This document shows positions 1-64,000 of a stretch of DNA of 64,000 nt, in pieces. The DNA lies in NCBI GenBank assembly GCA_005116835.1, contig SWDM01000016.1:376351-440350 (forward strand), given 5' to 3'. Position 1 is the first letter of the stretch, and each line of letters opens with the position of its first letter. The position numbers and the translations under genes were made by a program. A model generated the notes under the pieces. The model searched no databases, had not been told where the DNA came from, and saw only the letters and a list, made by a program, of their open reading frames with translations. This DNA comes from Nitrospira sp. GTDB lineage: Bacteria > Nitrospirota > Nitrospiria > Nitrospirales > Nitrospiraceae.

Positions 1-165
1 CATTGTCCGAATCGTCAGATGGTCTGCCAGAGGATAGAAACCGACTCCCACCGCATCCAGCGAATCCCGCAACGTTCTGGCTGCCCGATTACCCAACACA
101 TAGTCCTCGATCATTTTGGCGATCAATGCATCGAGTTCAGCGCTGTGATCCATGGCTTGCCTCAT
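1..165 (-). CDS. DUF1338 family protein, N-terminal part (candidate 2-oxoadipate dioxygenase/decarboxylase)
   Basis: Partial gene whose 3' part lies left of the window; 55 codons are visible, reading open to base 1. ATG at 165 (MRQAMDHS) or an in-frame ATG at 153 could be the start. The segment near residues 48-54 reads DHLTIRT, which resembles the N-terminal DH-x-RT motif of DUF1338 (HglS/YdcJ) proteins, non-heme Fe(II) enzymes that convert 2-oxoadipate to D-2-hydroxyglutarate in lysine degradation. It lies 38 bp behind the ALDH7 gene on the same strand, and the two upstream genes supply the earlier steps of that pathway, which supports the call. Only the N-terminus can be seen, so the family assignment is an inference from a short motif plus context. 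Confidence 0.55.
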   Translation of the reverse strand, partial: MRQAMDHSAELDALIAKMIEDYVLGNRAARTLRDSLDAVGVGFYPLADHLTIRTM

Positions 166-203
166 GCCTAAAAGGTGTTGGTCGCTGGCCTATGACTTCC
201 TCG

Positions 204-1736
204 CTACCCCCCAAACTGAATGCCCTGGGCCAAGGGCAAATCGTTGCCCCAATTGACTGTGTTCGTCTGTCGCCTCATATAGGCTTTCCAGGCATCAGAG
301 CCGGCTTCGCGGCCTCCTCCGGTTTCCTTTTCTCCTCCAAAGGCGCCGCCGATTTCCGCTCCCGACGTCCCGATGTTCACATTGGCGATTCCGCAATCGC
401 TGCCGGCGGTGGAGATGAACCGCTCGCTGCTCCGCATATCGGAGGTAAAGATCGCAGAAGACAGGCCTTGGGGTACCGCATTCTGCATCGAAATGGCGTC
501 GTCAAGCTCCGCGAATGGCATCACATAGAGAATCGGCGCAAAGGTCTCGCGCTGCACGACCGGCCAATGGTTCTCCGCTTTCACGATGGTTGGCTCCACG
601 AAATAGCCCTGCCGGCTCAATACCTGTCCCCCGTAGAGCACTTCCCCTCCCGCCTGCTTGACATCTTCAATCGCCTTTCGATAGGCCTCGACCGCATCTC
701 GATCGATCAGCGGGCCCAGGAGGACGCCTGGTTCCAATGGATTGCCGATGTGTATCTGTTTATAGGCCGAGATCAACTTCGCGACCACTTCTTCATACCG
801 AGACTCGTGGACGAACAGACGTCTGGTTGTCGTGCAACGTTGGCCGGCGGTGCCGACCGCGCCGAACAGGATGGCGCGAATCGCCAAGGAGAGATCCGCG
901 GTCTGGTCCACAATGATCGCGTTGTTCCCGCTCAGTTCCAACAAGGTGCGCCCCAGCCGTTGCGCGACGGTCGCGGCCACCGCTCGACCGACCGGGACCG
1001 ACCCAGTGAACGAGATCAACGGCAATCGGCGATCCTGCACCAAGGTCTCCGCGATGGTCTTCTCGCCCGTGACGATCAGTGAGAAGATCCCTCGATAACC
1101 CTGTTGCTCCATCACACGGTTGCAGAGATGCTGCACTGCAATCGCGCAGAGCGGCGCTTTCGGCGAAGGCTTCCACACCACCGTATCTCCGGCAATCGCA
1201 GCCAGGAAGGCATTCCAAGCCCAGACCGCGACGGGGAAATTAAACGCCGTAATCACGCCGACCGGTCCGAGCGGATGCCATTGCTCCGACATCCGATGCT
1301 GGGCCCGCTCGGAATGCATCGTCGTTCCATACAACATGCGCGACTGGCCTACGGCAAAGTCCGCCATATCGATCATTTCCTGAACTTCCCCATCTCCTTC
1401 CGCTTTGATCTTGCCGACTTCAAGCGATACCAGTGAGCCAAGCAGATCTTTGTGCTCTCGCAAGGAGGCGCCGAGCAAGCGGATCAGTTCTCCTCGCTTG
1501 GGAGCCGGGACCAGCCTCCATTGTTGAAATGCCGCAATGGAATCCCGCACGATATGCTCATAGTCATCGGCCGAGCAGGCGCGAACCTGCGTAATCGTCT
1601 CACCGGTCGCCGGATTCACGGATTCCAGCAACGATGCGCCCTCTCCTCCGGAAGCCCACCAATGGGCTCCGGTACTACCCCCGGCGTTGATGGCGCTCAA
1701 ACCCAATCCCTTGAGGATTCCCGCGGCGGATATCAT
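204..1736 (-). CDS. L-aminoadipate-6-semialdehyde dehydrogenase (ALDH7 family)
   Basis: Predicted cytosolic NAD-dependent aldehyde dehydrogenase of 510 aa that oxidises alpha-aminoadipate semialdehyde (or its cyclic form, piperideine-6-carboxylate) to L-2-aminoadipate. The whole protein follows the ALDH7 (antiquitin/AmaB) pattern: SVNPATGE near residue 40, EVQEMIDM and [11 protein letters not shown] near 118-144, [12 protein letters not shown] near 164, general-base Glu267 in LELSG and catalytic Cys301 in GTAGQRC. Length is the family norm. Its ATG overlaps the TGA of the upstream dehydrogenase gene by 4 bp (ATGA), so the two are translationally coupled and probably cotranscribed with the DUF1338 gene downstream. 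ALDH7 enzymes can also oxidise other aldehydes such as betaine aldehyde, but the neighbours favour lysine catabolism. Confidence 0.9.
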
Positions 1737-2821
1737 TTGTAGCAGGCTCCAAATCGATTGTTGAGTACGTCTTGTAGCGGAAAGGACTCCTGCGTGATGA
1801 ACCCCTTATACTCTGTCGGCGCAGCCAACACGAGGTCGGCTACGGCACAGAGGCTCGATGCGGTGGTCACTTGAATGGCGGACCACAGTTTCCCCTTAAT
1901 GCATTGGGGATAGATCTTCTTCACGTAGTTCTCCTCGAACAGCGCGCCTTCCCTCATCCCCATAACGGAGGTATAGATCAGCACCACATCCTGTAATGTC
2001 TGGGGAACGGCCCGTTCAAGAATTCGCTTGAGCGTCTCACGGTCCTCGTTCAGCTTGAGATCGTTCATCAAGAGGTGAATCTTTTCGCAATGGCCCGGAT
2101 ACCGGAGCGTCTTATAGTTCATGGTCCGGACTTTCCCCGCATAGGTATCGGCCAGCGTACCCAATCCTCCAGAGGTGTTGAAGGCTTCGTAGAGGAGTCC
2201 GTCCACCTCGACCGTCTCATACCCTTCGAGAGGCAGGAGCGGCACCTTCTCGCCCCCTTCGATTCCATAACAGATGTTGCCGTACTCGTTGATCAGCCCA
2301 TCGGTAGACCAGGTCAGCGAATACTTGAGGGCGTTACTGGGATGAACCGGCAAGGCTCCAACCCGCATCTTGACCGTATCCACCGTATCGAAATGGGTGA
2401 TCAAGTCGTGCGCCGCGATGCTGATGAACCCGGGTGCGAGTCCACATTGCGGCACAAAGGCTTGCGGCGAGTCAGTACTCAGGGCTTTGACCTGATGAGT
2501 GACCTCGACATCTTCTGTCAGGTCGAAATAATGAAGCCGGTGTTCCCGAGCCAGCCCGGCCACTACGGGGTTGCAGAAATAGGGAAGGCTGGAGAGGACC
2601 GCGTCGAATCGATGAGCCGCCATACATGCGCTGACTGCGTCGGGATGTCGGACATCGAGGTGCAGGGGCGTCACAGGGGAGAGACCGAGGTCTTCGACGA
2701 ATCGCTTAGGAGCTTCGAGACTAATGTCCCCGAGGAAGACTTCGTAGTCCCCACTTTCCGACAAGAGACAGGCAACCAGAGATCCGATTTTCCCTGCGCC
2801 CAGGACAAGTACACGATGCAT
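1733..2821 (-). CDS. L-lysine 6-dehydrogenase / saccharopine dehydrogenase family protein
   Basis: A 362-aa NAD(P)-dependent oxidoreductase with an N-terminal Rossmann fold (GAGKIG at residues 8-13) and the C-terminal domain of the saccharopine reductase superfamily. Features such as GLAPGF, the segment [16 protein letters not shown] and [13 protein letters not shown] match both saccharopine dehydrogenases and bacterial L-lysine 6-dehydrogenases (LysDH), which are close relatives of similar length. Either would deliver alpha-aminoadipate semialdehyde to the coupled ALDH7. No lysine-ketoglutarate reductase gene is visible, which mildly favours LysDH. I chose ATG 2821, because a GAGG Shine-Dalgarno lies 6 nt upstream; a GTG 12 bases earlier lacks its own. 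This is the first gene of the cluster. Confidence 0.8.
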
Positions 2822-3100
2822 AGTTGGCCTCACTTTGGGTCAGTATACTCCCGCTCCAGGTCGCCAATGAAGCACTTCTTATTTTCAGCACCGCCGAAGA
2901 AAGTCTTTCTTGAAGTGAGCGCCATTACCTTGGCAGAAAAGACTAGCGCCCGACCACACTAGACCTCTGGCAAGGAGAGACCGGTGGGGCGCCGGGAGCT
3001 CGAACAAATGGCGGCGCAACTCGTTGATTTTCAATTATGTATTAGCCGAGAAGCGGAAGAATGATTTGTGGTACGCTAACAGCCAACCAGGAGCTTCGTG

Positions 3101-3349
3101 ATGTTGCGTATACCCTCTCAAGTCGTGCTTCCGTTCGGTTATCGGATCTCCATCCGCCAACTTTCCGATACCGATATGGACCGTCGGGATCCGAATGCCG
3201 ATGGGATCTGGGATGACGCCTCGAAGACCATCTATCTTCGCAAGCGTCTGCCTGTGACTAGACGGCGATACATTCTTGCCCACGAACTCGGCCATGCCTG
3301 GCTCGATTGGCAGCATCGGCATCTTGATAACGGCAAAGCCAAAACATAG
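3101..3349 (+). CDS. Small HExxH metallopeptidase-like protein (ImmA/IrrE-like)
   Basis: An 82-aa protein with a zinc-peptidase helix HELGH at residues 61-65 followed by AWLDWQH, as in ImmA/IrrE (DUF955) proteins. ATG 3101 is preceded by AGGAG with a 7-nt spacer, better placed than the GTG at 3098. Members of that family are usually longer and supply a third zinc ligand downstream of HExxH; here the protein ends 17 residues after the motif, and the last base of its TAG stop is the first base of a structured repeat. The gene may therefore have been truncated when the element inserted, although a small intact single-domain protein is possible. No antitoxin or regulator gene is adjacent. The function is unknown. 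Confidence 0.6.
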   Translation: MLRIPSQVVLPFGYRISIRQLSDTDMDRRDPNADGIWDDASKTIYLRKRLPVTRRRYILAHELGHAWLDWQHRHLDNGKAKT

Positions 3350-3475
3350 CAGGCTGCTGAAAAAGTCCGCCAGCTTCGTTCTCAGTCGCTCGTCTCCCTG
3401 CAACGTACCCCGAGGGTACGCTTCAGTCGCCGAGCTCCCTGCGGCCTTGCTGGACGGACTTTTTGAGCAGCCTGC
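3349..3475 (-). repeat. Structured 125-bp repeat element, copy 1 (inverted relative to the others)
   Basis: A 127-bp element bounded by 26-27 bp imperfect terminal inverted repeats: left end begins GCAGGCTGCTGAAAAAG, right end finishes CTTTTTGAGCAGCCTGC. The interior holds further short inverted repeats, including GGTAC either side of the centre (CGTACCCCGAGGGTACG). It contains no plausible gene. It starts on the stop codon of the HExxH gene and lies 73 bp from the convergent EVE-domain gene, so it could serve as a terminator. Copy 2 (4758-4885) is its near-exact reverse complement. Confidence 0.9.
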
Positions 3476-3548
3476 GACAATGCCTTCACCTTGTCCAAGA
3501 CCTGCAGCCCAACAAAGTCTTCATGAGCGAACGCAGATTCCCTGAAAT

Positions 3549-4025
3549 CTACTTGGCCCCGGCTAACTTGAGCACTACCGCCCATTCAGCCTCTGTCACT
3601 GGCTGAACCGAGAGGCGTGAGCCTTTTCTCAACAACACCATGCCCTTGAGCTTCGGTTCCTCCCTTAGTCGATCGAGCGACAAACTGGCCTTAAATGTCT
3701 GACGATACCGGATATCCACCATGTCCCACCGTGGAGCAGAGGGCGTACAGGCTGGATCGTAGTGGTGGCTGGCCTTGTCGAACTGGGTCTGGTCTGGATA
3801 GGCAGTCCGCACAACCTCCGCAATCCCCACCACAGCCGGCGGCTCGGCGTTACTATGATAAAAAAACACTTGGTCGCCGACGGCCATCTCACGCATGAAG
3901 TTGCGCGCCTGATAGTTCCGCACCCCATCCCAACAGGTGGTTTGTTTGGAGGATCGGGCAAGATCTTCGATCGAAAATACCCGTGGCTCCGATTTCATCA
4001 GCCAATAACGGCGCCCCTGTACCAT
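3549..4025 (-). CDS. EVE domain-containing protein
   Basis: A 158-aa single-domain protein of the EVE/PUA-like family (human THYN1 type, formerly DUF55). Hallmarks are WLMKSEP near residues 8-14, SIEDL, CWDGVRNYQARNFM near 31-44, GDQVFFYHSN and VVGIAEVV. EVE domains are thought to bind modified bases in DNA or RNA; some accompany restriction systems, but this stand-alone bacterial form has no established role. No restriction or modification gene is nearby. The ATG at 4025 is preceded by AGGTG about 5 nt upstream. It lies between two inverted copies of the structured repeat. Confidence 0.93.
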   Translation of the reverse strand: MVQGRRYWLMKSEPRVFSIEDLARSSKQTTCWDGVRNYQARNFMREMAVGDQVFFYHSNAEPPAVVGIAEVVRTAYPDQTQFDKASHHYDPACTPSAPRWDMVDIRYRQTFKASLSLDRLREEPKLKGMVLLRKGSRLSVQPVTEAEWAVVLKLAGAK

Positions 4026-4090
4026 CGCATCACCTCTTCCTGTTTGGTCATTTAACTCACTGTCTGTATGCTGGCCAGCGCTGGCCCCTT

Positions 4091-4117
4091 GCTGATGGCC
4101 CTGTTGAGTAGCCTGCG
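4091..4117. repeat. Decayed solo end of the structured repeat
   Basis: Bases 4091-4117 (GCTGATGGCC followed by CTGTTGAGTAGCCTGCG) align with the right terminal repeat of copy 2 (GCTGGACGGCC, then TTATTGAGCATCCTGCG) with several mismatches. No matching left end is visible, so this looks like the remnant of an older copy. It lies in the 206-bp gap between the EVE gene and the next gene, which otherwise shows nothing recognisable. Confidence 0.5.
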
Positions 4118-4231
4118 AAATGCTCTCTTATTGTCCATGACAGGCAGGCTAGCAAGCCGAGCCATGAGTACGAGGCTAGTGACAGAGAATCATTCACAGG
4201 GTTGCGCATCGTTGAAGGAACGAATCGTGTC

Positions 4232-4609
4232 TCATCGATCGCTTTCCCGATCCTGTGTTTCCATATATTGAATCAGCGCCCGATAGGTTAGCTCCCTGAC
4301 CCTCGCCTTCCCGGCTACCTGGCTCCCAAAATTTCCCTCCAGCCATACCCGGTCGGACACCTGAGTCGTCGCGTCATTGCAGAGACCCCACATGTGGTGG
4401 AGAAAGCCCTCCGGCAAACCCACTTGCATACCTTCAGATTCAATACGGTCGTCCAGCAACGCGAGAAGATCGGAAATCGCCTGGTCCGGCCGATAGGGCA
4501 TCACGGCGAATCCAAACTGCTCCTGTGCGAGCGTCTCCTGCTTTGCCTGCTCGACCAAATCATTCATGTACTCTTTGAGCAAGCCCACCACATGACCCGA
4601 CAGTGCCAT
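4232..4609 (-). CDS. Conserved hypothetical protein
   Basis: A 125-aa soluble, mainly helical protein with no signal peptide or membrane segment. I do not recognise the family. The start is set at ATG 4609 (MALSGHVV), because AGGAGA lies about 5 nt upstream in the reading direction; an in-frame ATG at 4630 would add MSEKENG but places that Shine-Dalgarno inside the gene. Visible features are an amphipathic N-terminal helix (VVGLLKEYMNDLVEQAKQ) and a segment resembling a small ligand-binding fold (GNFGSQVAGKARVRELTYRA). It lies between inverted copies 1 and 2 of the structured repeat. The good ribosome-binding site and ordinary composition support it as a real gene. Confidence 0.7.
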   Translation of the reverse strand: MALSGHVVGLLKEYMNDLVEQAKQETLAQEQFGFAVMPYRPDQAISDLLALLDDRIESEGMQVGLPEGFLHHMWGLCNDATTQVSDRVWLEGNFGSQVAGKARVRELTYRALIQYMETQDRESDR

Positions 4610-4757
4610 ACCGTTCTCCTTTTCCGACATTATGGGGATGTACAGGAAAGGGAGCAAGAACCGACACGTGTGCGGAGCTAGCCAGTTGCAGAGAAACTAT
4701 ATTGGCACGCGAGAACTTCGATGGCTCGCACGTCTACCACAACAGAAGAACACTCCC

Positions 4758-4885
4758 GCAGGATGCTCAAAAAGGCCGTCCAGCAAGGCCGCAGGGAGCT
4801 CGGCGACTGAAGCGTACCCTCGGGGTACGTTGCAGGGAGACGGGCGACTGAGAACGAAGCTGGACGGCCTTATTGAGCATCCTGC
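4758..4885 (+). repeat. Structured 125-bp repeat element, copy 2
   Basis: A 128-bp element in the opposite orientation to copy 1. Terminal inverted repeats are 4758-4784 (starting GCAGGATGCTCAAAAAGG) and 4859-4885 (ending TTATTGAGCATCCTGC). The interior is almost the exact reverse complement of copy 1 (AGCGTACCCTCGGGGTACG at the centre). It lies upstream of both flanking divergent genes (4609 and 4964). No target-site duplication is obvious. Confidence 0.9.
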
Positions 4886-4963
4886 GCGGGTTGTGCGGTT
4901 GACCAGCCATTGAACGGTTCTCTATGATGCCGACCATGCGGCGGCTTGCGAGGAGAGGTTGCG

Positions 4964-5746
4964 ATGGTCGAGCGGTTTGAGGTTGCGCTGAACACTCCGG
5001 CGGGACGGCTGACTACGGCTATCGATGTGCCAACCGGCTTCATTCCCATCACCTCGATCGTTCCGGTTACACGACGCCTTGGTGAAGAAGCCGCGCAGCT
5101 GGAAATCCAACAGGCCACCGAACTAGGGCAGACCGTTTCTTGCCGTATTGGCTGCGCCGCCTGCTGCCGCATGCTGGTTCCCCTCTCCGCACCGGAAGCT
5201 TTCGCGCTGCGAGACTATGTGGGACAGCTCCCGGAGGATCGGCGAATCCCTCTGTTGAATCGAATCAGCGACACCAAGGATCGCCTGAGCCGCAAAGGAC
5301 TGTGGGATCAGCTCAACGATATAGCAAAGGCCTCCAAGCCTGTGCCGGACGAAGAGCTCGACCCCATCAATCGATCCTATTATGAATTGAGAATCCCTTG
5401 TCCCTATTTGGAGAATGAGCTCTGTTCCATTTATGAGGCACGGCCAGCCGCTTGTCGGGAACTCCTCGTGACCTCTCCTGCGGAACTCTGTCAGGACCAA
5501 ATACAGAATCCGGTCACACCCCTGCCGGTCTCAATGCGCATGAGTTCCATCCTGGGATTGGCCTGGGGAGCCCTAACCAATTCCCCCCCTCGACTTATTC
5601 CCCTTCCGATGGCATTAGAGTGGGCCGAGCAGCATGAAGAGGAATCCCGGCGAACTTGGCCAGGCTCGGCTCTTTTGGACCAGGTTCTCGAGCAGATGTG
5701 GCGGTTTCTAAGCCAGGCATTTCAAACGCGCGGTTCTAAGTTATAA
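4964..5746 (+). CDS. YkgJ family cysteine cluster protein
   Basis: A 260-aa protein with the cysteine pattern of the YkgJ/zinc- or iron-chelating family (CxxxCxxCC): Cys60, Cys64, Cys67 and Cys68 in SCRIGCAACC, then Cys146, Cys154, Cys164 (ARPAACR) and Cys176. The cluster is predicted to bind a metal or Fe-S centre; the biochemical role of the family is unknown. ATG 4964 has a strong purine-rich site (GAGGAGAGG) upstream; the TTG at 4946 precedes it and is less likely. It has no transmembrane segment. It is followed by a 7-bp-period array and then thrH on the same strand. Confidence 0.85.
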   Translation: MVERFEVALNTPAGRLTTAIDVPTGFIPITSIVPVTRRLGEEAAQLEIQQATELGQTVSCRIGCAACCRMLVPLSAPEAFALRDYVGQLPEDRRIPLLNRISDTKDRLSRKGLWDQLNDIAKASKPVPDEELDPINRSYYELRIPCPYLENELCSIYEARPAACRELLVTSPAELCQDQIQNPVTPLPVSMRMSSILGLAWGALTNSPPRLIPLPMALEWAEQHEEESRRTWPGSALLDQVLEQMWRFLSQAFQTRGSKL

Positions 5747-5808
5747 GTTCTGAGTGCTGAGTGGGAGCTTTCCGGAAACTCTTAACTCAAAACTCAGGGC
5801 TCAGAACT
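5746..5808. repeat. 7-bp-period inverted array between the YkgJ gene and thrH
   Basis: Left arm AGTTCTGAGTGCTGAGT (about 5747-5763) and right arm ACTCAGGGCTCAGAACT (about 5792-5808) form an inverted pair. Each arm is built from 7-bp steps such as GTTCTGA GTGCTGA and AAAACTC AGGGCTC. The left arm starts at the stop codon of the YkgJ gene. Confidence 0.75.
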
Positions 5809-5829
5809 AATAGAGAAAGTGAGAAAATA

Positions 5830-6447
5830 ATGCACAAACCTGTAATTGTCTGTTTAGATCTGGAAGGGGTGTTGGTGCCGGAGATCTGGATCAACGTGGC
5901 GCTCAAGACCGGCATCGACGAACTGAAAATTACCACCAGGGAGATGCCTGATTACGATGCCTTGATGAAACGGCGGCTGGCCATTCTAGATCAGCATAAA
6001 CTCACCATTCACGATATCCAGGGCGTTATCGAGAAGATGGGGCCGCTTGAAGGAGCCATGGATTTTGTCGCCTGGATCCGCGAGCGATGCCAAGTGATTA
6101 TCTTATCCGATACCTTCTATCAGTTCGCCCAACCGCTGATGCGCCAGCTGGGATTCCCGACACTCTTTTGCAATCAGTTGGAAATCGATCAAGCCGGCCG
6201 TATTGTCAATTTCCACATGCGGATGCCGAACCAGAAAAAACACTCGGTGGCGGCGTTCAAGTCCCTCAACTTTCACGTCCTGGCCGCCGGCGATGCTTAC
6301 AACGACACTGCCATGTTAGGAGAGGCCCACGCGGGATTCTTCTTCTGTCCGCCGGAACATCTTCCAAAGGAGTTCCCGCAATTTCCAGTAACGAAGACGT
6401 ACGGGGAGCTACAGGCGCGGTTTGCGGAGGCAGGGAATCTCAGGTAG
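5830..6447 (+). CDS. thrH: ThrH, phosphoserine phosphatase / phosphoserine:homoserine phosphotransferase
   Basis: A 205-aa haloacid dehalogenase-type enzyme that matches ThrH of Pseudomonas nearly end to end. HAD motif I is CLDLEGVLVPEIW (nucleophile Asp10, with Glu12 where other HAD phosphatases have Asp, a ThrH trait); motif II is LSDTFY near residue 95; motif IV is AAGDAYNDTAML near 155; QPLMRQLGFPTLFC is also characteristic. ThrH dephosphorylates phosphoserine and can pass the phosphate to homoserine, giving O-phosphohomoserine. That matters here because the threonine operon at 51-56 kb has no canonical ThrB. ATG 5830 follows a purine-rich leader (GAGAAAGTGAGAAAATA). Confidence 0.93.
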   Translation: MHKPVIVCLDLEGVLVPEIWINVALKTGIDELKITTREMPDYDALMKRRLAILDQHKLTIHDIQGVIEKMGPLEGAMDFVAWIRERCQVIILSDTFYQFAQPLMRQLGFPTLFCNQLEIDQAGRIVNFHMRMPNQKKHSVAAFKSLNFHVLAAGDAYNDTAMLGEAHAGFFFCPPEHLPKEFPQFPVTKTYGELQARFAEAGNLR

Positions 6448-6486
6448 CTGTCAGCTGTCAGCCATCAGCGATCAGCTTTTAGCCTC
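6445..6486. repeat. 7-bp-period array, left flank of the four-helix-bundle gene
   Basis: Reads as 7-bp steps AGCTGTC AGCTGTC, then AGCCATC AGCGATC AGCTTTT. It begins at the thrH stop codon and ends 18 bp before the next start. An inverted partner lies just behind the next gene. Confidence 0.8.
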
Positions 6487-6503
6487 AGAGGTAACCAAGC
6501 ACG

Positions 6504-6863
6504 ATGCGGGACTTCAGACAGCTTAAAGTTTGGGAAAAGGCTCACAAGCTAACTTTGGCAATCTATCACGCGACGGCGACATTCCCCCAAGATGAACTGT
6601 TTGGCCTCACCAGTCAGCTTAGACGAGCCGCTGTGTCGATACCTGCCAATATTGCAGAAGGTTGTGGACGGAGCAGCGAACCAGAGTTGGCTCGATTTTT
6701 AAGGATTGCGCTGGGATCGGCAAGTGAACTCGAATATCATATTATTCTTTCCACCGACCTGTGTTATCTCAATAAGACGGTCAGCCAACCGCTCTTCAAG
6801 CAAGTTACAGAGGTGAAACGTATGCTGACCTCCCTTATCCAAAAGCTGAAGGCTGATCGCTGA
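6504..6863 (+). CDS. Four helix bundle protein (23S rRNA intervening-sequence type)
   Basis: A 119-aa protein of the family first seen inside 23S rRNA intervening sequences (S23/TIGR02436). It shows the family pattern FRQLKVWEKAHKL near residues 4-16, FPQDELFGLTSQLRRAAVSIP near 30-48 (discontinuously conserved), NIAEGCGR, and a C-terminal helix after SELEYHI. Here it is a free-standing gene and no rRNA is near. It forms a pentameric four-helix bundle in known structures; its cellular role is unknown. It is bracketed by inverted 7-bp-period arrays, and its last codons (KLKADR and stop) are read from the right-hand array. The flanking structure suggests that gene and repeats move or spread together. 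Confidence 0.92.
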   Translation: MRDFRQLKVWEKAHKLTLAIYHATATFPQDELFGLTSQLRRAAVSIPANIAEGCGRSSEPELARFLRIALGSASELEYHIILSTDLCYLNKTVSQPLFKQVTEVKRMLTSLIQKLKADR

Positions 6864-6875
6864 CAGCTAAAAGCT
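6841..6875. repeat. 7-bp-period array, right flank of the four-helix-bundle gene
   Basis: Bases AAAAGCTGAAGGCTGATCGC followed by TGACAGCTAAAAGCT are the imperfect reverse complement of the array at 6445-6486. The TGA stop of the four-helix-bundle gene lies inside it, and the recQ stop is 2 bp beyond it. Confidence 0.8.
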
Positions 6876-6876
6876 A

Positions 6877-8736
6877 CTATTCCCCATTCACCACTTCCAG
6901 CACTCGACGGCCATAGCGTTCTGCCTTCAGCGCGCCAATGCCTGGAACCTCCATGAGGGCAGCGGGCGTCACTGGCTTGTGCCCGGCAATGGCCTTCAGG
7001 GTTTTGTCATGAAAAATGAGAAAGGCCGCGACGCCCTCTTCCTCGGCAAGCTCCGTGCGAAGCTGTTTGAGCCGTTCAAAGAGCTGCGGGTCGGCAGGCG
7101 AGGCTTTCGGAATAACCACAGCCATCACCCCCTCCCGAAACGGCTTCTTCCCTGGTACATCTGACTGAGACGTTTCTGCCTGCTTCAGAAGGACGGCACT
7201 GATTCCTTGTAAGACCTCTTGTCCTTTGTGCGTCACATCGAGCGTGGGATACTCCGTGCCGTCGACCTGAAGATACCCCGAGTCGATGAGATCCTTTACC
7301 AGCCCAGTCACAGACAGTTTCGAACGAGTGCGGCACGTTCCGTATGTCGGACAACCTTCCGCACCGTACTCTTGCATCGTCTTCGAACGGCTTCCGCGAA
7401 GGATCTCGACAATTCGACTTACGCCGAACCGGCTCCTGCACCAGGTCACGGTTTCTAAGACCGCCTTTGCGGAATCGGCATCCTCGCAAGACACCTCCCT
7501 GCTCAGCCGCGGCGCCGGCGCGACACAGCGATCGCAGAGACCACAGGGGCCCAGAGCCCGCTCCGCCTGATCGCTGAAATAGTCGAGAATCGCAAGTTGT
7601 CGGCAGGTCGGCACTGATACATATCCCAGCATTTCCTGAAGGAGTGTCTTCATCCGCTTTGCGCGTTCGGCTCCTTCAGCGTCATTCGACGCCTGCTGAA
7701 TGAAGTACTCCTGCGTGGCCAGATCCCGCTCATGGAACAGCAACACGCAGGCAGCGGGTCGCCCGTCGCGACCGGCCCGTCCAACCTCTTGATAGTACGC
7801 CTCCACACTTCCAGGAATATCGAAATGGACCACCAGTCGGACATCCGACTTATCGATACCCATGCCAAAGGCATTCGTCGCAGCCAAAATCTTCGTAGTC
7901 CCGCAGCGAAAATCATTATGCACAAGCTGCCGTTCTTCATCCGAGAGACCTGCATGGTAGTAGCCGACCGACTGGTGCGACTGCCCCAACCACTCCGCGA
8001 CCTCCTCCACCCCCCGGCGCGTCGCACAATAGACGAGGATCGTGCCTCTCTCCGTCTCACGAACCAAACGCTCCAGGGTCGCAAGTTTTTCTTGGCGGGA
8101 CTGGCAGAGGCGAACAGACAAGGCAAGATTGTCCCGGCGGAACCCTGCGACCAACTTGAATGGGTCTCGGAGCGACAGTCGTTTGCACAGATCCGTTTGA
8201 ACGCGGGCTGTGGCCGTGGCAGTCAAAGCCAGGCAGGGAGGATTTGTGAGTTCCTGACGCAGGCGGCCGATCTTGAGATAGTCGGGTCTGAAATCGTGGC
8301 CCCATTGGGAAATGCAGTGCGCTTCGTCGACCACCAGCAGCGAGACCCAAAGGGAACGCAAGAGCTGGAGAAACCCCTCGTGCTGCATCCGTTCCGGCGC
8401 GAGATAGAGCAACTGGAGCCGCTTCTGGTTGAGGTCCTGAATCACACGATGCTTTTCAAGCCCCGTGAGGCCGGAATGAAACGCCGCCGCCTTGATGTTG
8501 CGCTGTTTTAAGCTTGCCACTTGATCTTGCATGAGGGCGATGAGCGGAGAAATGACCAGGGTCAATCCGGGCAGGAGGGTCGCGGGCAATTGATAGCAGA
8601 GCGATTTGCCCTGCCCGGTCGGCATGACCGTCATCGCATCGCGCCCAGCCAACACGGCACGAACGACCTCCTCCTGGCCGGGCCGGAACTTCGCAAAGCC
8701 AAACTGTTCGCTGAGCTGTCGAGTCAGATCATCCAC
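6877..8736 (-). CDS. recQ: ATP-dependent DNA helicase RecQ
   Basis: A superfamily 2 3'-5' helicase of 619 aa from the proposed GTG at 8736 (E. coli RecQ is about the same length). Walker A is MPTGQGKSLC at residues 38-47, the DEAH box VVDEAH at 135-140, followed by the aromatic-rich ISQWGHDFRPDY loop; motif VI is YYQEVGRAGRDG. The zinc site ends CGLCDRC, then an RQC winged helix and a C-terminal HRDC domain (SPADPQLFERL to RRVLEVVNGE). An ATG at 8808 in the same frame adds 24 residues unlike the family and has no Shine-Dalgarno, so GTG is preferred but not certain. It acts in recombination and restart of stalled forks. Confidence 0.95.
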   Translation of the reverse strand: MDDLTRQLSEQFGFAKFRPGQEEVVRAVLAGRDAMTVMPTGQGKSLCYQLPATLLPGLTLVISPLIALMQDQVASLKQRNIKAAAFHSGLTGLEKHRVIQDLNQKRLQLLYLAPERMQHEGFLQLLRSLWVSLLVVDEAHCISQWGHDFRPDYLKIGRLRQELTNPPCLALTATATARVQTDLCKRLSLRDPFKLVAGFRRDNLALSVRLCQSRQEKLATLERLVRETERGTILVYCATRRGVEEVAEWLGQSHQSVGYYHAGLSDEERQLVHNDFRCGTTKILAATNAFGMGIDKSDVRLVVHFDIPGSVEAYYQEVGRAGRDGRPAACVLLFHERDLATQEYFIQQASNDAEGAERAKRMKTLLQEMLGYVSVPTCRQLAILDYFSDQAERALGPCGLCDRCVAPAPRLSREVSCEDADSAKAVLETVTWCRSRFGVSRIVEILRGSRSKTMQEYGAEGCPTYGTCRTRSKLSVTGLVKDLIDSGYLQVDGTEYPTLDVTHKGQEVLQGISAVLLKQAETSQSDVPGKKPFREGVMAVVIPKASPADPQLFERLKQLRTELAEEEGVAAFLIFHDKTLKAIAGHKPVTPAALMEVPGIGALKAERYGRRVLEVVNGE

Positions 8737-8931
8737 GGTGAGAGTATAAGAACGATGGACGGTTGGGGAGCATGGGCGCGAGGAGAGTATAGAGGACCGA
8801 CTCACCATGGGCAAGTCGAACGAGCCGAGATGGAGAAAGCAACTCTCAACCCTCAGCTTCGCCTCGGAGAGGGATGGTTGGGGGACAGATCCAATCGTAG
8901 GACAAGCGGTTTAGGAAACCGTTTTCACCAC

Positions 8932-9040
8932 CCTACTCCAGCCTACTCAGGCTCATTCAGGCCAAGTCTAGCCAAGAGTGAGAGGGAAAGCGAACTTTGG
9001 CTGGAGTGGGCTGGAATAGGCTGGAGTGAGTTGGAGTTGA
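8932..9040. repeat. 10-bp-period inverted array upstream of recQ
   Basis: Left arm about 8932-8974 steps as CTACTCCAGC CTACTCAGGC, then TCATTCAGGC CAAGTCTAGC. Right arm about 8999-9040 steps as CTGGAGTGGG CTGGAATAGG, then CTGGAGTGAG TTGGAGTTGA. The arms are roughly reverse complements around a short A/G-rich middle. It lies between recQ and the next gene on the same strand. Confidence 0.75.
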
Positions 9041-9060
9041 GCACAAAATGAGCACAATTA

Positions 9061-9588
9061 TTATGCTGTTCGTTTGGATCGGTAGCTTCTGGACCGTCTA
9101 AAGAGAGACTTGCTCGTCTCGCGATGTTTCGGCGAGGAGCAAGGTCGCACAACATACCAAGTTGCCCCAGCAAAACGGGAATGCAGGAGCTCGAAACGCT
9201 CCGTACCGGTGAGTGTCTTCAGCAGTGACGGAACCCGCCGCATGCGCTTACAGCCTGGAAACCGATAGGGGTAATTACGCTTGTTTGGGTTCGGTGTGTG
9301 AACGTACAGCGCATCCTGGGATGAATCGGAGCGGCAGATGCTGAGTAACACTTGGATATTAGGCCTGCGTTGGGCCTGGAGGAGTGCACGATCGAAGGCC
9401 TTGTAGAGCGTGTGCAAAAACTGTTGGCGAAGAGTACTGCTTCGGTTTCCGTGCCCGTCCCAATCAAAATGGGTGTGCCAGAGGTCGAACCAGCCAGCAT
9501 CGAGATGAAATCGGGCAGCTGCACGCGCCGCGCGTCGTGCCGCAGAGGCGGGTGAGGGCTGCTGAGCTTGGCGACGAGTGCGCACCAT
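9061..9588 (-). CDS. Hypothetical protein
   Basis: A 175-aa basic, Arg-rich protein that I cannot assign. The central part is rich in aromatic residues and His (GWFDLWHTHFDWDGHGN near residues 32-48, then DALYVHTPNPNKRNYPY near 92-108) and looks like a folded conserved domain; the first 28 and last 25 residues are low-complexity Arg/Ser/Ala stretches. There is no signal peptide or membrane segment. The start is the ATG at 9588. It stands alone between recQ and an exported protein gene on the same strand. The His/Trp/Asp-rich core could bind metal or nucleic acid, but this is only a composition-based guess. Confidence 0.6.
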   Translation of the reverse strand: MVRTRRQAQQPSPASAARRAARAAARFHLDAGWFDLWHTHFDWDGHGNRSSTLRQQFLHTLYKAFDRALLQAQRRPNIQVLLSICRSDSSQDALYVHTPNPNKRNYPYRFPGCKRMRRVPSLLKTLTGTERFELLHSRFAGATWYVVRPCSSPKHRETSKSLFRRSRSYRSKRTA

Positions 9589-9680
9589 AGCCTATCGAAG
9601 AATCAAATAGATCCTGACACTTTGTTCTACTGACTGCCTGACAAGGTCGCTACATCGAAACTTATGGAGACAACAAAGAA

Positions 9681-10448
9681 CTAGGTAGTCTTATAAACAT
9701 ACCAATTATCAACTACCTGCTCGATGTAGATATATTCCTTTGGGTCCATCGTGGGAACAGAAGCGCCGGGAGTAACTCGCATAAAGCCCACCGTATTATC
9801 GAGGATTCCACCAATCACGATCTGAATGATCTTCTTGTCTCCCGAGAGCTCTACGAGATGTAATGATTGAGCCTTGGCTCGTGCCGTAGCTTCCGAGACA
9901 TGACCTGCCTGCGCGAGGTCGGCTAGTGCTTGTAGCTGCTGGTGGTGTGTTCGTAAATACGCCTTTAATTGCTGATCACTCGCTAGGGTGAGAAGGAAGT
10001 TTTGATAGTCCCGTTCCTGTTCCGGTGAACGATTTGGCACGTTTCTAAGACGCTCGATGAGAACCTGGATGGGGCCTGTGAGGGCCAAGCTTCGCAAAGC
10101 CTCCAATTTCCAAGTGTGTTGTTCTTCCCGCAGAAAGACATACCAATCGACAATAGTGTCTTCTCGTTTTGCTTCCACCGCGTAAACCGCCCGAGGAGGT
10201 TTCTTCTCTATGAGCCGCGGTGTCAGCTTAAGGTCTTCACGTAACATCTGTCCGAGCGTCGGCTTGTCCAGGAAGCGCTCTAGCATTTCTCCGGTGTACA
10301 CCGAAGTCTTGTCTGCGATACCAGCCCTGCTGAAGAACGCATCGAGGAGGGCTTCTGGTGTGTCTTCGCCCGCGACAACAGGTGTCGTTGCGGCTAAAGT
10401 TACCGCTATCCCAACCACAGAAATCCAAATTCTCGCGCTCACCTGCAT
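9681..10448 (-). CDS. Exported protein of unknown function
   Basis: A 255-aa protein with a clear signal peptide (MQVSARIWISVVGIAVTLAA, cleavage expected after PVVA-G near residue 26). The mature part begins with a helical region (EALLDAFFSRAG), has a middle part with charged helices, and ends with IEQVVDNWYVYKTT. I see no enzyme motif. The predicted location is periplasmic. It has no close operon partner; 228 bp separate it from the TPR gene upstream. Confidence 0.75.
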   Translation of the reverse strand: MQVSARIWISVVGIAVTLAATTPVVAGEDTPEALLDAFFSRAGIADKTSVYTGEMLERFLDKPTLGQMLREDLKLTPRLIEKKPPRAVYAVEAKREDTIVDWYVFLREEQHTWKLEALRSLALTGPIQVLIERLRNVPNRSPEQERDYQNFLLTLASDQQLKAYLRTHHQQLQALADLAQAGHVSEATARAKAQSLHLVELSGDKKIIQIVIGGILDNTVGFMRVTPGASVPTMDPKEYIYIEQVVDNWYVYKTT

Positions 10449-10622
10449 AGCTTACGCCTCGCCTCGGACGAGAACCCTGACTCTTGTTGCGCCCCCACAG
10501 CCCGGTTGCCTTGACGACTTCATTCCGCTCCTTGTTCCACACAAGTGTAGCTGATCAAAATGTTTCTGAAATATCAGCCGAGAAGACGTTAAAGATGAAG
10601 GGTTTCGGGGTGAGGCCGTGCG

Positions 10623-10646
10623 GGGTCAAAAACAACTGATTTTGAC
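10623..10646. other. Small A/T-rich hairpin downstream of the TPR gene
   Basis: GTCAAAA and TTTTGAC form a 7-bp inverted repeat around an 8-nt loop, 30 bp beyond the TPR gene stop. It may end transcription of that gene, but it lacks the G/C-rich stem and clean U-run of a typical intrinsic terminator. Confidence 0.3.
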
Positions 10647-10675
10647 ACCTTGAGCACTTTGGGCTTGGATCCCCG

Positions 10676-11341
10676 TCACTCCAGTTCCCGAATACGTTGT
10701 TTCACTTGATTGATCGTGTGTTGATTGGCGGGAGTATCAGGGAGGAGGCGTAAAACCTCCTTGAGTTCCTCTTTCGCTTCAGCCTTCCTACCGCCAGCTT
10801 GAAATGCGCTGGCCAGGTTATAGCGGGCTTCTAGAAAGTTGGGGTTAAGGCGTAGGGCACTGCGATACTCTGCAATGGCCCCAGCGAGATTGCCTTTGTC
10901 CCTGAGCGCATTTCCCAGGTTATTGTGGGTAGGAAAGTAATTGGGGTTAAGGCGCAGGACGCTGCGATACTCTGCCAAAGCCCCGTCAAGATCGCCTATG
11001 TTCTTGAGGGTATTCCCCAGGTTATTGCGAGCAGGCAAGTCGTTGGGGCTAAGGCGCAGGGCGCTGCGATACTCTACTAAAGCCCCGTCAAGATCGCCTT
11101 TGCCCTTGAGCGCCATTCCCAGGTTTACGTGGGTTTCCACGTCGTTGGGGTTAAGACGCAAGGCACTGCGATACTCTGCAATGGCACCATCGAGATCGCC
11201 ATTTTTCTGAAGCTCATTGCCACGGTCTGTGTAGCCCCTCGAGTCCTGGCCATCAGTCATGGTACCGACTGGGCTTCGTGCACATCCACCCGCTTGCAAT
11301 AAGAAACTTGTGAAGACCGCCACAACCAATAGACTTCTCAT
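10676..11341 (-). CDS. TPR repeat lipoprotein
   Basis: A 221-aa lipoprotein: signal peptide with lipobox LQAGGC (Cys20), then tetratricopeptide repeats of 34 residues beginning near residues 36, 68, 102, 136 and 170. Repeats 1-4 carry the nearly invariant core GDLDGA-EYRSALRLNPN and are also very similar in DNA (102-bp period, about 10830-11235), a sign of recent duplication or gene conversion; the fifth has drifted. It likely scaffolds protein contacts at the inner face of the outer membrane. No partner gene is evident; the structured repeat copy 3 and the porin gene lie upstream on the same strand. Confidence 0.88.
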   Translation of the reverse strand: MRSLLVVAVFTSFLLQAGGCARSPVGTMTDGQDSRGYTDRGNELQKNGDLDGAIAEYRSALRLNPNDVETHVNLGMALKGKGDLDGALVEYRSALRLSPNDLPARNNLGNTLKNIGDLDGALAEYRSVLRLNPNYFPTHNNLGNALRDKGNLAGAIAEYRSALRLNPNFLEARYNLASAFQAGGRKAEAKEELKEVLRLLPDTPANQHTINQVKQRIRELE

Positions 11342-11501
11342 GGTTCCCGCCTATCGGACTTCACTATTCATGATTTGTAATCATTGCTTTTTGAACCAGC
11401 GGAAAGGATACGCCGAAGCGCTTGATAAATCGAGGTGTGCAGCACGGGATTTGAGCTAGGATTTTGAACGGTAGATAGCCGATGGGCCGAGCTGACTCTA
11501 C

Positions 11502-11628
11502 GTAAGATGCTCAAAAAGTTCGTCCAGCAAGGCCGCAGCGAGTGAAGACCCGGAGGCGTACCCTCTGGGGTACGTTGAGGGTCTGAACGATGCGAGAACG
11601 AAGCTGGCGGGCTTTTTCAGCATCCTGC
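11502..11628 (+). repeat. Structured 125-bp repeat element, copy 3
   Basis: Same orientation as copies 2 and 4. Left terminus 11502-11527 (AGATGCTCAAAAAGTTCG), right terminus 11603-11628 (GCTTTTTCAGCATCCTGC). The centre is GGCGTACCCTCTGGGGTACG, with arms GACCC/GGGTC further out. It ends 1 bp from the stop codon of the porin gene, so it forms the immediate 3' end of that transcript. Confidence 0.9.
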
Positions 11629-11629
11629 G

Positions 11630-13387
11630 CTAGAAGTTCATCCAGAGCTGGGCGTAAGCCCAATCCTGATCGGTGCTGGTGCCCAGGTTCTCCTGGATAT
11701 AGTCGCCGGCGAAGAGGTGTCCGTAGCCGGCCTGGAAGGATAACTTGCCCTCCATGAAGAAGCGCGTCCAAATGATATCCAATTCGTTGCCTACGTGCCT
11801 CGTGGTGTTGTTCGTCTTCGAATAGACATAGACAGTCTGTGTGGCGCGGTACCAGTTGTCCTTCGTATTGGCCAGGTTCAAGCTGGTGGCCCAGATTTCA
11901 ATGTGGTCGTTCTTGGTCGGGCGAAACTGGAAGTTAATCGAGGGTTTCATCATATTCTTCCAACCTATGGTATCCATGTAGCCCATGTGGATATGGTTGG
12001 TTCCCCACAAGTTCTCAAACGTGTTGGCCGTCTTACAATCGGTGTTGCCACCGATCGTGCAGTTTGCCCTGCCATCGCCCGACGCATAGTCGAAGTTGAA
12101 GGCCAACCGAGGCTTCCAGTCCCACTCGTAATGGGTGTAGCCGATCCAGTTTCTCGTCGCCCAGGCATTGATGTGGAGATACTTTTGGTTTCCATAACCT
12201 GCGCTGGACCCACCGTCGTCGCCCATTTGGCCGAATTGGTAGATTGTTTCGCTCCATGCGTCAAAGTTGCCTTTGCGCATCTCGATCCGGCCTCCGACCA
12301 TGTGGCGAGTCTGATTCGAATGCTTCGGTGTACCGAGACCCTGGTTTCGATTGTCCCCCGAGTTGTACCGGTTGGAATAGAGGATGTAGTAGGGCTCGAT
12401 CACGAATCCCGGCACCGACTTGATCTGGTTGTAGAAGAGAAACACGTCGGAATCGATGTTCGCGCTGCCGTTATTCGAGTTAGTGCTTCCTGTTTGAGGG
12501 GTAGTAGTGACAGGAAGGTTCGGTTGGAGAGCGCCGAGCGGGTTCCCTTGCCCGAGATCGGACTCAGAAGTACGGAACCACCCCGCCCAACTGTCCCAGG
12601 CCTTGGTGCTATATTGCAACATGATCCCGTCAAAGGAAAATCCTGTGTTGGACCAGTCGAAGGCGCCGAATATAGAGTGGTTGCCGAACACGACATATTG
12701 CCGACCAGCCTTCACGCTCAAGTTTTCCACCCCGGCGAAGTTCCGGATCAACATATAGCCGGCTCGGACGCCTAAGACGCCGCCGTTCCCGAAACAAGCC
12801 GCGCTCGAGTTCTGGCAGTTTTGGCCGTTATTGGTTCGCTGATTGTCTTGGACCGGGGTACCCTGTTGCCCGTTGGCGCCCCACACGGATGAATAAATGA
12901 GTTCCAGATAGAAATTCACGTCCGGTGAGACGTCATAGCCGAAACCCAAGCGCGTCTTCTGCAAGGCGTAGCTTTCGTTTGCCTTACCGGGAGTGCCGCT
13001 CGCAGAGGTTTGGCCGTTGAACGAATTGCAGGCCCCAAAGGTATTACCAGCCATGGCGCTCCCAAAGCAGGTATTGTTCCGCATTTCATACCGCACGCGA
13101 AGGTCGGCGCGCATCCAGAACTTGCTGATGTCGAAGTTCTTCCCGATCTTCGGATCGTAGAGCTCGTACGCCTCTTTGTCCGGAATCGCTCGAGCGACAA
13201 CCGTGGCATTGGTGATTTTTTCGCCAGCCGGCAATTCGAATGCCGCTTGCGACGGATCCGCCACAAATGACAGCCCCACTGTTATCGCGGCCGCACTACA
13301 GAAGGCAATTAGACCGGTCCACCTTGCCTGTCCGATGGTTACGATGGTTCGCCAAGGCGCGGAGCCGGCAGATGATCGGTGAGTCAT
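11630..13387 (-). CDS. Outer-membrane beta-barrel porin (alginate-export-like)
   Basis: A 585-aa secreted barrel protein. A basic N-terminus is followed by a hydrophobic signal segment (LIAFCSAAAITVGLSF) ending near SQAAF. The mature part is rich in Gly, Asn, aromatic residues and alternating strands (WMRADLRVRYEMR, LGFGYDVSPDVNFYLELIY, RHMVGGRIEMRKG, THYEWDWKPRLAFNFDYASG), and the last residue is Phe as required for BAM-dependent insertion. It ends with GYGHLFAGDYIQENL, a pattern I associate with the alginate-export/AlgE-like porin group. The substrate is unknown. I chose ATG 13387; a TTG 12 codons upstream is possible, and neither has a convincing ribosome-binding site. A structured repeat abuts its stop codon. 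Confidence 0.85.
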   Translation of the reverse strand: MTHRSSAGSAPWRTIVTIGQARWTGLIAFCSAAAITVGLSFVADPSQAAFELPAGEKITNATVVARAIPDKEAYELYDPKIGKNFDISKFWMRADLRVRYEMRNNTCFGSAMAGNTFGACNSFNGQTSASGTPGKANESYALQKTRLGFGYDVSPDVNFYLELIYSSVWGANGQQGTPVQDNQRTNNGQNCQNSSAACFGNGGVLGVRAGYMLIRNFAGVENLSVKAGRQYVVFGNHSIFGAFDWSNTGFSFDGIMLQYSTKAWDSWAGWFRTSESDLGQGNPLGALQPNLPVTTTPQTGSTNSNNGSANIDSDVFLFYNQIKSVPGFVIEPYYILYSNRYNSGDNRNQGLGTPKHSNQTRHMVGGRIEMRKGNFDAWSETIYQFGQMGDDGGSSAGYGNQKYLHINAWATRNWIGYTHYEWDWKPRLAFNFDYASGDGRANCTIGGNTDCKTANTFENLWGTNHIHMGYMDTIGWKNMMKPSINFQFRPTKNDHIEIWATSLNLANTKDNWYRATQTVYVYSKTNNTTRHVGNELDIIWTRFFMEGKLSFQAGYGHLFAGDYIQENLGTSTDQDWAYAQLWMNF

Positions 13388-13640
13388 GAGACGGAGGGGC
13401 AACGAGTCGGGGTGACGACACAAAGGATGGTACTGATGGTCGACGACGAACTAGACAAGCGACAATATCCCACTAAGAATAGGGCGATGGCTGAGGAAAA
13501 CGCTTGCGTGAGGGTCGGATCTGAGGCATCTCATGGGATGATCTACACCGTCAAATTGAGCCGACGTAGCGCCGATCAGTCGATGGCACAATTGCCTAGC
13601 GCCCACGCGTCTCGCCTTTGCTGATTTTCTCGCCGCACGT

Positions 13641-13940
13641 TCAGACCTGACTGTTCGAGCCCTTTGAATCAACCTGTTTCTCCGCCGGCGCTCCTACAGC
13701 CTTGATCTGTTCCTCAGCATCTTTGATCGAGGCCTGAAAGTCCTGCTCGACCATCTTCACTTCCTGCTGAATCATATTGAGTTCAGGCTCTACGGACTTC
13801 CGCAAATCTTCGGCTGTTTCCTTGAACCCTTTGACCGCTTTTCCGAGCTGGCGAGCGACTTCAGGCAGCTGCTTGGGGCCAAACAGCAGAAATGCAATCA
13901 CCAAAATAATGAGAATTTCGCCGACGCCAAGTCCGAACAT
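13641..13940 (-). CDS. Sec-independent translocase subunit, TatA/TatB type
   Basis: A 99-aa single-pass membrane protein: N-terminal helix GVGEILIILVIAFLLFGP (residues 4-21), the FGPKQLPE hinge, amphipathic helix VARQLGKAVKGFKETAEDLR and a charged, low-complexity tail. The longer tail with an extended coiled-coil-like stretch (ELNMIQQEVKMVEQDFQ) suggests a TatB-like role, whereas the paralogue 90 bp upstream looks like TatA. In many bacteria with minimal Tat systems the distinction is not clear from sequence. tatC is not in the window. It exports folded proteins, with the paired subunit. Confidence 0.93.
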   Translation of the reverse strand: MFGLGVGEILIILVIAFLLFGPKQLPEVARQLGKAVKGFKETAEDLRKSVEPELNMIQQEVKMVEQDFQASIKDAEEQIKAVGAPAEKQVDSKGSNSQV

Positions 13941-14029
13941 GGTTTTTCATACGCAAAACATCAATCGTCGTGCAAAAAGCAACAGAGGAAGAGCTTGATT
14001 CCTCTTGTCGATTCACGCCTTACGCCTCG

Positions 14030-14293
14030 TTACCCTTGCTTGACCTGCTTCCCCGATTGGACGGGGTCGGCGACCGGTGGGGCTGCCTGCGAAACTTGTG
14101 AAGGCGGTGCTTCGGGCGCATCGGACGGAGGAGGCGTCACATCGATGGCATCGGCCTCGTTGACACTCTTCTTAAATCCTTTGATGGCCTTCCCGAGGCC
14201 CTCACCTAACTGCGGAATTTTCCCGGCGCCGAAAATGATCAAGACAATGACCAAGATCAGCACTAACTCCATCCATCCGAACGATCCAAACAT
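14030..14293 (-). CDS. tatA: Sec-independent translocase protein TatA
   Basis: An 87-aa protein with transmembrane helix MELVLILVIVLIIFGAGK near residues 7-24, the hinge FGAGKIPQLGEGLG and an amphipathic helix KAIKGFKKSV, then a Pro/Ala-rich tail. This is the classic TatA layout for the protein-conducting element of the twin-arginine translocase. ATG 14293 is used; the in-frame TTG just before it is less likely. It lies directly upstream of the TatA/TatB-type paralogue on the same strand and 230 bp behind a methyltransferase gene. Confidence 0.95.
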   Translation of the reverse strand: MFGSFGWMELVLILVIVLIIFGAGKIPQLGEGLGKAIKGFKKSVNEADAIDVTPPPSDAPEAPPSQVSQAAPPVADPVQSGKQVKQG

Positions 14294-14523
14294 CAATGAC
14301 TCGCTTTCTCTTCTTGTCCCACCTAAACCCGCTCGCTCTGCGCCGTTGAACCAGTCGAAAGGTGGAAACCTTCCTCTTGCGAGGGGAAGATTCTAAAGGC
14401 TATAGGAGAACAATAACTGAGTCAAGCTGAATTCCGCAAATACATTGCATCGAACGATTCTGCGGCCCTTAGGACTCGCCGCCTGTGCGGCAGAGCGGCT
14501 GTGTCCGTGACCAGTCGGACGAC

Positions 14524-15960
14524 TCACCGAGGTTGGACGAAGGCATGAAAATAGTCCACAGGGCTCGGTGGCGCGGTCAAGGCGATCATGAAGGACTGGG
14601 GGTCGTAGCCGATCCCTTCAAGATCCTTCGACGCCAAGGCCAGCTCTTCCTCTGTGAGATAGGCGACAGTGTCCGGAATACCCGTCGGCGCGAGTGACAG
14701 CACAAGGGCCTGCAGCGCTTCACGCTCTTGCGACGGCGTTTCCAACGGAACAGGGAAGTCCAGAGTGCGCGCATAGGGGCTCCGATAGGTCTCGTTCAAT
14801 GCGCGGATAGTCTTAAGCATCAATCGGTCCTGTTCCCACAGGGCCATTGCAGTACCGGCAGACGGGTGGGTCGAGATGAGATCCATGAGGGTCAAGACGT
14901 TGGTCCCCAAGCTGCGCCCCACAAACTCACGCTGGCTTTCTATGATCATCGCGCCGGCCTCCAAATGCTTGGCGACCGATTCGGCTAACGCAAAGTTGAC
15001 CATGAAACTCTGTTGCCCGCCAAATTGGCCATAGCAGGGCTTTTCCGGATCATTCAACACATTCATGTCCGCTGTCCCTGCGTCGAAATTACTGAACCCG
15101 ATCGCATCGGCAGCCAATAGGCGCTTCGCTTCCTTGATCGTGGCATAAGCCCCCAGATTGACTGGGACCAGCACTTGTTCATCGATACGTTTGAGAAAAT
15201 CCGTGATCGTCTTCCGGTAGGGAACGTCTTTCCATTCGACGACCCGATATTCACGCTCCCACACCAGATCGTCGAGCAGAGGAGGGAAGCCCTTCAGCGC
15301 CTCCATATCCATGGCATCGAAGGCTCGGACAAAGGCCGCCCAATCGGAAATTTTCGCATGAGCGGTTTCGCTCAGGTTGGGTCGCATGAACTCTTCTTCA
15401 ATATCGCTTGCTTGACGCGACATCAATTTGGTCGGGAGATCGTTCCACAGTTCGTTACAGATGATGCGGTCCACGCTGCCGTCGGCAACCCCATCGAGTC
15501 GGCCCAGGATCCCCAGGTGGGTCTCAACCCGGTTACGGTGAGACGCAAGTTCGGGGTGAGCCATGGCTGCATCGAGCACTGCTTGCTCCCAATCGACCAG
15601 CACATATCGAATGCGGGGATAGACCAGTCCCTGTTTATCGAGACCCTTGAGATGGCTCAGAAAACAGGCGGCAAGATTGCCGTTGCCGGGGCCGAACTCC
15701 ATGACGGTCAAAGACTGAGTGCTGAGTGCTGAGTGCTGAGTTTTCGACGCGCGTGTGGCATCGCGCTTCACGACTTTATCGAAATAATCTGCCGCGAGGG
15801 CATGGGCGAGACGGTAGTCGGCTGAGGCAAACGTTTGGTAAAAACTGCGGATCTGGTCCCCCCGGAGGCGGTAGAAAAGCCGATTGATATGGGCCTGCCA
15901 CTGATCGACTGGTTTATACTCGCCGATGAGTTGGGGTAAAGCGTCTGCGTCCTGCAACAT
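14524..15960 (-). CDS. SAM-dependent methyltransferase, MidA-like
   Basis: A 478-aa protein with a class I SAM-binding motif MEFGPGNGN at residues 87-95 and a NELWNDLP motif near 190 resembling the SNELFDALP signature of MidA (NDUFAF7-type, DUF185) arginine methyltransferases. The C-terminal 200 residues are not familiar. ATG 15960 is preceded by AGGA; a TTG further upstream would add 17 basic residues. Residues 73-83 (KTQHSALSTQS) are encoded by a tandem 7-bp repeat inserted in frame just before the SAM motif, in a position where neighbouring sequence is charged and variable, so it is likely a loop. Its target protein is unknown. Confidence 0.7.
   Translation of the reverse strand: MLQDADALPQLIGEYKPVDQWQAHINRLFYRLRGDQIRSFYQTFASADYRLAHALAADYFDKVVKRDATRASKTQHSALSTQSLTVMEFGPGNGNLAACFLSHLKGLDKQGLVYPRIRYVLVDWEQAVLDAAMAHPELASHRNRVETHLGILGRLDGVADGSVDRIICNELWNDLPTKLMSRQASDIEEEFMRPNLSETAHAKISDWAAFVRAFDAMDMEALKGFPPLLDDLVWEREYRVVEWKDVPYRKTITDFLKRIDEQVLVPVNLGAYATIKEAKRLLAADAIGFSNFDAGTADMNVLNDPEKPCYGQFGGQQSFMVNFALAESVAKHLEAGAMIIESQREFVGRSLGTNVLTLMDLISTHPSAGTAMALWEQDRLMLKTIRALNETYRSPYARTLDFPVPLETPSQEREALQALVLSLAPTGIPDTVAYLTEEELALASKDLEGIGYDPQSFMIALTAPPSPVDYFHAFVQPR
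15714..15743. repeat. Tandem 7-bp repeat inside a methyltransferase gene
   Basis: Four consecutive copies of CTGAGTG (the last partial), within the coding sequence. Because 7 is not a multiple of 3, three units give a 21-bp, 7-aa peptide period (TQHSALS) and keep the frame only if the total insertion length is a multiple of 3. Confidence 0.9.
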
Positions 15961-16053
15961 AACAATCCTGGTGCGTCTTGCCCTTCTCGTTTTAGTTTCA
16001 AAGATCGGCAACTTTAGCAGATGACAGGAAACAGCCGCAACGGGCTCCCCTCA

Positions 16054-16153
16054 TAGCTATCAGCCCTCAGATTTCAGCTCTCAGCGCTGAAATCACGGCA
16101 AGGCACTCGGAGGTTCTCGTTTCTCCTGGCTGAGGGCTGATCGCTGATAGCTG
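16054..16153. repeat. 7-bp-period inverted array upstream of an exported-protein gene
   Basis: Left arm steps AGCTATC AGCCCTC AGATTTC, then AGCTCTC AGCGCTG; right arm 16130-16153 is CTGAGGGCTGATCGCTGATA, then GCTG, the reverse complement of the left pattern. A nested palindrome TTTCAGC-GCTGAAA lies at about 16072-16092. It fills most of the divergent gap between the methyltransferase and the exported-protein gene. Confidence 0.8.
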
Positions 16154-16205
16154 TCGGCTTTTCCTGCTCCTTGACAGCCTCCATCGGCCAGTGTACCAAG
16201 AGAAG

Positions 16206-16832
16206 ATGACAAAAAGTACAAGACGAGCGAGACACATGGCAATCGCGACGGTCGTTGCCATGGCCCTCTCGGCGCTACCTGCGCCCCAAGCGGCAGAGCT
16301 GCCGATCACCCCCAATGCCCCTATCCCTGACTTTCAAAATCGCCTTCAAGACGTCACCCCCTACGATTTCGACGCCCCGCCGCAAGGCCTATTCCGCGCC
16401 ATTACGACAGCGGAAGGCTTCGATGAGGAGCTGGGATTTCACCGTTCGCATGAAATCGTGCCGGTCAAACCGACCGACCGATTCCGTTCCGATGCCCCGG
16501 CTGTTTACATTGTGTTCCATCTTCACCAGCATTATCAGGGCTTCCAAGTATTCGGACGCTGCTACCCGGAAGCCGTAGCCGGTCTCGATCCTAACGTCAT
16601 GATCGGCCACGATGCCATGCAGGTTGCGCTCGAAGATGACAGCGGCTATCTTACCTTCTCCCCTCCACGAGATACCTGGAAACCCGGACGATACAAAGTG
16701 GAAATTCACGTGGGAGAACAGATCAACGAGATGAGTCTCATGGGCACGATGCGCTTCACGGTCGTGGCGCCGTCAGCAGATAGCGGGAATCGCGAGAAGA
16801 ACGTTGAAAGCGAAACTGGCAAGACTCGATGA
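16206..16832 (+). CDS. Exported protein of unknown function
   Basis: A 208-aa protein with a signal peptide (MTKSTRRARHMAIATVVAMA, cleavage near PQAA-E at residue 30). The mature domain is beta-rich and contains FHLHQHYQGFQVFGRCYPE near residues 105-123 and SPPRDTWKPGRYKVEIHVGE near 158-177, a pattern like an immunoglobulin-fold or intracellular chaperone-like domain that senses a ligand; the family is not known to me. ATG 16206 has AAGAGAAG directly upstream. Its predicted location is periplasm or outer-membrane face. It is followed 180 bp later by the glycosyltransferase gene on the same strand. Confidence 0.75.
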   Translation: MTKSTRRARHMAIATVVAMALSALPAPQAAELPITPNAPIPDFQNRLQDVTPYDFDAPPQGLFRAITTAEGFDEELGFHRSHEIVPVKPTDRFRSDAPAVYIVFHLHQHYQGFQVFGRCYPEAVAGLDPNVMIGHDAMQVALEDDSGYLTFSPPRDTWKPGRYKVEIHVGEQINEMSLMGTMRFTVVAPSADSGNREKNVESETGKTR

Positions 16833-17013
16833 GCCTGCGAAATCGCCAGTCCCGCATGCCTCACAGATCGCCGTTTCTCACATATCTCACTACTCTCGAT
16901 CGCCTTGTGCGCGGCATGGTCCGCGCCGCGTCGTTTGACGCTCCCTCCGTCATTCTGTAGAATGCCCGCGTGAGTGTCTGGATCCCCTTCTGCGTCAGGA
17001 ATATCTGCCCCGC

Positions 17014-17748
17014 ATGACCGTTCCATCCCACCCATGGGCCTCCGTGATCATCCCCATTAAGGATGAACGAGAAAATCTCGTTCCACTGATTGAGGGGCTG
17101 ATGACCGTCATGAGTTCTCACGCGACTTCTCAGACTCGGCCGTTTGAAATTATTTTTGTGGACGATGGCAGCAGCGACGGCAGCAGCGAAGAACTGGACC
17201 GTCTGGCCGGGCAATACCCTCAGGTTCGGGTGTTCCACCTCGACAGAAATTACGGCAAGACCTGCGCGCTCGATGCGGGATTCAGCCAATCCTTCGGAGA
17301 CATCATCATCCAAATCGACGGCGACCTTCAGCAGGACAGTGCAGACATCCTGAAACTTCTTCCCCATACTGAGACTCACGATCTTGTATGCGGATGGAGG
17401 CTGGAGCGGCAAGACGGCCTGGTGAAAAAGCTCTCGTCCCGGATCGCCAACCGTGTGCGGAACTTCTTTACTCACGATGGCGTCCACGATACGGGATGCC
17501 CGCTTAAAGTATTTCGGCGATCGGTGCTGGAACGATTACGGCTCTTCGAGGGCATGCACCGGTTCTTTCCCGCGCTTGCGCTTATGCACGGGTTCACGGT
17601 TACGGAGGTGCGGGTCCGGCATTACCCGCGCATTCACGGTATCTCCAAGTATGGCATGGGCAACCGATTATTCAAATCGCTCTACGATCTGATTGCCGTA
17701 CGATGGATGCAAGACAGAGTATTGCGGTATTCGTTCCGAGATAAGTGA
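17014..17748 (+). CDS. Family 2 glycosyltransferase, polyprenyl-phosphate sugar synthase type
   Basis: A 244-aa GT-A fold enzyme with no C-terminal membrane helices. Motifs: VIIPIKDERENL near residue 11, the nucleotide-binding EIIFVDDGSSDGS near 47, the acceptor Asp region QIDGDLQQD near 94, and DTGCPLKVFRR near 163. These match the DPM1/ArnC group that load a sugar onto a polyprenyl phosphate on the cytoplasmic face. With LAB_N and ArnT-like genes directly downstream, it probably makes the lipid-linked sugar that the GT39 enzyme transfers to lipid A or another envelope acceptor. The sugar cannot be read from sequence. Confidence 0.9.
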   Translation: MTVPSHPWASVIIPIKDERENLVPLIEGLMTVMSSHATSQTRPFEIIFVDDGSSDGSSEELDRLAGQYPQVRVFHLDRNYGKTCALDAGFSQSFGDIIIQIDGDLQQDSADILKLLPHTETHDLVCGWRLERQDGLVKKLSSRIANRVRNFFTHDGVHDTGCPLKVFRRSVLERLRLFEGMHRFFPALALMHGFTVTEVRVRHYPRIHGISKYGMGNRLFKSLYDLIAVRWMQDRVLRYSFRDK

Positions 17749-17770
17749 CAATGATTGATCTATGAAACCC

Positions 17771-17795
17771 CATACTGAGCACTCAGCACTGTGCG
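17771..17795. repeat. Short 7-bp-period array before the LAB_N gene
   Basis: TGAGCAC TCAGCAC lies directly upstream of the LAB_N start codon and occupies the place where a ribosome-binding site would be expected. It is a small member of the 7-bp-period class. Confidence 0.6.
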
Positions 17796-17798
17796 AAT

Positions 17799-18089
17799 AT
17801 GAGCCTTGAGAATATTTGGCTCGCTATCGGATTTCTCGGCCAAGGGCTGTTTTTCGGCCGCTGGGTGGTCCAATGGATTGCCTCTGAAAAAAAAGCGGAG
17901 AGCCAGGTTCCCGTGTCGTTTTGGTACATGAGCCTGATCGGCGGGCTCATCACGCTCGCCTATGCGATCTATCGGGCAGATCCGGTCTTCATCGCTGGCC
18001 AAAGCATCGGATCGGTCGTGTACGTTCGCAATCTGATGCTGATCTCGCGCGCAAGCCAGACGAACCGGCCGGCCAACCCTTCCTCTTAA
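17799..18089 (+). CDS. LAB_N domain membrane protein (lipid-A-disaccharide synthase N-terminal domain)
   Basis: A 96-aa protein with three membrane helices (IWLAIGFLGQGLFFGRWVV; VSFWYMSLIGGLITLAYAIY; PVFIAGQSIGSVVYVRNLML). FGRWVVQWI and PVSFWYMSLIGG are the LAB_N signature. This small domain is found fused to LpxB or as a stand-alone gene next to ArnC/ArnT-like glycosyltransferases, as here. It is thought to help sugar-lipid handling at the inner membrane. It lacks an evident Shine-Dalgarno, perhaps because a repeat sits upstream. Confidence 0.93.
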   Translation: MSLENIWLAIGFLGQGLFFGRWVVQWIASEKKAESQVPVSFWYMSLIGGLITLAYAIYRADPVFIAGQSIGSVVYVRNLMLISRASQTNRPANPSS

Positions 18090-18146
18090 CTTGTTGCAAT
18101 CTAACCCGCACAACACACACCGGCGCCACACAACTTGAACGATTCT

Positions 18147-19883
18147 ATGACCACAAGCGACCGTTCTCCCCATGCACTGCTCCTTCTCGCCCTCCTCCTC
18201 CTGTCGGGACTGTTGTTCTTCTTGGGGCTCGGCGACCTAGGGTTAACCGACCGCGACGAGGGCCGGAACGCCGAAGCCGGACGCGAAATGTTCGAGTCCG
18301 GGGATCGCTTGACGCCGACCTTCAACGGCGAGCTACGCGTCGCAAAACCTGTATTTCTCTATTGGTTGATGGAGCAGTCGTACCGCCTGTTCGGTGTCAA
18401 CGAGTTCGCCGCGCGATTCCCCTCTGGCCTCTTCGGCGTAGGCTTGATCCTCATGCACTATCTGTTTCTGGCGCGCCAGCGCGATCGAACCGTCGCGCTC
18501 TTCGGCGGCTTGATGCTCCTGCTCAATCTGGAAATCCTTGGGCTCGGACGCATGGCGCTGACCGATAGCGTCTTGATTTTTTTTACCACGGCCTCGCTGT
18601 ACGGATTCTGGCTGGGGCTGCATGGAGAGGGAGGCCTCCGTCGATGGATCTGGATGTTTTATGTCGGCATGGCGATTGCCACGTTGACAAAGGGACCAGT
18701 CGGGTTCGCCGTCCCCCTCATTGTCGCGGCAATCTACCTCACCTGGACACGCCGATGGCATGAGTATTGGCAGAAGGGTGTTCCTCTGGCGGGCATGGCG
18801 CTATTTACCCTGCTCGCAGCCCCCTGGTACGCGGCCATGTTCATTGTGCATGGCAATGCCTATGCCTCAGGCGCAAAGGCCCATACGATCGGCCGTTTCC
18901 TGGCTCCGATGGAGGGGCACCAAGGCACAATCTTCTTCTACCTCCCGGTGGTGCTCTTAGGCTTCTTTCCTTGGAGCGCGCTCCTGCCGGTCCCGCTCTA
19001 CCGCACACTCAAAGAGTGGTATCTCATACGCCGCGAGCGCACGCGCCCCGACCAGGCAGGAGCATCTGAACTCGACCTCTTTGCGGCCCTATGGCTTGTG
19101 GGCGTCTTTGTATTCTTTACGGCCTCTGCAACCCGCCTTCCGCACTACATTGGCCCCCTGTTTCCCGCCGCCGCTATATTGACAGCCTCGTATTGGTCGA
19201 AGTGCCTGGACGATCCGGAGACAAAAGGGATTCGGGGTTCCATTCATCTTATGATGGGGGTGGGATATCTCTTGGCGATTGCATTTGCTTCCCTCCCGAC
19301 ACTCTATGCGACCTATGCCTCCAAGATGGTGCGGGAATTCCCCCTCGCCGGGCAGGTCGGTCTTGGCAGCGGTCCCTATCTGATCGCAAGCCTGTTGTTA
19401 TGCGGAATGGCCCTGGTGGGATATCTCGGCTTGAACGATGAACGGCGTGGAGGAGCATTTTGGGCGGCAGGGGCTACCTTAGCCGGTCTGGTTCTGATCG
19501 TGATAGTGATCGCGGTTCCTCACATGAATCGATATGTAGTCGCGCCTCCGCAGGAACTCGCCTATGCTGCGGGGCTGAACCTGGCTCCTCAGGACCAATT
19601 CATCGCCTATGGCACGACGAGACCCTCGTCCGTATTTTATTCGAAACGTAAGACGCTCTTTGTACCATTTGGGGAAGAAGACAAGATACGAGCGGCACTG
19701 AAGGAACCCAACAAAGTGATAATTCTCTTACCGGAAAGCGCACAGTCGAAGTTGCCGGCGGAAACAGTCGGACTGGTCCCCATCTTAAAACGCTACGGCT
19801 ATGTGCTGCTGTCTAACCAACCGATGGTGACGATTCCAGAAGGCGCAACTCCACCGCCGGCACCTACCATTCTCGGCCATTAA
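18147..19883 (+). CDS. Family 39 glycosyltransferase (ArnT-like)
   Basis: A 578-aa polytopic inner-membrane enzyme of the GT-C fold. The first helix (LLLLALLLLSGLLFFLGLG) is followed by the periplasmic motif LTDRDEGRNAEAGREMF near residues 30-46, equivalent to the DE-x-RYAE active-site loop of ArnT. About twelve hydrophobic helices follow, then a soluble C-terminal domain. It should move a sugar from polyprenyl phosphate to lipid A (or a protein) on the periplasmic face. Together with the two genes upstream it forms a compact lipid A glycosylation unit. ATG 18147 is preferred over TTG 18135. Which sugar is used is unknown. Confidence 0.9.
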   Translation: MTTSDRSPHALLLLALLLLSGLLFFLGLGDLGLTDRDEGRNAEAGREMFESGDRLTPTFNGELRVAKPVFLYWLMEQSYRLFGVNEFAARFPSGLFGVGLILMHYLFLARQRDRTVALFGGLMLLLNLEILGLGRMALTDSVLIFFTTASLYGFWLGLHGEGGLRRWIWMFYVGMAIATLTKGPVGFAVPLIVAAIYLTWTRRWHEYWQKGVPLAGMALFTLLAAPWYAAMFIVHGNAYASGAKAHTIGRFLAPMEGHQGTIFFYLPVVLLGFFPWSALLPVPLYRTLKEWYLIRRERTRPDQAGASELDLFAALWLVGVFVFFTASATRLPHYIGPLFPAAAILTASYWSKCLDDPETKGIRGSIHLMMGVGYLLAIAFASLPTLYATYASKMVREFPLAGQVGLGSGPYLIASLLLCGMALVGYLGLNDERRGGAFWAAGATLAGLVLIVIVIAVPHMNRYVVAPPQELAYAAGLNLAPQDQFIAYGTTRPSSVFYSKRKTLFVPFGEEDKIRAALKEPNKVIILLPESAQSKLPAETVGLVPILKRYGYVLLSNQPMVTIPEGATPPPAPTILGH

Positions 19884-19885
19884 AC

Positions 19886-19978
19886 GGTTGATTTGGTTTG
19901 TCTGGTTTGTCTGGTTTATTTGGTTGAACGAAAATAACCAGATGAACCAAATCAACCGGAGAAACCAAACAAACCAGA
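19886..19978. repeat. 9-bp-period inverted array between convergent genes
   Basis: GGTTGATTTGGTTTGTCTGG at 19886-19905 pairs with its near-exact reverse complement at 19937-19956; the outer part steps TGGTTTGTC TGGTTTGTC, then TGGTTTATT. Bases 19956-19978 repeat the theme on the opposite strand. It lies between the convergent GT39 and PAP2 genes and could terminate both transcripts as an RNA hairpin. Confidence 0.8.
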
Positions 19979-21070
19979 CTACATCGGCACGATGCCCCTC
20001 AGAACATAACTGGCCCCCAAAACCAGCAACATAGCCGCAACGAACAGACCCTCTGCCATGGCAGCCCCTAACCCCACAGGACCTTCCGCGACTGGCTCAA
20101 CCTGACCGGTGAATCCCTCCAGCCAATGCGTTACACAAACGAGCAGCACTGCGGTCGTGACGAATAGAGAGCCGGCCGTCATTCCCAACCCTAATCCTAC
20201 GAGACCTCGAGCCAACGACCCAGACAGCCAATCAGGACGCCATGACGATCGCATTGTCCAGACAACATGGCCCACAAGCCCCACCAGGGTGAGCACCAGA
20301 CCACTCCACAAGAGCGGTTGAAACGGCCAGACTTCAGACGGAAGATGCACGATGGTCCAGACGAGCGCGAGCGTCGCGACGAAAAACGGTGTCATTCGAC
20401 GGATAGCGACGCCGGCAGATGCATACCAGTCACGCCAAGGGTGGACTGCCATCATCCCCATGATGCAACCAAGGGCAGCCCCTCCTGCCACGTCGGTCAG
20501 ATAGTGAGACCCGCGAATGATCCGACTGGCGGCTATGGCCACCGCCACAGCGAGAAGGGGCCATCTCACTCGTGGGAATTTGGCGGCTAGCACCGTGGCG
20601 ACCGCGAACGCCGCCGCCGCGTGACCGGAAGGGAACGAGTCCCAGCCGCTGCCGCTGACAGGGGAAAGTTCGATGTTGCCGGCATGCATAAACTTGGGGC
20701 GAGGGCGGCCAATGGCATGTTTCAAGATATTGGCGCTCAACGCGGCAAGACCGTGCGCGATGAGGCTCTGCCATCCGGCATCTTTCCACTGCGGATGTTT
20801 CAATCCGTACCCGACCGCCAGCAACGCAAGGCTCAGTACGACAAGAGACTCCCCCTTGCCCAGACGGTCGCCGATATTGCTGAGCTGAGCTAGCCAGGGA
20901 TTGGTAAGGCGATCCATGTGAAGATCGTTGAGGGAACGGACGAACCTGGTCAGCGGCACGTCCCATTCGAATAGCCCCACGAAGGCAAGGGTGAGCGCGC
21001 AGACGGAGAGGAAAACGGCTGCAACCGACGTGAATCGTGAATCGTAAATCGTGAATCGTGGGAGAGCCAT
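19979..21070 (-). CDS. PAP2 family lipid phosphatase
   Basis: A 363-aa inner-membrane phosphatase with the full PAP2 triad: KHAIGRPRP near residue 116, SFPSGHAAAAF near 144, and SRIIRGSHYLTDVAGG near 184, giving the catalytic His residues. At least eight hydrophobic helices. Such enzymes hydrolyse lipid phosphates, for example undecaprenyl pyrophosphate or lipid A phosphate; the convergent lipid A glycosylation genes fit either. The first 15 residues (ALPRFTIYDSRFTS) come from a 7-bp tandem repeat, and no ribosome-binding site is seen at ATG 21070, so the N-terminus may be a repeat-derived extension. A downstream in-frame start cannot be excluded. Confidence 0.92.
   Translation of the reverse strand: MALPRFTIYDSRFTSVAAVFLSVCALTLAFVGLFEWDVPLTRFVRSLNDLHMDRLTNPWLAQLSNIGDRLGKGESLVVLSLALLAVGYGLKHPQWKDAGWQSLIAHGLAALSANILKHAIGRPRPKFMHAGNIELSPVSGSGWDSFPSGHAAAAFAVATVLAAKFPRVRWPLLAVAVAIAASRIIRGSHYLTDVAGGAALGCIMGMMAVHPWRDWYASAGVAIRRMTPFFVATLALVWTIVHLPSEVWPFQPLLWSGLVLTLVGLVGHVVWTMRSSWRPDWLSGSLARGLVGLGLGMTAGSLFVTTAVLLVCVTHWLEGFTGQVEPVAEGPVGLGAAMAEGLFVAAMLLVLGASYVLRGIVPM
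21029..21061. repeat. Tandem 7-bp repeat at the 5' end of the PAP2 gene
   Basis: GTG followed by AATCGTG AATCGTA, then AATCGTG AATCGTG; it encodes the RFTIYDSRFT peptide in the minus-strand gene. A looser echo, CGTTAACGACTC and TTAACGATTAACG, sits at 21088-21112. Confidence 0.9.
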
Positions 21071-21117
21071 GAAAATCGGTCTACACGTTAACGACTCACA
21101 TTTAACGATTAACGGCG

Positions 21118-22245
21118 TTACGGAACCCAGTCGGCGAGAAAGACATTGAATTCGCCAGGGGCCTTGGTCAGCCGATCCGAGACCCAGACCAGCCTGCGAC
21201 CATCCGGCGAGAACATGGGGAAACTATTGAACTGTCCGTCGAACGTAAGACGTTCAAGGCCCTGGCCGTCCTCGCCAATCCCGTAGAGATGGAAACTTGG
21301 CCTGCCCCCCTCGCCCTTCGTTTCAATATTCGATGAAAAGATGATCCGTTTGCCGTCGGGAAAATAGAATGGCGAGAAGTTCGACGCGCCATTCGACGTG
21401 ACCGGACGCTGGCCGCTTCCATCCGCATTCATCACGAAAATGTCAAGTTGCCCCGGCTCCACCAGGCTCTGCTTGAGCAAGTCCTTGTACTTGTCGATTT
21501 CTGCCTGATCGGTGGGATGCGCTGCCCGGTAGACAATGCGCTTACTATCCGGCGAAAAGAACGCTCCGCCGTCGTAGCCGATATCGCTCGTCAGCCGCCG
21601 CGGTTTCGAGCCATCAAGATTCATGGCATATAGATCCAAGTCCCCGTCTTTCACAGACGTCCACACGATCGTCTTCCCGTCCGGAGATATCGTCGCCTCG
21701 GCATCGTAGCCAGGCGTGGAGGTTAGTCGCTGCAGCTCCTGTCCATCGAGACCTACGGCATAGATATCGTAGTCGTCCAGAGCCCAGCGATAGGCCCCCT
21801 CCCGCTTCGGCTTCGGCGGACAGTTCGGCCCAGACGCATGGGTCGACGAATAAAGCACGCGGCGATCGCCAGGGAAAAAATATCCGCATGTCGTAGCGCC
21901 CGTGCCGGCGCTTACCAATCGAACGGTGTCGTTCTCCAAATCCATCACATACATCTGATAACAACCCAGCCCGGTGTCGGCTGGTTTGAGCGTGGCCGCG
22001 TTAGGGCCTTTAGTCCAATCGTTCGTGGATTGGAAAATCAATTTGGTTCCGCTGAAGGAAAAGTAAGCTTCGGCATTCTGCCGGCCCACCGTGAGCTGGC
22101 GAATATTTTTCAGATGCCGCTCAGCCTGGTGAGCGGGAACCGCCAGAGCCTTCGACCCAAGATCCTCTGCCAGCCCTGTTTGTGCTCCCAACAGGAGACA
22201 GACGAGTCCGGCCATACACCACTTACCGATTGGGATTGCCTGCAT
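21118..22245 (-). CDS. PD40/TolB-like beta-propeller exported protein
   Basis: A 375-aa exported protein: signal peptide ending LGAQTGLAE (cleavage after residue 26 or so), then repeated WD40-like PD40 units of the TolB type, seen as SPDGKTIVW, SPDSKRIVY, FPDGKRIIF and SPDGRRLVW, each followed by a short DLDLYAMNLDG-like strand. It is therefore a six-bladed-type propeller without the TolB N-terminal domain. ATG 22245 has GGAGG 8-9 nt upstream. The gene start lies inside the 3' end of the upstream M1 peptidase gene (23-bp overlap), which argues for coordinated expression. It may be a periplasmic binding or peptidase-associated propeller. Confidence 0.9.
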   Translation of the reverse strand: MQAIPIGKWCMAGLVCLLLGAQTGLAEDLGSKALAVPAHQAERHLKNIRQLTVGRQNAEAYFSFSGTKLIFQSTNDWTKGPNAATLKPADTGLGCYQMYVMDLENDTVRLVSAGTGATTCGYFFPGDRRVLYSSTHASGPNCPPKPKREGAYRWALDDYDIYAVGLDGQELQRLTSTPGYDAEATISPDGKTIVWTSVKDGDLDLYAMNLDGSKPRRLTSDIGYDGGAFFSPDSKRIVYRAAHPTDQAEIDKYKDLLKQSLVEPGQLDIFVMNADGSGQRPVTSNGASNFSPFYFPDGKRIIFSSNIETKGEGGRPSFHLYGIGEDGQGLERLTFDGQFNSFPMFSPDGRRLVWVSDRLTKAPGEFNVFLADWVP

Positions 22246-24478
22246 CGAAACGCACCTCCATGCGATCAGTTGCAAACGGCCACTCCCCGCGGGCAGTCAC
22301 CGCTCCATCTTTGAACAATACGTAACTGTTCCATCCGTAAAAAAAGAGCAGCCGCGCCACCTTCGCCACCGCCTGTGGTGAGGCCGCATACAATACTGTG
22401 ACAACGCTGCCTGGACGATCGACCCTGTGGCAACTGACCAGCAGAGCCAGCCCAGGCCCTTCATAGGGCGTCCCCATCACGGTGACGCCCCTGTCGCTCA
22501 GGGTTGTACGATCTCCGCAATGATTGGCCAGGATCGACTGAATCCTCGAACGGGATTCCGAACCGCCCAATATTAACACCGAACCTTCCTGAGGCAACAG
22601 TCCATCCTGCCCCAGCGAGACAATCGCCGTTCGCTCATTGACCGGCTTCTGCTGTTCCTGAGTCTCAATGCGCGCGACCACATCCCGAAACGGCGACGGA
22701 TGCCCAGGCTCATCCGTAAAGGCCGTCAGCACCGATCTCCGCCGATCAGTGACATAATGGTTAAGCACCGGCGCCAGCGATTGTCGAGGGATCCGCCGGA
22801 AGGCCATGAACTCCGGGTCGAGTTCGACTGTGATCGGCCGCGCCGGCAACGTCACGGAGATCGCCTCGCGCGGCGAATGTACCGGCACTGTCAACATCTG
22901 CTCCTGTCCACCTTCCATACGAATCCGTATCTGGAGGGGAAATCGGAAGGGCTTGTTCGATTGGACGATCGCGGCCTCAAGTTGAAAGGCGTACGGCGGC
23001 CCCGCCACCGGACGGGCGATTGCCTCCGAGAAAGACAGCACTGGCGCCCCCTCCCGCTCCGTCCATTGCGAAAAAAACCACCGGAGATCCTGACGGCTCT
23101 CTTCTGTAAACACTCGCTCAAGATCGCGCCACTCCGCATGCTTACCATGATAGCGCGTCATCAGGCTTTTAATGGCCCGCCAAAATATCTCCTCTCCGAC
23201 CTCCTGGCGCAGGAGGTGGAACGCCATAGCAGATTTTTGATAGCCGATAGCATTGTCGTGCTCATCCAGTTTCTGCGTGAATTGCGCAACCGGATAGTCC
23301 CGCTCCGGCGGCACATGGAGGTTGTAACTCTGCACCATCAGACGGCGCTGCTCCTGCGCCTGCGCGCGGTCTCCCGTCAATTCGTGCCAATAATAATTGG
23401 CCAGGTAGGTCGTCAGCCCTTCCACCCAATTCCCGCGCTCAGCGCGATTGAAGACATCGTTGCCGATCCACGAATGGACGATCTCGTGGCCGAGCGCATA
23501 GGGTTGCACATAGTGCCGCTTGATGATGCCGCTCCCCAGCAGGGTGAACGAGGGCATACCGAGCCCGCTCGCGAAGAAATTCTCTACCACGGCGAACTTG
23601 TCGAACGGATAGGGGCCCAACAGGGGAATATAGGCATCCAAGTAGCGCGCGGTGGCATCGAGATATTCGTCGGCCAGATGCGCATCTTCGGGGAAGAGAT
23701 AGGTCGAGAGCCGAATCTTCTGACCGGTCTTGGCCTTCCAGTCTCGAAGCGCTGTGACAAATGTATTCGCGACAAGCGTGAGGGCCTCGCTCGGCTGCGT
23801 CACGACCCAATCGGTCATCACCATTTTATCGTCTCGGCAGAGGCCGGCAGGACAAGGGCGCGATTCACCGGCCTTCCCCTGGGTTACGACTGTCCACCCC
23901 TCCGGCACGGCAACCAACAGATCGAAGGTGCTGAGCGATTCTGGGATATCGGGATACCAAGCACTCTCGCTGCTTATATAAACGCCTTCTGCTCCGATAT
24001 GTCCGGCAGTCTCGCTGGGTGTCACAAAACGAAGATGGCGAGGATCTCGCGGGGGATCATTGATGAGGCCATGGTAGTACACATCCAGCGTCACCGATCC
24101 GGCAGCCACGGATTGAGAAGGGATCAGGATTTGTTGCACCGAGTCCGGCGAAGATCCACGCTCGATTTCGAACGGTACATCCAGAAGCGAGACCTGCCCC
24201 TCAGCAGACGCGCGTATCAGTGTCAGGCGATCGACCTGGAGCGAGGGGGCAAGAGAGAAACGAATCGGACTCTTCTGCTGCGGCGCATCAAAGGTCAGCC
24301 GATCCTTGGCAATGAGGGTATGCTGGTCTGGGACGATCTCTACAAATAAGTCGTGATGCCGAATGACGGCTCGCGGCAGAACCGAATCGGCTGCGCAGGC
24401 AATACCAAGAGCCCCATGGCTAAGGAGCGCGGCGAGGAAGAGACAGGCAAAAGAGACTAGCGTTCGTCCGATCGGCAT
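22223..24478 (-). CDS. M1 family aminopeptidase-like metallopeptidase, exported
   Basis: A 751-aa protein with a signal peptide (SFACLFLAALLSHG near residues 9-22). The zinc site of gluzincins is present: HEIVHSWIGN near residue 330, with the third ligand Glu in NWVEGLTTYLA 18 residues later. The substrate-contact motif reads GLGMPSF where classical aminopeptidases have GAMEN, so substrate choice may differ. An N-terminal beta domain and a C-terminal extension (a strongly diverged region ending in a propeller-like or receptor-type module) flank it. ATG 24478 is used because an earlier in-frame TTG falls inside the response-regulator gene. The active site faces the periplasm. Confidence 0.85.
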   Translation of the reverse strand: MPIGRTLVSFACLFLAALLSHGALGIACAADSVLPRAVIRHHDLFVEIVPDQHTLIAKDRLTFDAPQQKSPIRFSLAPSLQVDRLTLIRASAEGQVSLLDVPFEIERGSSPDSVQQILIPSQSVAAGSVTLDVYYHGLINDPPRDPRHLRFVTPSETAGHIGAEGVYISSESAWYPDIPESLSTFDLLVAVPEGWTVVTQGKAGESRPCPAGLCRDDKMVMTDWVVTQPSEALTLVANTFVTALRDWKAKTGQKIRLSTYLFPEDAHLADEYLDATARYLDAYIPLLGPYPFDKFAVVENFFASGLGMPSFTLLGSGIIKRHYVQPYALGHEIVHSWIGNDVFNRAERGNWVEGLTTYLANYYWHELTGDRAQAQEQRRLMVQSYNLHVPPERDYPVAQFTQKLDEHDNAIGYQKSAMAFHLLRQEVGEEIFWRAIKSLMTRYHGKHAEWRDLERVFTEESRQDLRWFFSQWTEREGAPVLSFSEAIARPVAGPPYAFQLEAAIVQSNKPFRFPLQIRIRMEGGQEQMLTVPVHSPREAISVTLPARPITVELDPEFMAFRRIPRQSLAPVLNHYVTDRRRSVLTAFTDEPGHPSPFRDVVARIETQEQQKPVNERTAIVSLGQDGLLPQEGSVLILGGSESRSRIQSILANHCGDRTTLSDRGVTVMGTPYEGPGLALLVSCHRVDRPGSVVTVLYAASPQAVAKVARLLFFYGWNSYVLFKDGAVTARGEWPFATDRMEVRFDAGNPNR

Positions 24479-24488
24479 CGGAAGAGTT

Positions 24489-25271
24489 TTAGCATTCGCG
24501 GCAGACGAGCACAAGCTGGATGGACATCAATAACTGTTCTAAGTCGATCGGTTTTCCGATGACTTCTTGTGGCCCCAAATCCCAGGCTTCATCCAAGCGC
24601 TCTTCATCGTGACTCCCGGTGATAATGATCACCTCACCGGCATAATCGCGGTGGCGGAGTTGCCGAAATACCTCGGCTCCGTCCATACCGGCCATAAACA
24701 GGTCGAGAAGGATCAGGTCAGGGGGCGATTGCTCTACCATCGAGAGGGCCTCGGGCCCGCCCTTTACACCGAATGCCCGATAGCCCCGGAGGCTGAGAAA
24801 TTGCACCAGCAAGTCCCGAACCAGCAGCTCATCGTCGACAACGAGGATCGATTCCCCCGTATCGGCCACGGCTGCGCTGCCTGCCACCGGCAGTGTGGGA
24901 GCGGATTTTACCGGAAGCTGCACTACCCGGTTGACACATTCAACTAACACATCGAGGGACAGGCCTTTTCGGATAAAATCAGTCACGCGTAGCCCCCGCG
25001 CTTGATTTTCCTGATCATCGGTAGCCCCTCCGCCCAGGATGATGACCGGCGCATAGGGATCGTATGCGCGGATCTCCTTGAGGACGGTCAATCCGTCCAT
25101 TTCAGGCATGCGAAGGTCGAGGATGGTAACGCGCGGGGCCTGCTGACGAAAGAGAGCCAGCCCCTCGATCCCGCTTGTCGCAGATAGCACCTGATACCCA
25201 TGTCTGGTGAAGACGGACTGGAGCAGATCGCAGTTCATGCGATCGTCATCGATAATTAACAGCTTGACCAT
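24489..25271 (-). CDS. Response regulator with two receiver domains
   Basis: A 260-aa protein made of two CheY-like receiver domains in tandem and no output domain. REC1: acidic pair in LLIIDDDRMN (residues 4-13), phospho-acceptor Asp in TILDLRMPEMDG near 53; its conserved Lys is replaced within RKGLS. REC2: ILVVDDELLVRDLL near 142, Asp in LILLDLFMAGMDG near 187, Lys in VIGKPID near 237. Such proteins act as phosphotransfer or protein-interaction nodes. No histidine kinase is adjacent; the gene is 10 bp from the M1 peptidase gene and may be cotranscribed with it. Confidence 0.93.
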   Translation of the reverse strand: MVKLLIIDDDRMNCDLLQSVFTRHGYQVLSATSGIEGLALFRQQAPRVTILDLRMPEMDGLTVLKEIRAYDPYAPVIILGGGATDDQENQARGLRVTDFIRKGLSLDVLVECVNRVVQLPVKSAPTLPVAGSAAVADTGESILVVDDELLVRDLLVQFLSLRGYRAFGVKGGPEALSMVEQSPPDLILLDLFMAGMDGAEVFRQLRHRDYAGEVIIITGSHDEERLDEAWDLGPQEVIGKPIDLEQLLMSIQLVLVCREC

Positions 25272-25386
25272 ATGATCTCAGCCTCAAGGGCGGAAATGCA
25301 GACTTATCCAGCAGTCTGCGGAAAAACTCGGTTTATACATAAACCGCAAGTGAAATATTATGTATGGCACTGCTCTCACAATAATC

Positions 25387-25510
25387 GCGGGATGCTCAAA
25401 AAGGCCATCCAGCAAGGCCGCAGCGAGCGAAGAGGCGAGGCGTACGCTTCGGTACGTTGAGCCTCTGAGCGATGCGAGAACGCGGCTGGGGGACTTTTTC
25501 AGCATCCTGC
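25387..25510 (+). repeat. Structured 125-bp repeat element, copy 4
   Basis: Left terminus 25387-25413 (GCGGGATGCTCAAAAAGG), right terminus about 25485-25510 (GACTTTTTCAGCATCCTGC). The middle forms a strong hairpin: AGAGGCGAGGCGTAC pairs with GTACGTTGAGCCTCT around GCTTCG. It occupies most of the 363-bp gap between ftsY and the response regulator. The remaining flanks (25272-25386 and 25511-25634) show no gene or clear signal. Confidence 0.9.
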
Positions 25511-25634
25511 TGGACCATTCGAGAATTGAGCCTAACACAGGCAATACTGCCTGAGAAGAAAATGAAGGGATTTCACAAGGTTTCTGATGAAAAGCGCTCG
25601 GCAGCCCAACAGCTCACTCACCGCATCTGACCTG

Positions 25635-26597
25635 TTAGGGCTCTTGCCCAAGAGACCCCGGCATTCTGCTAGGCAGCGATGCCCCGGTGAGTGCATCGAC
25701 GAAGGCATCGCTCTGAAAATCCTGAAGATCCTCAACCGATTCTCCGACTCCGATAAGCCTGACCGGCAGCTTCAGTTCCTCGGCGATCGCGACGACGATC
25801 CCTCCGCGAGCGGTGCCGTCGAGCTTTGTCAGGACCAAACCGGTAACACCGATCGATTGATGAAATTGACGGGCCTGAGACAGGGCATTCTGCCCAACCG
25901 TCGCATCCAGCACAAGGAGCACTTCGTGCGGGGCACCGGGGCATCCCTGCGCGATGACGCGCGTGATCTTTCGCAGTTCGTCCATGAGGTTCGATTTCGT
26001 GTGTAACCGGCCGGCCGTGTCGATCAACACCACGTCTACTTGCCGTGCTTTCGCGGCGGCAATCCCATCGAACGCGACGGCCGCCGGATCGGCTCCGTGG
26101 CGATGGCGGATCAACTCAACACCGACTCGGTCGGCCCAGACTTGCAGTTGATCGATCGCCGCAGCGCGAAAAGTATCGGCTGCCACCAGCAACGGTACCA
26201 TCTTTGCCTGCGTCAGCCGTTGCGCAATTTTTGCGATCGTGGTGGTCTTGCCCACACCGTTCACGCCCACCGCCAGGATCACGAAGGGCTTGGGGCCATT
26301 TGCGATCAGCGACTCCAACGACGGCCCTTGCACGGGCGTCAGCACATCGAGCAACGTGTCTCGCAAGACCGTATGGACGCGACCGGGCTGTGAGGCATCG
26401 GTCCCTTGAAGCTGTTTCTTAAGACGCTCCATGACGCGACCCACGACGCTGGCGCCGAGATCGGAGGCAATGAGGGCTGCTTCGAATTCCTCCAAGAGAG
26501 CAGGATCCGCCGCGCGGCCAAGCATCCGATCCAAAGACCCGCGAACGACTTCGCGCGTTTTGGTAAGCCCCTCACTCAGTCGCTGCAACCATCCCAT
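25635..26597 (-). CDS. ftsY: Signal recognition particle receptor FtsY
   Basis: A 320-aa SRP-type GTPase. The NG domain is complete: G1 GVNGVGKTTTIAKIA near residue 115, VAADTFRAAAIDQL, G3 DTAGR near 195, G4 TKLDGTARGG near 258. It lacks the long acidic A domain of E. coli FtsY and starts with a short amphipathic helix (MGWLQRLSEGLTKTRE) that can bind membrane lipids directly. It docks SRP-ribosome complexes at the inner membrane. It follows ybeY by 4 bp, which suggests cotranscription. Confidence 0.97.
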   Translation of the reverse strand: MGWLQRLSEGLTKTREVVRGSLDRMLGRAADPALLEEFEAALIASDLGASVVGRVMERLKKQLQGTDASQPGRVHTVLRDTLLDVLTPVQGPSLESLIANGPKPFVILAVGVNGVGKTTTIAKIAQRLTQAKMVPLLVAADTFRAAAIDQLQVWADRVGVELIRHRHGADPAAVAFDGIAAAKARQVDVVLIDTAGRLHTKSNLMDELRKITRVIAQGCPGAPHEVLLVLDATVGQNALSQARQFHQSIGVTGLVLTKLDGTARGGIVVAIAEELKLPVRLIGVGESVEDLQDFQSDAFVDALTGASLPSRMPGSLGQEP

Positions 26598-26601
26598 ATT
26601 A

Positions 26602-27105
26602 CTACCCGTGACCCGTTCGATTCACTCGTTTTGGCACCCGCGCCATCGACCGCAGTATCATCCGCTCACGACGATGCATTCGGCGCGCTTCTTTCTCGCT
26701 TCGTTCATGATCGTAACCGCAGAGGTGCAGAATGCCGTGGATCAGCAAGCAGGCGATCTCCTCATCCATGGTCTGTTGAGCTTCCTTCGCCTGTCGCCTG
26801 GCTGTGGGAATCGAAATCACCACATCGCCCAGCATATTCTGCAGACGGCGTAAGGGCCTGCCCTGAGCCCGTCGAAGGGCGTGAGGCACGACGGCTTCGC
26901 GCATCGCAAATGCCAGCACGTCGGTCGTGCGATCCTTACCCCGATACCGACGATTGAGACCCCGCATCCGCCGATCGCCCACGAAGAGGATACCCAGCTC
27001 CGCCGACGTTTCCCCCACATTGGCAAGAATCGCTCGCGCCAGCTGACCCACGCGCGCCAAATCAATCGTTACACATCGAATATGACTTTGTATATGGACC
27101 GGCAT
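26602..27105 (-). CDS. ybeY: Endoribonuclease / rRNA maturation factor YbeY
   Basis: A 167-aa metal-dependent RNase for 16S rRNA 3'-end maturation and ribosome quality control. The zinc motif HGILHLCGYDHE near residues 123-134 is intact, as is the family segment NRRYRGKDRTTDVLAFAM. Between that segment and NMLGDVVIS is an extra stretch, PHALRRAQGRPLRRLQ, encoded by a short palindromic repeat inserted in frame (26854-26886); most YbeY proteins have only a few variable residues there, so the enzyme should tolerate it. It lies between phoH and ftsY on the same strand, a common arrangement. Confidence 0.96.
   Translation of the reverse strand: MPVHIQSHIRCVTIDLARVGQLARAILANVGETSAELGILFVGDRRMRGLNRRYRGKDRTTDVLAFAMREAVVPHALRRAQGRPLRRLQNMLGDVVISIPTARRQAKEAQQTMDEEIACLLIHGILHLCGYDHERSEKEARRMHRRERMILRSMARVPKRVNRTGHG
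26854..26886. repeat. Short palindromic repeat inserted in ybeY
   Basis: GGGCCTGCCCTGAGCCCGTC continues with GAAGGGCGTGAGG. It has the inverted arms GGGC-GCCC and CCCTGAGCCC with CTTCGACGGG, a motif recognisable from scattered bacterial genomes (translated PFDGLRAG in one frame). It preserves the ybeY reading frame. Confidence 0.75.
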
Positions 27106-27113
27106 TGTAACGA

Positions 27114-27156
27114 CTCAGGGGTTCAGGCTGAAGGCTGAGGGTTATCAGTTATCTCG
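27114..27156. repeat. 7-bp-period array between phoH and ybeY
   Basis: Steps CTCAGGG GTTCAGG, then CTGAAGG CTGAGGG TTATCAG TTATCTC. It lies just upstream of the ybeY start on the minus strand, inside a 150-bp gap. Confidence 0.65.
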
Positions 27157-27255
27157 CAAAGCATGAGTCAAGCCATTCATATTCACCAAGCTGTGTGTGA
27201 TCACACTTGATTGACGCTACGGCCTCAGCCTAACTACCTGAGTAATGATTCTGAA

Positions 27256-28326
27256 TCAATGCGACTGGCCCCAAGGGCCCGTGAGCGGTGACGTGGGAGT
27301 GGCAGGCTTCGGCTGCTTGTTATTCGGTGCCTGAGAGGGGCGACGCCCCGTCACACCGGACGATGAGCCGGACGATTGTGGGGGTTTCTGATGTTGATCG
27401 TACGCTTTAATGATGTCCTGTACCAACTTGTGGCGGACCACGTCCCGTTCGTCGAAATAGACGAACTCGATACCTTCAACGTCGCGCAAAATCTCCCGGA
27501 CTTCAATCAGTCCGGAAACCCGCTCGGGCGGGAGATCAACCTGAGTGATATCGCCGGTCACGACCACTTTTGAATGGAAGCCGAGCCGCGTGAGAAACAT
27601 TTTCATTTGCTCCGCCGTGGCGTTCTGCGCCTCATCGAGAATAACGAACGAATCGTTCAACGTGCGGCCCCGCATAAATCCGAGCGGCGCAATTTCGATA
27701 TCCCCCCGCTCAATCGCGCGCGTCGCCCGCTCCATATCCATCATGTCGAACAGCGCGTCGTACAGAGGACGGAGGTAGGGATTCACCTTGGCATACATAT
27801 CGCCCGGCAAAAAGCCGATCTTCTCCCCTGCTTCAACAGCCGGCCGCGCGAGAATGATGCGGCTCACTTCTTTCTTCATCAACGCGCTCACCGCCATCGC
27901 CATCGCCAGATAGGTCTTGCCCGTTCCGGCCGGACCGATGCCAATCACGATGTCGTGAGTCTCGATGGCGTCGATATAGGCTTTCTGGGTCGGCGTTTTC
28001 GGCGCGACGAACCTCTTCTTGGTAATGATGGTCGCCGCATTGGAGAGCAGTTCTTTGATCGGAGTTTCGGGACTCTGCCGGAGCGCGCTCAAGGCATGGG
28101 TGATATCGTCAGGCTGGAGCACCATTCCGTCGCTGGCAAGGGCGGCGAGTTCTGTGAGGATACGTTCCGCATAGCGAATGGCGTCCGGGGTACCGTCGAG
28201 TGTGAGTTCTTCCCCCCGGGCCGAGAGGCGCACACCGAGGTCTTCTTCGATCAGCTTGAGGTGCCGGTCGTGGTGACCGAATAGAACGGCGGTATTGGTG
28301 CCTTCTCGTAGTTTGAGTTTACGCAC
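27256..28326 (-). CDS. PhoH family ATPase
   Basis: A 356-aa cytosolic protein: N-terminal KH-like part (residues 1-110), then the PhoH ATPase domain with Walker A GPAGTGKTYLA near residue 133, ILARPAVEAGEKIGFLPGD, and Walker B FVILDEAQN near 232, then a disordered Ser/Pro/Gln-rich tail of about 40 residues. PhoH proteins are probable RNA-remodelling ATPases often encoded next to ybeY, as here. The start is a GTG at 28326. No Pho box is apparent. Confidence 0.95.
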   Translation of the reverse strand: MRKLKLREGTNTAVLFGHHDRHLKLIEEDLGVRLSARGEELTLDGTPDAIRYAERILTELAALASDGMVLQPDDITHALSALRQSPETPIKELLSNAATIITKKRFVAPKTPTQKAYIDAIETHDIVIGIGPAGTGKTYLAMAMAVSALMKKEVSRIILARPAVEAGEKIGFLPGDMYAKVNPYLRPLYDALFDMMDMERATRAIERGDIEIAPLGFMRGRTLNDSFVILDEAQNATAEQMKMFLTRLGFHSKVVVTGDITQVDLPPERVSGLIEVREILRDVEGIEFVYFDERDVVRHKLVQDIIKAYDQHQKPPQSSGSSSGVTGRRPSQAPNNKQPKPATPTSPLTGPWGQSH

Positions 28327-28433
28327 GCGTTGGGTTTGAGTCCCTTCTTTGGCTCTTACTATAGCAAATAAGAAAAGGCTGGGACAACTAAAGGCTCAAA
28401 AGAATACAACAGGAGCAATCAGCAGGAGATGAA

Positions 28434-29459
28434 TCAGCCTTTGGGGCTGGGAGAGGTGTCGGGCGAGAGATCAAAGTCCTGGAATGCGGATCCCCCTTGG
28501 CCATCTTGTACCAAGACGCGAACCCGCTGCGCTCCTTTCACATCCGGAGCAACCTGCCAGGAAATCACTCCTGTGGCAGGGTCGATGGTCATTCCTGACG
28601 GAGCAGACTCCAGTAGGTATTTCAAACTGTCCTTATCATCATCTACGGCTTGGACACTATAGACATACGCTCCCTTTTCGATCTTGTTCGGCGGACGGGA
28701 CGTAATTTTTGGAGCGTTGTTTCCCAGAACGACTGGCTCCGATATTTTGGATTTCCCGACCCCGTCGGCATCGCGCGGTATCACTTCTACCGTAATCGAG
28801 TCGTCCCGACTAAAGGCCTTGGTATTGAGGGTCGCACTATCCCCCTCCGCCACAAGCGTGGCATTTCTCCTCCATCGATACATATAATGAATCCCATCCT
28901 GGTCGATATCGCGGCCCTCGACTAAGGCCCGCATCTCACCTCGGTCCGATCCGGTCGGTTCGATCTCAACTCTTACCACTTCCGGTGGAGTATTCCCCAC
29001 GGTTACCGGTTCCGTCTTGTACAGTTTTCCCAGAGTTTGCCCGTCCAAGGCAATGATCTCTACCTCGACTTTATCGCCGAGCTTGAGCAGTGTGGGGGAT
29101 AGAGTCGGATGAGTTTCTCCATCGACACGATACCCGTTGATCAACCATTGGTAACGAAAGGTGAACGGATTGCGACCTGTATTATCTGCCTCTATCTGGA
29201 CCGTGACAGGACCGCTCAGGATTAGGGGGGCAGGAAAAATCACGGCATGCTGAATGGCCGGTGGTGGATTTCCACTCTGGGAAACGCCGGAGCCAGGGGT
29301 AGCCCCGGACTGGTTGGACTCCGAATCACAACCAGCTAAGAGGATCACCAGCAATATGCCGGACCATCGTAGAGAACTGGCGCTCTTCGGAGCAGGGGAT
29401 GTCTCACCCCCTGCTCCGAGCTCGCCTAGGAAACTATTGCGCACTATCGATAGATCCAC
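28434..29459 (-). CDS. Ig-like domain lipoprotein following PilY1
   Basis: A 341-aa lipoprotein with lipobox LLAGC near residue 44 after an unusually long N-terminal basic stretch. Two or three beta-sandwich domains follow: FRYQWLINGYRVDGE, YMYRWRRNATLVAEG and a C-terminal cadherin/He_PIG-like unit (DSLKYLLESAPSGMTIDPA, then GVISWQV). The GTG start lies inside the last codons of pilY1 (16-bp overlap), so translation is coupled to it. It is likely an outer-membrane partner of the PilY1 adhesin or pilus tip. Homology to a characterised pilus factor is not evident. Confidence 0.8.
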   Translation of the reverse strand: MDLSIVRNSFLGELGAGGETSPAPKSASSLRWSGILLVILLAGCDSESNQSGATPGSGVSQSGNPPPAIQHAVIFPAPLILSGPVTVQIEADNTGRNPFTFRYQWLINGYRVDGETHPTLSPTLLKLGDKVEVEIIALDGQTLGKLYKTEPVTVGNTPPEVVRVEIEPTGSDRGEMRALVEGRDIDQDGIHYMYRWRRNATLVAEGDSATLNTKAFSRDDSITVEVIPRDADGVGKSKISEPVVLGNNAPKITSRPPNKIEKGAYVYSVQAVDDDKDSLKYLLESAPSGMTIDPATGVISWQVAPDVKGAQRVRVLVQDGQGGSAFQDFDLSPDTSPSPKG

Positions 29460-32400
29460 GAGATAAAGTGGCTACGAGGGTCTGGGACACCGGAACCGCC
29501 GGGACCTCCAGGGGGCAGGTTGCCATCAGTGCAGACCAAAGAACCAGTACTGGTGTTGTTGCATATCTTGATAGGAGCGCCTCCATCAGACCCACTACCG
29601 ATATGAGTCACACCGCCAAAGGCCAGCCCTTCTCCAAGCGAGATCTTACCTGAGACGTTCACCTTGCCGCTGGCGCCAGGAGTCGTGCCGATGATGGATT
29701 CCTGATAGGCAGAACCTGTCTTGTAGTAGAGCGAATACAGATAGCTGGTTCCCGACGATGCGCAGATATCATTGGTTGGAATGAAAGTCGGGAAGTATAC
29801 GATGCCGGCGAACACGACGGGGCCGGCCAACACTCGTTCTCCATTTGCCGCCCCACTCTGGGGTAAGGTTGTGTACCAACCGTCCTTGCTTTGGATTAAC
29901 GAAATCAAACTCGTAAAGGACGTGGCGCCGGTCACCCCTGTGACCTGGTTCGTGCCTGCTACCTGGCCGCAGTCACCCTGTCCGACTATGCAGACCGTGG
30001 CACTCGTGACATCCAACAAATCGTTGTCCTGGCAGTTTGTCTCGCTCGACTGGGTACAGGTCAAATTGATGACGGAGTCTTTCATCCCGACGAAATACTG
30101 GGGCGTGGTATCCGTTTTATCGGCCGCGCTGTAATAGCGTCCCGACCCGGTAAAGATCCACACCTTTGCCGCGTCATCGATCGCGATGCCTGGCGCCGTT
30201 GCAATCGGCCCCATCTCGATCGTAGGAGCCGCGCAGGGTGTCGGCGCGCAGGTGCCGGTGAACGCATCGAGAATCTCGGTGGGAACCCGATTGCCGCCAG
30301 AGGAGATGCCCCAAGCCGATGCTGCTCCCGTTCCAAAAACCGGCGTAGGCCCGGCCATCGTTTCTCCCAGAGTCAAGCGATAGAGCTTGCCTCTCCACGG
30401 GAGACTTCCATCGTGGATGACACGACCGAAATAGACCGAGTCCGTCCGATAATCGAGGTTTCGGTCGAACGAGGCGATATCGCCGATGAAGGAATTCCAT
30501 GAGCCGACGGTAAATCTCTGCACTAAACTATTGCCTACACCGGGACCGGTTGCCAAGTTCACGGCGAAGACCCCGGCGCTTTGCGTTGTGCCGCCACCAT
30601 ATCCGGTCGGACCAGATCCGACGACCATGTACCACTTGGCATTCGTGTTGCTGACCTCATTGTCGCTTGAAGGATTGGTTCGAACGACCTTCGGAAGACT
30701 GGTCGTTAACCCAAGCCCTTCATCGGAAAAGGACATGAGTAATTTCGGCGCCACTTCCGGATTCGTAATGTCGAGCACGAAATAGGCGCTATAGAAAGTG
30801 CGGGTTTGGACCCCGCTGCCGAAGTCGGCGGTGACAGTCATGGGCGGGGCGCCGGTTCCTCCCACGCAGGTCGCAGCCGTTGGAGAGATACTGCCTCGGC
30901 AACTGCCGCCCAAACGCATCCCGCCGATTAAGATCGTGCCCCAGCCGTTGGGATGGTCTACGTCCGGCGTAAAGATACGGACGTCCGCGATCGTCGGTTG
31001 CAAGTCGACATAATACACATGTTGATAGTCATTCCTCGCAAGCCACTGTAAGTGAGGTAAGAGTTGCTGCGGGATGAAGCCCCATAACTCATCGCCTAAC
31101 AGTGGCCCGGCACTGTTATCCGTCGGCGTTCTTGTAAACCATCCATGCTCGACGATCGGGCTGGCGGACGTCCCTGTGGTGGGATCATCGCCGGGATGGT
31201 AATAGCCTCCGTTGAAGGCATGCAACATACCGTCGTTGGCGCCGGCGTAGATGACCTGCCGGCGATTCGCATACTTCACCAGATAGGCCTGATAGCTGAG
31301 ATCACCGAACTTTGCATCGTACCGGTCCGACGGGCTTGCGACCACCTGGGGGGCAGAGTGAATGAGGTCACCCAACTTCCAGGTCTTCAATGTGCCGCTT
31401 CCGAACGGTACTTGCAGACGCCGTTCTCGCAGTTGGTCGAATTGATTGCCCCCGGTCGTACAGACAGAGGGTTCACAGCCACGCACAAATTCGATGATGT
31501 TGCTCGCTGTGAACGGCACGGCGCCGGGCCTCAAGTAAGGACTGAGAGCCGCTGCGTTGGCAGATGTGAAGGGGATCTGCTCCCCGGCATCGACCACTCC
31601 GTCGTTATCTGTATCCACCCAGGTGAGAATCGTTCTCGTGCTGGAGTCTTTCAAGGCCAATTGAGCCCCTGCCTCCCACACGGGCGCGATGCTGCTCAGG
31701 AGTCTGTCGCAGGGAAGACAGTCGAGACTATTGATGATGCCGTTGCTGTCTTTATCGTCCGGAAGCCCATCTCCGTTGAGATCGTCGTAATAGTCGACCT
31801 TCACGAGATTGGCAACAATGTCGTATCGGGTGACAAGGATTTTGTCTTCTGTGTAAATGAGTTTCTTATCTTGGACCGTGTCTTCACGAAGGTTCCCGAA
31901 AGTGTCAATGAAGAGGCTCTGGGTATAACCGGTCCAGAGAACATCCTTCAGCGTGGCCGTTTCGATCGTGCTGGGATAGAAATACGATTGATACAGTGCG
32001 CCTTCACCGGTCGTGGAGGTGGCCAGCACAGAGACCGACGATCCTGCCGCGCTCTTCCTCAGAATGCTCGAGATGGTCGACAGTAGCTTGTCTTGCAAAT
32101 CATCCACGTTCGAAGACTCGAAATAGGCATCGGGAATTCCGTCCGGCGTACTCACCCCCGTGAAGTTGTTCTCCTTGTCGTACTCAGTCACTTGAGGGAT
32201 GCCGTCGTTGTTGGCATCTTCGAAGGCCCCCTGTTGGGCCGTATGCATCAAGATTTCTCTGCCCGAGATGTTGCCGAAGGCAAAAAACGTATAGACCACT
32301 AGGTTCTGCATACCAGGCAGGCAATGTCCTGTGACAGCAAGGCCCACAATCGTGTCATCGGCCGCTCCGTTACAGGGCCGCAAATCGTTCTTATGAGCCC

Positions 32401-33907
32401 AGTAGGCCACGTCGTTCAGATAATGTCTGCCGTTACTCGCATAGTCCGTCTTGTGTTCTCCAAGCAACGTAGCAGGCGGCGTCGCCGGATTCGTATTGCA
32501 CGTGCCGTTTGGCGCGTGAATGATCGCACTGCCACCCACGCAAGGGATACCGGAGATCGCACTCGCGTAGTTCTGGATCGCCGCTGGAATATTGGTATCC
32601 TCAGTCGGTTCCCCGTCTGTAAAGATGATCACAAAGGTCTTGCAGCAATTCACTGGCTGGGAAGTCCCTACCCAAGGCGGGGTGTGGTTCGTGCCGAAGA
32701 AATAGGGGTCACGACCACAGGCATTGGCGATATAGCCGGCTGGGCAGGTTTCGGCGCCGGTCAGCACCTTGATTTCGGCAGTACCGCCGCCGCCATTTCC
32801 CAGAGATCCTGTGCCGTTGGCGGCTAAGGCGACACCGTTCGAGATGCCTCCAGAAAAGGCGATAGGAAATACGTAGGAGGCCGGCACGTAGGTCGAATTG
32901 ATTTGCGCTACATACCGGGCAGTTTCGTACAACGACTCAGAGAGGGGTGTCCATGTTGACGGAAAGGATTCTTGGACCGCATCGATCATGGCTGCCGTAT
33001 TGGTATTGAAAGTCTCCACAAAAGAGTCGGCAAAGTTAATGGTCTGGCGAGAACCGGGAGACACCAGCATCCTGGCTCCGTCGCCTGCCGGTTTAAATTC
33101 AAACAGCCCAAACCGCGCCTTGGAGCCGACCTGCTGAATTACACCAGTCGGCTCGGTGCTATTTCCAACCTTGAGTTCATATTTTCTTTGGCTATAGCCA
33201 TCTGTGCAGTTGCCATCAAAACCATTGTCGTTATCGACACAAAAATACCCGGCTCCGACACCGACCCAGAGGGTTGCGGGGTTCCCCGATCTATCTGCTA
33301 ACGGAATCCTTCCAACGTAGGTTGTTGCCCCTGCCCCTCCGGCAAAGTCAGTATCAGTCAACTCTGTATTCACTCCTGTCGCCTGCGCCCGCACCGTCTT
33401 CAGGGCCGGGGTACCATTCGCCGGACAGGTTCCATCTGCTGCCCGCGCGACAAAACAGTCGCCCCCGATCATCGATTTCTTCACCGCATCGAACCGCCGG
33501 AAGGTCGCAAAGTTCAGAAAATTGCCATCCCACTCTGTATTGGGGCAGGCCGTCGCCAACGTGGCTTTTGCTGTGGCAGGTTCGAAGCGCGCATCGGCGC
33601 CCGAGTCATAGGTGTAACAGAGAAGCGGGTCGAAATAGCCGGAGAAATTGGTCGCATTATTGAAGGGCCTGTCCCCGGCATCGCTGCAGTCTCCATCGGC
33701 GGGGGTAGAGAAGTCACAGGTCAGGCCGCTCATGCTCCCAGAGTTGTCCATGAGGAGAATAATATTGGGCGTCACCACGTTAGAGATAAACTGGGGCTGG
33801 GCCGTGTAATCGGCATTCGATTGTGCGCCACTGTGGTTCGGCGCCATCACAATTCCTGTCATGGCAACTATCAGGCTCGCTAGTATCGCAATAGTTCGGC
33901 GATTCAT
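29444..33907 (-). CDS. pilY1: PilY1-type pilus tip adhesin
   Basis: A 1487-aa exported protein. Signal peptide at residues 1-29 (AILASLIVAMTG), then a von Willebrand A domain with MIDAS motif DNSGSMS near residue 53 and TDGEPTED near 428. Two calcium-binding type loops follow: DLNGDGLPDDKD near 712 and DTDNDGVVDAGE near 768. The C-terminal third is the PilY1 beta-propeller, opening with VIYAGANDGMLHAFNGGYY near 885. Together this is the full PilY1 layout of a calcium-regulated type IV pilus tip adhesin and mechanosensor. It sits at the end of a minor-pilin operon. The length is in the upper range for the family. Confidence 0.95.
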   Translation of the reverse strand: MNRRTIAILASLIVAMTGIVMAPNHSGAQSNADYTAQPQFISNVVTPNIILLMDNSGSMSGLTCDFSTPADGDCSDAGDRPFNNATNFSGYFDPLLCYTYDSGADARFEPATAKATLATACPNTEWDGNFLNFATFRRFDAVKKSMIGGDCFVARAADGTCPANGTPALKTVRAQATGVNTELTDTDFAGGAGATTYVGRIPLADRSGNPATLWVGVGAGYFCVDNDNGFDGNCTDGYSQRKYELKVGNSTEPTGVIQQVGSKARFGLFEFKPAGDGARMLVSPGSRQTINFADSFVETFNTNTAAMIDAVQESFPSTWTPLSESLYETARYVAQINSTYVPASYVFPIAFSGGISNGVALAANGTGSLGNGGGGTAEIKVLTGAETCPAGYIANACGRDPYFFGTNHTPPWVGTSQPVNCCKTFVIIFTDGEPTEDTNIPAAIQNYASAISGIPCVGGSAIIHAPNGTCNTNPATPPATLLGEHKTDYASNGRHYLNDVAYWAHKNDLRPCNGAADDTIVGLAVTGHCLPGMQNLVVYTFFAFGNISGREILMHTAQQGAFEDANNDGIPQVTEYDKENNFTGVSTPDGIPDAYFESSNVDDLQDKLLSTISSILRKSAAGSSVSVLATSTTGEGALYQSYFYPSTIETATLKDVLWTGYTQSLFIDTFGNLREDTVQDKKLIYTEDKILVTRYDIVANLVKVDYYDDLNGDGLPDDKDSNGIINSLDCLPCDRLLSSIAPVWEAGAQLALKDSSTRTILTWVDTDNDGVVDAGEQIPFTSANAAALSPYLRPGAVPFTASNIIEFVRGCEPSVCTTGGNQFDQLRERRLQVPFGSGTLKTWKLGDLIHSAPQVVASPSDRYDAKFGDLSYQAYLVKYANRRQVIYAGANDGMLHAFNGGYYHPGDDPTTGTSASPIVEHGWFTRTPTDNSAGPLLGDELWGFIPQQLLPHLQWLARNDYQHVYYVDLQPTIADVRIFTPDVDHPNGWGTILIGGMRLGGSCRGSISPTAATCVGGTGAPPMTVTADFGSGVQTRTFYSAYFVLDITNPEVAPKLLMSFSDEGLGLTTSLPKVVRTNPSSDNEVSNTNAKWYMVVGSGPTGYGGGTTQSAGVFAVNLATGPGVGNSLVQRFTVGSWNSFIGDIASFDRNLDYRTDSVYFGRVIHDGSLPWRGKLYRLTLGETMAGPTPVFGTGAASAWGISSGGNRVPTEILDAFTGTCAPTPCAAPTIEMGPIATAPGIAIDDAAKVWIFTGSGRYYSAADKTDTTPQYFVGMKDSVINLTCTQSSETNCQDNDLLDVTSATVCIVGQGDCGQVAGTNQVTGVTGATSFTSLISLIQSKDGWYTTLPQSGAANGERVLAGPVVFAGIVYFPTFIPTNDICASSGTSYLYSLYYKTGSAYQESIIGTTPGASGKVNVSGKISLGEGLAFGGVTHIGSGSDGGAPIKICNNTSTGSLVCTDGNLPPGGPGGSGVPDPRSHFISWIYR

Positions 33908-33942
33908 GGCAAGTCCTCCTTAATAAGCTCACATCTTTAGAA

Positions 33943-34275
33943 TTACTGCGGAAACGTCACGATCATTTTCTGTATCTCGCCTGCCTTGAGAAAGAACTTC
34001 ACGGACGAATTCAATGCGATCTTCGTCACCGGAAACGGAACCCCTTCGCTCTCCACGAGCGGTTCGCCTTCCGGGTCGAGAAGCTCGGCCCCGACTTTGA
34101 TTCTATAGTTGTATCCGTCGATCTGGATGTCGTTGGCGCTCACCCCTGTCACATATCCAGTCTTTGCCTGCAACACCACGGCCTCCGGAGCCTGGTCACC
34201 GAATGCAACCCCGGCCCCCCCCTGGGCGGCGAACAGTGCAATCGCGAGTACAATTGTGCCTTGGTACTTGGTCAT
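33943..34275 (-). CDS. Small exported protein between pilX and pilY1
   Basis: A 110-aa protein with a signal peptide (MTKYQGTIVLAIALFAAQGG, cleavage near VAFG-D). The mature part is a compact beta domain: KTGYVTGVSANDIQIDGYNY and PFPVTKIALNSSVKFFLKAG. Similar small genes accompany pilY1/minor-pilin clusters in some bacteria. The role is unknown; assembly or calibration of the tip complex is a guess from position. ATG 34275 is followed 35 bp downstream of its stop by pilY1. Confidence 0.75.
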   Translation of the reverse strand: MTKYQGTIVLAIALFAAQGGAGVAFGDQAPEAVVLQAKTGYVTGVSANDIQIDGYNYRIKVGAELLDPEGEPLVESEGVPFPVTKIALNSSVKFFLKAGEIQKMIVTFPQ

Positions 34276-34285
34276 GCCGTACCTC

Positions 34286-34903
34286 CTAGAACTTCTTGGA
34301 ACATTCCGGAGCGCCTGCCACTAATGTGCAGGCAAACACCGCTGTAACCGAGCTGGTAGCCCCCGATGCCACATTCGTCGCCACGCAGTTGATTCTATAA
34401 TTGATGGTCACGGACTGTCCGGCTGCAGTTGTTCCCATTCCTATCGCGTTGTCCCTGTACAATCGATCAATGTCTCCGTTTACAGCAAATCCGTTCACGA
34501 CAAGGACGAGATTCGGCGCAACTGTCGCGTCATCAGTGCTGTTTTCTGTAGAAACTAGCGTTCCCGGATTCCTTCCGTAAATCTCGTTATTCAATATCAC
34601 TGCGTTGGCCACCGGAACAGGACCGGGAGGAACAGCATTGGCAAGAAACGCCGGTGGAATCGCTGCCGAGTTTACTGGGATCAAAGCCTGCCGAATAAGG
34701 TTAGCCCCTACGCCTAGACAGGAGTCCGCAGCAGTCGCTGCCGCCTCGCCGGTTTGGGTAAACCCAGCCATTCTGTTCTCCAAACCAGTGGTTGTGAGTG
34801 CGGAAATACCTAACAGGGTCAAGATCAACATGATCATCATGACCGTCAGGAGGGCGACACCATCCTGGCCTGAACCAATCGGTTGCGAGGGACGATCTGC
34901 CAT
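34286..34903 (-). CDS. pilX: Type IV pilus minor pilin PilX
   Basis: A 205-aa pilin-like protein. Hydrophobic helix VALLTVMMIMLILTLLGISA follows the leader-peptidase-like site SGQDG; like other PilX proteins it lacks the +5 Glu. ATG 34903 is supported by GGAGG with an 8-nt spacer; an upstream ATG at 34930 overlaps the pilW stop as ATGA and is an alternative. The C-terminal part has two Cys (NCVATNVAS and CTLVAGAPEC). It belongs to set 1 of the minor pilins and would form the tip complex with PilV, PilW, FimT and PilY1. Confidence 0.9.
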   Translation of the reverse strand: MADRPSQPIGSGQDGVALLTVMMIMLILTLLGISALTTTGLENRMAGFTQTGEAAATAADSCLGVGANLIRQALIPVNSAAIPPAFLANAVPPGPVPVANAVILNNEIYGRNPGTLVSTENSTDDATVAPNLVLVVNGFAVNGDIDRLYRDNAIGMGTTAAGQSVTINYRINCVATNVASGATSSVTAVFACTLVAGAPECSKKF

Positions 34904-34926
34904 GCCAACTTCCTCCGCCATCATAC

Positions 34927-36021
34927 TCATGATTCTAGGTTCCTCACTTGAATCGTTTTCGTCAGAACCCGTCGGCGTTGCTGGTTGTAGACGGGAGCGC
35001 TATACGTCGCATCCAATGCTGGATTATGATCGCTCGCCACCACCGGCGCCGCCGAGTGTGTTTGTACGGTATTGCCTTCCGATAACCCCTTTGACGCTTG
35101 ACTGTCCCTTGCTACGATAGTGACCTGCACCAGTCTGATCTTGTCAGGGGTCATCGGGAGGGTAGCCCAGTTATTGTTGGTGATAAAATCTCCGGCGGTA
35201 AATACACCAGCCCCAACCGGGAGTGGCCCGGGATTATCTTGATCGTCGATGACTCCGTCGGGGCCCGGCGTGTTTGGCGGAAGGGTGTTGCAGCCATCAC
35301 AGGCATAGGCGAGTTGGAGATCTTCAATCCCATCCACCATCGGCACGCCATTTCTTAGCAGACAAGAGGTGCTGCCGGCGCATACAGCTTGATTGAGTGA
35401 TATCGCGTATTGCACACATTGCAGCAGGTAAGCGGGGGTTCCGACGGGAAATAGCGCAGACGGTGGAAGCCCCTTCGCAAGGGTTAACGTAGCTGCCCCG
35501 ATAGCAGTCACAGGGCTAGAGAAACTGCCCCCAACTGATACGACAGAGCCCAGAACCAGTCCGGATGTGACCATGGCGCCAATATCAGCGGCAGCCAATG
35601 GGATGGTATTACCGCCACTTGCATTAGCTGAGAGCACCGGAGTCCCACCCCCAGCACCTGCCGTCATGTTGGGCACCACCAAACTCACCGCATCCGGTCC
35701 AACGTCGTTGATGGCCCCCACAGCTCCTACCGGGACGTTATCTAATGGCAAGATGGGAGCCGGCGTTGCCATTGGTCCCACAACACAGCCTGGCACTGTA
35801 CCGCTCATGTTGAATCCCGCCAGTTTGATGTCTTGGGAAATGAGATCCATAGCGAGCCGCACATTCTGCTGGGTATCGGTTGCTTGCTGATTCACCTGTA
35901 TGGCGTTATTGCTTGTGACGAGGAGCGCCAGGGCTGCCCCAACCACAGCCAGGGACACCACCATAGCCACCATAAGCTCTATCAGCGTCATTCCCTCTTC
36001 TGCTTGCCATATCCGCCGCAT
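34927..36021 (-). CDS. pilW: Type IV pilus minor pilin PilW
   Basis: A 364-aa prepilin with cleavage site EEG|MTLIEL and N-terminal helix MVAMVVSLAVVGAALALLV; residue +5 is Glu. The long globular domain contains NVRLAMDLISQDIKLAGFN near residue 52 (the PilW signature) and paired Cys residues around CDGCN. It is the longest minor pilin here. Its stop overlaps the upstream ATG of pilX. Confidence 0.93.
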   Translation of the reverse strand: MRRIWQAEEGMTLIELMVAMVVSLAVVGAALALLVTSNNAIQVNQQATDTQQNVRLAMDLISQDIKLAGFNMSGTVPGCVVGPMATPAPILPLDNVPVGAVGAINDVGPDAVSLVVPNMTAGAGGGTPVLSANASGGNTIPLAAADIGAMVTSGLVLGSVVSVGGSFSSPVTAIGAATLTLAKGLPPSALFPVGTPAYLLQCVQYAISLNQAVCAGSTSCLLRNGVPMVDGIEDLQLAYACDGCNTLPPNTPGPDGVIDDQDNPGPLPVGAGVFTAGDFITNNNWATLPMTPDKIRLVQVTIVARDSQASKGLSEGNTVQTHSAAPVVASDHNPALDATYSAPVYNQQRRRVLTKTIQVRNLES

Positions 36022-36052
36022 AACTTGTCTCTCTTCCTCTAGCCTGGATTGG

Positions 36053-36568
36053 TTATTCTGGAGCCACCACGGACGTAAACGTCACCCCCCGATTGCGCGC
36101 AAGTCCCTGGGTAGTCCAATTAATCGTAACGTTTACTTGGAATTGATTCAGTGTCGTAGGGTTGAGCGCAGGATCTGGATCGAGCCGGACAACCTGTACT
36201 ATACCCACGGCATTCGCTAACCGTGAACCGGTCAGCATCGTCTGCCACTGGGCATAGTCTCCCCTCGCCATTGGCTGATTAGCAGGAGGCTGGGTTACCG
36301 GGTTATTGGTATTGATACCGTTGTAGGCCAATGCCCGCCCTCTGTTAAACTTGATCCGCTCCATAATGTTCGCATTGAGAGTTGTCACTTGGGTCAGCTC
36401 ATTCGCATCCCCATTCTTGGTAAACGCAACCCCTTGCATACCGGCGAGCGCCAACACCCCGGCCGCCAATATTGCTGCCGCGACCATTCCTTCGATGAGG
36501 CTAAAGCCTGCCTGTCTTGCAGGCCGACGCCAGAGCTTTTCAATGAATCCTCTTCGGTCCTTCGTCAT
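36053..36568 (-). CDS. pilV: Type IV pilus minor pilin PilV
   Basis: A 171-aa prepilin. Leader ends PARQAG|FSLIEG with Glu at +5, followed by helix MVAAAILAAGVLALAGMQG, the PilV/PilI-type pattern. ATG 36568 is used because a GTG 7 codons upstream has no better context. It lies between fimT and pilW on the same strand. Confidence 0.9.
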   Translation of the reverse strand: MTKDRRGFIEKLWRRPARQAGFSLIEGMVAAAILAAGVLALAGMQGVAFTKNGDANELTQVTTLNANIMERIKFNRGRALAYNGINTNNPVTQPPANQPMARGDYAQWQTMLTGSRLANAVGIVQVVRLDPDPALNPTTLNQFQVNVTINWTTQGLARNRGVTFTSVVAPE

Positions 36569-36588
36569 GGGCAGGTCGCCTTTATACA

Positions 36589-37083
36589 CTAGTTGATTTT
36601 CCCACTGGGACTAACCGAAACCGTATAGGCAGTTCCGTTGGGAGATATCAGCGTGACAGTCTGAGCTCCCAAACCAGGAGCCACTCGCAGTCCCTGCTGG
36701 TTAAACCCGATGGTACCCAGGACGCCGGGACCGGATATAACGAAGTCTGTTGCGACCCCCCCCACCATCACGTTTCCCCCAGCCACTACGCTGGGAATCG
36801 TCATAGGGGCGAGAGCGCCGCCGAATCCCAGCGTTAAGGTATTATCAGCTGCCTTTACAATCGCGGCATTTACGATAATATTGCGATTTTTCGCTGCCAT
36901 CCTGGCTTGGAGAAGATTTGAGCGTAGCTCGCTCGTTACCTGCCTGAGCTGATAGCGCTCGTTCCACTGGAGATAGGATGGGATACCTATCGCTGAGCCG
37001 ATCCCAACAATCGCCACGACGACCATCACCTCGATCAATGTAAACCCTGCCTGCCGTGGCAAAGCCTTATCGCGTCTTGTCAT
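36589..37083 (-). CDS. fimT: Minor pilin FimT/GspH family (set 1)
   Basis: A 164-aa prepilin with leader MTRRDKALPRQAG cut before FTLIEV (Glu at +5), helix MVVVAIVGIGSAIGIPSYL and a GspH-type beta domain (ELRSNLLQARMAAKNRN). Start chosen at ATG 37083 to give a 13-residue leader; an earlier ATG at 37095 is possible. First gene of the second half of the pilus region, 220 bp downstream of the ATPase gene, so it may have its own promoter. Confidence 0.92.
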   Translation of the reverse strand: MTRRDKALPRQAGFTLIEVMVVVAIVGIGSAIGIPSYLQWNERYQLRQVTSELRSNLLQARMAAKNRNIIVNAAIVKAADNTLTLGFGGALAPMTIPSVVAGGNVMVGGVATDFVISGPGVLGTIGFNQQGLRVAPGLGAQTVTLISPNGTAYTVSVSPSGKIN

Positions 37084-37303
37084 AGATATATCCATAGCTG
37101 GCTGCCAATTGAGCAATTGGCGTGCCGACTGCTTCACTCGGCCTAAGACTGTCAACTCATTGATTTTAAGTAATTTTTATGACTTATTGCGGGGTAAAAT
37201 TAGGTGGGCTCAGAGGAAAAATCGACAAATTCCGTCACAACGGGCGCACATTTTCTGCCGTTCGATCTAGCTAGACGGCGCTACAAAGAAATCGAACTTC
37301 CCA

Positions 37304-39136
37304 TTACTTCATCGCAACGGCCCTAACCTGCAGATAGGTTGTCTCTCCGCGCAGGACTTTTTGTATCCCGTCTTGTACCAGGGTCACCATCCCATCTTTC
37401 ATTGCCAAGCTGAGCATATCGGCGGTTCTAGCTCTGGATTGAATGAGTCGCTTCATCACGTCAGACCCTCTTAACAGTTCATGCAGGGGAATTCGCCCTT
37501 TGTAGCCGGTTCGGTTGCAGGCCTCACAGCCTTGACCACGGTACAGGATCAAATCGGCGCAGTACTCAATGCCGAGCCTGGGCCAGTCCTCAGCGCCATA
37601 CCCCTGCACTATTTCGTCATACTCCTCTCGACTTGGATGATAGGCCTCTTTGCAGCGAATGCAGATCCGTTTGCAGAGACGCTGGGCAAGCACTCCCAAC
37701 ATCGCATCGGCAAAGTTGAAGGGATCACAGCCCAGGTCCAACAGTCGCACCACCGTTTCAACCGCGCTGTTCGTATGGAGGGTACTCAGCACCAAGTGGC
37801 CGGTGAGCGAGGCCTCGATAGCGATGTCGGCCGTTTCCTTGTCCCGCATTTCGCCGATCATGATGACGTCGGGATCGGCGCGCAAAAACGCCCTCATCGC
37901 GGTCGCGAAAGTGAGACCGATCTTCGAGTGGACCTGGAGTTGCCGGAGACCATCCTGGGTGATTTCAACGGGATCTTCAGCCGTCCAGATCTTTCGCTCA
38001 TCGGTATTGATGTGTTTGAGAATCGCGTGCAGCGTGGTCGTTTTCCCTGAGCCGGTCGGTCCGACACACAAGATAATCCCATGCGGTTTCTCCGAGATAG
38101 CCAGAATAGCTTGTAACGAGGCGGGGGCAAAATCCAACGAATCGAGCGGCATCGGTTGCTTGGCCGTCAAGAGACGCAACACGACATCTTCCTCCTGTCC
38201 TGAGGTCGGTAGGGTTGCAACACGCAATTCGACCTCCCGATCCTTTGCCAATCGGTGCCGAATCTTGCCGTCTTGGGGTTTTCGACGTTCCGCAATGTCA
38301 AGGTTGGCCATGATCTTGATACGTGACACGACTGCACGGCGATAGGCAGCGGGAATCCCCATGTAGATGAAGCAGGTACCATCAATGCGCAGTCGCACAA
38401 CCATGTCTTTACGGTCCGCATAGGGTTCGATGTGAATATCCGAGGCGCCGAGGCGGTCGGCTTCTGCAATCACTTGATTCGTCAACCGCACAATAGCTGA
38501 GTCGTTTTCATCTATTCCACCCGATACGGAGTCGATGGCAGTCTCAAGATGGATGTCATTGATCAGCTCGCCGAGAATCGTCCCGATGGACCCGCTGCCC
38601 CCCTGGCCCTTGGCCAGCAGGAGAAATTGCTCGATGTCCCGGCGCAGACCGACGGCATAGCGAATAGTCATCCCAGGAAATGCGCGTCGCACATCCCAGG
38701 CCTTGTCGAGATCGTGCGGATCGTTGGTGAGCACATCGATCAGTGAGCCTCGCCGGGCGATCGGCAGCCAGAGGTTTTTTTTGAGATAGTCAAGGTTGAG
38801 CGTTTTCAATAGATCGGCATCGATGACCGTTCGCTCATCATAGGGAAGGTAGGAGCATTGATAATATTCGCTTAGAGCAGATCCTAACGCCTCCTTCGGA
38901 ACACCATAACGGTCGAGGAGCACGGATTCGAGATCGGAGTTGCCATCCTTTGAATCCTCGATCGCCGCCAGCACGTCAGCCTGACTGATGATCTCGCGAT
39001 AAACCAGCGTGTCCAGAACATTCTGCTCAATCGTATAAGGCCATTTTGTCCCACGGTTCCCCTTCTTGGAGAAGCCATCGACCCTCTCCGCCTTGTTTCC
39101 CTTTCCTCCGCTCAGGACGTCGGTATCGACGGTCAT
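37304..39136 (-). CDS. PilB/GspE-type pilus assembly ATPase
   Basis: A 610-aa hexameric ATPase of the type II/IV secretion family. N-terminal MshEN-type domain (VYREIISQADVLAAIEDS), catalytic part with Walker A GPTGSGKTTTLHA near residue 355, DPDVIMIGEMRDKETADIA with GEMRD for the more usual GEIRD, Walker B region and His box TLHTNSA, and zinc-binding CIRCKEA and CEACNRTG. It drives pilus extension. The order (PilX-like upstream, FimT downstream) indicates the T4P rather than T2S role. A separate PilT is not in the window. Confidence 0.94.
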   Translation of the reverse strand: MTVDTDVLSGGKGNKAERVDGFSKKGNRGTKWPYTIEQNVLDTLVYREIISQADVLAAIEDSKDGNSDLESVLLDRYGVPKEALGSALSEYYQCSYLPYDERTVIDADLLKTLNLDYLKKNLWLPIARRGSLIDVLTNDPHDLDKAWDVRRAFPGMTIRYAVGLRRDIEQFLLLAKGQGGSGSIGTILGELINDIHLETAIDSVSGGIDENDSAIVRLTNQVIAEADRLGASDIHIEPYADRKDMVVRLRIDGTCFIYMGIPAAYRRAVVSRIKIMANLDIAERRKPQDGKIRHRLAKDREVELRVATLPTSGQEEDVVLRLLTAKQPMPLDSLDFAPASLQAILAISEKPHGIILCVGPTGSGKTTTLHAILKHINTDERKIWTAEDPVEITQDGLRQLQVHSKIGLTFATAMRAFLRADPDVIMIGEMRDKETADIAIEASLTGHLVLSTLHTNSAVETVVRLLDLGCDPFNFADAMLGVLAQRLCKRICIRCKEAYHPSREEYDEIVQGYGAEDWPRLGIEYCADLILYRGQGCEACNRTGYKGRIPLHELLRGSDVMKRLIQSRARTADMLSLAMKDGMVTLVQDGIQKVLRGETTYLQVRAVAMK

Positions 39137-39217
39137 GTCCGGCGACTCATTTCAATCGCTCGCCTCTCTAACGATCAAACGTTATCCGCGAAGGCAAAAT
39201 ACTTCTTCCACAGCCTG

Positions 39218-40699
39218 CTAGTACTTCGCCAGCCAAGTTCCCGGCGCCCGATACACAACCGGAAGCCCCCGGAAGAGCCCCTGCGTAAGATCAGCGTTGT
39301 ACCAAACCTCCACCACAGTTCCCCCTCTGGTAGCCATCACTGTGTTCCCCGCAATGAGGGCGCCGAATATGTGTGTGGACCTTTCGAGGATGATCGTGCC
39401 GGCGGCCCATAACACCCCATTCACGTGAATATCTGAGAGTTGTACCGGCACCCTTGCAACCGATGAGGCCAGCGGCGATGGACTAAGGACCGGGAAGGAC
39501 TTTCCAGCCGCGCGAGGCCTGACCGCGATGTGACCCTGCACAACCAGAAGCCCTTCAAAATAGTCCGTATCCAGAACCAGCGTTCCCATATTATCGGCAT
39601 GCGGCGGGTGCCCATCGAATGTGTCGATGAAAACCAATCCGCGATGGTCCCCGATGGCATGGGATTCCAGCATATCTGCAGGGTTGGCTCCCCGATCTGA
39701 ATCCTGGCACCCCTGAGGATGGAGTAGCCCCATACGATCGAGCCGATAATAGGTCCCCCACCTCAGCGCGATCTCCTTGAGCGATTCGTAACCCCACTGA
39801 TCGAGCCTCACCCCAGGCGTCGGATATTGCTGCTGGTGCACATTTTCAGGAAGTGGAGGATTCGTCCCCTGTCCTGGCGGAGGAGCGATGACCGAGACGG
39901 TCCCTCCAATCCAATACTCAGTCCAGCGATCCTGCGCAGACGACATCTCACGATATGACTGACCGGTCACTGGAGCCCCTGTGCTCTTGAGGACAAGATC
40001 TTCGACTCGTTGCACTGCAAGATCGCCTAATACCCGTTGATCGCCCCAATGGACCATGACGGGAGACTCACCGCCTGGCTGCATGGCGCCGAGAGTCTGT
40101 CCAACTTGCACAGCCGAACGAATCGCGGGAATCGACAGGGCTCCAAGCTGAAGCTGAACCATTCGTGCAACCGGCAGCCGATCGACGGTTGTGGCCGTCA
40201 CCTCAACCGTGCTCAACAAGCCTGGCTGCAAGGGACCATAGACTTTCAATTTCAGAATCCGACCACGTCCGCCTAAGATCGTAGAGAAGTCGCTCGGGGG
40301 ATCATTCAATGTCTGGTTGTCCACATGGTTAGCCGCATCGAGCACGATGTCGGGATGGTCAGAAGTCCCGACAAACTGCGAACGCCCTGTTACGTCGAAG
40401 AATGATGGCCCGCGAGTGGAATCTCCCTGGCGTTTCACCAGCAATCCGGCAACCGACGGCGGCGTCACACTCGGATCATGGAACCAACTCATCACGACAT
40501 CCGCCGCGCCGTCGGCGAGCTGTTGCGCAACTTTGTCCTCTTTCATGGCGCTGATGCCAGGTCCATCCTCACCTGCCAGATACAGGGACGTCATGCCTGC
40601 AACCCCAAGCAAAAAGATCAGTATGAGTGAAGCGAGGAGCACATGCCCTTGGTCGCAACGCTTCAAGGACACGAATTCCTGCCGCTCTTTCATAGTCAT
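39218..40699 (-). CDS. Oversized PilX-like pseudopilin
   Basis: A 493-aa protein with one N-terminal membrane helix (HVLLASLILIFLLGVAGMTSL) after a leader-like CDQG, as in PilX_N proteins, but no +5 Glu and a mature domain of about 450 residues, more than twice the usual PilX. The C-terminal part has beta-repeat-like segments (DIHVNGVLWAAGTIILERST and HIFGALIAGNTVMATRG) suggestive of a beta-helix. Its position in set 2 of the minor pilins matches that of pilX in set 1. It may cap a specialised pilus. ATG 40699 follows GGGAGCGAG. Confidence 0.75.
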   Translation of the reverse strand: MTMKERQEFVSLKRCDQGHVLLASLILIFLLGVAGMTSLYLAGEDGPGISAMKEDKVAQQLADGAADVVMSWFHDPSVTPPSVAGLLVKRQGDSTRGPSFFDVTGRSQFVGTSDHPDIVLDAANHVDNQTLNDPPSDFSTILGGRGRILKLKVYGPLQPGLLSTVEVTATTVDRLPVARMVQLQLGALSIPAIRSAVQVGQTLGAMQPGGESPVMVHWGDQRVLGDLAVQRVEDLVLKSTGAPVTGQSYREMSSAQDRWTEYWIGGTVSVIAPPPGQGTNPPLPENVHQQQYPTPGVRLDQWGYESLKEIALRWGTYYRLDRMGLLHPQGCQDSDRGANPADMLESHAIGDHRGLVFIDTFDGHPPHADNMGTLVLDTDYFEGLLVVQGHIAVRPRAAGKSFPVLSPSPLASSVARVPVQLSDIHVNGVLWAAGTIILERSTHIFGALIAGNTVMATRGGTVVEVWYNADLTQGLFRGLPVVYRAPGTWLAKY

Positions 40700-40732
40700 A
40701 TTCTCGCTCCCATGCTTACCCTGATGCCGCCG

Positions 40733-41479
40733 TTATGTCCTCAGACTCATTTCTCGAACCGCGCGAATCCCTCGACCAGCTATCGTCACCTCAACGATGA
40801 CCAACTTGACGCGGGCAAGCTCTGTCGCAACTTGCCCCATTTCATCTCTGTAGGAAAACCGGGCCTCCCTGATATCTCTGACCAGTACACTTGCGCCGCC
40901 ATCAACCTGTCTCAGCAACCGCAGAACATCCTGGTTATCGCGACGGCTGTAGTAGCGGACACGATTCAGAAGGGAAACCGAGGCTCCGGATGGAATGGAC
41001 CTTGTCAGCGGCTGCGTCATGGTAAGTAAATACCGTTGCCCATCACGAGCCAGCGCAAGTGTTTCGCAATGCTCGGCCCAACAGGCTACAATGGTTTTCC
41101 GATCCTCCAACCCTCGTCCATCCTCGACCGACAGAGTCGTTTGGCCGATTGCCGCTGCTGCGGTGACCGTCGTTGTGAGGCCTTGCAGATTCGCCCAAAA
41201 CTCCAACGAGTCCGAAGCCGCAGTGGTGAGGGATCCGGTCCCTGCCAGCCGTAATTCCTGTTCGAGAACCTCTAACCCAAGCCGAAGATCCTGCTGCTGG
41301 GCAACCTCACGTTGTTGTTTCATGAACTGTTGCTGGAAATAGGACAGGGCGTAAAGCGTGGCGCATAAAATGACTAACCCCGCCGCCATGGCGAACATCA
41401 GCTCCATCAGGCTGGCCCCTGCCTCTGCCCCTGCCCCTGTTCTGTGGTGCGGGCCTCTTGGATACCACCCCGTACGCAT
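40733..41479 (-). CDS. Minor pilin PilW-like (set 2)
   Basis: A 248-aa prepilin. Cleavage GAEAG|ASLMEL leaves Glu at +5, and the helix MFAMAAGLVILCATLYALS and LGLEVLEQELRLAGTG match PilW. ATG 41479 gives a 22-residue leader; a more distant ATG would begin within the upstream pilV-like gene. It is shorter than PilW of set 1 by about 115 residues. Sequence similarity to its set 1 counterpart is low by eye. Confidence 0.85.
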   Translation of the reverse strand: MRTGWYPRGPHHRTGAGAEAGASLMELMFAMAAGLVILCATLYALSYFQQQFMKQQREVAQQQDLRLGLEVLEQELRLAGTGSLTTAASDSLEFWANLQGLTTTVTAAAAIGQTTLSVEDGRGLEDRKTIVACWAEHCETLALARDGQRYLLTMTQPLTRSIPSGASVSLLNRVRYYSRRDNQDVLRLLRQVDGGASVLVRDIREARFSYRDEMGQVATELARVKLVIVEVTIAGRGIRAVREMSLRT

Positions 41480-41504
41480 CCTCTCTGCTCCAAGCAGCGA
41501 CACG

Positions 41505-41996
41505 TTATTGACTCCCAACGAACAGAGGATTGGCCCGGAGGGTGCCGATTCGTACTTCACGCTGGCCTTCACTTGCTTCGTAGACCGCGCGGGCCTCAAT
41601 CAGGACATGCCCTGAAGCCGACAGTGAACCGGAACGGCTCGGCGTCACTGTCCAAGCAAGCTGCACTCCATCCTGAACCCAACTACCTGTGTACACCCCG
41701 TCACCGGCCGCCACATCGCCGCCTGCTCCATCGTCATGCATGAGTAGATCCGGGACCCCATCGTGATTCAGATCATCCAATAAGAGACGATCCCATCGGA
41801 CAGATCGTTTCGCTTCAACTCGCGATTCCGCCATCTCCAGGGCACGTGTCGCCAAAGTCCCGGTTCGAACGTTCCGCTCTGCTGCTTGAAGAGCCCCCAT
41901 CGCGCCGACGAGTCCAATTAGCGTCAATGTCATGGCCACCAACACTTCTGCAAAGCTGGCTCCACGCGTTGAATGACAGAAACGATCTCGCGTCAT
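41505..41996 (-). CDS. Minor pilin PilV-like (set 2)
   Basis: A 163-aa prepilin with STRG|ASFAEV (Glu +5) and helix VAMTLTLIGLVGAMGALQ. The globular part carries DLNHDGVPDLLMHDD near residue 76, an EF-hand-like calcium loop not typical of PilV, so the pilus tip may be calcium-responsive. Its ATG overlaps the TGA of the fimT-like gene (ATGA), so the two are coupled. Confidence 0.87.
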   Translation of the reverse strand: MTRDRFCHSTRGASFAEVLVAMTLTLIGLVGAMGALQAAERNVRTGTLATRALEMAESRVEAKRSVRWDRLLLDDLNHDGVPDLLMHDDGAGGDVAAGDGVYTGSWVQDGVQLAWTVTPSRSGSLSASGHVLIEARAVYEASEGQREVRIGTLRANPLFVGSQ

Positions 41997-42442
41997 GAGA
42001 CGGACACCCTTCCGGTAATGCTCACGGTAAACGTCGTTTCCCTGCCCTGACTGTCTCGCACGCGAATGGTTGTCGGGGTCACCGACCGACCGCTGGGATG
42101 AAACAGAAGTTCAGGGCCGGCAGTTGGCTCTTCAACAACCACCCCCTTGTCTGCATACCGATAGACGTGGAGAACGCCTTCGGCATCCGCGCGTCGAAGC
42201 GTGATCGTACGGCCTTCTCGATCGAAAACGACTCGAAGGCGCTCTCGCCTCGCCATCGCCAGTTGTCTGGCGAACCGGAGTTCCGAGGCAATCTCTACGG
42301 TGGCGCTACGCGCCTGACCCCTTGCGGCCAATATTTGATAACTTGGCCCTGCCAATGCAGCGACAATCCCCATAATTGCCAATACGATGAGCAGCTCTGT
42401 CAGGCTCCAGCCTTGTTCCTGTCTCAATGGTTCTCTCGGCAT
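41993..42442 (-). CDS. Minor pilin FimT/GspH family (set 2)
   Basis: A 149-aa prepilin: leader MPREPLRQEQG before WSLTEL (Glu +5), helix LIVLAIMGIVAALAGPSYQ, then a GspH beta domain (ELRFARQLAMARRERLRVVF). Start ATG 42442 has CGAGAGTAAG upstream. It opens set 2 of the minor pilins. Confidence 0.9.
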   Translation of the reverse strand: MPREPLRQEQGWSLTELLIVLAIMGIVAALAGPSYQILAARGQARSATVEIASELRFARQLAMARRERLRVVFDREGRTITLRRADAEGVLHVYRYADKGVVVEEPTAGPELLFHPSGRSVTPTTIRVRDSQGRETTFTVSITGRVSVS

Positions 42443-42701
42443 GCTTACTCTCGCAGAAACTTGCTCTGACGAGGATGCACTCTCCAAGACCCATGCCCAC
42501 CTTGGCTATAGCGAGACGTCAGAATGTTGTATGGGGGGCGAGAGCGGAATACGTAGCTGGTTCGCGCAGTTTCGCGTTGCCATGGTGAAACATGGAGGTA
42601 AGGAAGCCCCTCTACCGGCCAAAAAGAGAAAGGGGGATGGAAACGCGCCACACTGTTTAGATACAGGGAGTAGCCAGAAGAGATACAGAGAGTGGGGTAA
42701 A

Positions 42702-43484
42702 TTAATAGTCAGGGCCGAGAAGGCCTTGATACCAATCGAGGAGCGGCTGGGCAAAAAACAGGGAAAGGAGAGCCCCCAACACAATGAAGGGACCAAAGGG
42801 AATATAGTCATCCCGTTTGATGACGTGCAGGGCGATCAAGCTGACGCCGATGATAGAACCGGCGAGCGAACCGATCATGATCGTGAGGAGGGCCGGCTTC
42901 CAACCAAGAAACGCACCGATCATCGCCAATAGCTTGATATCGCCACCGCCCATGCCTTCCTTCCCAAAGAGGTAGGGGCTCAACCAAGCCAAGAGCCAGA
43001 GGAGGCCGCCTCCCACGATAAGGCCAAGGACCGAGTTCATCCAATCCACCGGCAACACGGTCACTGCGCCTATCAGGCCTATCACAATTCCGGGCAGGGT
43101 AATGACATTGGGGATCATCTTATGGGTGAGATCCGTTCCTGTCACTACGACCAATGCCGAAAACAAGAGGGCATAGAGGGCTGCGGTCCAGGTCGGACCG
43201 AAGTACCATAAGATAGTGAGATAGCCGAGGGCGTTGGTCGCTTCGACGAGTGGATACCTGATGGAAATCCCCGTACGGCACGACCGGCAACGTCCCGCAA
43301 GCCACAGATAGCTCAGCAGGGGAATATTGTCGTAGAACTCAATTGGGTGAGAGCAGGAGGGACAATGGGAGCCGGGCCAGACGATCGATTCGCTACGAGG
43401 CAGTCTGAAGATACACACGTTGAGAAAGCTGCCTATCAGCGCGCCAAGAGTCCCAACCACGACATACATCGACCATTCTTGCAT
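42702..43484 (-). CDS. pilD: Prepilin leader peptidase / N-methyltransferase PilD
   Basis: A 260-aa inner-membrane aspartic peptidase that cuts the prepilin leaders and methylates the new N-terminus. The cytosolic methyltransferase part has the zinc tetrad CPSC and CRSC; the peptidase part has catalytic Asp residues in VTGTDLTHKMIPN and GMGGGDIKLL; eight hydrophobic segments. ATG 43484 is chosen; an ATG 19 codons earlier adds a basic stretch that does not resemble the family N-terminus. It is the first gene of the pilus region and would process all eight pilin-like proteins seen here. Confidence 0.95.
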   Translation of the reverse strand: MQEWSMYVVVGTLGALIGSFLNVCIFRLPRSESIVWPGSHCPSCSHPIEFYDNIPLLSYLWLAGRCRSCRTGISIRYPLVEATNALGYLTILWYFGPTWTAALYALLFSALVVVTGTDLTHKMIPNVITLPGIVIGLIGAVTVLPVDWMNSVLGLIVGGGLLWLLAWLSPYLFGKEGMGGGDIKLLAMIGAFLGWKPALLTIMIGSLAGSIIGVSLIALHVIKRDDYIPFGPFIVLGALLSLFFAQPLLDWYQGLLGPDY

Positions 43485-43702
43485 AATCGGCTCAGGATCA
43501 GACTCCGGCTCGAAACGCCGGGATTGCTTTGTCGCGCACATGAAATAAACTAGGTATCTTCACTGGATCCGACTTCCTATAGTTTACTTATGGCAAGGGA
43601 ATTCTTATAATCACTGCCTGCTTGGCGTTGGCCTATTCTTAGCTTGACTCAGGCAAGGTGGATTATACCGTACTATTTTTTTCGTCAAAGGAGAACATGA
43701 TA

Positions 43703-43984
43703 ATGGCACGGACTGCAAAGACGAAGCCCAAAACCAAGCCCTCCCTGGCCAACCTGACCCCGCCACCCCGCAAGAAGCGGCCTGAGTCGCTCACCAGTCG
43801 GGAAAAAGAGATTCTTGAGCTGATTTGGGCCGGGTTCAAAAATAAGGAAATCGGTCAACGGCTCAAGATCAGCGTCAAGACCGTCGAGGCGCATCGGGCC
43901 AACATGATGAAGAAGATGCGTGTGTCGAACACGGCTCAGCTGCTCAAAACCGCGATCCAAGACGGGACGATCAAGATTCGGTAG
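43703..43984 (+). CDS. LuxR-type HTH protein without a receiver domain
   Basis: A 93-aa basic protein. Lys/Pro-rich N-terminus (TAKTKPKTKPSLANLTPPP) then a LuxR/GerE helix-turn-helix: LTSREKEILELIWAGFKNK and EIGQRLKISVKTVEAHRANM. There is no REC or sensor domain. Start ATG 43703 lies 9 nt from AGGAG; another ATG at 43697 leaves too short a spacer. It is divergent from pilD, so it may regulate the pilus genes, and its 3' end overlaps the convergent rlmB by 14 bp. Confidence 0.85.
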   Translation: MARTAKTKPKTKPSLANLTPPPRKKRPESLTSREKEILELIWAGFKNKEIGQRLKISVKTVEAHRANMMKKMRVSNTAQLLKTAIQDGTIKIR

Positions 43985-44816
43985 ACGGAGTCTCCGGCGC
44001 AACATTCTTGCGCCGCTGGCGCACCGCTTCGAACAGGGTGACGGCTGCAGCGGCTGAGACATTCAACGACTGAATACGGCCTTGCATCGGAATCCTGATG
44101 CGGTCATCGCACTCCCCCAACACACCTGGGCGAAGGCCTTCTCCCTCCCCTCCTAATACCAGCGCGATCGGTCCGGTCATGTCGATGTCTGTATGGAGCT
44201 TTGCCGCTTGGGGGTCCACACCATAGACCCACAGGCCTTCCTCTTTGAGATCCTGAATCAGACGAATCAGATTGCCCACGCGCGCGACGGAGATATGATC
44301 GAGCGCTCCAGCCGATACTTTTGCCACCACCGAGGTCAGGCCGACTGCGCGGCGCTCCGGAATGAAGACTCCATGGACACCAGCCGCTTCGGCTGTCCGC
44401 AAAACCGCTCCTAAGTTGTGCGGATCTTCGACCCCGTCAAGGAGCACGAGAAACGGCTTCTCCCCTCTGGTCTTCGCCCGCTCGAGAATCTGCTCCGTCG
44501 TGTCGTAGGATTTCGCGGCGATGAGGGCGATCACGCCCTGGTGATGTCCGCCAGGCGCCAAGCGATCGAAAGCAGCCGGAGGCTCGATGTGAACCGGAAC
44601 TCCCTGCGCCTTGGCCAGCTGGACAAGATCGTGGAATTGCCGATCCGTGCGGAGGACAAGAAGGCGCTGCAAGGACCGCGTGCCGGCGCGCAACGCTTCA
44701 CGCACCGCATGCAGCCCGTAAATCAGTTCCGGAGAACTATCGCTTCCACCGGCTGGTGCCGTCGGGCTTGTCTTCGATGACAATTCCTTGGGATGCGAGG
44801 AACTTTCTAATCTCAT
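43971..44816 (-). CDS. rlmB: 23S rRNA (guanosine-2'-O-)-methyltransferase RlmB
   Basis: A 281-aa SpoU/TrmH-family enzyme. An N-terminal substrate-binding domain (LIYGLHAVREALRAG) is followed by the SPOUT knot: LDGVEDPHNLGAVLRTAEA, IALVLGGEGEGLRPGV and SLNVSAAAAVTLFEA. It 2'-O-methylates G2251 (E. coli numbering) of 23S rRNA. The start is uncertain because the gene begins inside the 3' end of cysS; ATG 44816 gives an 80-bp overlap and the conventional length. It is the last gene of the surE-dedA-cysS-rlmB group. Confidence 0.93.
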   Translation of the reverse strand: MRLESSSHPKELSSKTSPTAPAGGSDSSPELIYGLHAVREALRAGTRSLQRLLVLRTDRQFHDLVQLAKAQGVPVHIEPPAAFDRLAPGGHHQGVIALIAAKSYDTTEQILERAKTRGEKPFLVLLDGVEDPHNLGAVLRTAEAAGVHGVFIPERRAVGLTSVVAKVSAGALDHISVARVGNLIRLIQDLKEEGLWVYGVDPQAAKLHTDIDMTGPIALVLGGEGEGLRPGVLGECDDRIRIPMQGRIQSLNVSAAAAVTLFEAVRQRRKNVAPETPSTES

Positions 44817-46245
44817 CGGCTTTTGGAAAGTTCTTCTTCTTTTTTGCATCGAGACGCTCCGCGATCTGTTGTTCGATCTGTTCATCCGAGAGTGCCGTGC
44901 GGGGTTGAAAGAATTTTGGCTGCACAAGTCCCGGATCACCGCCCAGTCCCTCCAACCGACCGATTCGGATCGGAATGTCGGGAGCAGGTATGTTTCCGAA
45001 TTGCCACTTGTCCAATTGAAGTAATCCCAGCACATTACCTAACCGACGAAACTCCTTTTTAGCAGTGTCTTGTGCTTCAGTTGAGAGGCCCTGACTCAAC
45101 AATTTATTGACGTCGCTTTTCAAGCGCTGTAGTTCCGCAATGGCCATCGGCGTGTTGAAATCATCATCCATCGCCTCATTAAATGCTACCTTACATCGCT
45201 CGATCACTCCCGTGAGCCCCTTGTCAGCCGTGGTGCTTTCTTCTTTCTCATGAAGACGCTTAAACAGATCGTAGAACCCATTCAACGCATTCTTTGCTTC
45301 TTCTATACTCTTATCTGAAAAATCCAACGGGCCTCGATAGTGGGTCGCGAGGAGAAAATACCGCAACATCTCCCCGGTTTCTGCCTCAGGCCATTTGGAC
45401 TTCTCGAATATTTCACGAATTGTGAAGAAGTTCCCCAGGGACTTGGACATCTTCTCCTGGTTGATCTGCACAAACCCGTTATGGACCCAGTAACGAGCGA
45501 ACTCCTTACCGGTAGCGCCGCAAGACTGAGCAATTTCGTTTTCGTGATGGGGGAAGATCAGATCCATCCCCCCGCCATGAATGTCGAACGTTTCACCGAG
45601 GTGCTTCATGGACATAGCCGAGCATTCGATGTGCCAGCCGGGGCGCCCTGGACCCCAGGGGCTCTCCCATGAGGGCTCACCAGGCTTGCTGCTCTTCCAA
45701 AGCGCGAAATCCATCGGATGGCGTTTTCGTCCATCCACTTCTACCCGCGCGCCTGCCTGCAAATCCTCAAGCTTGCGTTTCGAGAGACGGCCATAGGGCT
45801 GGTATTTTTCAACCTGGAAGTAGACATCGCCGGCTACTTCATAGGCGAGGCCTTTCTGAATCAGCGTCCCGACCAGATCAATAATCTCGACCATATGCTC
45901 AGTCGCTTTGGGTTCTTCCGTCGCCCGTCTGATTCCGAGCTTCCCCATATCCTGATAGTAGGCCTCAATGAACTCGGTAGTGATTGTGTCGCAGGACACA
46001 TTTCGTTCATGCGCCCGCTTGATGATCTTGTCATCAACGTCGGTGAAGTTCTTGGCGAACTCAACCTGGTACCCGCTGAACTCGAGATATCGCCTGATCA
46101 CGTCGAATACGAGCGCGCTGCGCGCATGACCGATATGGCAGTAGTCGTAGACGGTCACGCCACAGACATACATCCGCACAGACATCGGCTGGAGCGACTG
46201 AAACGGCTCTTTCTTCCCCGTGAGGGTGTTGTAGATCGAGAGCAT
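44737..46245 (-). CDS. cysS: Cysteinyl-tRNA synthetase
   Basis: A 502-aa class I aminoacyl-tRNA synthetase. Zinc-site Cys in YVCGVTVYD, HIGH-type motif CHIGHARS near residue 35, GWHIECSAMS near 204, HHENEIAQS near 232 and KMSKSLGN near 266 are all present; C-terminal DALR helical domain and a Cys-specific tail follow. It charges tRNA-Cys. It lies 9 bp downstream of dedA and overlaps rlmB. Confidence 0.97.
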   Translation of the reverse strand: MLSIYNTLTGKKEPFQSLQPMSVRMYVCGVTVYDYCHIGHARSALVFDVIRRYLEFSGYQVEFAKNFTDVDDKIIKRAHERNVSCDTITTEFIEAYYQDMGKLGIRRATEEPKATEHMVEIIDLVGTLIQKGLAYEVAGDVYFQVEKYQPYGRLSKRKLEDLQAGARVEVDGRKRHPMDFALWKSSKPGEPSWESPWGPGRPGWHIECSAMSMKHLGETFDIHGGGMDLIFPHHENEIAQSCGATGKEFARYWVHNGFVQINQEKMSKSLGNFFTIREIFEKSKWPEAETGEMLRYFLLATHYRGPLDFSDKSIEEAKNALNGFYDLFKRLHEKEESTTADKGLTGVIERCKVAFNEAMDDDFNTPMAIAELQRLKSDVNKLLSQGLSTEAQDTAKKEFRRLGNVLGLLQLDKWQFGNIPAPDIPIRIGRLEGLGGDPGLVQPKFFQPRTALSDEQIEQQIAERLDAKKKKNFPKADEIRKFLASQGIVIEDKPDGTSRWKR

Positions 46246-46254
46246 AGCTGGCTA

Positions 46255-46890
46255 TTACCCCTGAGTGACGCGGCGCTTCGGCCAATGGGACCAGAGAAAA
46301 TAACCCACGGCGAGCGCCAGGAAAAGGCCAATCACGATATCAAACTGATGGAAGTAGTCCCTCAGATGTTCCCACTGCTCTCCCATCTTCACGCCGATAT
46401 AGGCCAACAGATAGCACCAGGGCAAGGCGCCGAGGAAGGTGTAGAGCATGAACCGATAAATATTCACCCTGGCAATGCCGGCAGGCAACGAGATGAAGGT
46501 CCGGACGACCGGAAGCATCCGGCTGAAAAATACGGCCGCATCGCCATATTTTGCAAACCATCGATCCGCCATCTCGATGTCTTTTTTCGACACCAACACA
46601 TAGGGCCCGTAACGCTCGACAAAAGGACGACCGCCCCACACACCGGCGTAGTAGGCCACAATCGAACCGGCGACATTCCCGATGGCGCCGGCCAATGTCA
46701 CGCCCAGCATCGTGAACTGTCCCGTCGCCACGAGATACCCGGCAAAGGGCATGATGATTTCGCTGGGCAAGGGGATACAGGCGCTCTCGATGGCCATCGT
46801 GATGAAGATGCCGGTATAGCCGAAGGTCGAAATCATCGACACGATAAACCGGCTGAGCTCCGTAATGATCGCTTCGATCAGATTCCCCAC
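46255..46890 (-). CDS. DedA family membrane protein
   Basis: A 211-aa protein of the DedA/SNARE-associated family with several membrane segments and the family features ESACIPLPSEIIMPFAGYL near residue 34 and FFSRMLPVVRTFISLPAGIAR, whose Arg in FSRMLPVVR is essential in homologues. It is implicated in recycling of undecaprenyl phosphate or lipid scrambling and supports envelope homeostasis. The start is a GTG at 46890. It lies 6 bp after surE. Confidence 0.94.
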   Translation of the reverse strand: MGNLIEAIITELSRFIVSMISTFGYTGIFITMAIESACIPLPSEIIMPFAGYLVATGQFTMLGVTLAGAIGNVAGSIVAYYAGVWGGRPFVERYGPYVLVSKKDIEMADRWFAKYGDAAVFFSRMLPVVRTFISLPAGIARVNIYRFMLYTFLGALPWCYLLAYIGVKMGEQWEHLRDYFHQFDIVIGLFLALAVGYFLWSHWPKRRVTQG

Positions 46891-46896
46891 AAGGCC

Positions 46897-47700
46897 CTAG
46901 CTCCTCTGTCTGCCCTTTGCTTTCGATGAACCTGCCGCCAAGCGTACATTCGTCCGGCTCACCGTTTCCCACTTCCGGAATCGATCCAAGACTCCGTGAT
47001 TCGTCGTATCGAGGTGAATCGGGGTGAGAGACACCGCTCCCTGTTCAAGCGCCTCATGGTCTGCATCCTTACTTCTGCTCCACGACACACGGGTTCCGGC
47101 AATCCAATAATAGGTCCTGCCATGGGGATCGACCTTTTCAACGATTGGATTGTCGAAACGCCTGCGGCTGAGACAGGTGACTCGGACTCCCGTGATCGAC
47201 CCGAACGGCCGATTGGGAATATTGAGATTCACGAGCGTTTCATCCGGCAGCCCCTCTTTCAGAATCAAGCGAGCGATCCGGACTGCATATCGAGCCCCGG
47301 CATCGAAATAGAAATGATCCTGGCCCTCCTGTGAGACAGCCATGGAAGGGACCGCGAGAATCGTGCCTTCCATCGCCGCCGAAACAGTCCCGGAATACAA
47401 CACATCGTCGCCCAGGTTCACTCCTCGATTGATTCCCGACACGAGGAGATCTGGCCGTATCGGCATCAGCTTCAGTACCGCGAGATTGACGCAATCGACC
47501 GGTGTGCCGCTGACTGCGTAGACCCTCGTCCCGCGCTGCTGAACTCGCAGAGGTTTATGGAGAGTCACCGCATGCGCCGCCGCAGTCCGCTCACGATCCG
47601 GCGCGATCACCCATACCTCGCCCACTTTCGACAAGGCCTTGGCGAGCGCCGTCAGACCAGGCGAGTCAATCCCGTCATCGTTGGTAACCAGAATGCGCAT
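46897..47700 (-). CDS. surE: 5'/3'-nucleotidase SurE
   Basis: A 267-aa metal-dependent survival phosphatase. Motifs MRILVTNDDGIDSPG at the N-terminus (metal ligands Asp8, Asp9), VSGINRGVNLGDDVLYSGTVS near 93 and AVSQEG match SurE. It dephosphorylates nucleoside monophosphates and short polyphosphates. First gene of the surE-dedA-cysS-rlmB unit. Confidence 0.96.
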   Translation of the reverse strand: MRILVTNDDGIDSPGLTALAKALSKVGEVWVIAPDRERTAAAHAVTLHKPLRVQQRGTRVYAVSGTPVDCVNLAVLKLMPIRPDLLVSGINRGVNLGDDVLYSGTVSAAMEGTILAVPSMAVSQEGQDHFYFDAGARYAVRIARLILKEGLPDETLVNLNIPNRPFGSITGVRVTCLSRRRFDNPIVEKVDPHGRTYYWIAGTRVSWSRSKDADHEALEQGAVSLTPIHLDTTNHGVLDRFRKWETVSRTNVRLAAGSSKAKGRQRS

Positions 47701-47715
47701 GGCGTCTTCAGGAAC

Positions 47716-47738
47716 AAAAAAAGCTGCCGGCGGCAGCT
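47716..47738 (-). terminator. Intrinsic terminator for tRNA-Pro
   Basis: On the minus strand, AGCTGCCGCCGGCAGCT forms a hairpin (AGCTGC stem, five-base loop) followed by seven T. It lies 69 bp downstream of the tRNA-Pro gene and 15 bp before the surE start, and separates the two transcripts. Confidence 0.85.
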
Positions 47739-47750
47739 CTCCATTTCAAT

Positions 47751-47795
47751 GCTGAGCGCTGAGAAACAACCGTCCCATTCGTCTCAGCGCTCAGC
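47751..47795. repeat. Inverted 7-bp-period pair downstream of tRNA-Pro
   Basis: GCTGAGCGCTGAGA (47751-47764) and TCTCAGCGCTCAGC (47782-47795) are perfect 14-bp inverted repeats separated by 17 bp; internally each is built from 7-bp steps. It lies between the tRNA and its terminator. Confidence 0.8.
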
Positions 47796-47806
47796 ACTAT
47801 GTATAT

Positions 47807-47883
47807 TGGTCGGGGCGAGCCGATTTGAACGGCCGACCACTCGCACCCCAAGCGAGTACGCTACCGGGCTGCGCCACGCCCCG
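47807..47883 (-). tRNA. tRNA-Pro (anticodon GGG)
   Basis: Seventy-seven bases on the minus strand. Acceptor stem CGGGGCG pairs with CGCCCCG, the 3' end ACCA is encoded, the D-arm starts GCGC-AGCCCGGTA, the anticodon stem is CTCGC/GCGAG with loop TTGGGGT giving anticodon GGG, and the T-arm has GGCCGTTCAAATCGGC. All four stems form. It reads CCC and CCU codons. Confidence 0.97.
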
Positions 47884-47973
47884 ACAGGCTCTCTTCAACT
47901 CCACCGGCTCCTGCATTGTCTCCCTGACCATGGTTGGAATGCAACCGGTTGGGAATACACAACGGAACCGGTA

Positions 47974-48324
47974 TTAATCAGAATGCGAATCCAAAACCTT
48001 GAGAATGGCCTGGAGGTTCCCCCGCAGTTTCTGCGCGAGCTCCTTGGGGCGCACCCGCTGGCTTGCAACCCTGCCTCGCCTGGCCCAATATCGCTTGACG
48101 CCTGCAAGGGTATGCCCCTCTTCATAGAGCATCCGCTTAATCTCCAATACCGTTTCAACTTCTTGCCTGACATAGAGCCGTTGATTCCCACGACTTTTCT
48201 TGGGTTTAAGAAACGGAAATTCTGACTCCCAAAACCGTAACACGTAAGCCGGTAGCTTGGTAATTTGGCTGACTTCACCGATTTTGTAAAAAACCTTGCT
48301 GCCCAGCCTGGGCTCGTTTCCCAT
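47974..48324 (-). CDS. MerR family transcriptional regulator
   Basis: A 116-aa regulator with an N-terminal MerR winged helix-turn-helix: [20 protein letters not shown] near residues 12-31, then [22 protein letters not shown]. The dimerisation helix and C-terminal part are short and lack the Cys residues of metal-sensing MerR proteins, as in the small form located beside ihfA in several bacteria. The ligand and targets are unknown. It follows ihfA by 42 bp on the same strand. Confidence 0.92.
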
Positions 48325-48366
48325 GACCGGTCCTCGTGGTGGGATAAGTAAAGGTGATTGAATGTG

Positions 48367-48642
48367 CTATGAATTGACGTACTTCTTAAATACTTGACTG
48401 GGACGAAAGGTCACCACACGGCGAGGCGTGATTCCTATTTCTTCTCCGGTCCGAGGGTTCCGGCCCTTTCGCGCCCCTTTGCTGCGCACCACAAAGTTTC
48501 CGAACCCGGCAATCTTGACCGACTCTCCCTTGTGCAACACTTCTTTCAACATATTCAGCACGAGTTCGACGATATCAGCAGCTTCGTTCTTTGAAATACC
48601 GACCTGCTTGTAGATTTCGTTTGCGATATCTGCCTTTCGCAT
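48367..48642 (-). CDS. ihfA: Integration host factor subunit alpha / HU family protein
   Basis: A 91-aa DNA-bending protein. GFGNFVVRSKGARKGRNPRT near residues 46-65 is the arm region with the intercalating Pro within RNP, and VTFRPSQVFKKYVN is the C-terminal signature of IHF-alpha. It compacts and bends DNA in replication, recombination and transcription. It is followed by a MerR regulator, an arrangement common for ihfA. A sigma-70-like promoter lies upstream. Confidence 0.93.
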   Translation of the reverse strand: MRKADIANEIYKQVGISKNEAADIVELVLNMLKEVLHKGESVKIAGFGNFVVRSKGARKGRNPRTGEEIGITPRRVVTFRPSQVFKKYVNS

Positions 48643-48722
48643 GCTTTCCCCTCCGACAACCGAACAAACTATTCAAACGATGAGCCCATGCTCTCCCCAT
48701 GAACGAGTAGCAGTTTCGTCAT

Positions 48723-48751
48723 AAGTTACGTGAGGTTATAAGACCTGTCAA
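48723..48751 (-). promoter_or_regulatory. Candidate sigma-70 promoter of ihfA
   Basis: On the minus strand a perfect -35 TTGACA is separated by 17 bp from TAACTT, a poor -10 match. It lies about 80 bp upstream of the ihfA start codon in the gap after cimA. The -10 agreement is weak (3 of 6). Confidence 0.45.
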
Positions 48752-48780
48752 GAAGAAAGATGCTGAATCTCCTGCCCTGC

Positions 48781-50433
48781 TCATTCATCCTTGGCCAACA
48801 ACTTGTATTCGATACTATCTGCCAATGCTTGCCAACTTGCTTCCATGATGTTCTCAGACACGCCGACAGTACCCCATTTATCCTTATGGTCTCCCGACTC
48901 GATCAATACCCGGACTTTGGACTCAGTCCCACGATTGGCCGATAACACTCGCACTTTGTAGTCGAGCAGTTTGACTTCCCGGAGTTGCGGATAGAACTTC
49001 TCCAATGCCTTTCGCAAGGCATGGTCGAGTGCATTGACCGGACCCTCACCAATCGCCGCCGCATGTTCCACCACTTCACCGACCTTCACCATCACTGTCG
49101 CCTCAGACGATGAGGCGCCATGGTCGCGTTTTTTCTCAACAATGACCCGAAAACCCAAGAGTTGAAATGCCGGCTTATGCGTCCCCATCGCCTTTCGCAT
49201 GAGCAACTCAAAGGAGCCCTCCGCTGCCTCAAACTGGTAACCCTCGCTTTCACGTTCCTTCAGAGTATCGATCAATTCCTGCAACTTGGCATGGCCCTTG
49301 TCCAATTTGATTCCATAGGCCTCGATCTTTTCCAGCAACCCACTCCGTCCGGCCGCGTCCGATACCAGCACCCGTTGGCGGTTGCCAACCAGCCCCGGGT
49401 TCACATGTTCATAGGTCGCGGGGTTTTTGAGCACCGCGTGGATATGCACTCCGCCCTTATGCGCGAAGGCTGAATCTCCCACATAGGGCTGGTGCTTATT
49501 GGGCATGAGGTTCGCGATCTCGCTCACGAATCCCGAAACCTGCTTGAGATGACTCAACCGGTCTCGCAACGCAGGACGCTTCATCTTCAGCTCAAGATTG
49601 GGAATAATCGAACAGAGATTGGCATTGCCGCACCGTTCGCCGATCCCGTTAATCGTCCCTTGCACTTGCACCACACCGGTTTCAATAGCCACCAGCGAAT
49701 TCGCGACGGCCATTTCGCAATCGTTATGGGCATGAATCCCCAAAGGCACCGCGCACTCCCGCCGGACGACCTGGCAGATCTCTTTGATTTCCCAGGGCAT
49801 CGATCCGCCGTTCGTGTCGCAGAGGATCACCCGTTCGGCTCCGGCCAATACAGCTTGCCGAATGGTCTCCAGCGCGTAGTCCGGATTCGTCTTATATCCG
49901 TCAAAGAAATGCTCCGCGTCATAGAACACCCTCCTGCCCTTCGAGCGGAGATGGGCTACGGAATCGCTGATGAGTTCGAGATTCTTGACCAGGGAAATTC
50001 CGAGCGCATCGGTCACGTGCAGCGACCAAGTCTTTCCGAAGAGCGTAATGATCGTGGTTTCCGCCTCTAGCAACGCCAGGATATTCGGATCCTTCTGTAC
50101 CGTATTGCTCGATTTTCTCGTGGCCCCGAACGCCACCACCGTCGCGGTCTGTAACGGAACGGTCTTGATCATTCGGAAGAACTCGATGTCTTTGGGGTTC
50201 GCCCCCGGCCAGCCGCCTTCAATGAATTGGACCCCCAACCCATCCAGCTGTTGGGCGACCCGAACCTTGTCTTCTGCCGAGAAACTGACATCCTCGGCCT
50301 GAGCCCCATCCCGTAACGTCGTGTCGTAAATTTCCAGCGCTGCCTGTTTGGCGGCAGGCGCATGCGCGCCGGACGACGCAGAGCCGGCTGGCTTGCCTCG
50401 CGAAGATCGTGGTGGTAAAGATTTTCGAGTCAT
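48781..50433 (-). CDS. cimA: (R)-citramalate synthase
   Basis: A 550-aa two-domain enzyme of the HMG-CoA-lyase-like TIM barrel type: YDTTLRDGAQAEDVSFS near residue 37, FYDAEHFFDGYK near 170, IHAHNDCEMAVANS near 230 and GERCGNANLCSI. The C-terminal LeuA-type regulatory domain is present. Within the isopropylmalate synthase relatives, the DGAQAED form marks the TIGR00977-type citramalate synthases, which condense pyruvate and acetyl-CoA for the threonine-independent route to isoleucine. The N-terminal 30 residues are a low-complexity leader. ATG 50433 lacks a clear Shine-Dalgarno. It ends the aspartate-family operon. Confidence 0.92.
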   Translation of the reverse strand: MTRKSLPPRSSRGKPAGSASSGAHAPAAKQAALEIYDTTLRDGAQAEDVSFSAEDKVRVAQQLDGLGVQFIEGGWPGANPKDIEFFRMIKTVPLQTATVVAFGATRKSSNTVQKDPNILALLEAETTIITLFGKTWSLHVTDALGISLVKNLELISDSVAHLRSKGRRVFYDAEHFFDGYKTNPDYALETIRQAVLAGAERVILCDTNGGSMPWEIKEICQVVRRECAVPLGIHAHNDCEMAVANSLVAIETGVVQVQGTINGIGERCGNANLCSIIPNLELKMKRPALRDRLSHLKQVSGFVSEIANLMPNKHQPYVGDSAFAHKGGVHIHAVLKNPATYEHVNPGLVGNRQRVLVSDAAGRSGLLEKIEAYGIKLDKGHAKLQELIDTLKERESEGYQFEAAEGSFELLMRKAMGTHKPAFQLLGFRVIVEKKRDHGASSSEATVMVKVGEVVEHAAAIGEGPVNALDHALRKALEKFYPQLREVKLLDYKVRVLSANRGTESKVRVLIESGDHKDKWGTVGVSENIMEASWQALADSIEYKLLAKDE

Positions 50434-50491
50434 AGGGGGAACGATATCAGGAGCGGGACGAACCTGTCGAGACTCACCTCGCCGAAATCCT

Positions 50492-51733
50492 CTACTTCGA
50501 GTTTCGCTCCCCCGCCGGGGACTGGTCCAACCCGAACGCGGTATGGAGCGAACGCATCGCGAGTTCGGCGTACTTCTCGTCGATGACACAGGAAATCTTG
50601 ATCTCCGACGTGCTGATCATGAGGATGTTCACCCCTTCCTGCGAGAGGACTTCGAACATCTTGGCTGCGACTCCCGAATGGGAACGCATCCCGACGCCGA
50701 CCAGCGACACCTTCGCGATCGCCTCGGTGACCGCGACCGATTTGGCATCGATCCCTTTCGCCACTTCTTGAATCAGCGGCAGGGCTTTCTTGATATCTGC
50801 CCGTGGAATCGTGAAGGAAATATCCGTCATGCCGGACTGGCTCATGTTCTGGATGATCATATCCACATTGATGTTGGCCTTGGCTACAGGCCCGAAGAGC
50901 TTGGAGGCGATACCTGGCTTGTCCGGCACACCCACAATCGTAATCTTGGCCTGGTTTCGATCGCCGGTCACTCCGGACACTGCGACCGCTTCCATATCTT
51001 CATCTTCACGCGTCACGAGCGTCCCCTTTCCTTCTTTGAAGCTGGAGTTCACCTCTACCGGCACATTGAACTTCGCAGCGAACTCAACGGAGCGGCTCTG
51101 CAGCACCTTGGCCCCCAGGCTGGCCATTTCCAGCATTTCTTCATAGGCAATCTTGTCGATTCGCCGGGCCGCCGGCACGATATTCGGGTCCGAGGTGTAG
51201 ACCCCGTCGACATCGGTAAAAATGATGCACCGGTCTGCTTTCAATGCCGCCGCTAATGCAACGGCTGTGAGATCGGATCCCCCCCGCCCCAACGTCGTGA
51301 CATCCGATTGCTCGTTGATTCCCTGAAAACCCGCAACCACGGGAATCACCCCGTTGAGCAGAACCTCACGGATTCGATCGGCGCTCACCCGAGTAATACG
51401 CGCCTTCGTATGGGCGCTGTCGGTCATGATCCCGACTTGACGTCCCGTAAAGGATTGGGCATCCAGTCCGCGAGCCCGCAGGGCCATCGCCAGCAAGGCA
51501 ATGGTCACACGCTCTCCGGTCGACAGTAACATGTCGAGTTCTCGATCGTCCGGCAGCGAGGCGACTTCGTGGGCCAACCGCATCAACCGATCCGTCTCTC
51601 CACTCATCGCGGATAACACAACCACGATGCGATTGCCGTCTTTATGAGCCTTCTCGACGCGATCCGCCACGCGGTGGATCCGCTCGATCGTGCCCACCGA
51701 TGTCCCCCCGTATTTCTGAACGATCAGCGCCAC
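50492..51733 (-). CDS. lysC: Aspartate kinase
   Basis: A 413-aa monofunctional aspartokinase: [13 protein letters not shown] at the N-terminus, [30 protein letters not shown] near residue 148, [15 protein letters not shown] near 175, and two C-terminal ACT domains ([14 protein letters not shown] and [16 protein letters not shown]) for lysine or threonine feedback. It catalyses the first step of the aspartate family pathway. It starts 5 bp from the AP-superfamily gene and 58 bp before cimA. No lysine riboswitch is seen upstream. Confidence 0.97.
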
Positions 51734-51738
51734 GTCCC

Positions 51739-52980
51739 TTAGGATCCTTTTGCGAACAGCCGCACAACGAACTTGGTCGCATCACGAGGAGGCACGGCCG
51801 AGGCTTGAGCATCGGCCTCGGTAAACCTTCGCCCCGGCTCGGCAGAGGCGGCTCCCGTACTATCACGATAGGCGAAGAACCCGGAACTTTCCGCTGCTTG
51901 GTCATGATGCGCATTGCCCGAGTCGCAGACAGCTACGATACGATGGGGGCCCAATTTGGCCAGACCTTCAAGCAACGGCCCCACCAGCTCACGATCGACC
52001 GCTTCGATGCCCTTCACCTTGGCTGCGACATCCGATCCATAGACGACCTCATCCGGCAGCTCCACATGCACGTAACCAAAATCATGTTTCTTCAGTTCCT
52101 CCAAGGCGACCGCCGCCTGAGTCCGGAGATCAGCGCCGGCCAATCTCGCGCCGTCCACTGCTTCAAGCCCTGCCATGATGCCGAGGCCGCGATGGACATC
52201 ATTCGGTGAAACCACCACACCGGACACCTTCAACCGCTCCGAGAGGCTTGGCCAGAGAATGGCCTTGCCTTGGCCCCAGAGCCAGAGACAATTGGCCGGC
52301 TTCTGCCCCGCCTCCCGGCGTTCATCGTTGAGGGGATGATCCCGCAAAATCTGAAACGACGCATCCATCAGCTTCCAGAGAATGTCGGATCCGTCTCCCG
52401 TCGGCAATCCCTCGGTGATCTGGCGCCCGACCAATAGTTGCGGATCGGTGCAGACCGCCCGCGATTTTCCGTCGACCCACACCATGAGATGACGGTGACC
52501 TAGTCCTGGGTAGAACTGAATCATCTCGAATCCGAGCTGCTCATTGATGGCCTCGATCAATTCACGGGCCTCTTCCGTTGAAATCAGGCCTGCGGTCGCA
52601 TCGTCCATCACTACATGCGGTCCAAGCTTCTTGATCTCGTTCAAGCCACCTTTGCTCCCATACTGAGCGTCCGCCCCTAACGCGACCATCGTACAGCGAT
52701 AGACGACGTCGTGCTCGCCGATGGCGACTCCCAAGCTGGCAGCCTCGAGCGGGCCTGGGCCATGGTAGTATTTCTTAGGGTCATAGCCAAGAATCGCGGT
52801 TCCCATCAGACCGTTCCCCTGTCGCGCCACGTCACGCATCGTGGCCAACAGCCCGAGCTCCCCGCCTTGCGCAAGGCGATCCAGGTGAGGGATCGAAGCT
52901 GCCTGGAGGGGAGTCCGTCCGCCCAATTCCTTCCGCGGATGGTCTGCCATCCCGTCGGCATGGAGAATCACATGTTTCAT
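51739..52980 (-). CDS. AP-superfamily enzyme, ApgM / proposed homoserine kinase family, with altered active-site motifs
   Basis: A 413-aa protein similar throughout to archaeal-type cofactor-independent phosphoglycerate mutases and to the group TIGR02535, named proposed homoserine kinase because its genes cluster with threonine genes. Conserved landmarks: HADGMADHP near residue 8, [31 protein letters not shown] near 64-84. However, the catalytic motif I expect to read G-S-D-V-A-N near residue 56 is instead QGNGLMG, and the C-terminal ADH-TP metal motif is replaced by CDSGNAHHD near 352. These differences could destroy the phospho-Ser chemistry or mark a new reaction. Its position between thrC and lysC supports a threonine-pathway role. 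Function not proven. Confidence 0.75.
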
Positions 52981-53002
52981 AGAAGCCTTGCGCTCATTGT
53001 AT

Positions 53003-54061
53003 CTACATCCTTAACAGACGAGCGACATCCTCCCGCGTCGCTCTAACGGTTTTCGGTTGGGCCGAAACGCTGATGGCGGTATCGGCATCTTTCAATCCAT
53101 GGCCGGTCAAGGTACAGACCACGACCTCGCCTTCGCGCAATAGGCCTTGCTTGTTCAACTTCATGACGCCGGCCACCGAGGCGGCAGACGCAGGCTCACA
53201 GAATACCCCTTCCGTCACCGCCACTGTCCTATAGGCTTGGAGAATTTCTTCGTCGGTCACCGAATCGATCGCGCCAGAAGACTCTTTCACGGCGCTCAAG
53301 GCTGTTTCCCAGCTTGCAGGATTACCGATTCGGATCGCCGTGGCCACCGTCTGTGGGTTCTCCACAATGCGGCCAAGCACAATGGGCGCGGCGCCGGCTG
53401 CCTGAAATCCGATCATGCGAGGCAACCGCGTGGATTGATTGGCCGCGCGATATTCCCGATATCCCTTCCAATAGGCGGTAATGTTGCCGGCATTCCCCAC
53501 CGGCAATACATGAACCGTCGGGGCATCGCCGAGCTGATCGCAGACTTCCATCGCGGCGGTTTTCTGCCCCTCGATCCGATAGGGATTGATCGAGTTGACC
53601 AGCTCGATGTGGTAGGTCGCGGATAATTCTTTCACGATGGTCAAGGCCTGATCGAAGTTTCCTTCGATCTGGATGACTGTGGCCTGGTGCATCATGGCCT
53701 GGGACAGTTTCCCCATCGCAATTTTCCCGGCAGGAATCAGCACATAGACCGCCAGTCCCGCCCGCGCGCCATAGGCGGCAGCGGAAGCGGACGTATTCCC
53801 CGTAGAGGCACAGATCACCGCCTTGGCGCCGGACTCAACGGCCTTCGAGATGGCCATCGTCATACCGCGATCCTTGAAGGATCCAGTCGGATTCATGCCT
53901 TCGAATTTGAGATGGAGATCGATGCCGGGGGCGATCTGTTTCGCCAGTCGCGTCGCCCTGATGAGCGGAGTGTTGCCTTCCCCGATCGTCACCACCGGGG
54001 TGCGGTCGGTCACGGGGAGAAACTTCCGATACTCTTCGATCACACCATGCCAGCGATTCAT
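53003..54061 (-). CDS. thrC: Threonine synthase
   Basis: A 352-aa PLP enzyme of fold type [21 protein letters not shown] near residue 52 carries the Schiff-base Lys63, [17 protein letters not shown] near 85 binds phosphate, and the C-terminal [15 protein letters not shown] is typical. It converts O-phosphohomoserine to threonine and so requires a phosphorylated homoserine source. It is 4 bp from hom and 22 bp from the AP-superfamily gene, consistent with one transcript. Confidence 0.96.
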
Positions 54062-54065
54062 CGCA

Positions 54066-55379
54066 TTACTCGTCCTTGCCCTCGACTCGAATCAAAGTGG
54101 TCGGCTCGGAAATGAAGGCCATGCGATTGATGGCTCGCAATGCCGCCTGAACATCGCGTTCCTTCGCGGTGTGGGTCTTGATCACGACCGGCACCGTCTG
54201 CCCTTCGCGCCGCCCCTGCTGAAGCACGGAAGAGATGCTGATTCCGCATCGGCCCAGCTCTCCTGCGATTTGCGACAAGACGCCGGGACGGTCCAGCACC
54301 ATGAACCGGAGGTAGTAGAGCGAGCTGATCTCTTCCATCGTCCGCATTCGAAGCGGCCGACGCTGGTCCTGCTGGAACGACGCAGGCGGCACTCGCCCGA
54401 CCGCCCCTTTCAGCAGATTGCGCGCGATGGCAATCAGATCGCCCACCACTGCGCTGCCGGTCGGCATGGATCCCGCGCCACGGCCATAGAGCACCACATC
54501 GCCCACGGCATCGCCGACTAATTGAATCGCATTGTAGACTCCGTCGACTTGGGCGAGGGGAGACGAAGACGGCAGCATGGTGGGATGCACTCGAGCTTCG
54601 ACTTCATTTCCGACCAACTTGGCGATGCCCAACAGCTTGATCGTGCAACCGAACTCTTTTGCGTAGGCGATATCGAGCGGCGTAATGTGGGTAATCCCCT
54701 CGGTATACAGATCCTTCACATTGACCGCGGTTCCATAGGCCAGCGCCGCCAGAATCGCCAGTTTGTGCGCTGAATCGATACCGGCCACATCGAATGTCGG
54801 GTCCGCTTCGGCATAACCGGCCTGTTTCGCTTCGTCGAGCACCGCTTCGAAATTCTGGCCCTCACGGGTCATGCGCGAGAGGATATAATTGGCCGTCCCG
54901 TTGATGATCCCATAAATGGAATGGATAGTATTGGCTGCGAGCCCTTCCCTCAAGGCCTGGATGACGGGAATCCCTCCGCCCACACTCGCTTCAAATCCCA
55001 GATCCACCCCAGCGCGAGACGCAGCGGAAAATATTTCTTCTCCGTGTAACGCGAGCAGGGCCTTATTGGCGGTGACGACATGTTTGCCCGCCGCTATCGC
55101 TTCCAGGATAATGCGTTTGGCGATATCGCAGCCTCCGATCAGCTCGACGACGATATCGACCGACGGGTCGGCGAGAATCTGCTTTGCATCGGTCGTGAGG
55201 AGGCCGGGCGGTAATGCCAGACCCCGGTCGCGGGTGACATCGAGATCCGCAATCCGAACGATCTCGATCGGCACACCGACCCGGCGGCTGATCAAGGAGG
55301 CACTCTCCAAGAGAACCCTTGCGACGCCGGTTCCAACCGTTCCAAACCCAACGATGCCGACGCCCACGCGCGAAATCAT
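54066..55379 (-). CDS. hom: Homoserine dehydrogenase
   Basis: A 437-aa NAD(P)-dependent enzyme: Rossmann motif [13 protein letters not shown] near residue 10, [28 protein letters not shown] near 106, and a [14 protein letters not shown] motif near 168. A C-terminal ACT domain ([16 protein letters not shown]) gives threonine feedback. It reduces aspartate semialdehyde to homoserine. Its ATG overlaps the alaC stop by 4 bp. Confidence 0.96.
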
Positions 55380-56572
55380 GTTTCCGGCCCTTCAAGCTTA
55401 AGGGCTTTGCGGATGCCTCGAACCGCTTGCCTGGTGCGATGTTCGTTTTCGACGAGACCGAAACGCACATACTCGTCCCCGCCTTCACCAAACCCAATGC
55501 CGGGAGACACGGCGACTTTTGCGTCACGGAGCAGGAGCTTCGAAAACTCCAACGATCCCATCGACCGATACGGCAAGGGGATTCTGGCCCAGACGAACAT
55601 GGTGGCGACAGGCTTATTGACCTGCCATCCGATACGATTCAGTCCGCTCACGAGTACATCCCGACGTTTCTGATAGCGCAGCACTGTCTCTTTGACGCAA
55701 TCTTGCGGCCCATTGAGGGCGATGACGCTGGCAATCTGCAATGGTTGGAAAATACCGTAATCCAGATAGCTCTTGATCTTCGCCAGGGCTCCGACGACCT
55801 CGCGATTCCCGCAACAAAATCCCACGCGCCAACCTGGCATGTTGTAGGCCTTGGAGAGGGTATAGAATTCGACGCCGACATCCTTGGCTCCGGGGACTTG
55901 CAGAAAGCTCGGCGCCTTATATCCGTCGAACACCAAATCGGCATAGGCCAGATCGTGAATGACAATGACGTTATGTTCTTTGGCAAATGCGACGATCTTC
56001 GTGAAAAATCCGAGATCCGCCACCGCGGTAGTCGGATTATGCGGAAAATTGATGACGAGGATCTTCGGCCGCGGGAAGGTCTGGCGATAGACTCTCTGTA
56101 GATCGTCGAAGAAGTCACTGTCGGGACGCAGCTCGATCCCCCTGACTTCTCCCCCGGCGATAATGAAACTGTACATGTGAATGGGATAGGTCGGCGTCGG
56201 CGTCAGCACGACGTCACCGGGGCCGATCAACGCCAGCGCCAAATGCGCTAACCCCTCTTTGGAACCAATCGTGACGATGGTCTCGGTCTCAGGGTCTAGA
56301 TCGACATCGTAATTCCGCTTGTACCATCCAGTGATCGCCTGCCGCAGTTTCGTAATCCCGCGCGAGGCTGAGTAACGATGATTTTTCGCCTTTCGCGCCG
56401 CCTCGATCATCTTCTCGACGATATGGCTCGGCGTCGGCTGGTCAGGATTTCCCATTCCGAAATCGATAATGTCTTCGCCCTGCTGACGAGCCTCCAGCTT
56501 GAGACTCTGCACCTGGGCAAACACATAAGGCGGTAGCCGTTTGATACGATAAAATCCGTCGCCTAATCCCAC
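55376..56572 (-). CDS. alaC: Class I/II aminotransferase, AlaC-like (alanine transaminase)
   Basis: A 398-aa PLP aminotransferase of the AlaC/LL-DAP-aminotransferase-related group: [12 protein letters not shown] near residue 10, [20 protein letters not shown] near 167, and a PLP-Lys in [15 protein letters not shown] near 225. AlaC enzymes make alanine from pyruvate with glutamate; some relatives act in methionine or lysine synthesis. The GTG at 56572 is preferred because GGGGAT lies 4-9 nt upstream; a TTG 6 codons earlier lacks this. First gene of the operon alaC-hom-thrC-AP protein-lysC-cimA. Confidence 0.9.
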
Positions 56573-56705
56573 AAGATCCCCTGTCCGCAATCTTTACGCG
56601 CGCGGAAACATCGCATGATCGCCCTCCGCCTCGTTAGGGGGCCTATTCTAATGGCGCAGAGCGTATCTAGTCAAATTATGTCGTGATTCTGTGGGGTTCG
56701 GTATT

Positions 56706-56733
56706 CCAGCCGCTGGACTGACCAGGCGGCTGG
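56706..56733. other. Hairpin in the alaC-pdxJ divergent gap
   Basis: CCAGCCG pairs with CGGCTGG, with an inner CTGG/CCAG pair and the loop ACTGA. It sits in the 280-bp gap between two divergent start codons. No T-run follows, so a terminator is unlikely; an operator or attenuator is possible but not supported by other signs. Confidence 0.45.
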
Positions 56734-56854
56734 ACCACCGACTCGCCCTCCCGGTCCTTGCCCCTCTCAGTGAGTTTCTGTTACAACTGCAAGGCCTTTC
56801 GCACTCATCGCACAACGCAATTTCTCCTGACTCACATAGGGAATCGGAGGGTCC

Positions 56855-57568
56855 GTGCCACGACTTGGGGTAAACATCGACCATGTGGCCACGTTGCGGC
56901 AGGCCCGTGGTGGAACCGACCCGGACCCCCTTGCCGCCGCAGTGCTGGTAGAACTGGCCGGGGCCGACGGCATCGTCGTCCACCTCAGGGAAGACCGGCG
57001 CCATATTCAAGACCGCGATCTTCGCCTCTTGCGGGAAGTCATCCATACAAAGCTCGACTTGGAGATGGCCGCCGATGAGACGATGGCCCAAATTGCTCTG
57101 GGGATCAAGCCTGATCTCGTCACGCTCGTCCCCGAAAAACGCCAGGAGCTGACGACTGAAGGAGGCCTGGACGTTGCCGGCCACAAGGATCGCATCCACA
57201 AAATCGTCGCCCTGCTACAAGCCGGAGGTATTCCCGTCAGTCTCTTCATCGAACCGGACTTAGCCCAAGTCAAAGCCGCTCATAGAGTCTCTGCGGATTT
57301 CGTCGAACTCCATACGGGCCGCTACGCCAATGCCAAACGATCGAAAGAAGCCGAGGCAGAAGTGGAAGCCATTACGCAAGCCGCGAAGCTCTCCGCCAAA
57401 CTTGGAATGGGCGTCAATGCCGGGCACGGCTTGGACTATCACAACCTGTCTGGACTGACTCACATTCCGGAGATCGTCGAATACAATATCGGCCACAGCA
57501 TCATTGCTCGGGCGGTGCTGGTAGGCCTCGACCAGGCCGTACGGGAAATGAAAGCGTTGTTGAGTTGA
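56855..57568 (+). CDS. pdxJ: Pyridoxine 5'-phosphate synthase
   Basis: A 237-aa TIM-barrel enzyme. The N-terminus [17 protein letters not shown] is the family hallmark with active-site Asp, His and Arg. [17 protein letters not shown] and [10 protein letters not shown] are also present. It condenses 1-deoxyxylulose 5-phosphate with aminoacetone phosphate to form PNP. The start is a GTG at 56855 preceded by GGAGG at an 8-nt spacing. It supplies PLP for the aminotransferase and threonine synthase encoded next door. Confidence 0.97.
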
Positions 57569-57717
57569 ACCATCATGCCGGCCCAGGCGCCCTGCGTTTC
57601 TCCACCGACGACGCGATTCGCCCTTGTCATGACATTGCGACGTAAGTACCAGGCCTCTGTTCTTCCTGCCCTCAACCGATTCCTCATGCGGGATTGCTCC
57701 CCTGCGCAAGGCGACCG

Positions 57718-59268
57718 ATGAAGATCGTAACTGGAGCCGAGATGCAGACGCTTGATCGCCGCACAATGACCGAAGCGCATGTCCCCAGTGCCGTCTTAAT
57801 GGAGCGGGCGGGCGAGGGAATTGTCAGACATCTGGAGCAGCGCTACGGACCGTTGCGAGGCAAGACCGTCACGATCCTCTGCGGAAAAGGAAATAACGGA
57901 GGAGACGGTTTGGTTGTGGCTCGGCTGCTGCACCGCCGACGCGCGCTGGTTCATGTGGTGCTCCTCACGCCGATGACCGACCTGAGCCGCGATACGGCAG
58001 TCATGTATCGTCGGTTCGTTCGAGTCGCCGGACGGGCAGCGATCCTTCGATTCCGCTCTGCTGACCAGATGAAACCCCTCCTCTCCTCCAGCGATATCCT
58101 TGTCGATGCCCTCCTTGGCACAGGATTGTCGTCCGTCGTGACAGGACCCTATCGTGAAGCCATCGACCTCATGAACAGCGCCGGGAAACCGATCGTCGCA
58201 ATCGATATCCCGTCCGGGCTCCATGCCGACAGCGGCGCGATCCTGGGACAAGCGATCCGCGCCACATTGACCATCGCCTGCGGTCTCCCAAAGCTCGGCT
58301 GTTATGTCGATGCGGGGATGGACCGGGCCGGCGCAATCCTTGTTGCCGATATCGGCATTCCGCCCGCCTATGTGGAGGCCATCGAGAGCCGCACCCTCCT
58401 CCTGACAAGCGACAGCGCGTTTCGGTCTCTACCGGAGCGCAGGCCCTCTTCCCATAAAGGAACGTTCGGTCATGCGGGAATTATTGCCGGGTCGGTGGGG
58501 AAAACCGGCGCGGCAGCCTTGGCAGCCAGGGCCGCTCTCCGCGTTGGAGCCGGCCTGGTGACCGTGGCCACACCCAACAGCGTCAACGATGTGCTGGAAG
58601 CAAAATTACTGGAAGCGATGACGATACCGATGCCTGAAACGAAGGCGCGCACACTCGCCCGCTCAGGACTCGATCGTATCGTCGCCTTTATCCAGGCCCG
58701 CACGGCAATCGCCTGCGGCCCAGGACTCTCGACTCACCCTGAGACGGTTGAACTCGTACAGTCCCTCGTGAAGCACCTGGATCGTCCCTCTGTCCTCGAT
58801 GCCGATGCGCTCAATGCCTTAGCCGGACGAGTCTCGTTGCTGACCGAATGCAAAGTTGCCCCCATCCTGACCCCCCACCCTGGTGAGATGGCCCGGCTCG
58901 AACCAGGAGCCACCACACAGACAGTGAATGCAGACCGAATCGGCACGGCCAGACGATTTGCCCAAGAACGCGGCGCGTTTGTCGTCTTGAAAGGCGCGCG
59001 AACTGTCATTGCCAGGCCCGACGGGCTTGTCGCCATTTGTCCAACCGGTAATCCCGGCATGGCCACGGCCGGGACCGGCGACGTGTTGACCGGAATGATC
59101 GCCGGCCTACTGGCGCAGGGGGTTCCCGCATGGGACGCCGCCTGTGCCGCGACCTATTTTCATGGATCAGCCGGCGACCTGGCAGCCCAACAGCTCGGAC
59201 AGGCCGGGATGCTTGCCGGCGACCTCATTGCTCAGATTCCTTATGCGCTCCAGCGGACGACGACCTAG
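57718..59268 (+). CDS. nnrD: Bifunctional NAD(P)H-hydrate epimerase / dehydratase
   Basis: A 516-aa fusion of YjeF_N epimerase (GKGNNGGDGLVVARLLH near residue 53, DALLGTGL near 124) and YjeF_C ADP-dependent dehydratase (HKGTFGHAGIIAGSVGKTGA near 250, GNPGMATAGTGDVLTGMIAG near 442 with catalytic Asp in GTGDVLTG). It repairs hydrated NADH/NADPH. ATG 57718 is used; a TTG 24 bases earlier lacks a ribosome-binding site. It starts the nnrD-tsaE-lapA-mutS group, 149 bp after pdxJ. Confidence 0.97.
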   Translation: MKIVTGAEMQTLDRRTMTEAHVPSAVLMERAGEGIVRHLEQRYGPLRGKTVTILCGKGNNGGDGLVVARLLHRRRALVHVVLLTPMTDLSRDTAVMYRRFVRVAGRAAILRFRSADQMKPLLSSSDILVDALLGTGLSSVVTGPYREAIDLMNSAGKPIVAIDIPSGLHADSGAILGQAIRATLTIACGLPKLGCYVDAGMDRAGAILVADIGIPPAYVEAIESRTLLLTSDSAFRSLPERRPSSHKGTFGHAGIIAGSVGKTGAAALAARAALRVGAGLVTVATPNSVNDVLEAKLLEAMTIPMPETKARTLARSGLDRIVAFIQARTAIACGPGLSTHPETVELVQSLVKHLDRPSVLDADALNALAGRVSLLTECKVAPILTPHPGEMARLEPGATTQTVNADRIGTARRFAQERGAFVVLKGARTVIARPDGLVAICPTGNPGMATAGTGDVLTGMIAGLLAQGVPAWDAACAATYFHGSAGDLAAQQLGQAGMLAGDLIAQIPYALQRTTT

Positions 59269-59269
59269 C

Positions 59270-59839
59270 ATGACCAAGCCAACCAAAGTGACGCCGCCTA
59301 CCGCTCGCCGCAGCGCCGCGTCAAGCCTGCCATGGAATCTGGTGTCCACCTCGGCACAACAGACCGATCGTCTAGGCCAAGCGATCGGCCACGCGCTTCG
59401 TGGGGGGGAAACGATTGCACTCTACGGACCGCTCGGAGCCGGCAAGACGGCTCTTGTTCGTGGACTTGCGCAGGGCCTTGGGGCATTGCCGACATCCGTC
59501 ACCAGCCCGACCTTCGTCATGATTCACGAGTACGATCAAGGACGCCTGCCGCTTGCCCATGTGGATCTCTACCGTATCGGTTCGCCTCGCGAGCTGGAAT
59601 CGACGGGACTAACCGAGTATTTCTCCGGCAAGACCGTGACCGCAATAGAATGGGCCGACAAAGGTCTTGCTTCGCTGCCCCATGACCGGATCGAGATCGC
59701 GCTGAACCATCGTGCCGAGCGAAGCCGGACGATCCTGTTGCGCGCGACGGGGCCGAAGTCTGAGGAGATTCTCGCCCTCGCCCGCAGGCAGTACGGCAAG
59801 ACCGGAAGGTTCGCCAGACATCGCCAGGCAGAGCCTTGA
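59270..59839 (+). CDS. tsaE: tRNA t6A modification ATPase TsaE
   Basis: A 189-aa P-loop protein. Walker A YGPLGAGKTALVRGLAQGLG near residue 52 is followed by VTSPTFVMIHEYDQG and IEWADKG, the TsaE signature. It powers TsaB-TsaD in threonylcarbamoyladenosine synthesis at A37 of tRNAs. The 35-residue N-terminal extension is low complexity. Its ATG lies 1 bp after the nnrD stop, so translation is coupled. Confidence 0.95.
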   Translation: MTKPTKVTPPTARRSAASSLPWNLVSTSAQQTDRLGQAIGHALRGGETIALYGPLGAGKTALVRGLAQGLGALPTSVTSPTFVMIHEYDQGRLPLAHVDLYRIGSPRELESTGLTEYFSGKTVTAIEWADKGLASLPHDRIEIALNHRAERSRTILLRATGPKSEEILALARRQYGKTGRFARHRQAEP

Positions 59840-59861
59840 AGAAGGGGAACACGACGGGGTC

Positions 59862-60206
59862 ATGATTAGGCTTATACTGGTTGGCGTGCTGCTGCTCCTC
59901 TCCCTGGCTTTTTTTCTTCAGAACCAGGAACAGGAAGTCACGCTCCGATACTTCTTTGGACTCTTTGAAGCCTCAACGCCGATCTATAAGCCCATCCTGG
60001 CCGGATTTGCGGTCGGACTGCTGGTCACCGCTATTCTTCTTTTTCCCCCATGGGTGCGGAGCCGTATCGACCTCCGACGAAAAACCAAAGCCTTACAGGA
60101 AGCGGAAGTGGACTTGGAGCAATTACGCCACTCACTCGAAAAAGCCACAGGCCGCATAGCCCCGACCTTGACCGACGAACCCTACCGAGACCGACAGGAT
60201 GAGTGA
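59862..60206 (+). CDS. LapA family (DUF1049) membrane protein
   Basis: A 114-aa protein with two membrane helices: IRLILVGVLLLLSLAFFLQN and KPILAGFAVGLLVTAILLF. Between them is the LapA motif NQEQEVTLRYFFG. A coiled-coil tail (KTKALQEAEVDLEQLRHSL) follows. Often paired with LapB in lipopolysaccharide-assembly control; LapB is not visible here. Overlaps mutS by 8 bp. GGGG before ATG may serve as Shine-Dalgarno. Confidence 0.88.
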   Translation: MIRLILVGVLLLLSLAFFLQNQEQEVTLRYFFGLFEASTPIYKPILAGFAVGLLVTAILLFPPWVRSRIDLRRKTKALQEAEVDLEQLRHSLEKATGRIAPTLTDEPYRDRQDE

Positions 60207-62865
60207 CACAGACTCCTCTCCGTTGATGCGGCAATACCGCGAGGTCAAACGGGGCTATCCCGACGCCATCCTGTTGTTCCGCGTCGGCGACTTCTATGAA
60301 ATGTTTTACGAGGATGCGCAGATCGCCTCTAAGCTACTGTCCATTGCCCTCACCTCTCGCGACAAATCCAGCGCCAACCCGGTTCCGCTCTGCGGAGTGC
60401 CTTACCATGCGGCGCAAGGGTATATCGCGAAACTGCTCAAGGCCGGGCGAACCGTCGCGCTCTGCGAGCAGGTCGAGGATCCGAAACTCGCAAAGGGTCT
60501 TGTGCGCCGCGAAGTCGTTCGTGTGTATACGCCGGGCACACTGATCGATACGGAATTTCTTCCTCCCGGAGAATCGCACTTTCTGGCGGCCGTCGCCTTC
60601 TCCGATACCGCGGCCGCTTCCGCCAAGGAGCTCTCACTCATTGGACTGGCTTCGCTGGACCTGTCCACTGGAGAGTTTTGGGTCATCGAGTTCCAGGGGG
60701 TACAGTCGGAGAGCCAACTCATGGACGAACTGGCTCGGTTGGAGCCACGAGAAGTACTTCACCACGGCTCCACGGCAGATGCCGGATTTTGTCTGGCTCG
60801 ATTGCGTGGACCACGGCTCTGCCCACAACCTTTGACCTCTTTCAACCCCAAAGATGCCGCGCAACTGCTCCAGGAACAGTTTGCGGTGCACTCGCTCGAT
60901 GGATTCGGCTGCCGTGGCCTGACCGCCGGGATTGGGGCAGCCGGAGCGATTCTGCGATATGTTCGGGAAACCCAACCGACAGCTTCCCTCGCCCACCTCC
61001 GCCGCTTGCACAGGCGCTGGAGTGGAGACGCGATGCATTTGGACAGCGCGACGATTCGCAATCTGGAACTCGTACGGCCATTGGAGACCGGTGAACACCG
61101 ATCCGGACAGGACCAGCCGACGGTCCTGTCGGTATTGGACCGCACTGCGACGGCTATGGGCAGCCGTTTGTTGCGAGAGTGGCTCGTTAGGCCGCTCCTC
61201 AATCGCGAGGCTATTCAGGCTCGGCTCGATGCGGTCGGAGAGCTGAAAGACCGGCTTCACCAACGAGTGCCGCTCAGGACCACGCTCCGTACTGTGCAAG
61301 ATATCGCCAGGTTGAGCAGCCGAGTGACGCTGGGCGTCGCCGGCCCCCGTGAGTTACTCGCGCTACAACAATCCGTGAATGCTTTGCCGGAATTACGATC
61401 CCACCTCCAACTGTTCCGCGCTTCGCTGCTGGCCAATATCCGCGAATCATGGGACGACTGCCGCGATGTGCATGACGCGATCGAGCAGGCCATCAAGCCG
61501 GATGCTCCGATCACACTCCGTGATGGCGGCCTCATTCGTGAAAGCTACCATGCCGGAGTCGATGAACTCCGCAAAGCGAGCACAGAAGGCAAGGGCTGGA
61601 TTGCCTCGCTGGAAGCCAAAGAGCGGGAGCGAACGGGGATCGACTCGTTGAAAGTCCGCTACAACCATATATTTGGCTACTATATCGAAATTACCAAGAC
61701 GCACCTGGCCCGAATCCCGCCCGATTACATTCGCAAACAGACCCTGGTCAATGCCGAACGATTCATGACCCCGGAGCTGAAAGAGCTAGAAGAGCGAGTC
61801 ACTGGCGCTGAGATAAAACTCCTGGCGCTCGAGCAGGAGCTGTTCGAACAATTGTGCAAACGCTTGGCAATCGAGATGCCTCGCCTTCAAGCCATGGCCC
61901 AAACCGTCGCGTTGCTCGACGTCCTCGCCGGACTGGCCGAGACCGCCGCCTTACATCGATACGTCAAACCCCTCGTCGATGAAAGTAGCACGATCCTCAT
62001 TCGGGAAGGCCGCCATCCTGTCGTCGAGCAGCTTAGCAGGGATCTGACCTTCGTACCCAACGACACAGCCCTCGACTGCGAGGGTAACCGGCTGGTGATC
62101 CTCACCGGACCCAACATGGCGGGGAAAAGTACTTACCTCCGCCAAGTCGCACTGATCGTCCTATTGGCGCAGATCGGAAGCTTCGTCCCGGCGAGCGAGG
62201 CCCACATCGGACTGGTGGATCGGATTTTCACAAGGGTAGGAGCCTCCGACAATTTGGCCGCAGGACAGAGCACCTTTATGGTGGAGATGATCGAATCCGC
62301 CCTCATTCTCAACAGTGCGACCGCTCGCAGCTTGATCCTCTTGGATGAGATCGGACGGGGAACCAGCACCTACGATGGACTGAGCATCGCCTGGGCCATT
62401 GCGGAACATATCCAAGACCGCCGGTACCTGGGAGCCAGGACACTCTTCGCGACCCACTATCACGAAATGACCCAGCTGGAGGGGCTACGCGAGGGGATCA
62501 GAAACTACTGCGTGGCGGTTCAGGAACGGGATGGCGACGTGGTCTTCCTGCGTAAAATTGTGCCGGGCGGCGCAGACCGCAGCTACGGGATTCATGTGGC
62601 TAAACTAGCGGGACTCCCTTCGACCGTGATCGCCAGGGCGCAGCAAGTGCTGGCCCAGTTGGAACAGCCCGATACCACCATTGAAGATACCGTCACAGCT
62701 TCAAGGGAAAAACCACCACAGGACTCGCTGCCCCTTCCCCATCCGATCTTCGAGGAGATGAAACAGATCGACCTCTTCTCCATGACCCCGCTCGACGCGC
62801 TCAACCGCCTTGCCGATCTCCAACGCCGGATCGGCCCGAGTGGCCCATACGATCGCGGAGAATAA
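60199..62865 (+). CDS. mutS: DNA mismatch repair protein MutS
   Basis: An 888-aa MutS. Domain I starts MRQYREVKRGYPDAILLFRV and carries the mismatch-reading FYEMFYEDA near residue 33 (Phe-x-Glu). Clamp and lever domains follow. ATPase domain: Walker A TGPNMAGKSTYLRQ near 640, DNLAAGQSTFMVEM, Walker B LLDEIGRGTSTYDG near 715, THYHEMTQLE near 755. It recognises mismatches and loops. The length is the family norm. Start overlaps lapA. Confidence 0.97.
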   Translation: MSDTDSSPLMRQYREVKRGYPDAILLFRVGDFYEMFYEDAQIASKLLSIALTSRDKSSANPVPLCGVPYHAAQGYIAKLLKAGRTVALCEQVEDPKLAKGLVRREVVRVYTPGTLIDTEFLPPGESHFLAAVAFSDTAAASAKELSLIGLASLDLSTGEFWVIEFQGVQSESQLMDELARLEPREVLHHGSTADAGFCLARLRGPRLCPQPLTSFNPKDAAQLLQEQFAVHSLDGFGCRGLTAGIGAAGAILRYVRETQPTASLAHLRRLHRRWSGDAMHLDSATIRNLELVRPLETGEHRSGQDQPTVLSVLDRTATAMGSRLLREWLVRPLLNREAIQARLDAVGELKDRLHQRVPLRTTLRTVQDIARLSSRVTLGVAGPRELLALQQSVNALPELRSHLQLFRASLLANIRESWDDCRDVHDAIEQAIKPDAPITLRDGGLIRESYHAGVDELRKASTEGKGWIASLEAKERERTGIDSLKVRYNHIFGYYIEITKTHLARIPPDYIRKQTLVNAERFMTPELKELEERVTGAEIKLLALEQELFEQLCKRLAIEMPRLQAMAQTVALLDVLAGLAETAALHRYVKPLVDESSTILIREGRHPVVEQLSRDLTFVPNDTALDCEGNRLVILTGPNMAGKSTYLRQVALIVLLAQIGSFVPASEAHIGLVDRIFTRVGASDNLAAGQSTFMVEMIESALILNSATARSLILLDEIGRGTSTYDGLSIAWAIAEHIQDRRYLGARTLFATHYHEMTQLEGLREGIRNYCVAVQERDGDVVFLRKIVPGGADRSYGIHVAKLAGLPSTVIARAQQVLAQLEQPDTTIEDTVTASREKPPQDSLPLPHPIFEEMKQIDLFSMTPLDALNRLADLQRRIGPSGPYDRGE

Positions 62866-62871
62866 AAAAAG

Positions 62872-63098
62872 CGGCACCCCCTTTCGGAGATACGCACGGG
62901 CTGCTTCGATCCGTTCCTTATAGAGGAGCACATCGGGATTATTGTCGACCGCTGCAGCCAATGCGCCGCGCAGGGTCAAACGAAGTATCGATGGAGGTGA
63001 CGATGGAGTTGGTCCTGAGGGCTCTCCGCTAGCTGATGTCCAACAGAACAAGGCCTTCGATCATCAGAAGACTCGTGAACATTCTCATCGTTTGGTTC
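62872..63098 (-). pseudogene. Fragment of a TolC-family outer-membrane efflux gene
   Basis: From ATG 63098 the minus strand encodes an N-terminal signal-like segment (MNQTMRMFTSLLMIEGLVLL) that soon meets a TAG. In a neighbouring frame, overlapping it, the sequence continues SILRLTLRGALAAAVDNNPD and VLLYKERIEAARAYL, which closely resembles the beginning of mature TolC-type proteins (LTLEEALALALENNPDL, ERVEAARA). A frameshift near 63050 and loss of everything after about 55 residues make this a broken remnant; the 3' end runs into the mutS end. An HlyD adaptor gene lies upstream on the same strand, so it is the residue of a type I secretion operon. Confidence 0.7.
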
Positions 63099-63209
63099 AT
63101 CGTCACCAATCTTTCCCTACCCCGACCTGATCGAAACGCAGGTAACCCGACAGATCTGGCGCAGTGGCTCATCTACTTGCTCACGGTGTGGAGATAGTTC
63201 GACGAGCGC

Positions 63210-64000
63210 CTACCGCTCTCTGAGGCTTTCCTTGACGGACTTGAGCAACGGACTCAATAAGTACTCGATCACACGGCGCTGCCCTGTCTTGATTTCCACT
63301 GTCACCGCCATGCCTGGAGAGAGATGTACCTGTTTACGTTCGACTTGGATGGTCGATCGATCCAGGCCGACCCGAGTCGCAAAGACCAATCCCTCTTTGG
63401 ACCTCTCTGTATCTTTCTCTAACGACACGGCATCATCCGATACGGTGAGGACGCGACCGGGAATGGTTCCATAGAGCGTGAACGGAAACGTTTCGATCTT
63501 GATTTCGACCAGCTGCCCTTCCTTCACAAATCCTACATCTTTATTCTCAACTTGCGCCTCGACCTCTACCGGATGATCCTGCGAAATCACGACGAGTAAC
63601 TCTTGCGCCGGCGTGACCACCCCTCCCACGGTATGGACGGCCAATTGCTGCACCACTCCGTCGATGGGGCTCATCAAGCGCTGGAGATCCGCTTTCTGCC
63701 CAGCTTTGGCGACCTCCTGCACGAGTGAGGCCACTTTGGTGTCCGTCGTCGAGAGCTCCGCCTGTTTGGTCTGTTGGAATTCAGACGCAAATGCCCGTGC
63801 ATGGCTCTGCGCTTCCGAAAGGGCGGCCAGATCCTGCATGAGTTTCTTTCGCTGTCCAGCCAATTCTTGCGTCTTGTCGATCCGTTGTCCTTCGGCTTGC
63901 AGGAAATCCATTTTCGTGACCGCTTCATGGTCGAGGAGCTTCTTGTACGTGTCCGCTCGTTCAGTTTCCATGGGGACCGTTGCTTCCAATCGTCGAATAT
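63210..64000 (-). CDS. HlyD family type I secretion membrane fusion protein, C-terminal part
   Basis: Partial: at least 263 codons, open to the right window edge, so the start and transmembrane helix are not seen. The coiled-coil hairpin (KTQELAGQRKKLMQDLAALS near the visible start) is followed by a lipoyl/barrel-sandwich part with LMSPIDGVVQQLAVHTVGGV and the beta-barrel domain with HLSPGMAVTVEIKTGQRRVI and the C-terminal EYLLSPLLKSVKESLRER typical of HlyD. It would link an inner-membrane ABC exporter to TolC. The adjacent TolC gene is a pseudogene, so the system may be inactive or use another TolC. Confidence 0.92.
   Translation of the reverse strand, partial: IRRLEATVPMETERADTYKKLLDHEAVTKMDFLQAEGQRIDKTQELAGQRKKLMQDLAALSEAQSHARAFASEFQQTKQAELSTTDTKVASLVQEVAKAGQKADLQRLMSPIDGVVQQLAVHTVGGVVTPAQELLVVISQDHPVEVEAQVENKDVGFVKEGQLVEIKIETFPFTLYGTIPGRVLTVSDDAVSLEKDTERSKEGLVFATRVGLDRSTIQVERKQVHLSPGMAVTVEIKTGQRRVIEYLLSPLLKSVKESLRER

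Follow-up and report, generated by a model that had tools for sequence, protein, structure and literature searches.

The AP-superfamily protein encoded in the threonine operon of Nitrospira is probably a retained pseudoenzyme (or a radically remodelled protein), whose ancestral role has probably passed to the unrelated enzyme ThrH. In the window (the whole 64,000-nucleotide stretch of a Nitrospira sp. contig that was analyzed), its gene has an ATG start, no internal stops, and a product of 413 aa, and it lies within an operon ordered aminotransferase–hom–thrC–AP–lysC–citramalate synthase:

55376..56590, minus strand: aminotransferase (alanine transaminase / LL-DAP aminotransferase-like)
54066..55379, minus strand: hom, homoserine dehydrogenase
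53003..54061, minus strand: thrC, threonine synthase (TIGR00260, by profile match), immediately upstream of the AP gene
51739..52980, minus strand: degenerate AP-superfamily protein (apgM / TIGR02535 / "ThrB2" relative), by family matches and ligand alignment
50492..51733, minus strand: lysC, aspartate kinase, immediately downstream of the AP gene
48781..50484, minus strand: citramalate synthase (TIGR00977, 763 bits against a cut-off of 450); the mechanical call extends to 50589, and the start at 50484 is putative

Superfamily membership is clear from PF10143 (141 bits) and PF01676, both over cut-off. Scores to the related families fall short of their cut-offs: 309.2 bits to TIGR02535 (curated cut-off, 446.3), 323 bits to PRK04200 (cut-off, 426), and 313 bits to TIGR00306 (cut-off, 320). 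A sequence-only reading of this DNA had placed the protein in the proposed homoserine kinase group and in a threonine operon, and these matches, sub-cut-off as they are, together with the thrC and lysC neighbors, bear it out. Three features are expected of a TIGR02535 member: a location in a threonine biosynthesis operon, a conserved Ser nucleophile with two-metal ligands, and a genome without another homoserine-phosphorylating enzyme. The window gene has the first (hom–thrC–AP–lysC), retains three of seven residues of the second, and shares its genome with ThrH. Among solved structures, the best matches are to archaeal-type cofactor-independent phosphoglycerate mutases (ApgM; PDB 2zkt, 3kd8, and 3idd; phmmer E, 2e-28 to 4e-28). 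An AlphaFold2 model recovers the metalloenzyme core fold, with a Foldseek match to 3kd8 (E, 1.4e-15), although its mean pLDDT is 62, its insert domain is poorly modelled, and it rests on an alignment of just 33 close sequences, too shallow for any claim about metal-site geometry.

The clearest departure from these relatives is in the catalytic residues. In all 30 canonical Nitrospirota homologues, the residues D-S-D-H-D-H-H are invariant at seven positions (D9, S56, D300, H304, D343, H344, and H353 in L002 numbering), which, by homology and from established iPGM knowledge, we take to be the nucleophile and two-metal ligands of cofactor-independent mutases. The window protein has D9, N56, D310, Y314, D353, S354, and A362 at these positions: the three Asp ligands are retained, and the Ser nucleophile (now Asn) and all three His ligands are gone. 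The affected sites are as follows:

52954..52956, minus strand: D9, a metal-ligand position still present (by alignment)
52801..52821, minus strand: residues 54 to 60, QGNGLMG, once the nucleophile loop (PGSDVAN in canonical copies; Ser replaced by Asn, and Asp and Asn each by Gly)
52030..52053, minus strand: residues 310 to 317, DEVVYGSD, the former DxxxH(GD) ligand motif (Asp retained, His to Tyr)
51895..51927, minus strand: residues 352 to 362, the former DH..H ligand loop (Asp retained, both ligand His gone)

In the last of these, C352-D-S-G-N-A-H-H-D360 stands where the canonical PDHPTP...RTHT would be. The motif loss that the sequence-only reading had noticed in QGNGLMG and CDSGNAHHD is thus confirmed by alignment to the 30 canonical homologues. 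Displacement of the ligands to shifted positions was considered and rejected on alignment of the metal site, there being no conserved His in residues 355 to 373 across the family. As to what the loss means, the suggestion of a lost enzymatic function is well supported and holds lineage-wide; that of another phosphate donor and metal set fares poorly, given that no new conserved His cluster was found.

We extended the comparison to the Nitrospira family (62 sampled genomes, 101 aligned sequences) and to other Nitrospirales of the same order (15 genomes). None of the 101 family sequences keeps all seven ligands (one is kept in 1 sequence, two in 3, three in 25, four in 42, and five in 30); as such, the ligand loss is real and not a sequencing quirk, and its recurrence across 101 homologues rejects a sequencing error or a single-genome pseudogene. 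The final ligand His is missing from every family sequence, the Asp after the nucleophile has become Gly in 93, and the nucleophile position itself is occupied by Ser (64 sequences), Gly (26), Asn (8), Arg (2), or Ile (1). The D9 position is variable too (Asp in 39, Gly in 47, Glu in 8, Ala in 6, and Ser in 1), and H314 and H354 persist in about half of the sequences. Residues D310, D317, and D353 are nearly invariant (97, 98, and 92 of 101, respectively). No compensating His is apparent at position 358, which is His in only 27 of the 101 sequences and a gap in 54, and the former ligand loops have gained a single near-invariant reactive residue, C352, where canonical copies have Pro. Elsewhere in the alignment, 52 columns are kept in both the canonical group and the Nitrospira family, and the latter has 45 newly fixed ones (including R75P, S161G, Y162H, P179D, and K264R).

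Each of the 62 sampled family genomes has exactly one low-scoring copy, which, in the loci read, sits after thrC and before lysC wherever the contig extends. Among the family matches listed, TIGR02535 scores are 272 to 342 bits, versus mostly 520 to 580 bits in canonical copies, and no genome of the Nitrospira family or the other Nitrospirales exceeds the cut-off. The genome analyzed here contains no second, intact AP paralogue at E values up to 1. Degenerate copies occur, for example, in Nitrospira moscoviensis (L091) and in isolates that bear the labels N. defluvii and N. lenta. In the tree, sequences from the Nitrospira family and the other Nitrospirales form a single clade (support, 100/100) on a long stem of 0.73 changes per column.

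These patterns bear on whether the protein might be a remodelled enzyme, performing phosphoryl (or other) transfer through a reduced acidic metal site (D310/D317/D353) with a different nucleophile or by direct transfer. The conservation of that acidic set is the reason for entertaining an altered activity, and the 45 newly fixed positions and purifying selection are consistent with it; moreover, with the Asp trio near-invariant, H314 and H354 kept in about half of the sequences, and Ser56 in 64 of 101, some members may still have part of a metal site, a counterpoint to the pseudoenzyme reading. We nonetheless regard a remodelled enzyme as unlikely: the nucleophile position varies among five residues, D9 is gone from 62 of 101 sequences, the ligand loops hold no conserved replacement His and only C352 as a new near-invariant reactive residue, and the ligands lost differ between species, unlike what would be expected of a redesigned site.

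The candidate for the replaced activity is encoded in the window itself, about 44 kb from the AP gene, and had gone unnoticed in the sequence-only reading:

5833..6447, plus strand: thrH, bifunctional phosphoserine phosphatase / homoserine phosphotransferase, 204 aa from ATG, by profile and PDB match (the mechanical open reading frame begins at GTG 5761)

The window ThrH matches that of Pseudomonas aeruginosa (PDB 1rku/1rkv) with an E value of 3.4e-82, scores about 302 bits to TIGR02137 (cut-off, 223.4), and is also far above the cut-off of PRK13582. ThrH adopts an unrelated HAD fold and shares no homology with the AP protein that it is proposed to have replaced in function. In P. aeruginosa, ThrH passes phosphate from phosphoserine to homoserine (PMC1079889), and by analogy the window ThrH would carry out the same transfer. 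TIGR02137 is exceeded in 75 of 77 Nitrospirales genomes (60 of 62 in the Nitrospira family and 15 of 15 in the others) and in 0 of 168 other Nitrospirota; the two remaining family genomes have partial hits, one starting at contig base 6 (G159) and the other a 108-base fragment that is probably cut (G163). Within the Nitrospirales genomes tested, no SerB exceeds its cut-off, and ThrH is the best SerB hit in most; for this reason, ThrH may be the phosphoserine phosphatase here and could serve both serine and threonine synthesis. Should it act mainly as a phosphoserine phosphatase, as it might, this would count against its takeover of the homoserine step. In four Nitrospirota outside this order whose AP gene is canonical (G014, G047, G107, and G032), no SerB and no ThrH exceeds its cut-off.

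Across 245 Nitrospirota genomes, the AP family exceeds its cut-off in 117, ThrB in 36, and ThrH in 75, with AP and ThrB both over cut-off in two genomes (G007 and G119) and AP and ThrH in none (overlaps were counted by hand from listings, and the counts are not phylogenetically independent). G007 has 6% contamination. No Nitrospirales genome has a GHMP ThrB over cut-off, the best match in the Nitrospira family being 54.5 bits (cut-off, 168.25), and these weak matches are probably IspE-like; no thrB_alt exceeded its cut-off in 40 genomes. Every one of the 11 genomes from the other families of the class has ThrB, and wherever the thrC–lysC junction is readable in them, the AP gene is absent from the operon, save in three genomes. 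One of these, G119 (L032), keeps all seven ligands despite its ThrB, the sole intact exception in the ThrB-bearing families; in G181 (L033, NSDPDHP) and G131 (L060), the gene is degenerate. The copy in G131, which probably degenerated independently, is extremely diverged (end branch, 2.57 changes per column) and still lies between thrC and lysC. Among the other Nitrospirales, 10 of 15 genomes have no AP gene, and in all 10 thrC is directly followed by lysC; another, G204 (L061), has a pseudogene remnant between thrC and lysC that is interrupted by three TGA and one TAG codons. In nearly all genomes with ThrH or ThrB, then, the AP gene is missing, degenerate, or pseudogenized, although this does not amount to many independent cases because the presence of ThrH is a single phylogenetic event.

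The retained gene is under purifying selection. A codon model over 19 close taxa yields an omega of 0.134 for the AP gene, versus 0.051 for thrC, 0.053 for hom, 0.048 for lysC, and 0.030 for the aminotransferase, and pairwise estimates are concordant (0.128 versus 0.037 to 0.070 for the neighbors). Local dN within the gene is highest in the nucleophile loop (0.27) and the DH..H loop (0.23) and lowest in the insert domain (0.09); the rapid evolution of the former ligand loops therefore points to a lapse of catalytic constraint, with the rest of the protein still maintained. An omega 2.5 to 4 times that of the neighbors, and the absence of the gene from 10 and its pseudogenization in 1 of the 15 other Nitrospirales genomes, could also mean that a redundant gene is slowly decaying and just not yet lost from Nitrospira. 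We consider this improbable, since omega (0.13) is far below 1, the gene is kept in 62 of 62 family genomes, and 52 columns are nearly invariant; polarity within the operon might keep the frame open but would not account for the conservation of specific residues.

A retained pseudoenzyme would fit the following history. The ancestral protein would have been an AP-superfamily enzyme catalyzing the presumed homoserine-phosphorylating step of the threonine operon, as presumed in most Nitrospirota. The presence of the unrelated ThrH in the ancestor of the Nitrospirales would have made this reaction redundant, after which selection on the nucleophile and two-metal site would have lapsed. Some lineages now lack the gene (hom–thrC–lysC), one carries it as a pseudogene, and the Nitrospira family has retained it, its fold conserved and a set of residues newly fixed. 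We infer that the ancestral reaction is gone from the Nitrospira family and is performed by ThrH, whose presence in the same genome (window positions 5833 to 6447) is the likely reason that the loss of AP catalysis was tolerated. Our best guess is that the present role is non-catalytic and that the protein most likely binds a pathway metabolite or a neighboring operon enzyme (ThrC or LysC); such a binding or regulatory role is favored because conservation extends to the fold and insert domain but not to the chemistry. More specifically, and only tentatively, the protein could be devoted to regulating the threonine/lysine branch without catalysis, still binding a metabolite of the pathway and controlling either ThrC or the aspartate kinase encoded beside it.

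Among known systems, genome context was the basis for proposing that TIGR02535/ThrB2 is an alternative homoserine kinase (PMC9026213). Its Bacteroides member BT2402 is needed for threonine prototrophy, with mutants rescued by threonine, yet it failed to complement E. coli thrB (PMC7311316); its zinc ligands are conserved (PMC9765024). The Nitrospira protein shares descent, length, fold, and threonine-operon position with this group; however, BT2402 keeps its zinc sites, whereas the Nitrospira lineage scores below cut-off and is without the His ligands and often the nucleophile. A shikimate-kinase-like homoserine kinase has also been described in Desulfovibrio (PMC5764234). A role in homoserine phosphorylation is unproven even for canonical TIGR02535 members, and here the Nitrospirota provide a natural experiment: canonical copies have intact catalytic residues in genomes where no alternative enzyme of this kind exceeds its cut-off, and in genomes that carry ThrH or ThrB these residues have mostly disappeared or there is no AP gene. 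This pattern lends indirect support to a homoserine role for intact TIGR02535 members. It also marks the Nitrospira branch as different, with a probable pseudoenzyme that has stayed in its operon throughout a family of nitrifiers of global importance. Our literature search found no paper discussing this protein in Nitrospira, and we caution that Nitrospira copies should be labelled neither phosphoglycerate mutase nor homoserine kinase. That the protein is the cell's phosphoglycerate mutase, as its family name and the failure to find GpmI in the genome might suggest, is highly implausible because its nucleophile and metal site are lost and the genome instead carries two GpmA-like histidine-phosphatase genes (L160 and L161, on contigs C6 and C17), the scanned one scoring 269 bits to TIGR01258 against a cut-off of 81.7.
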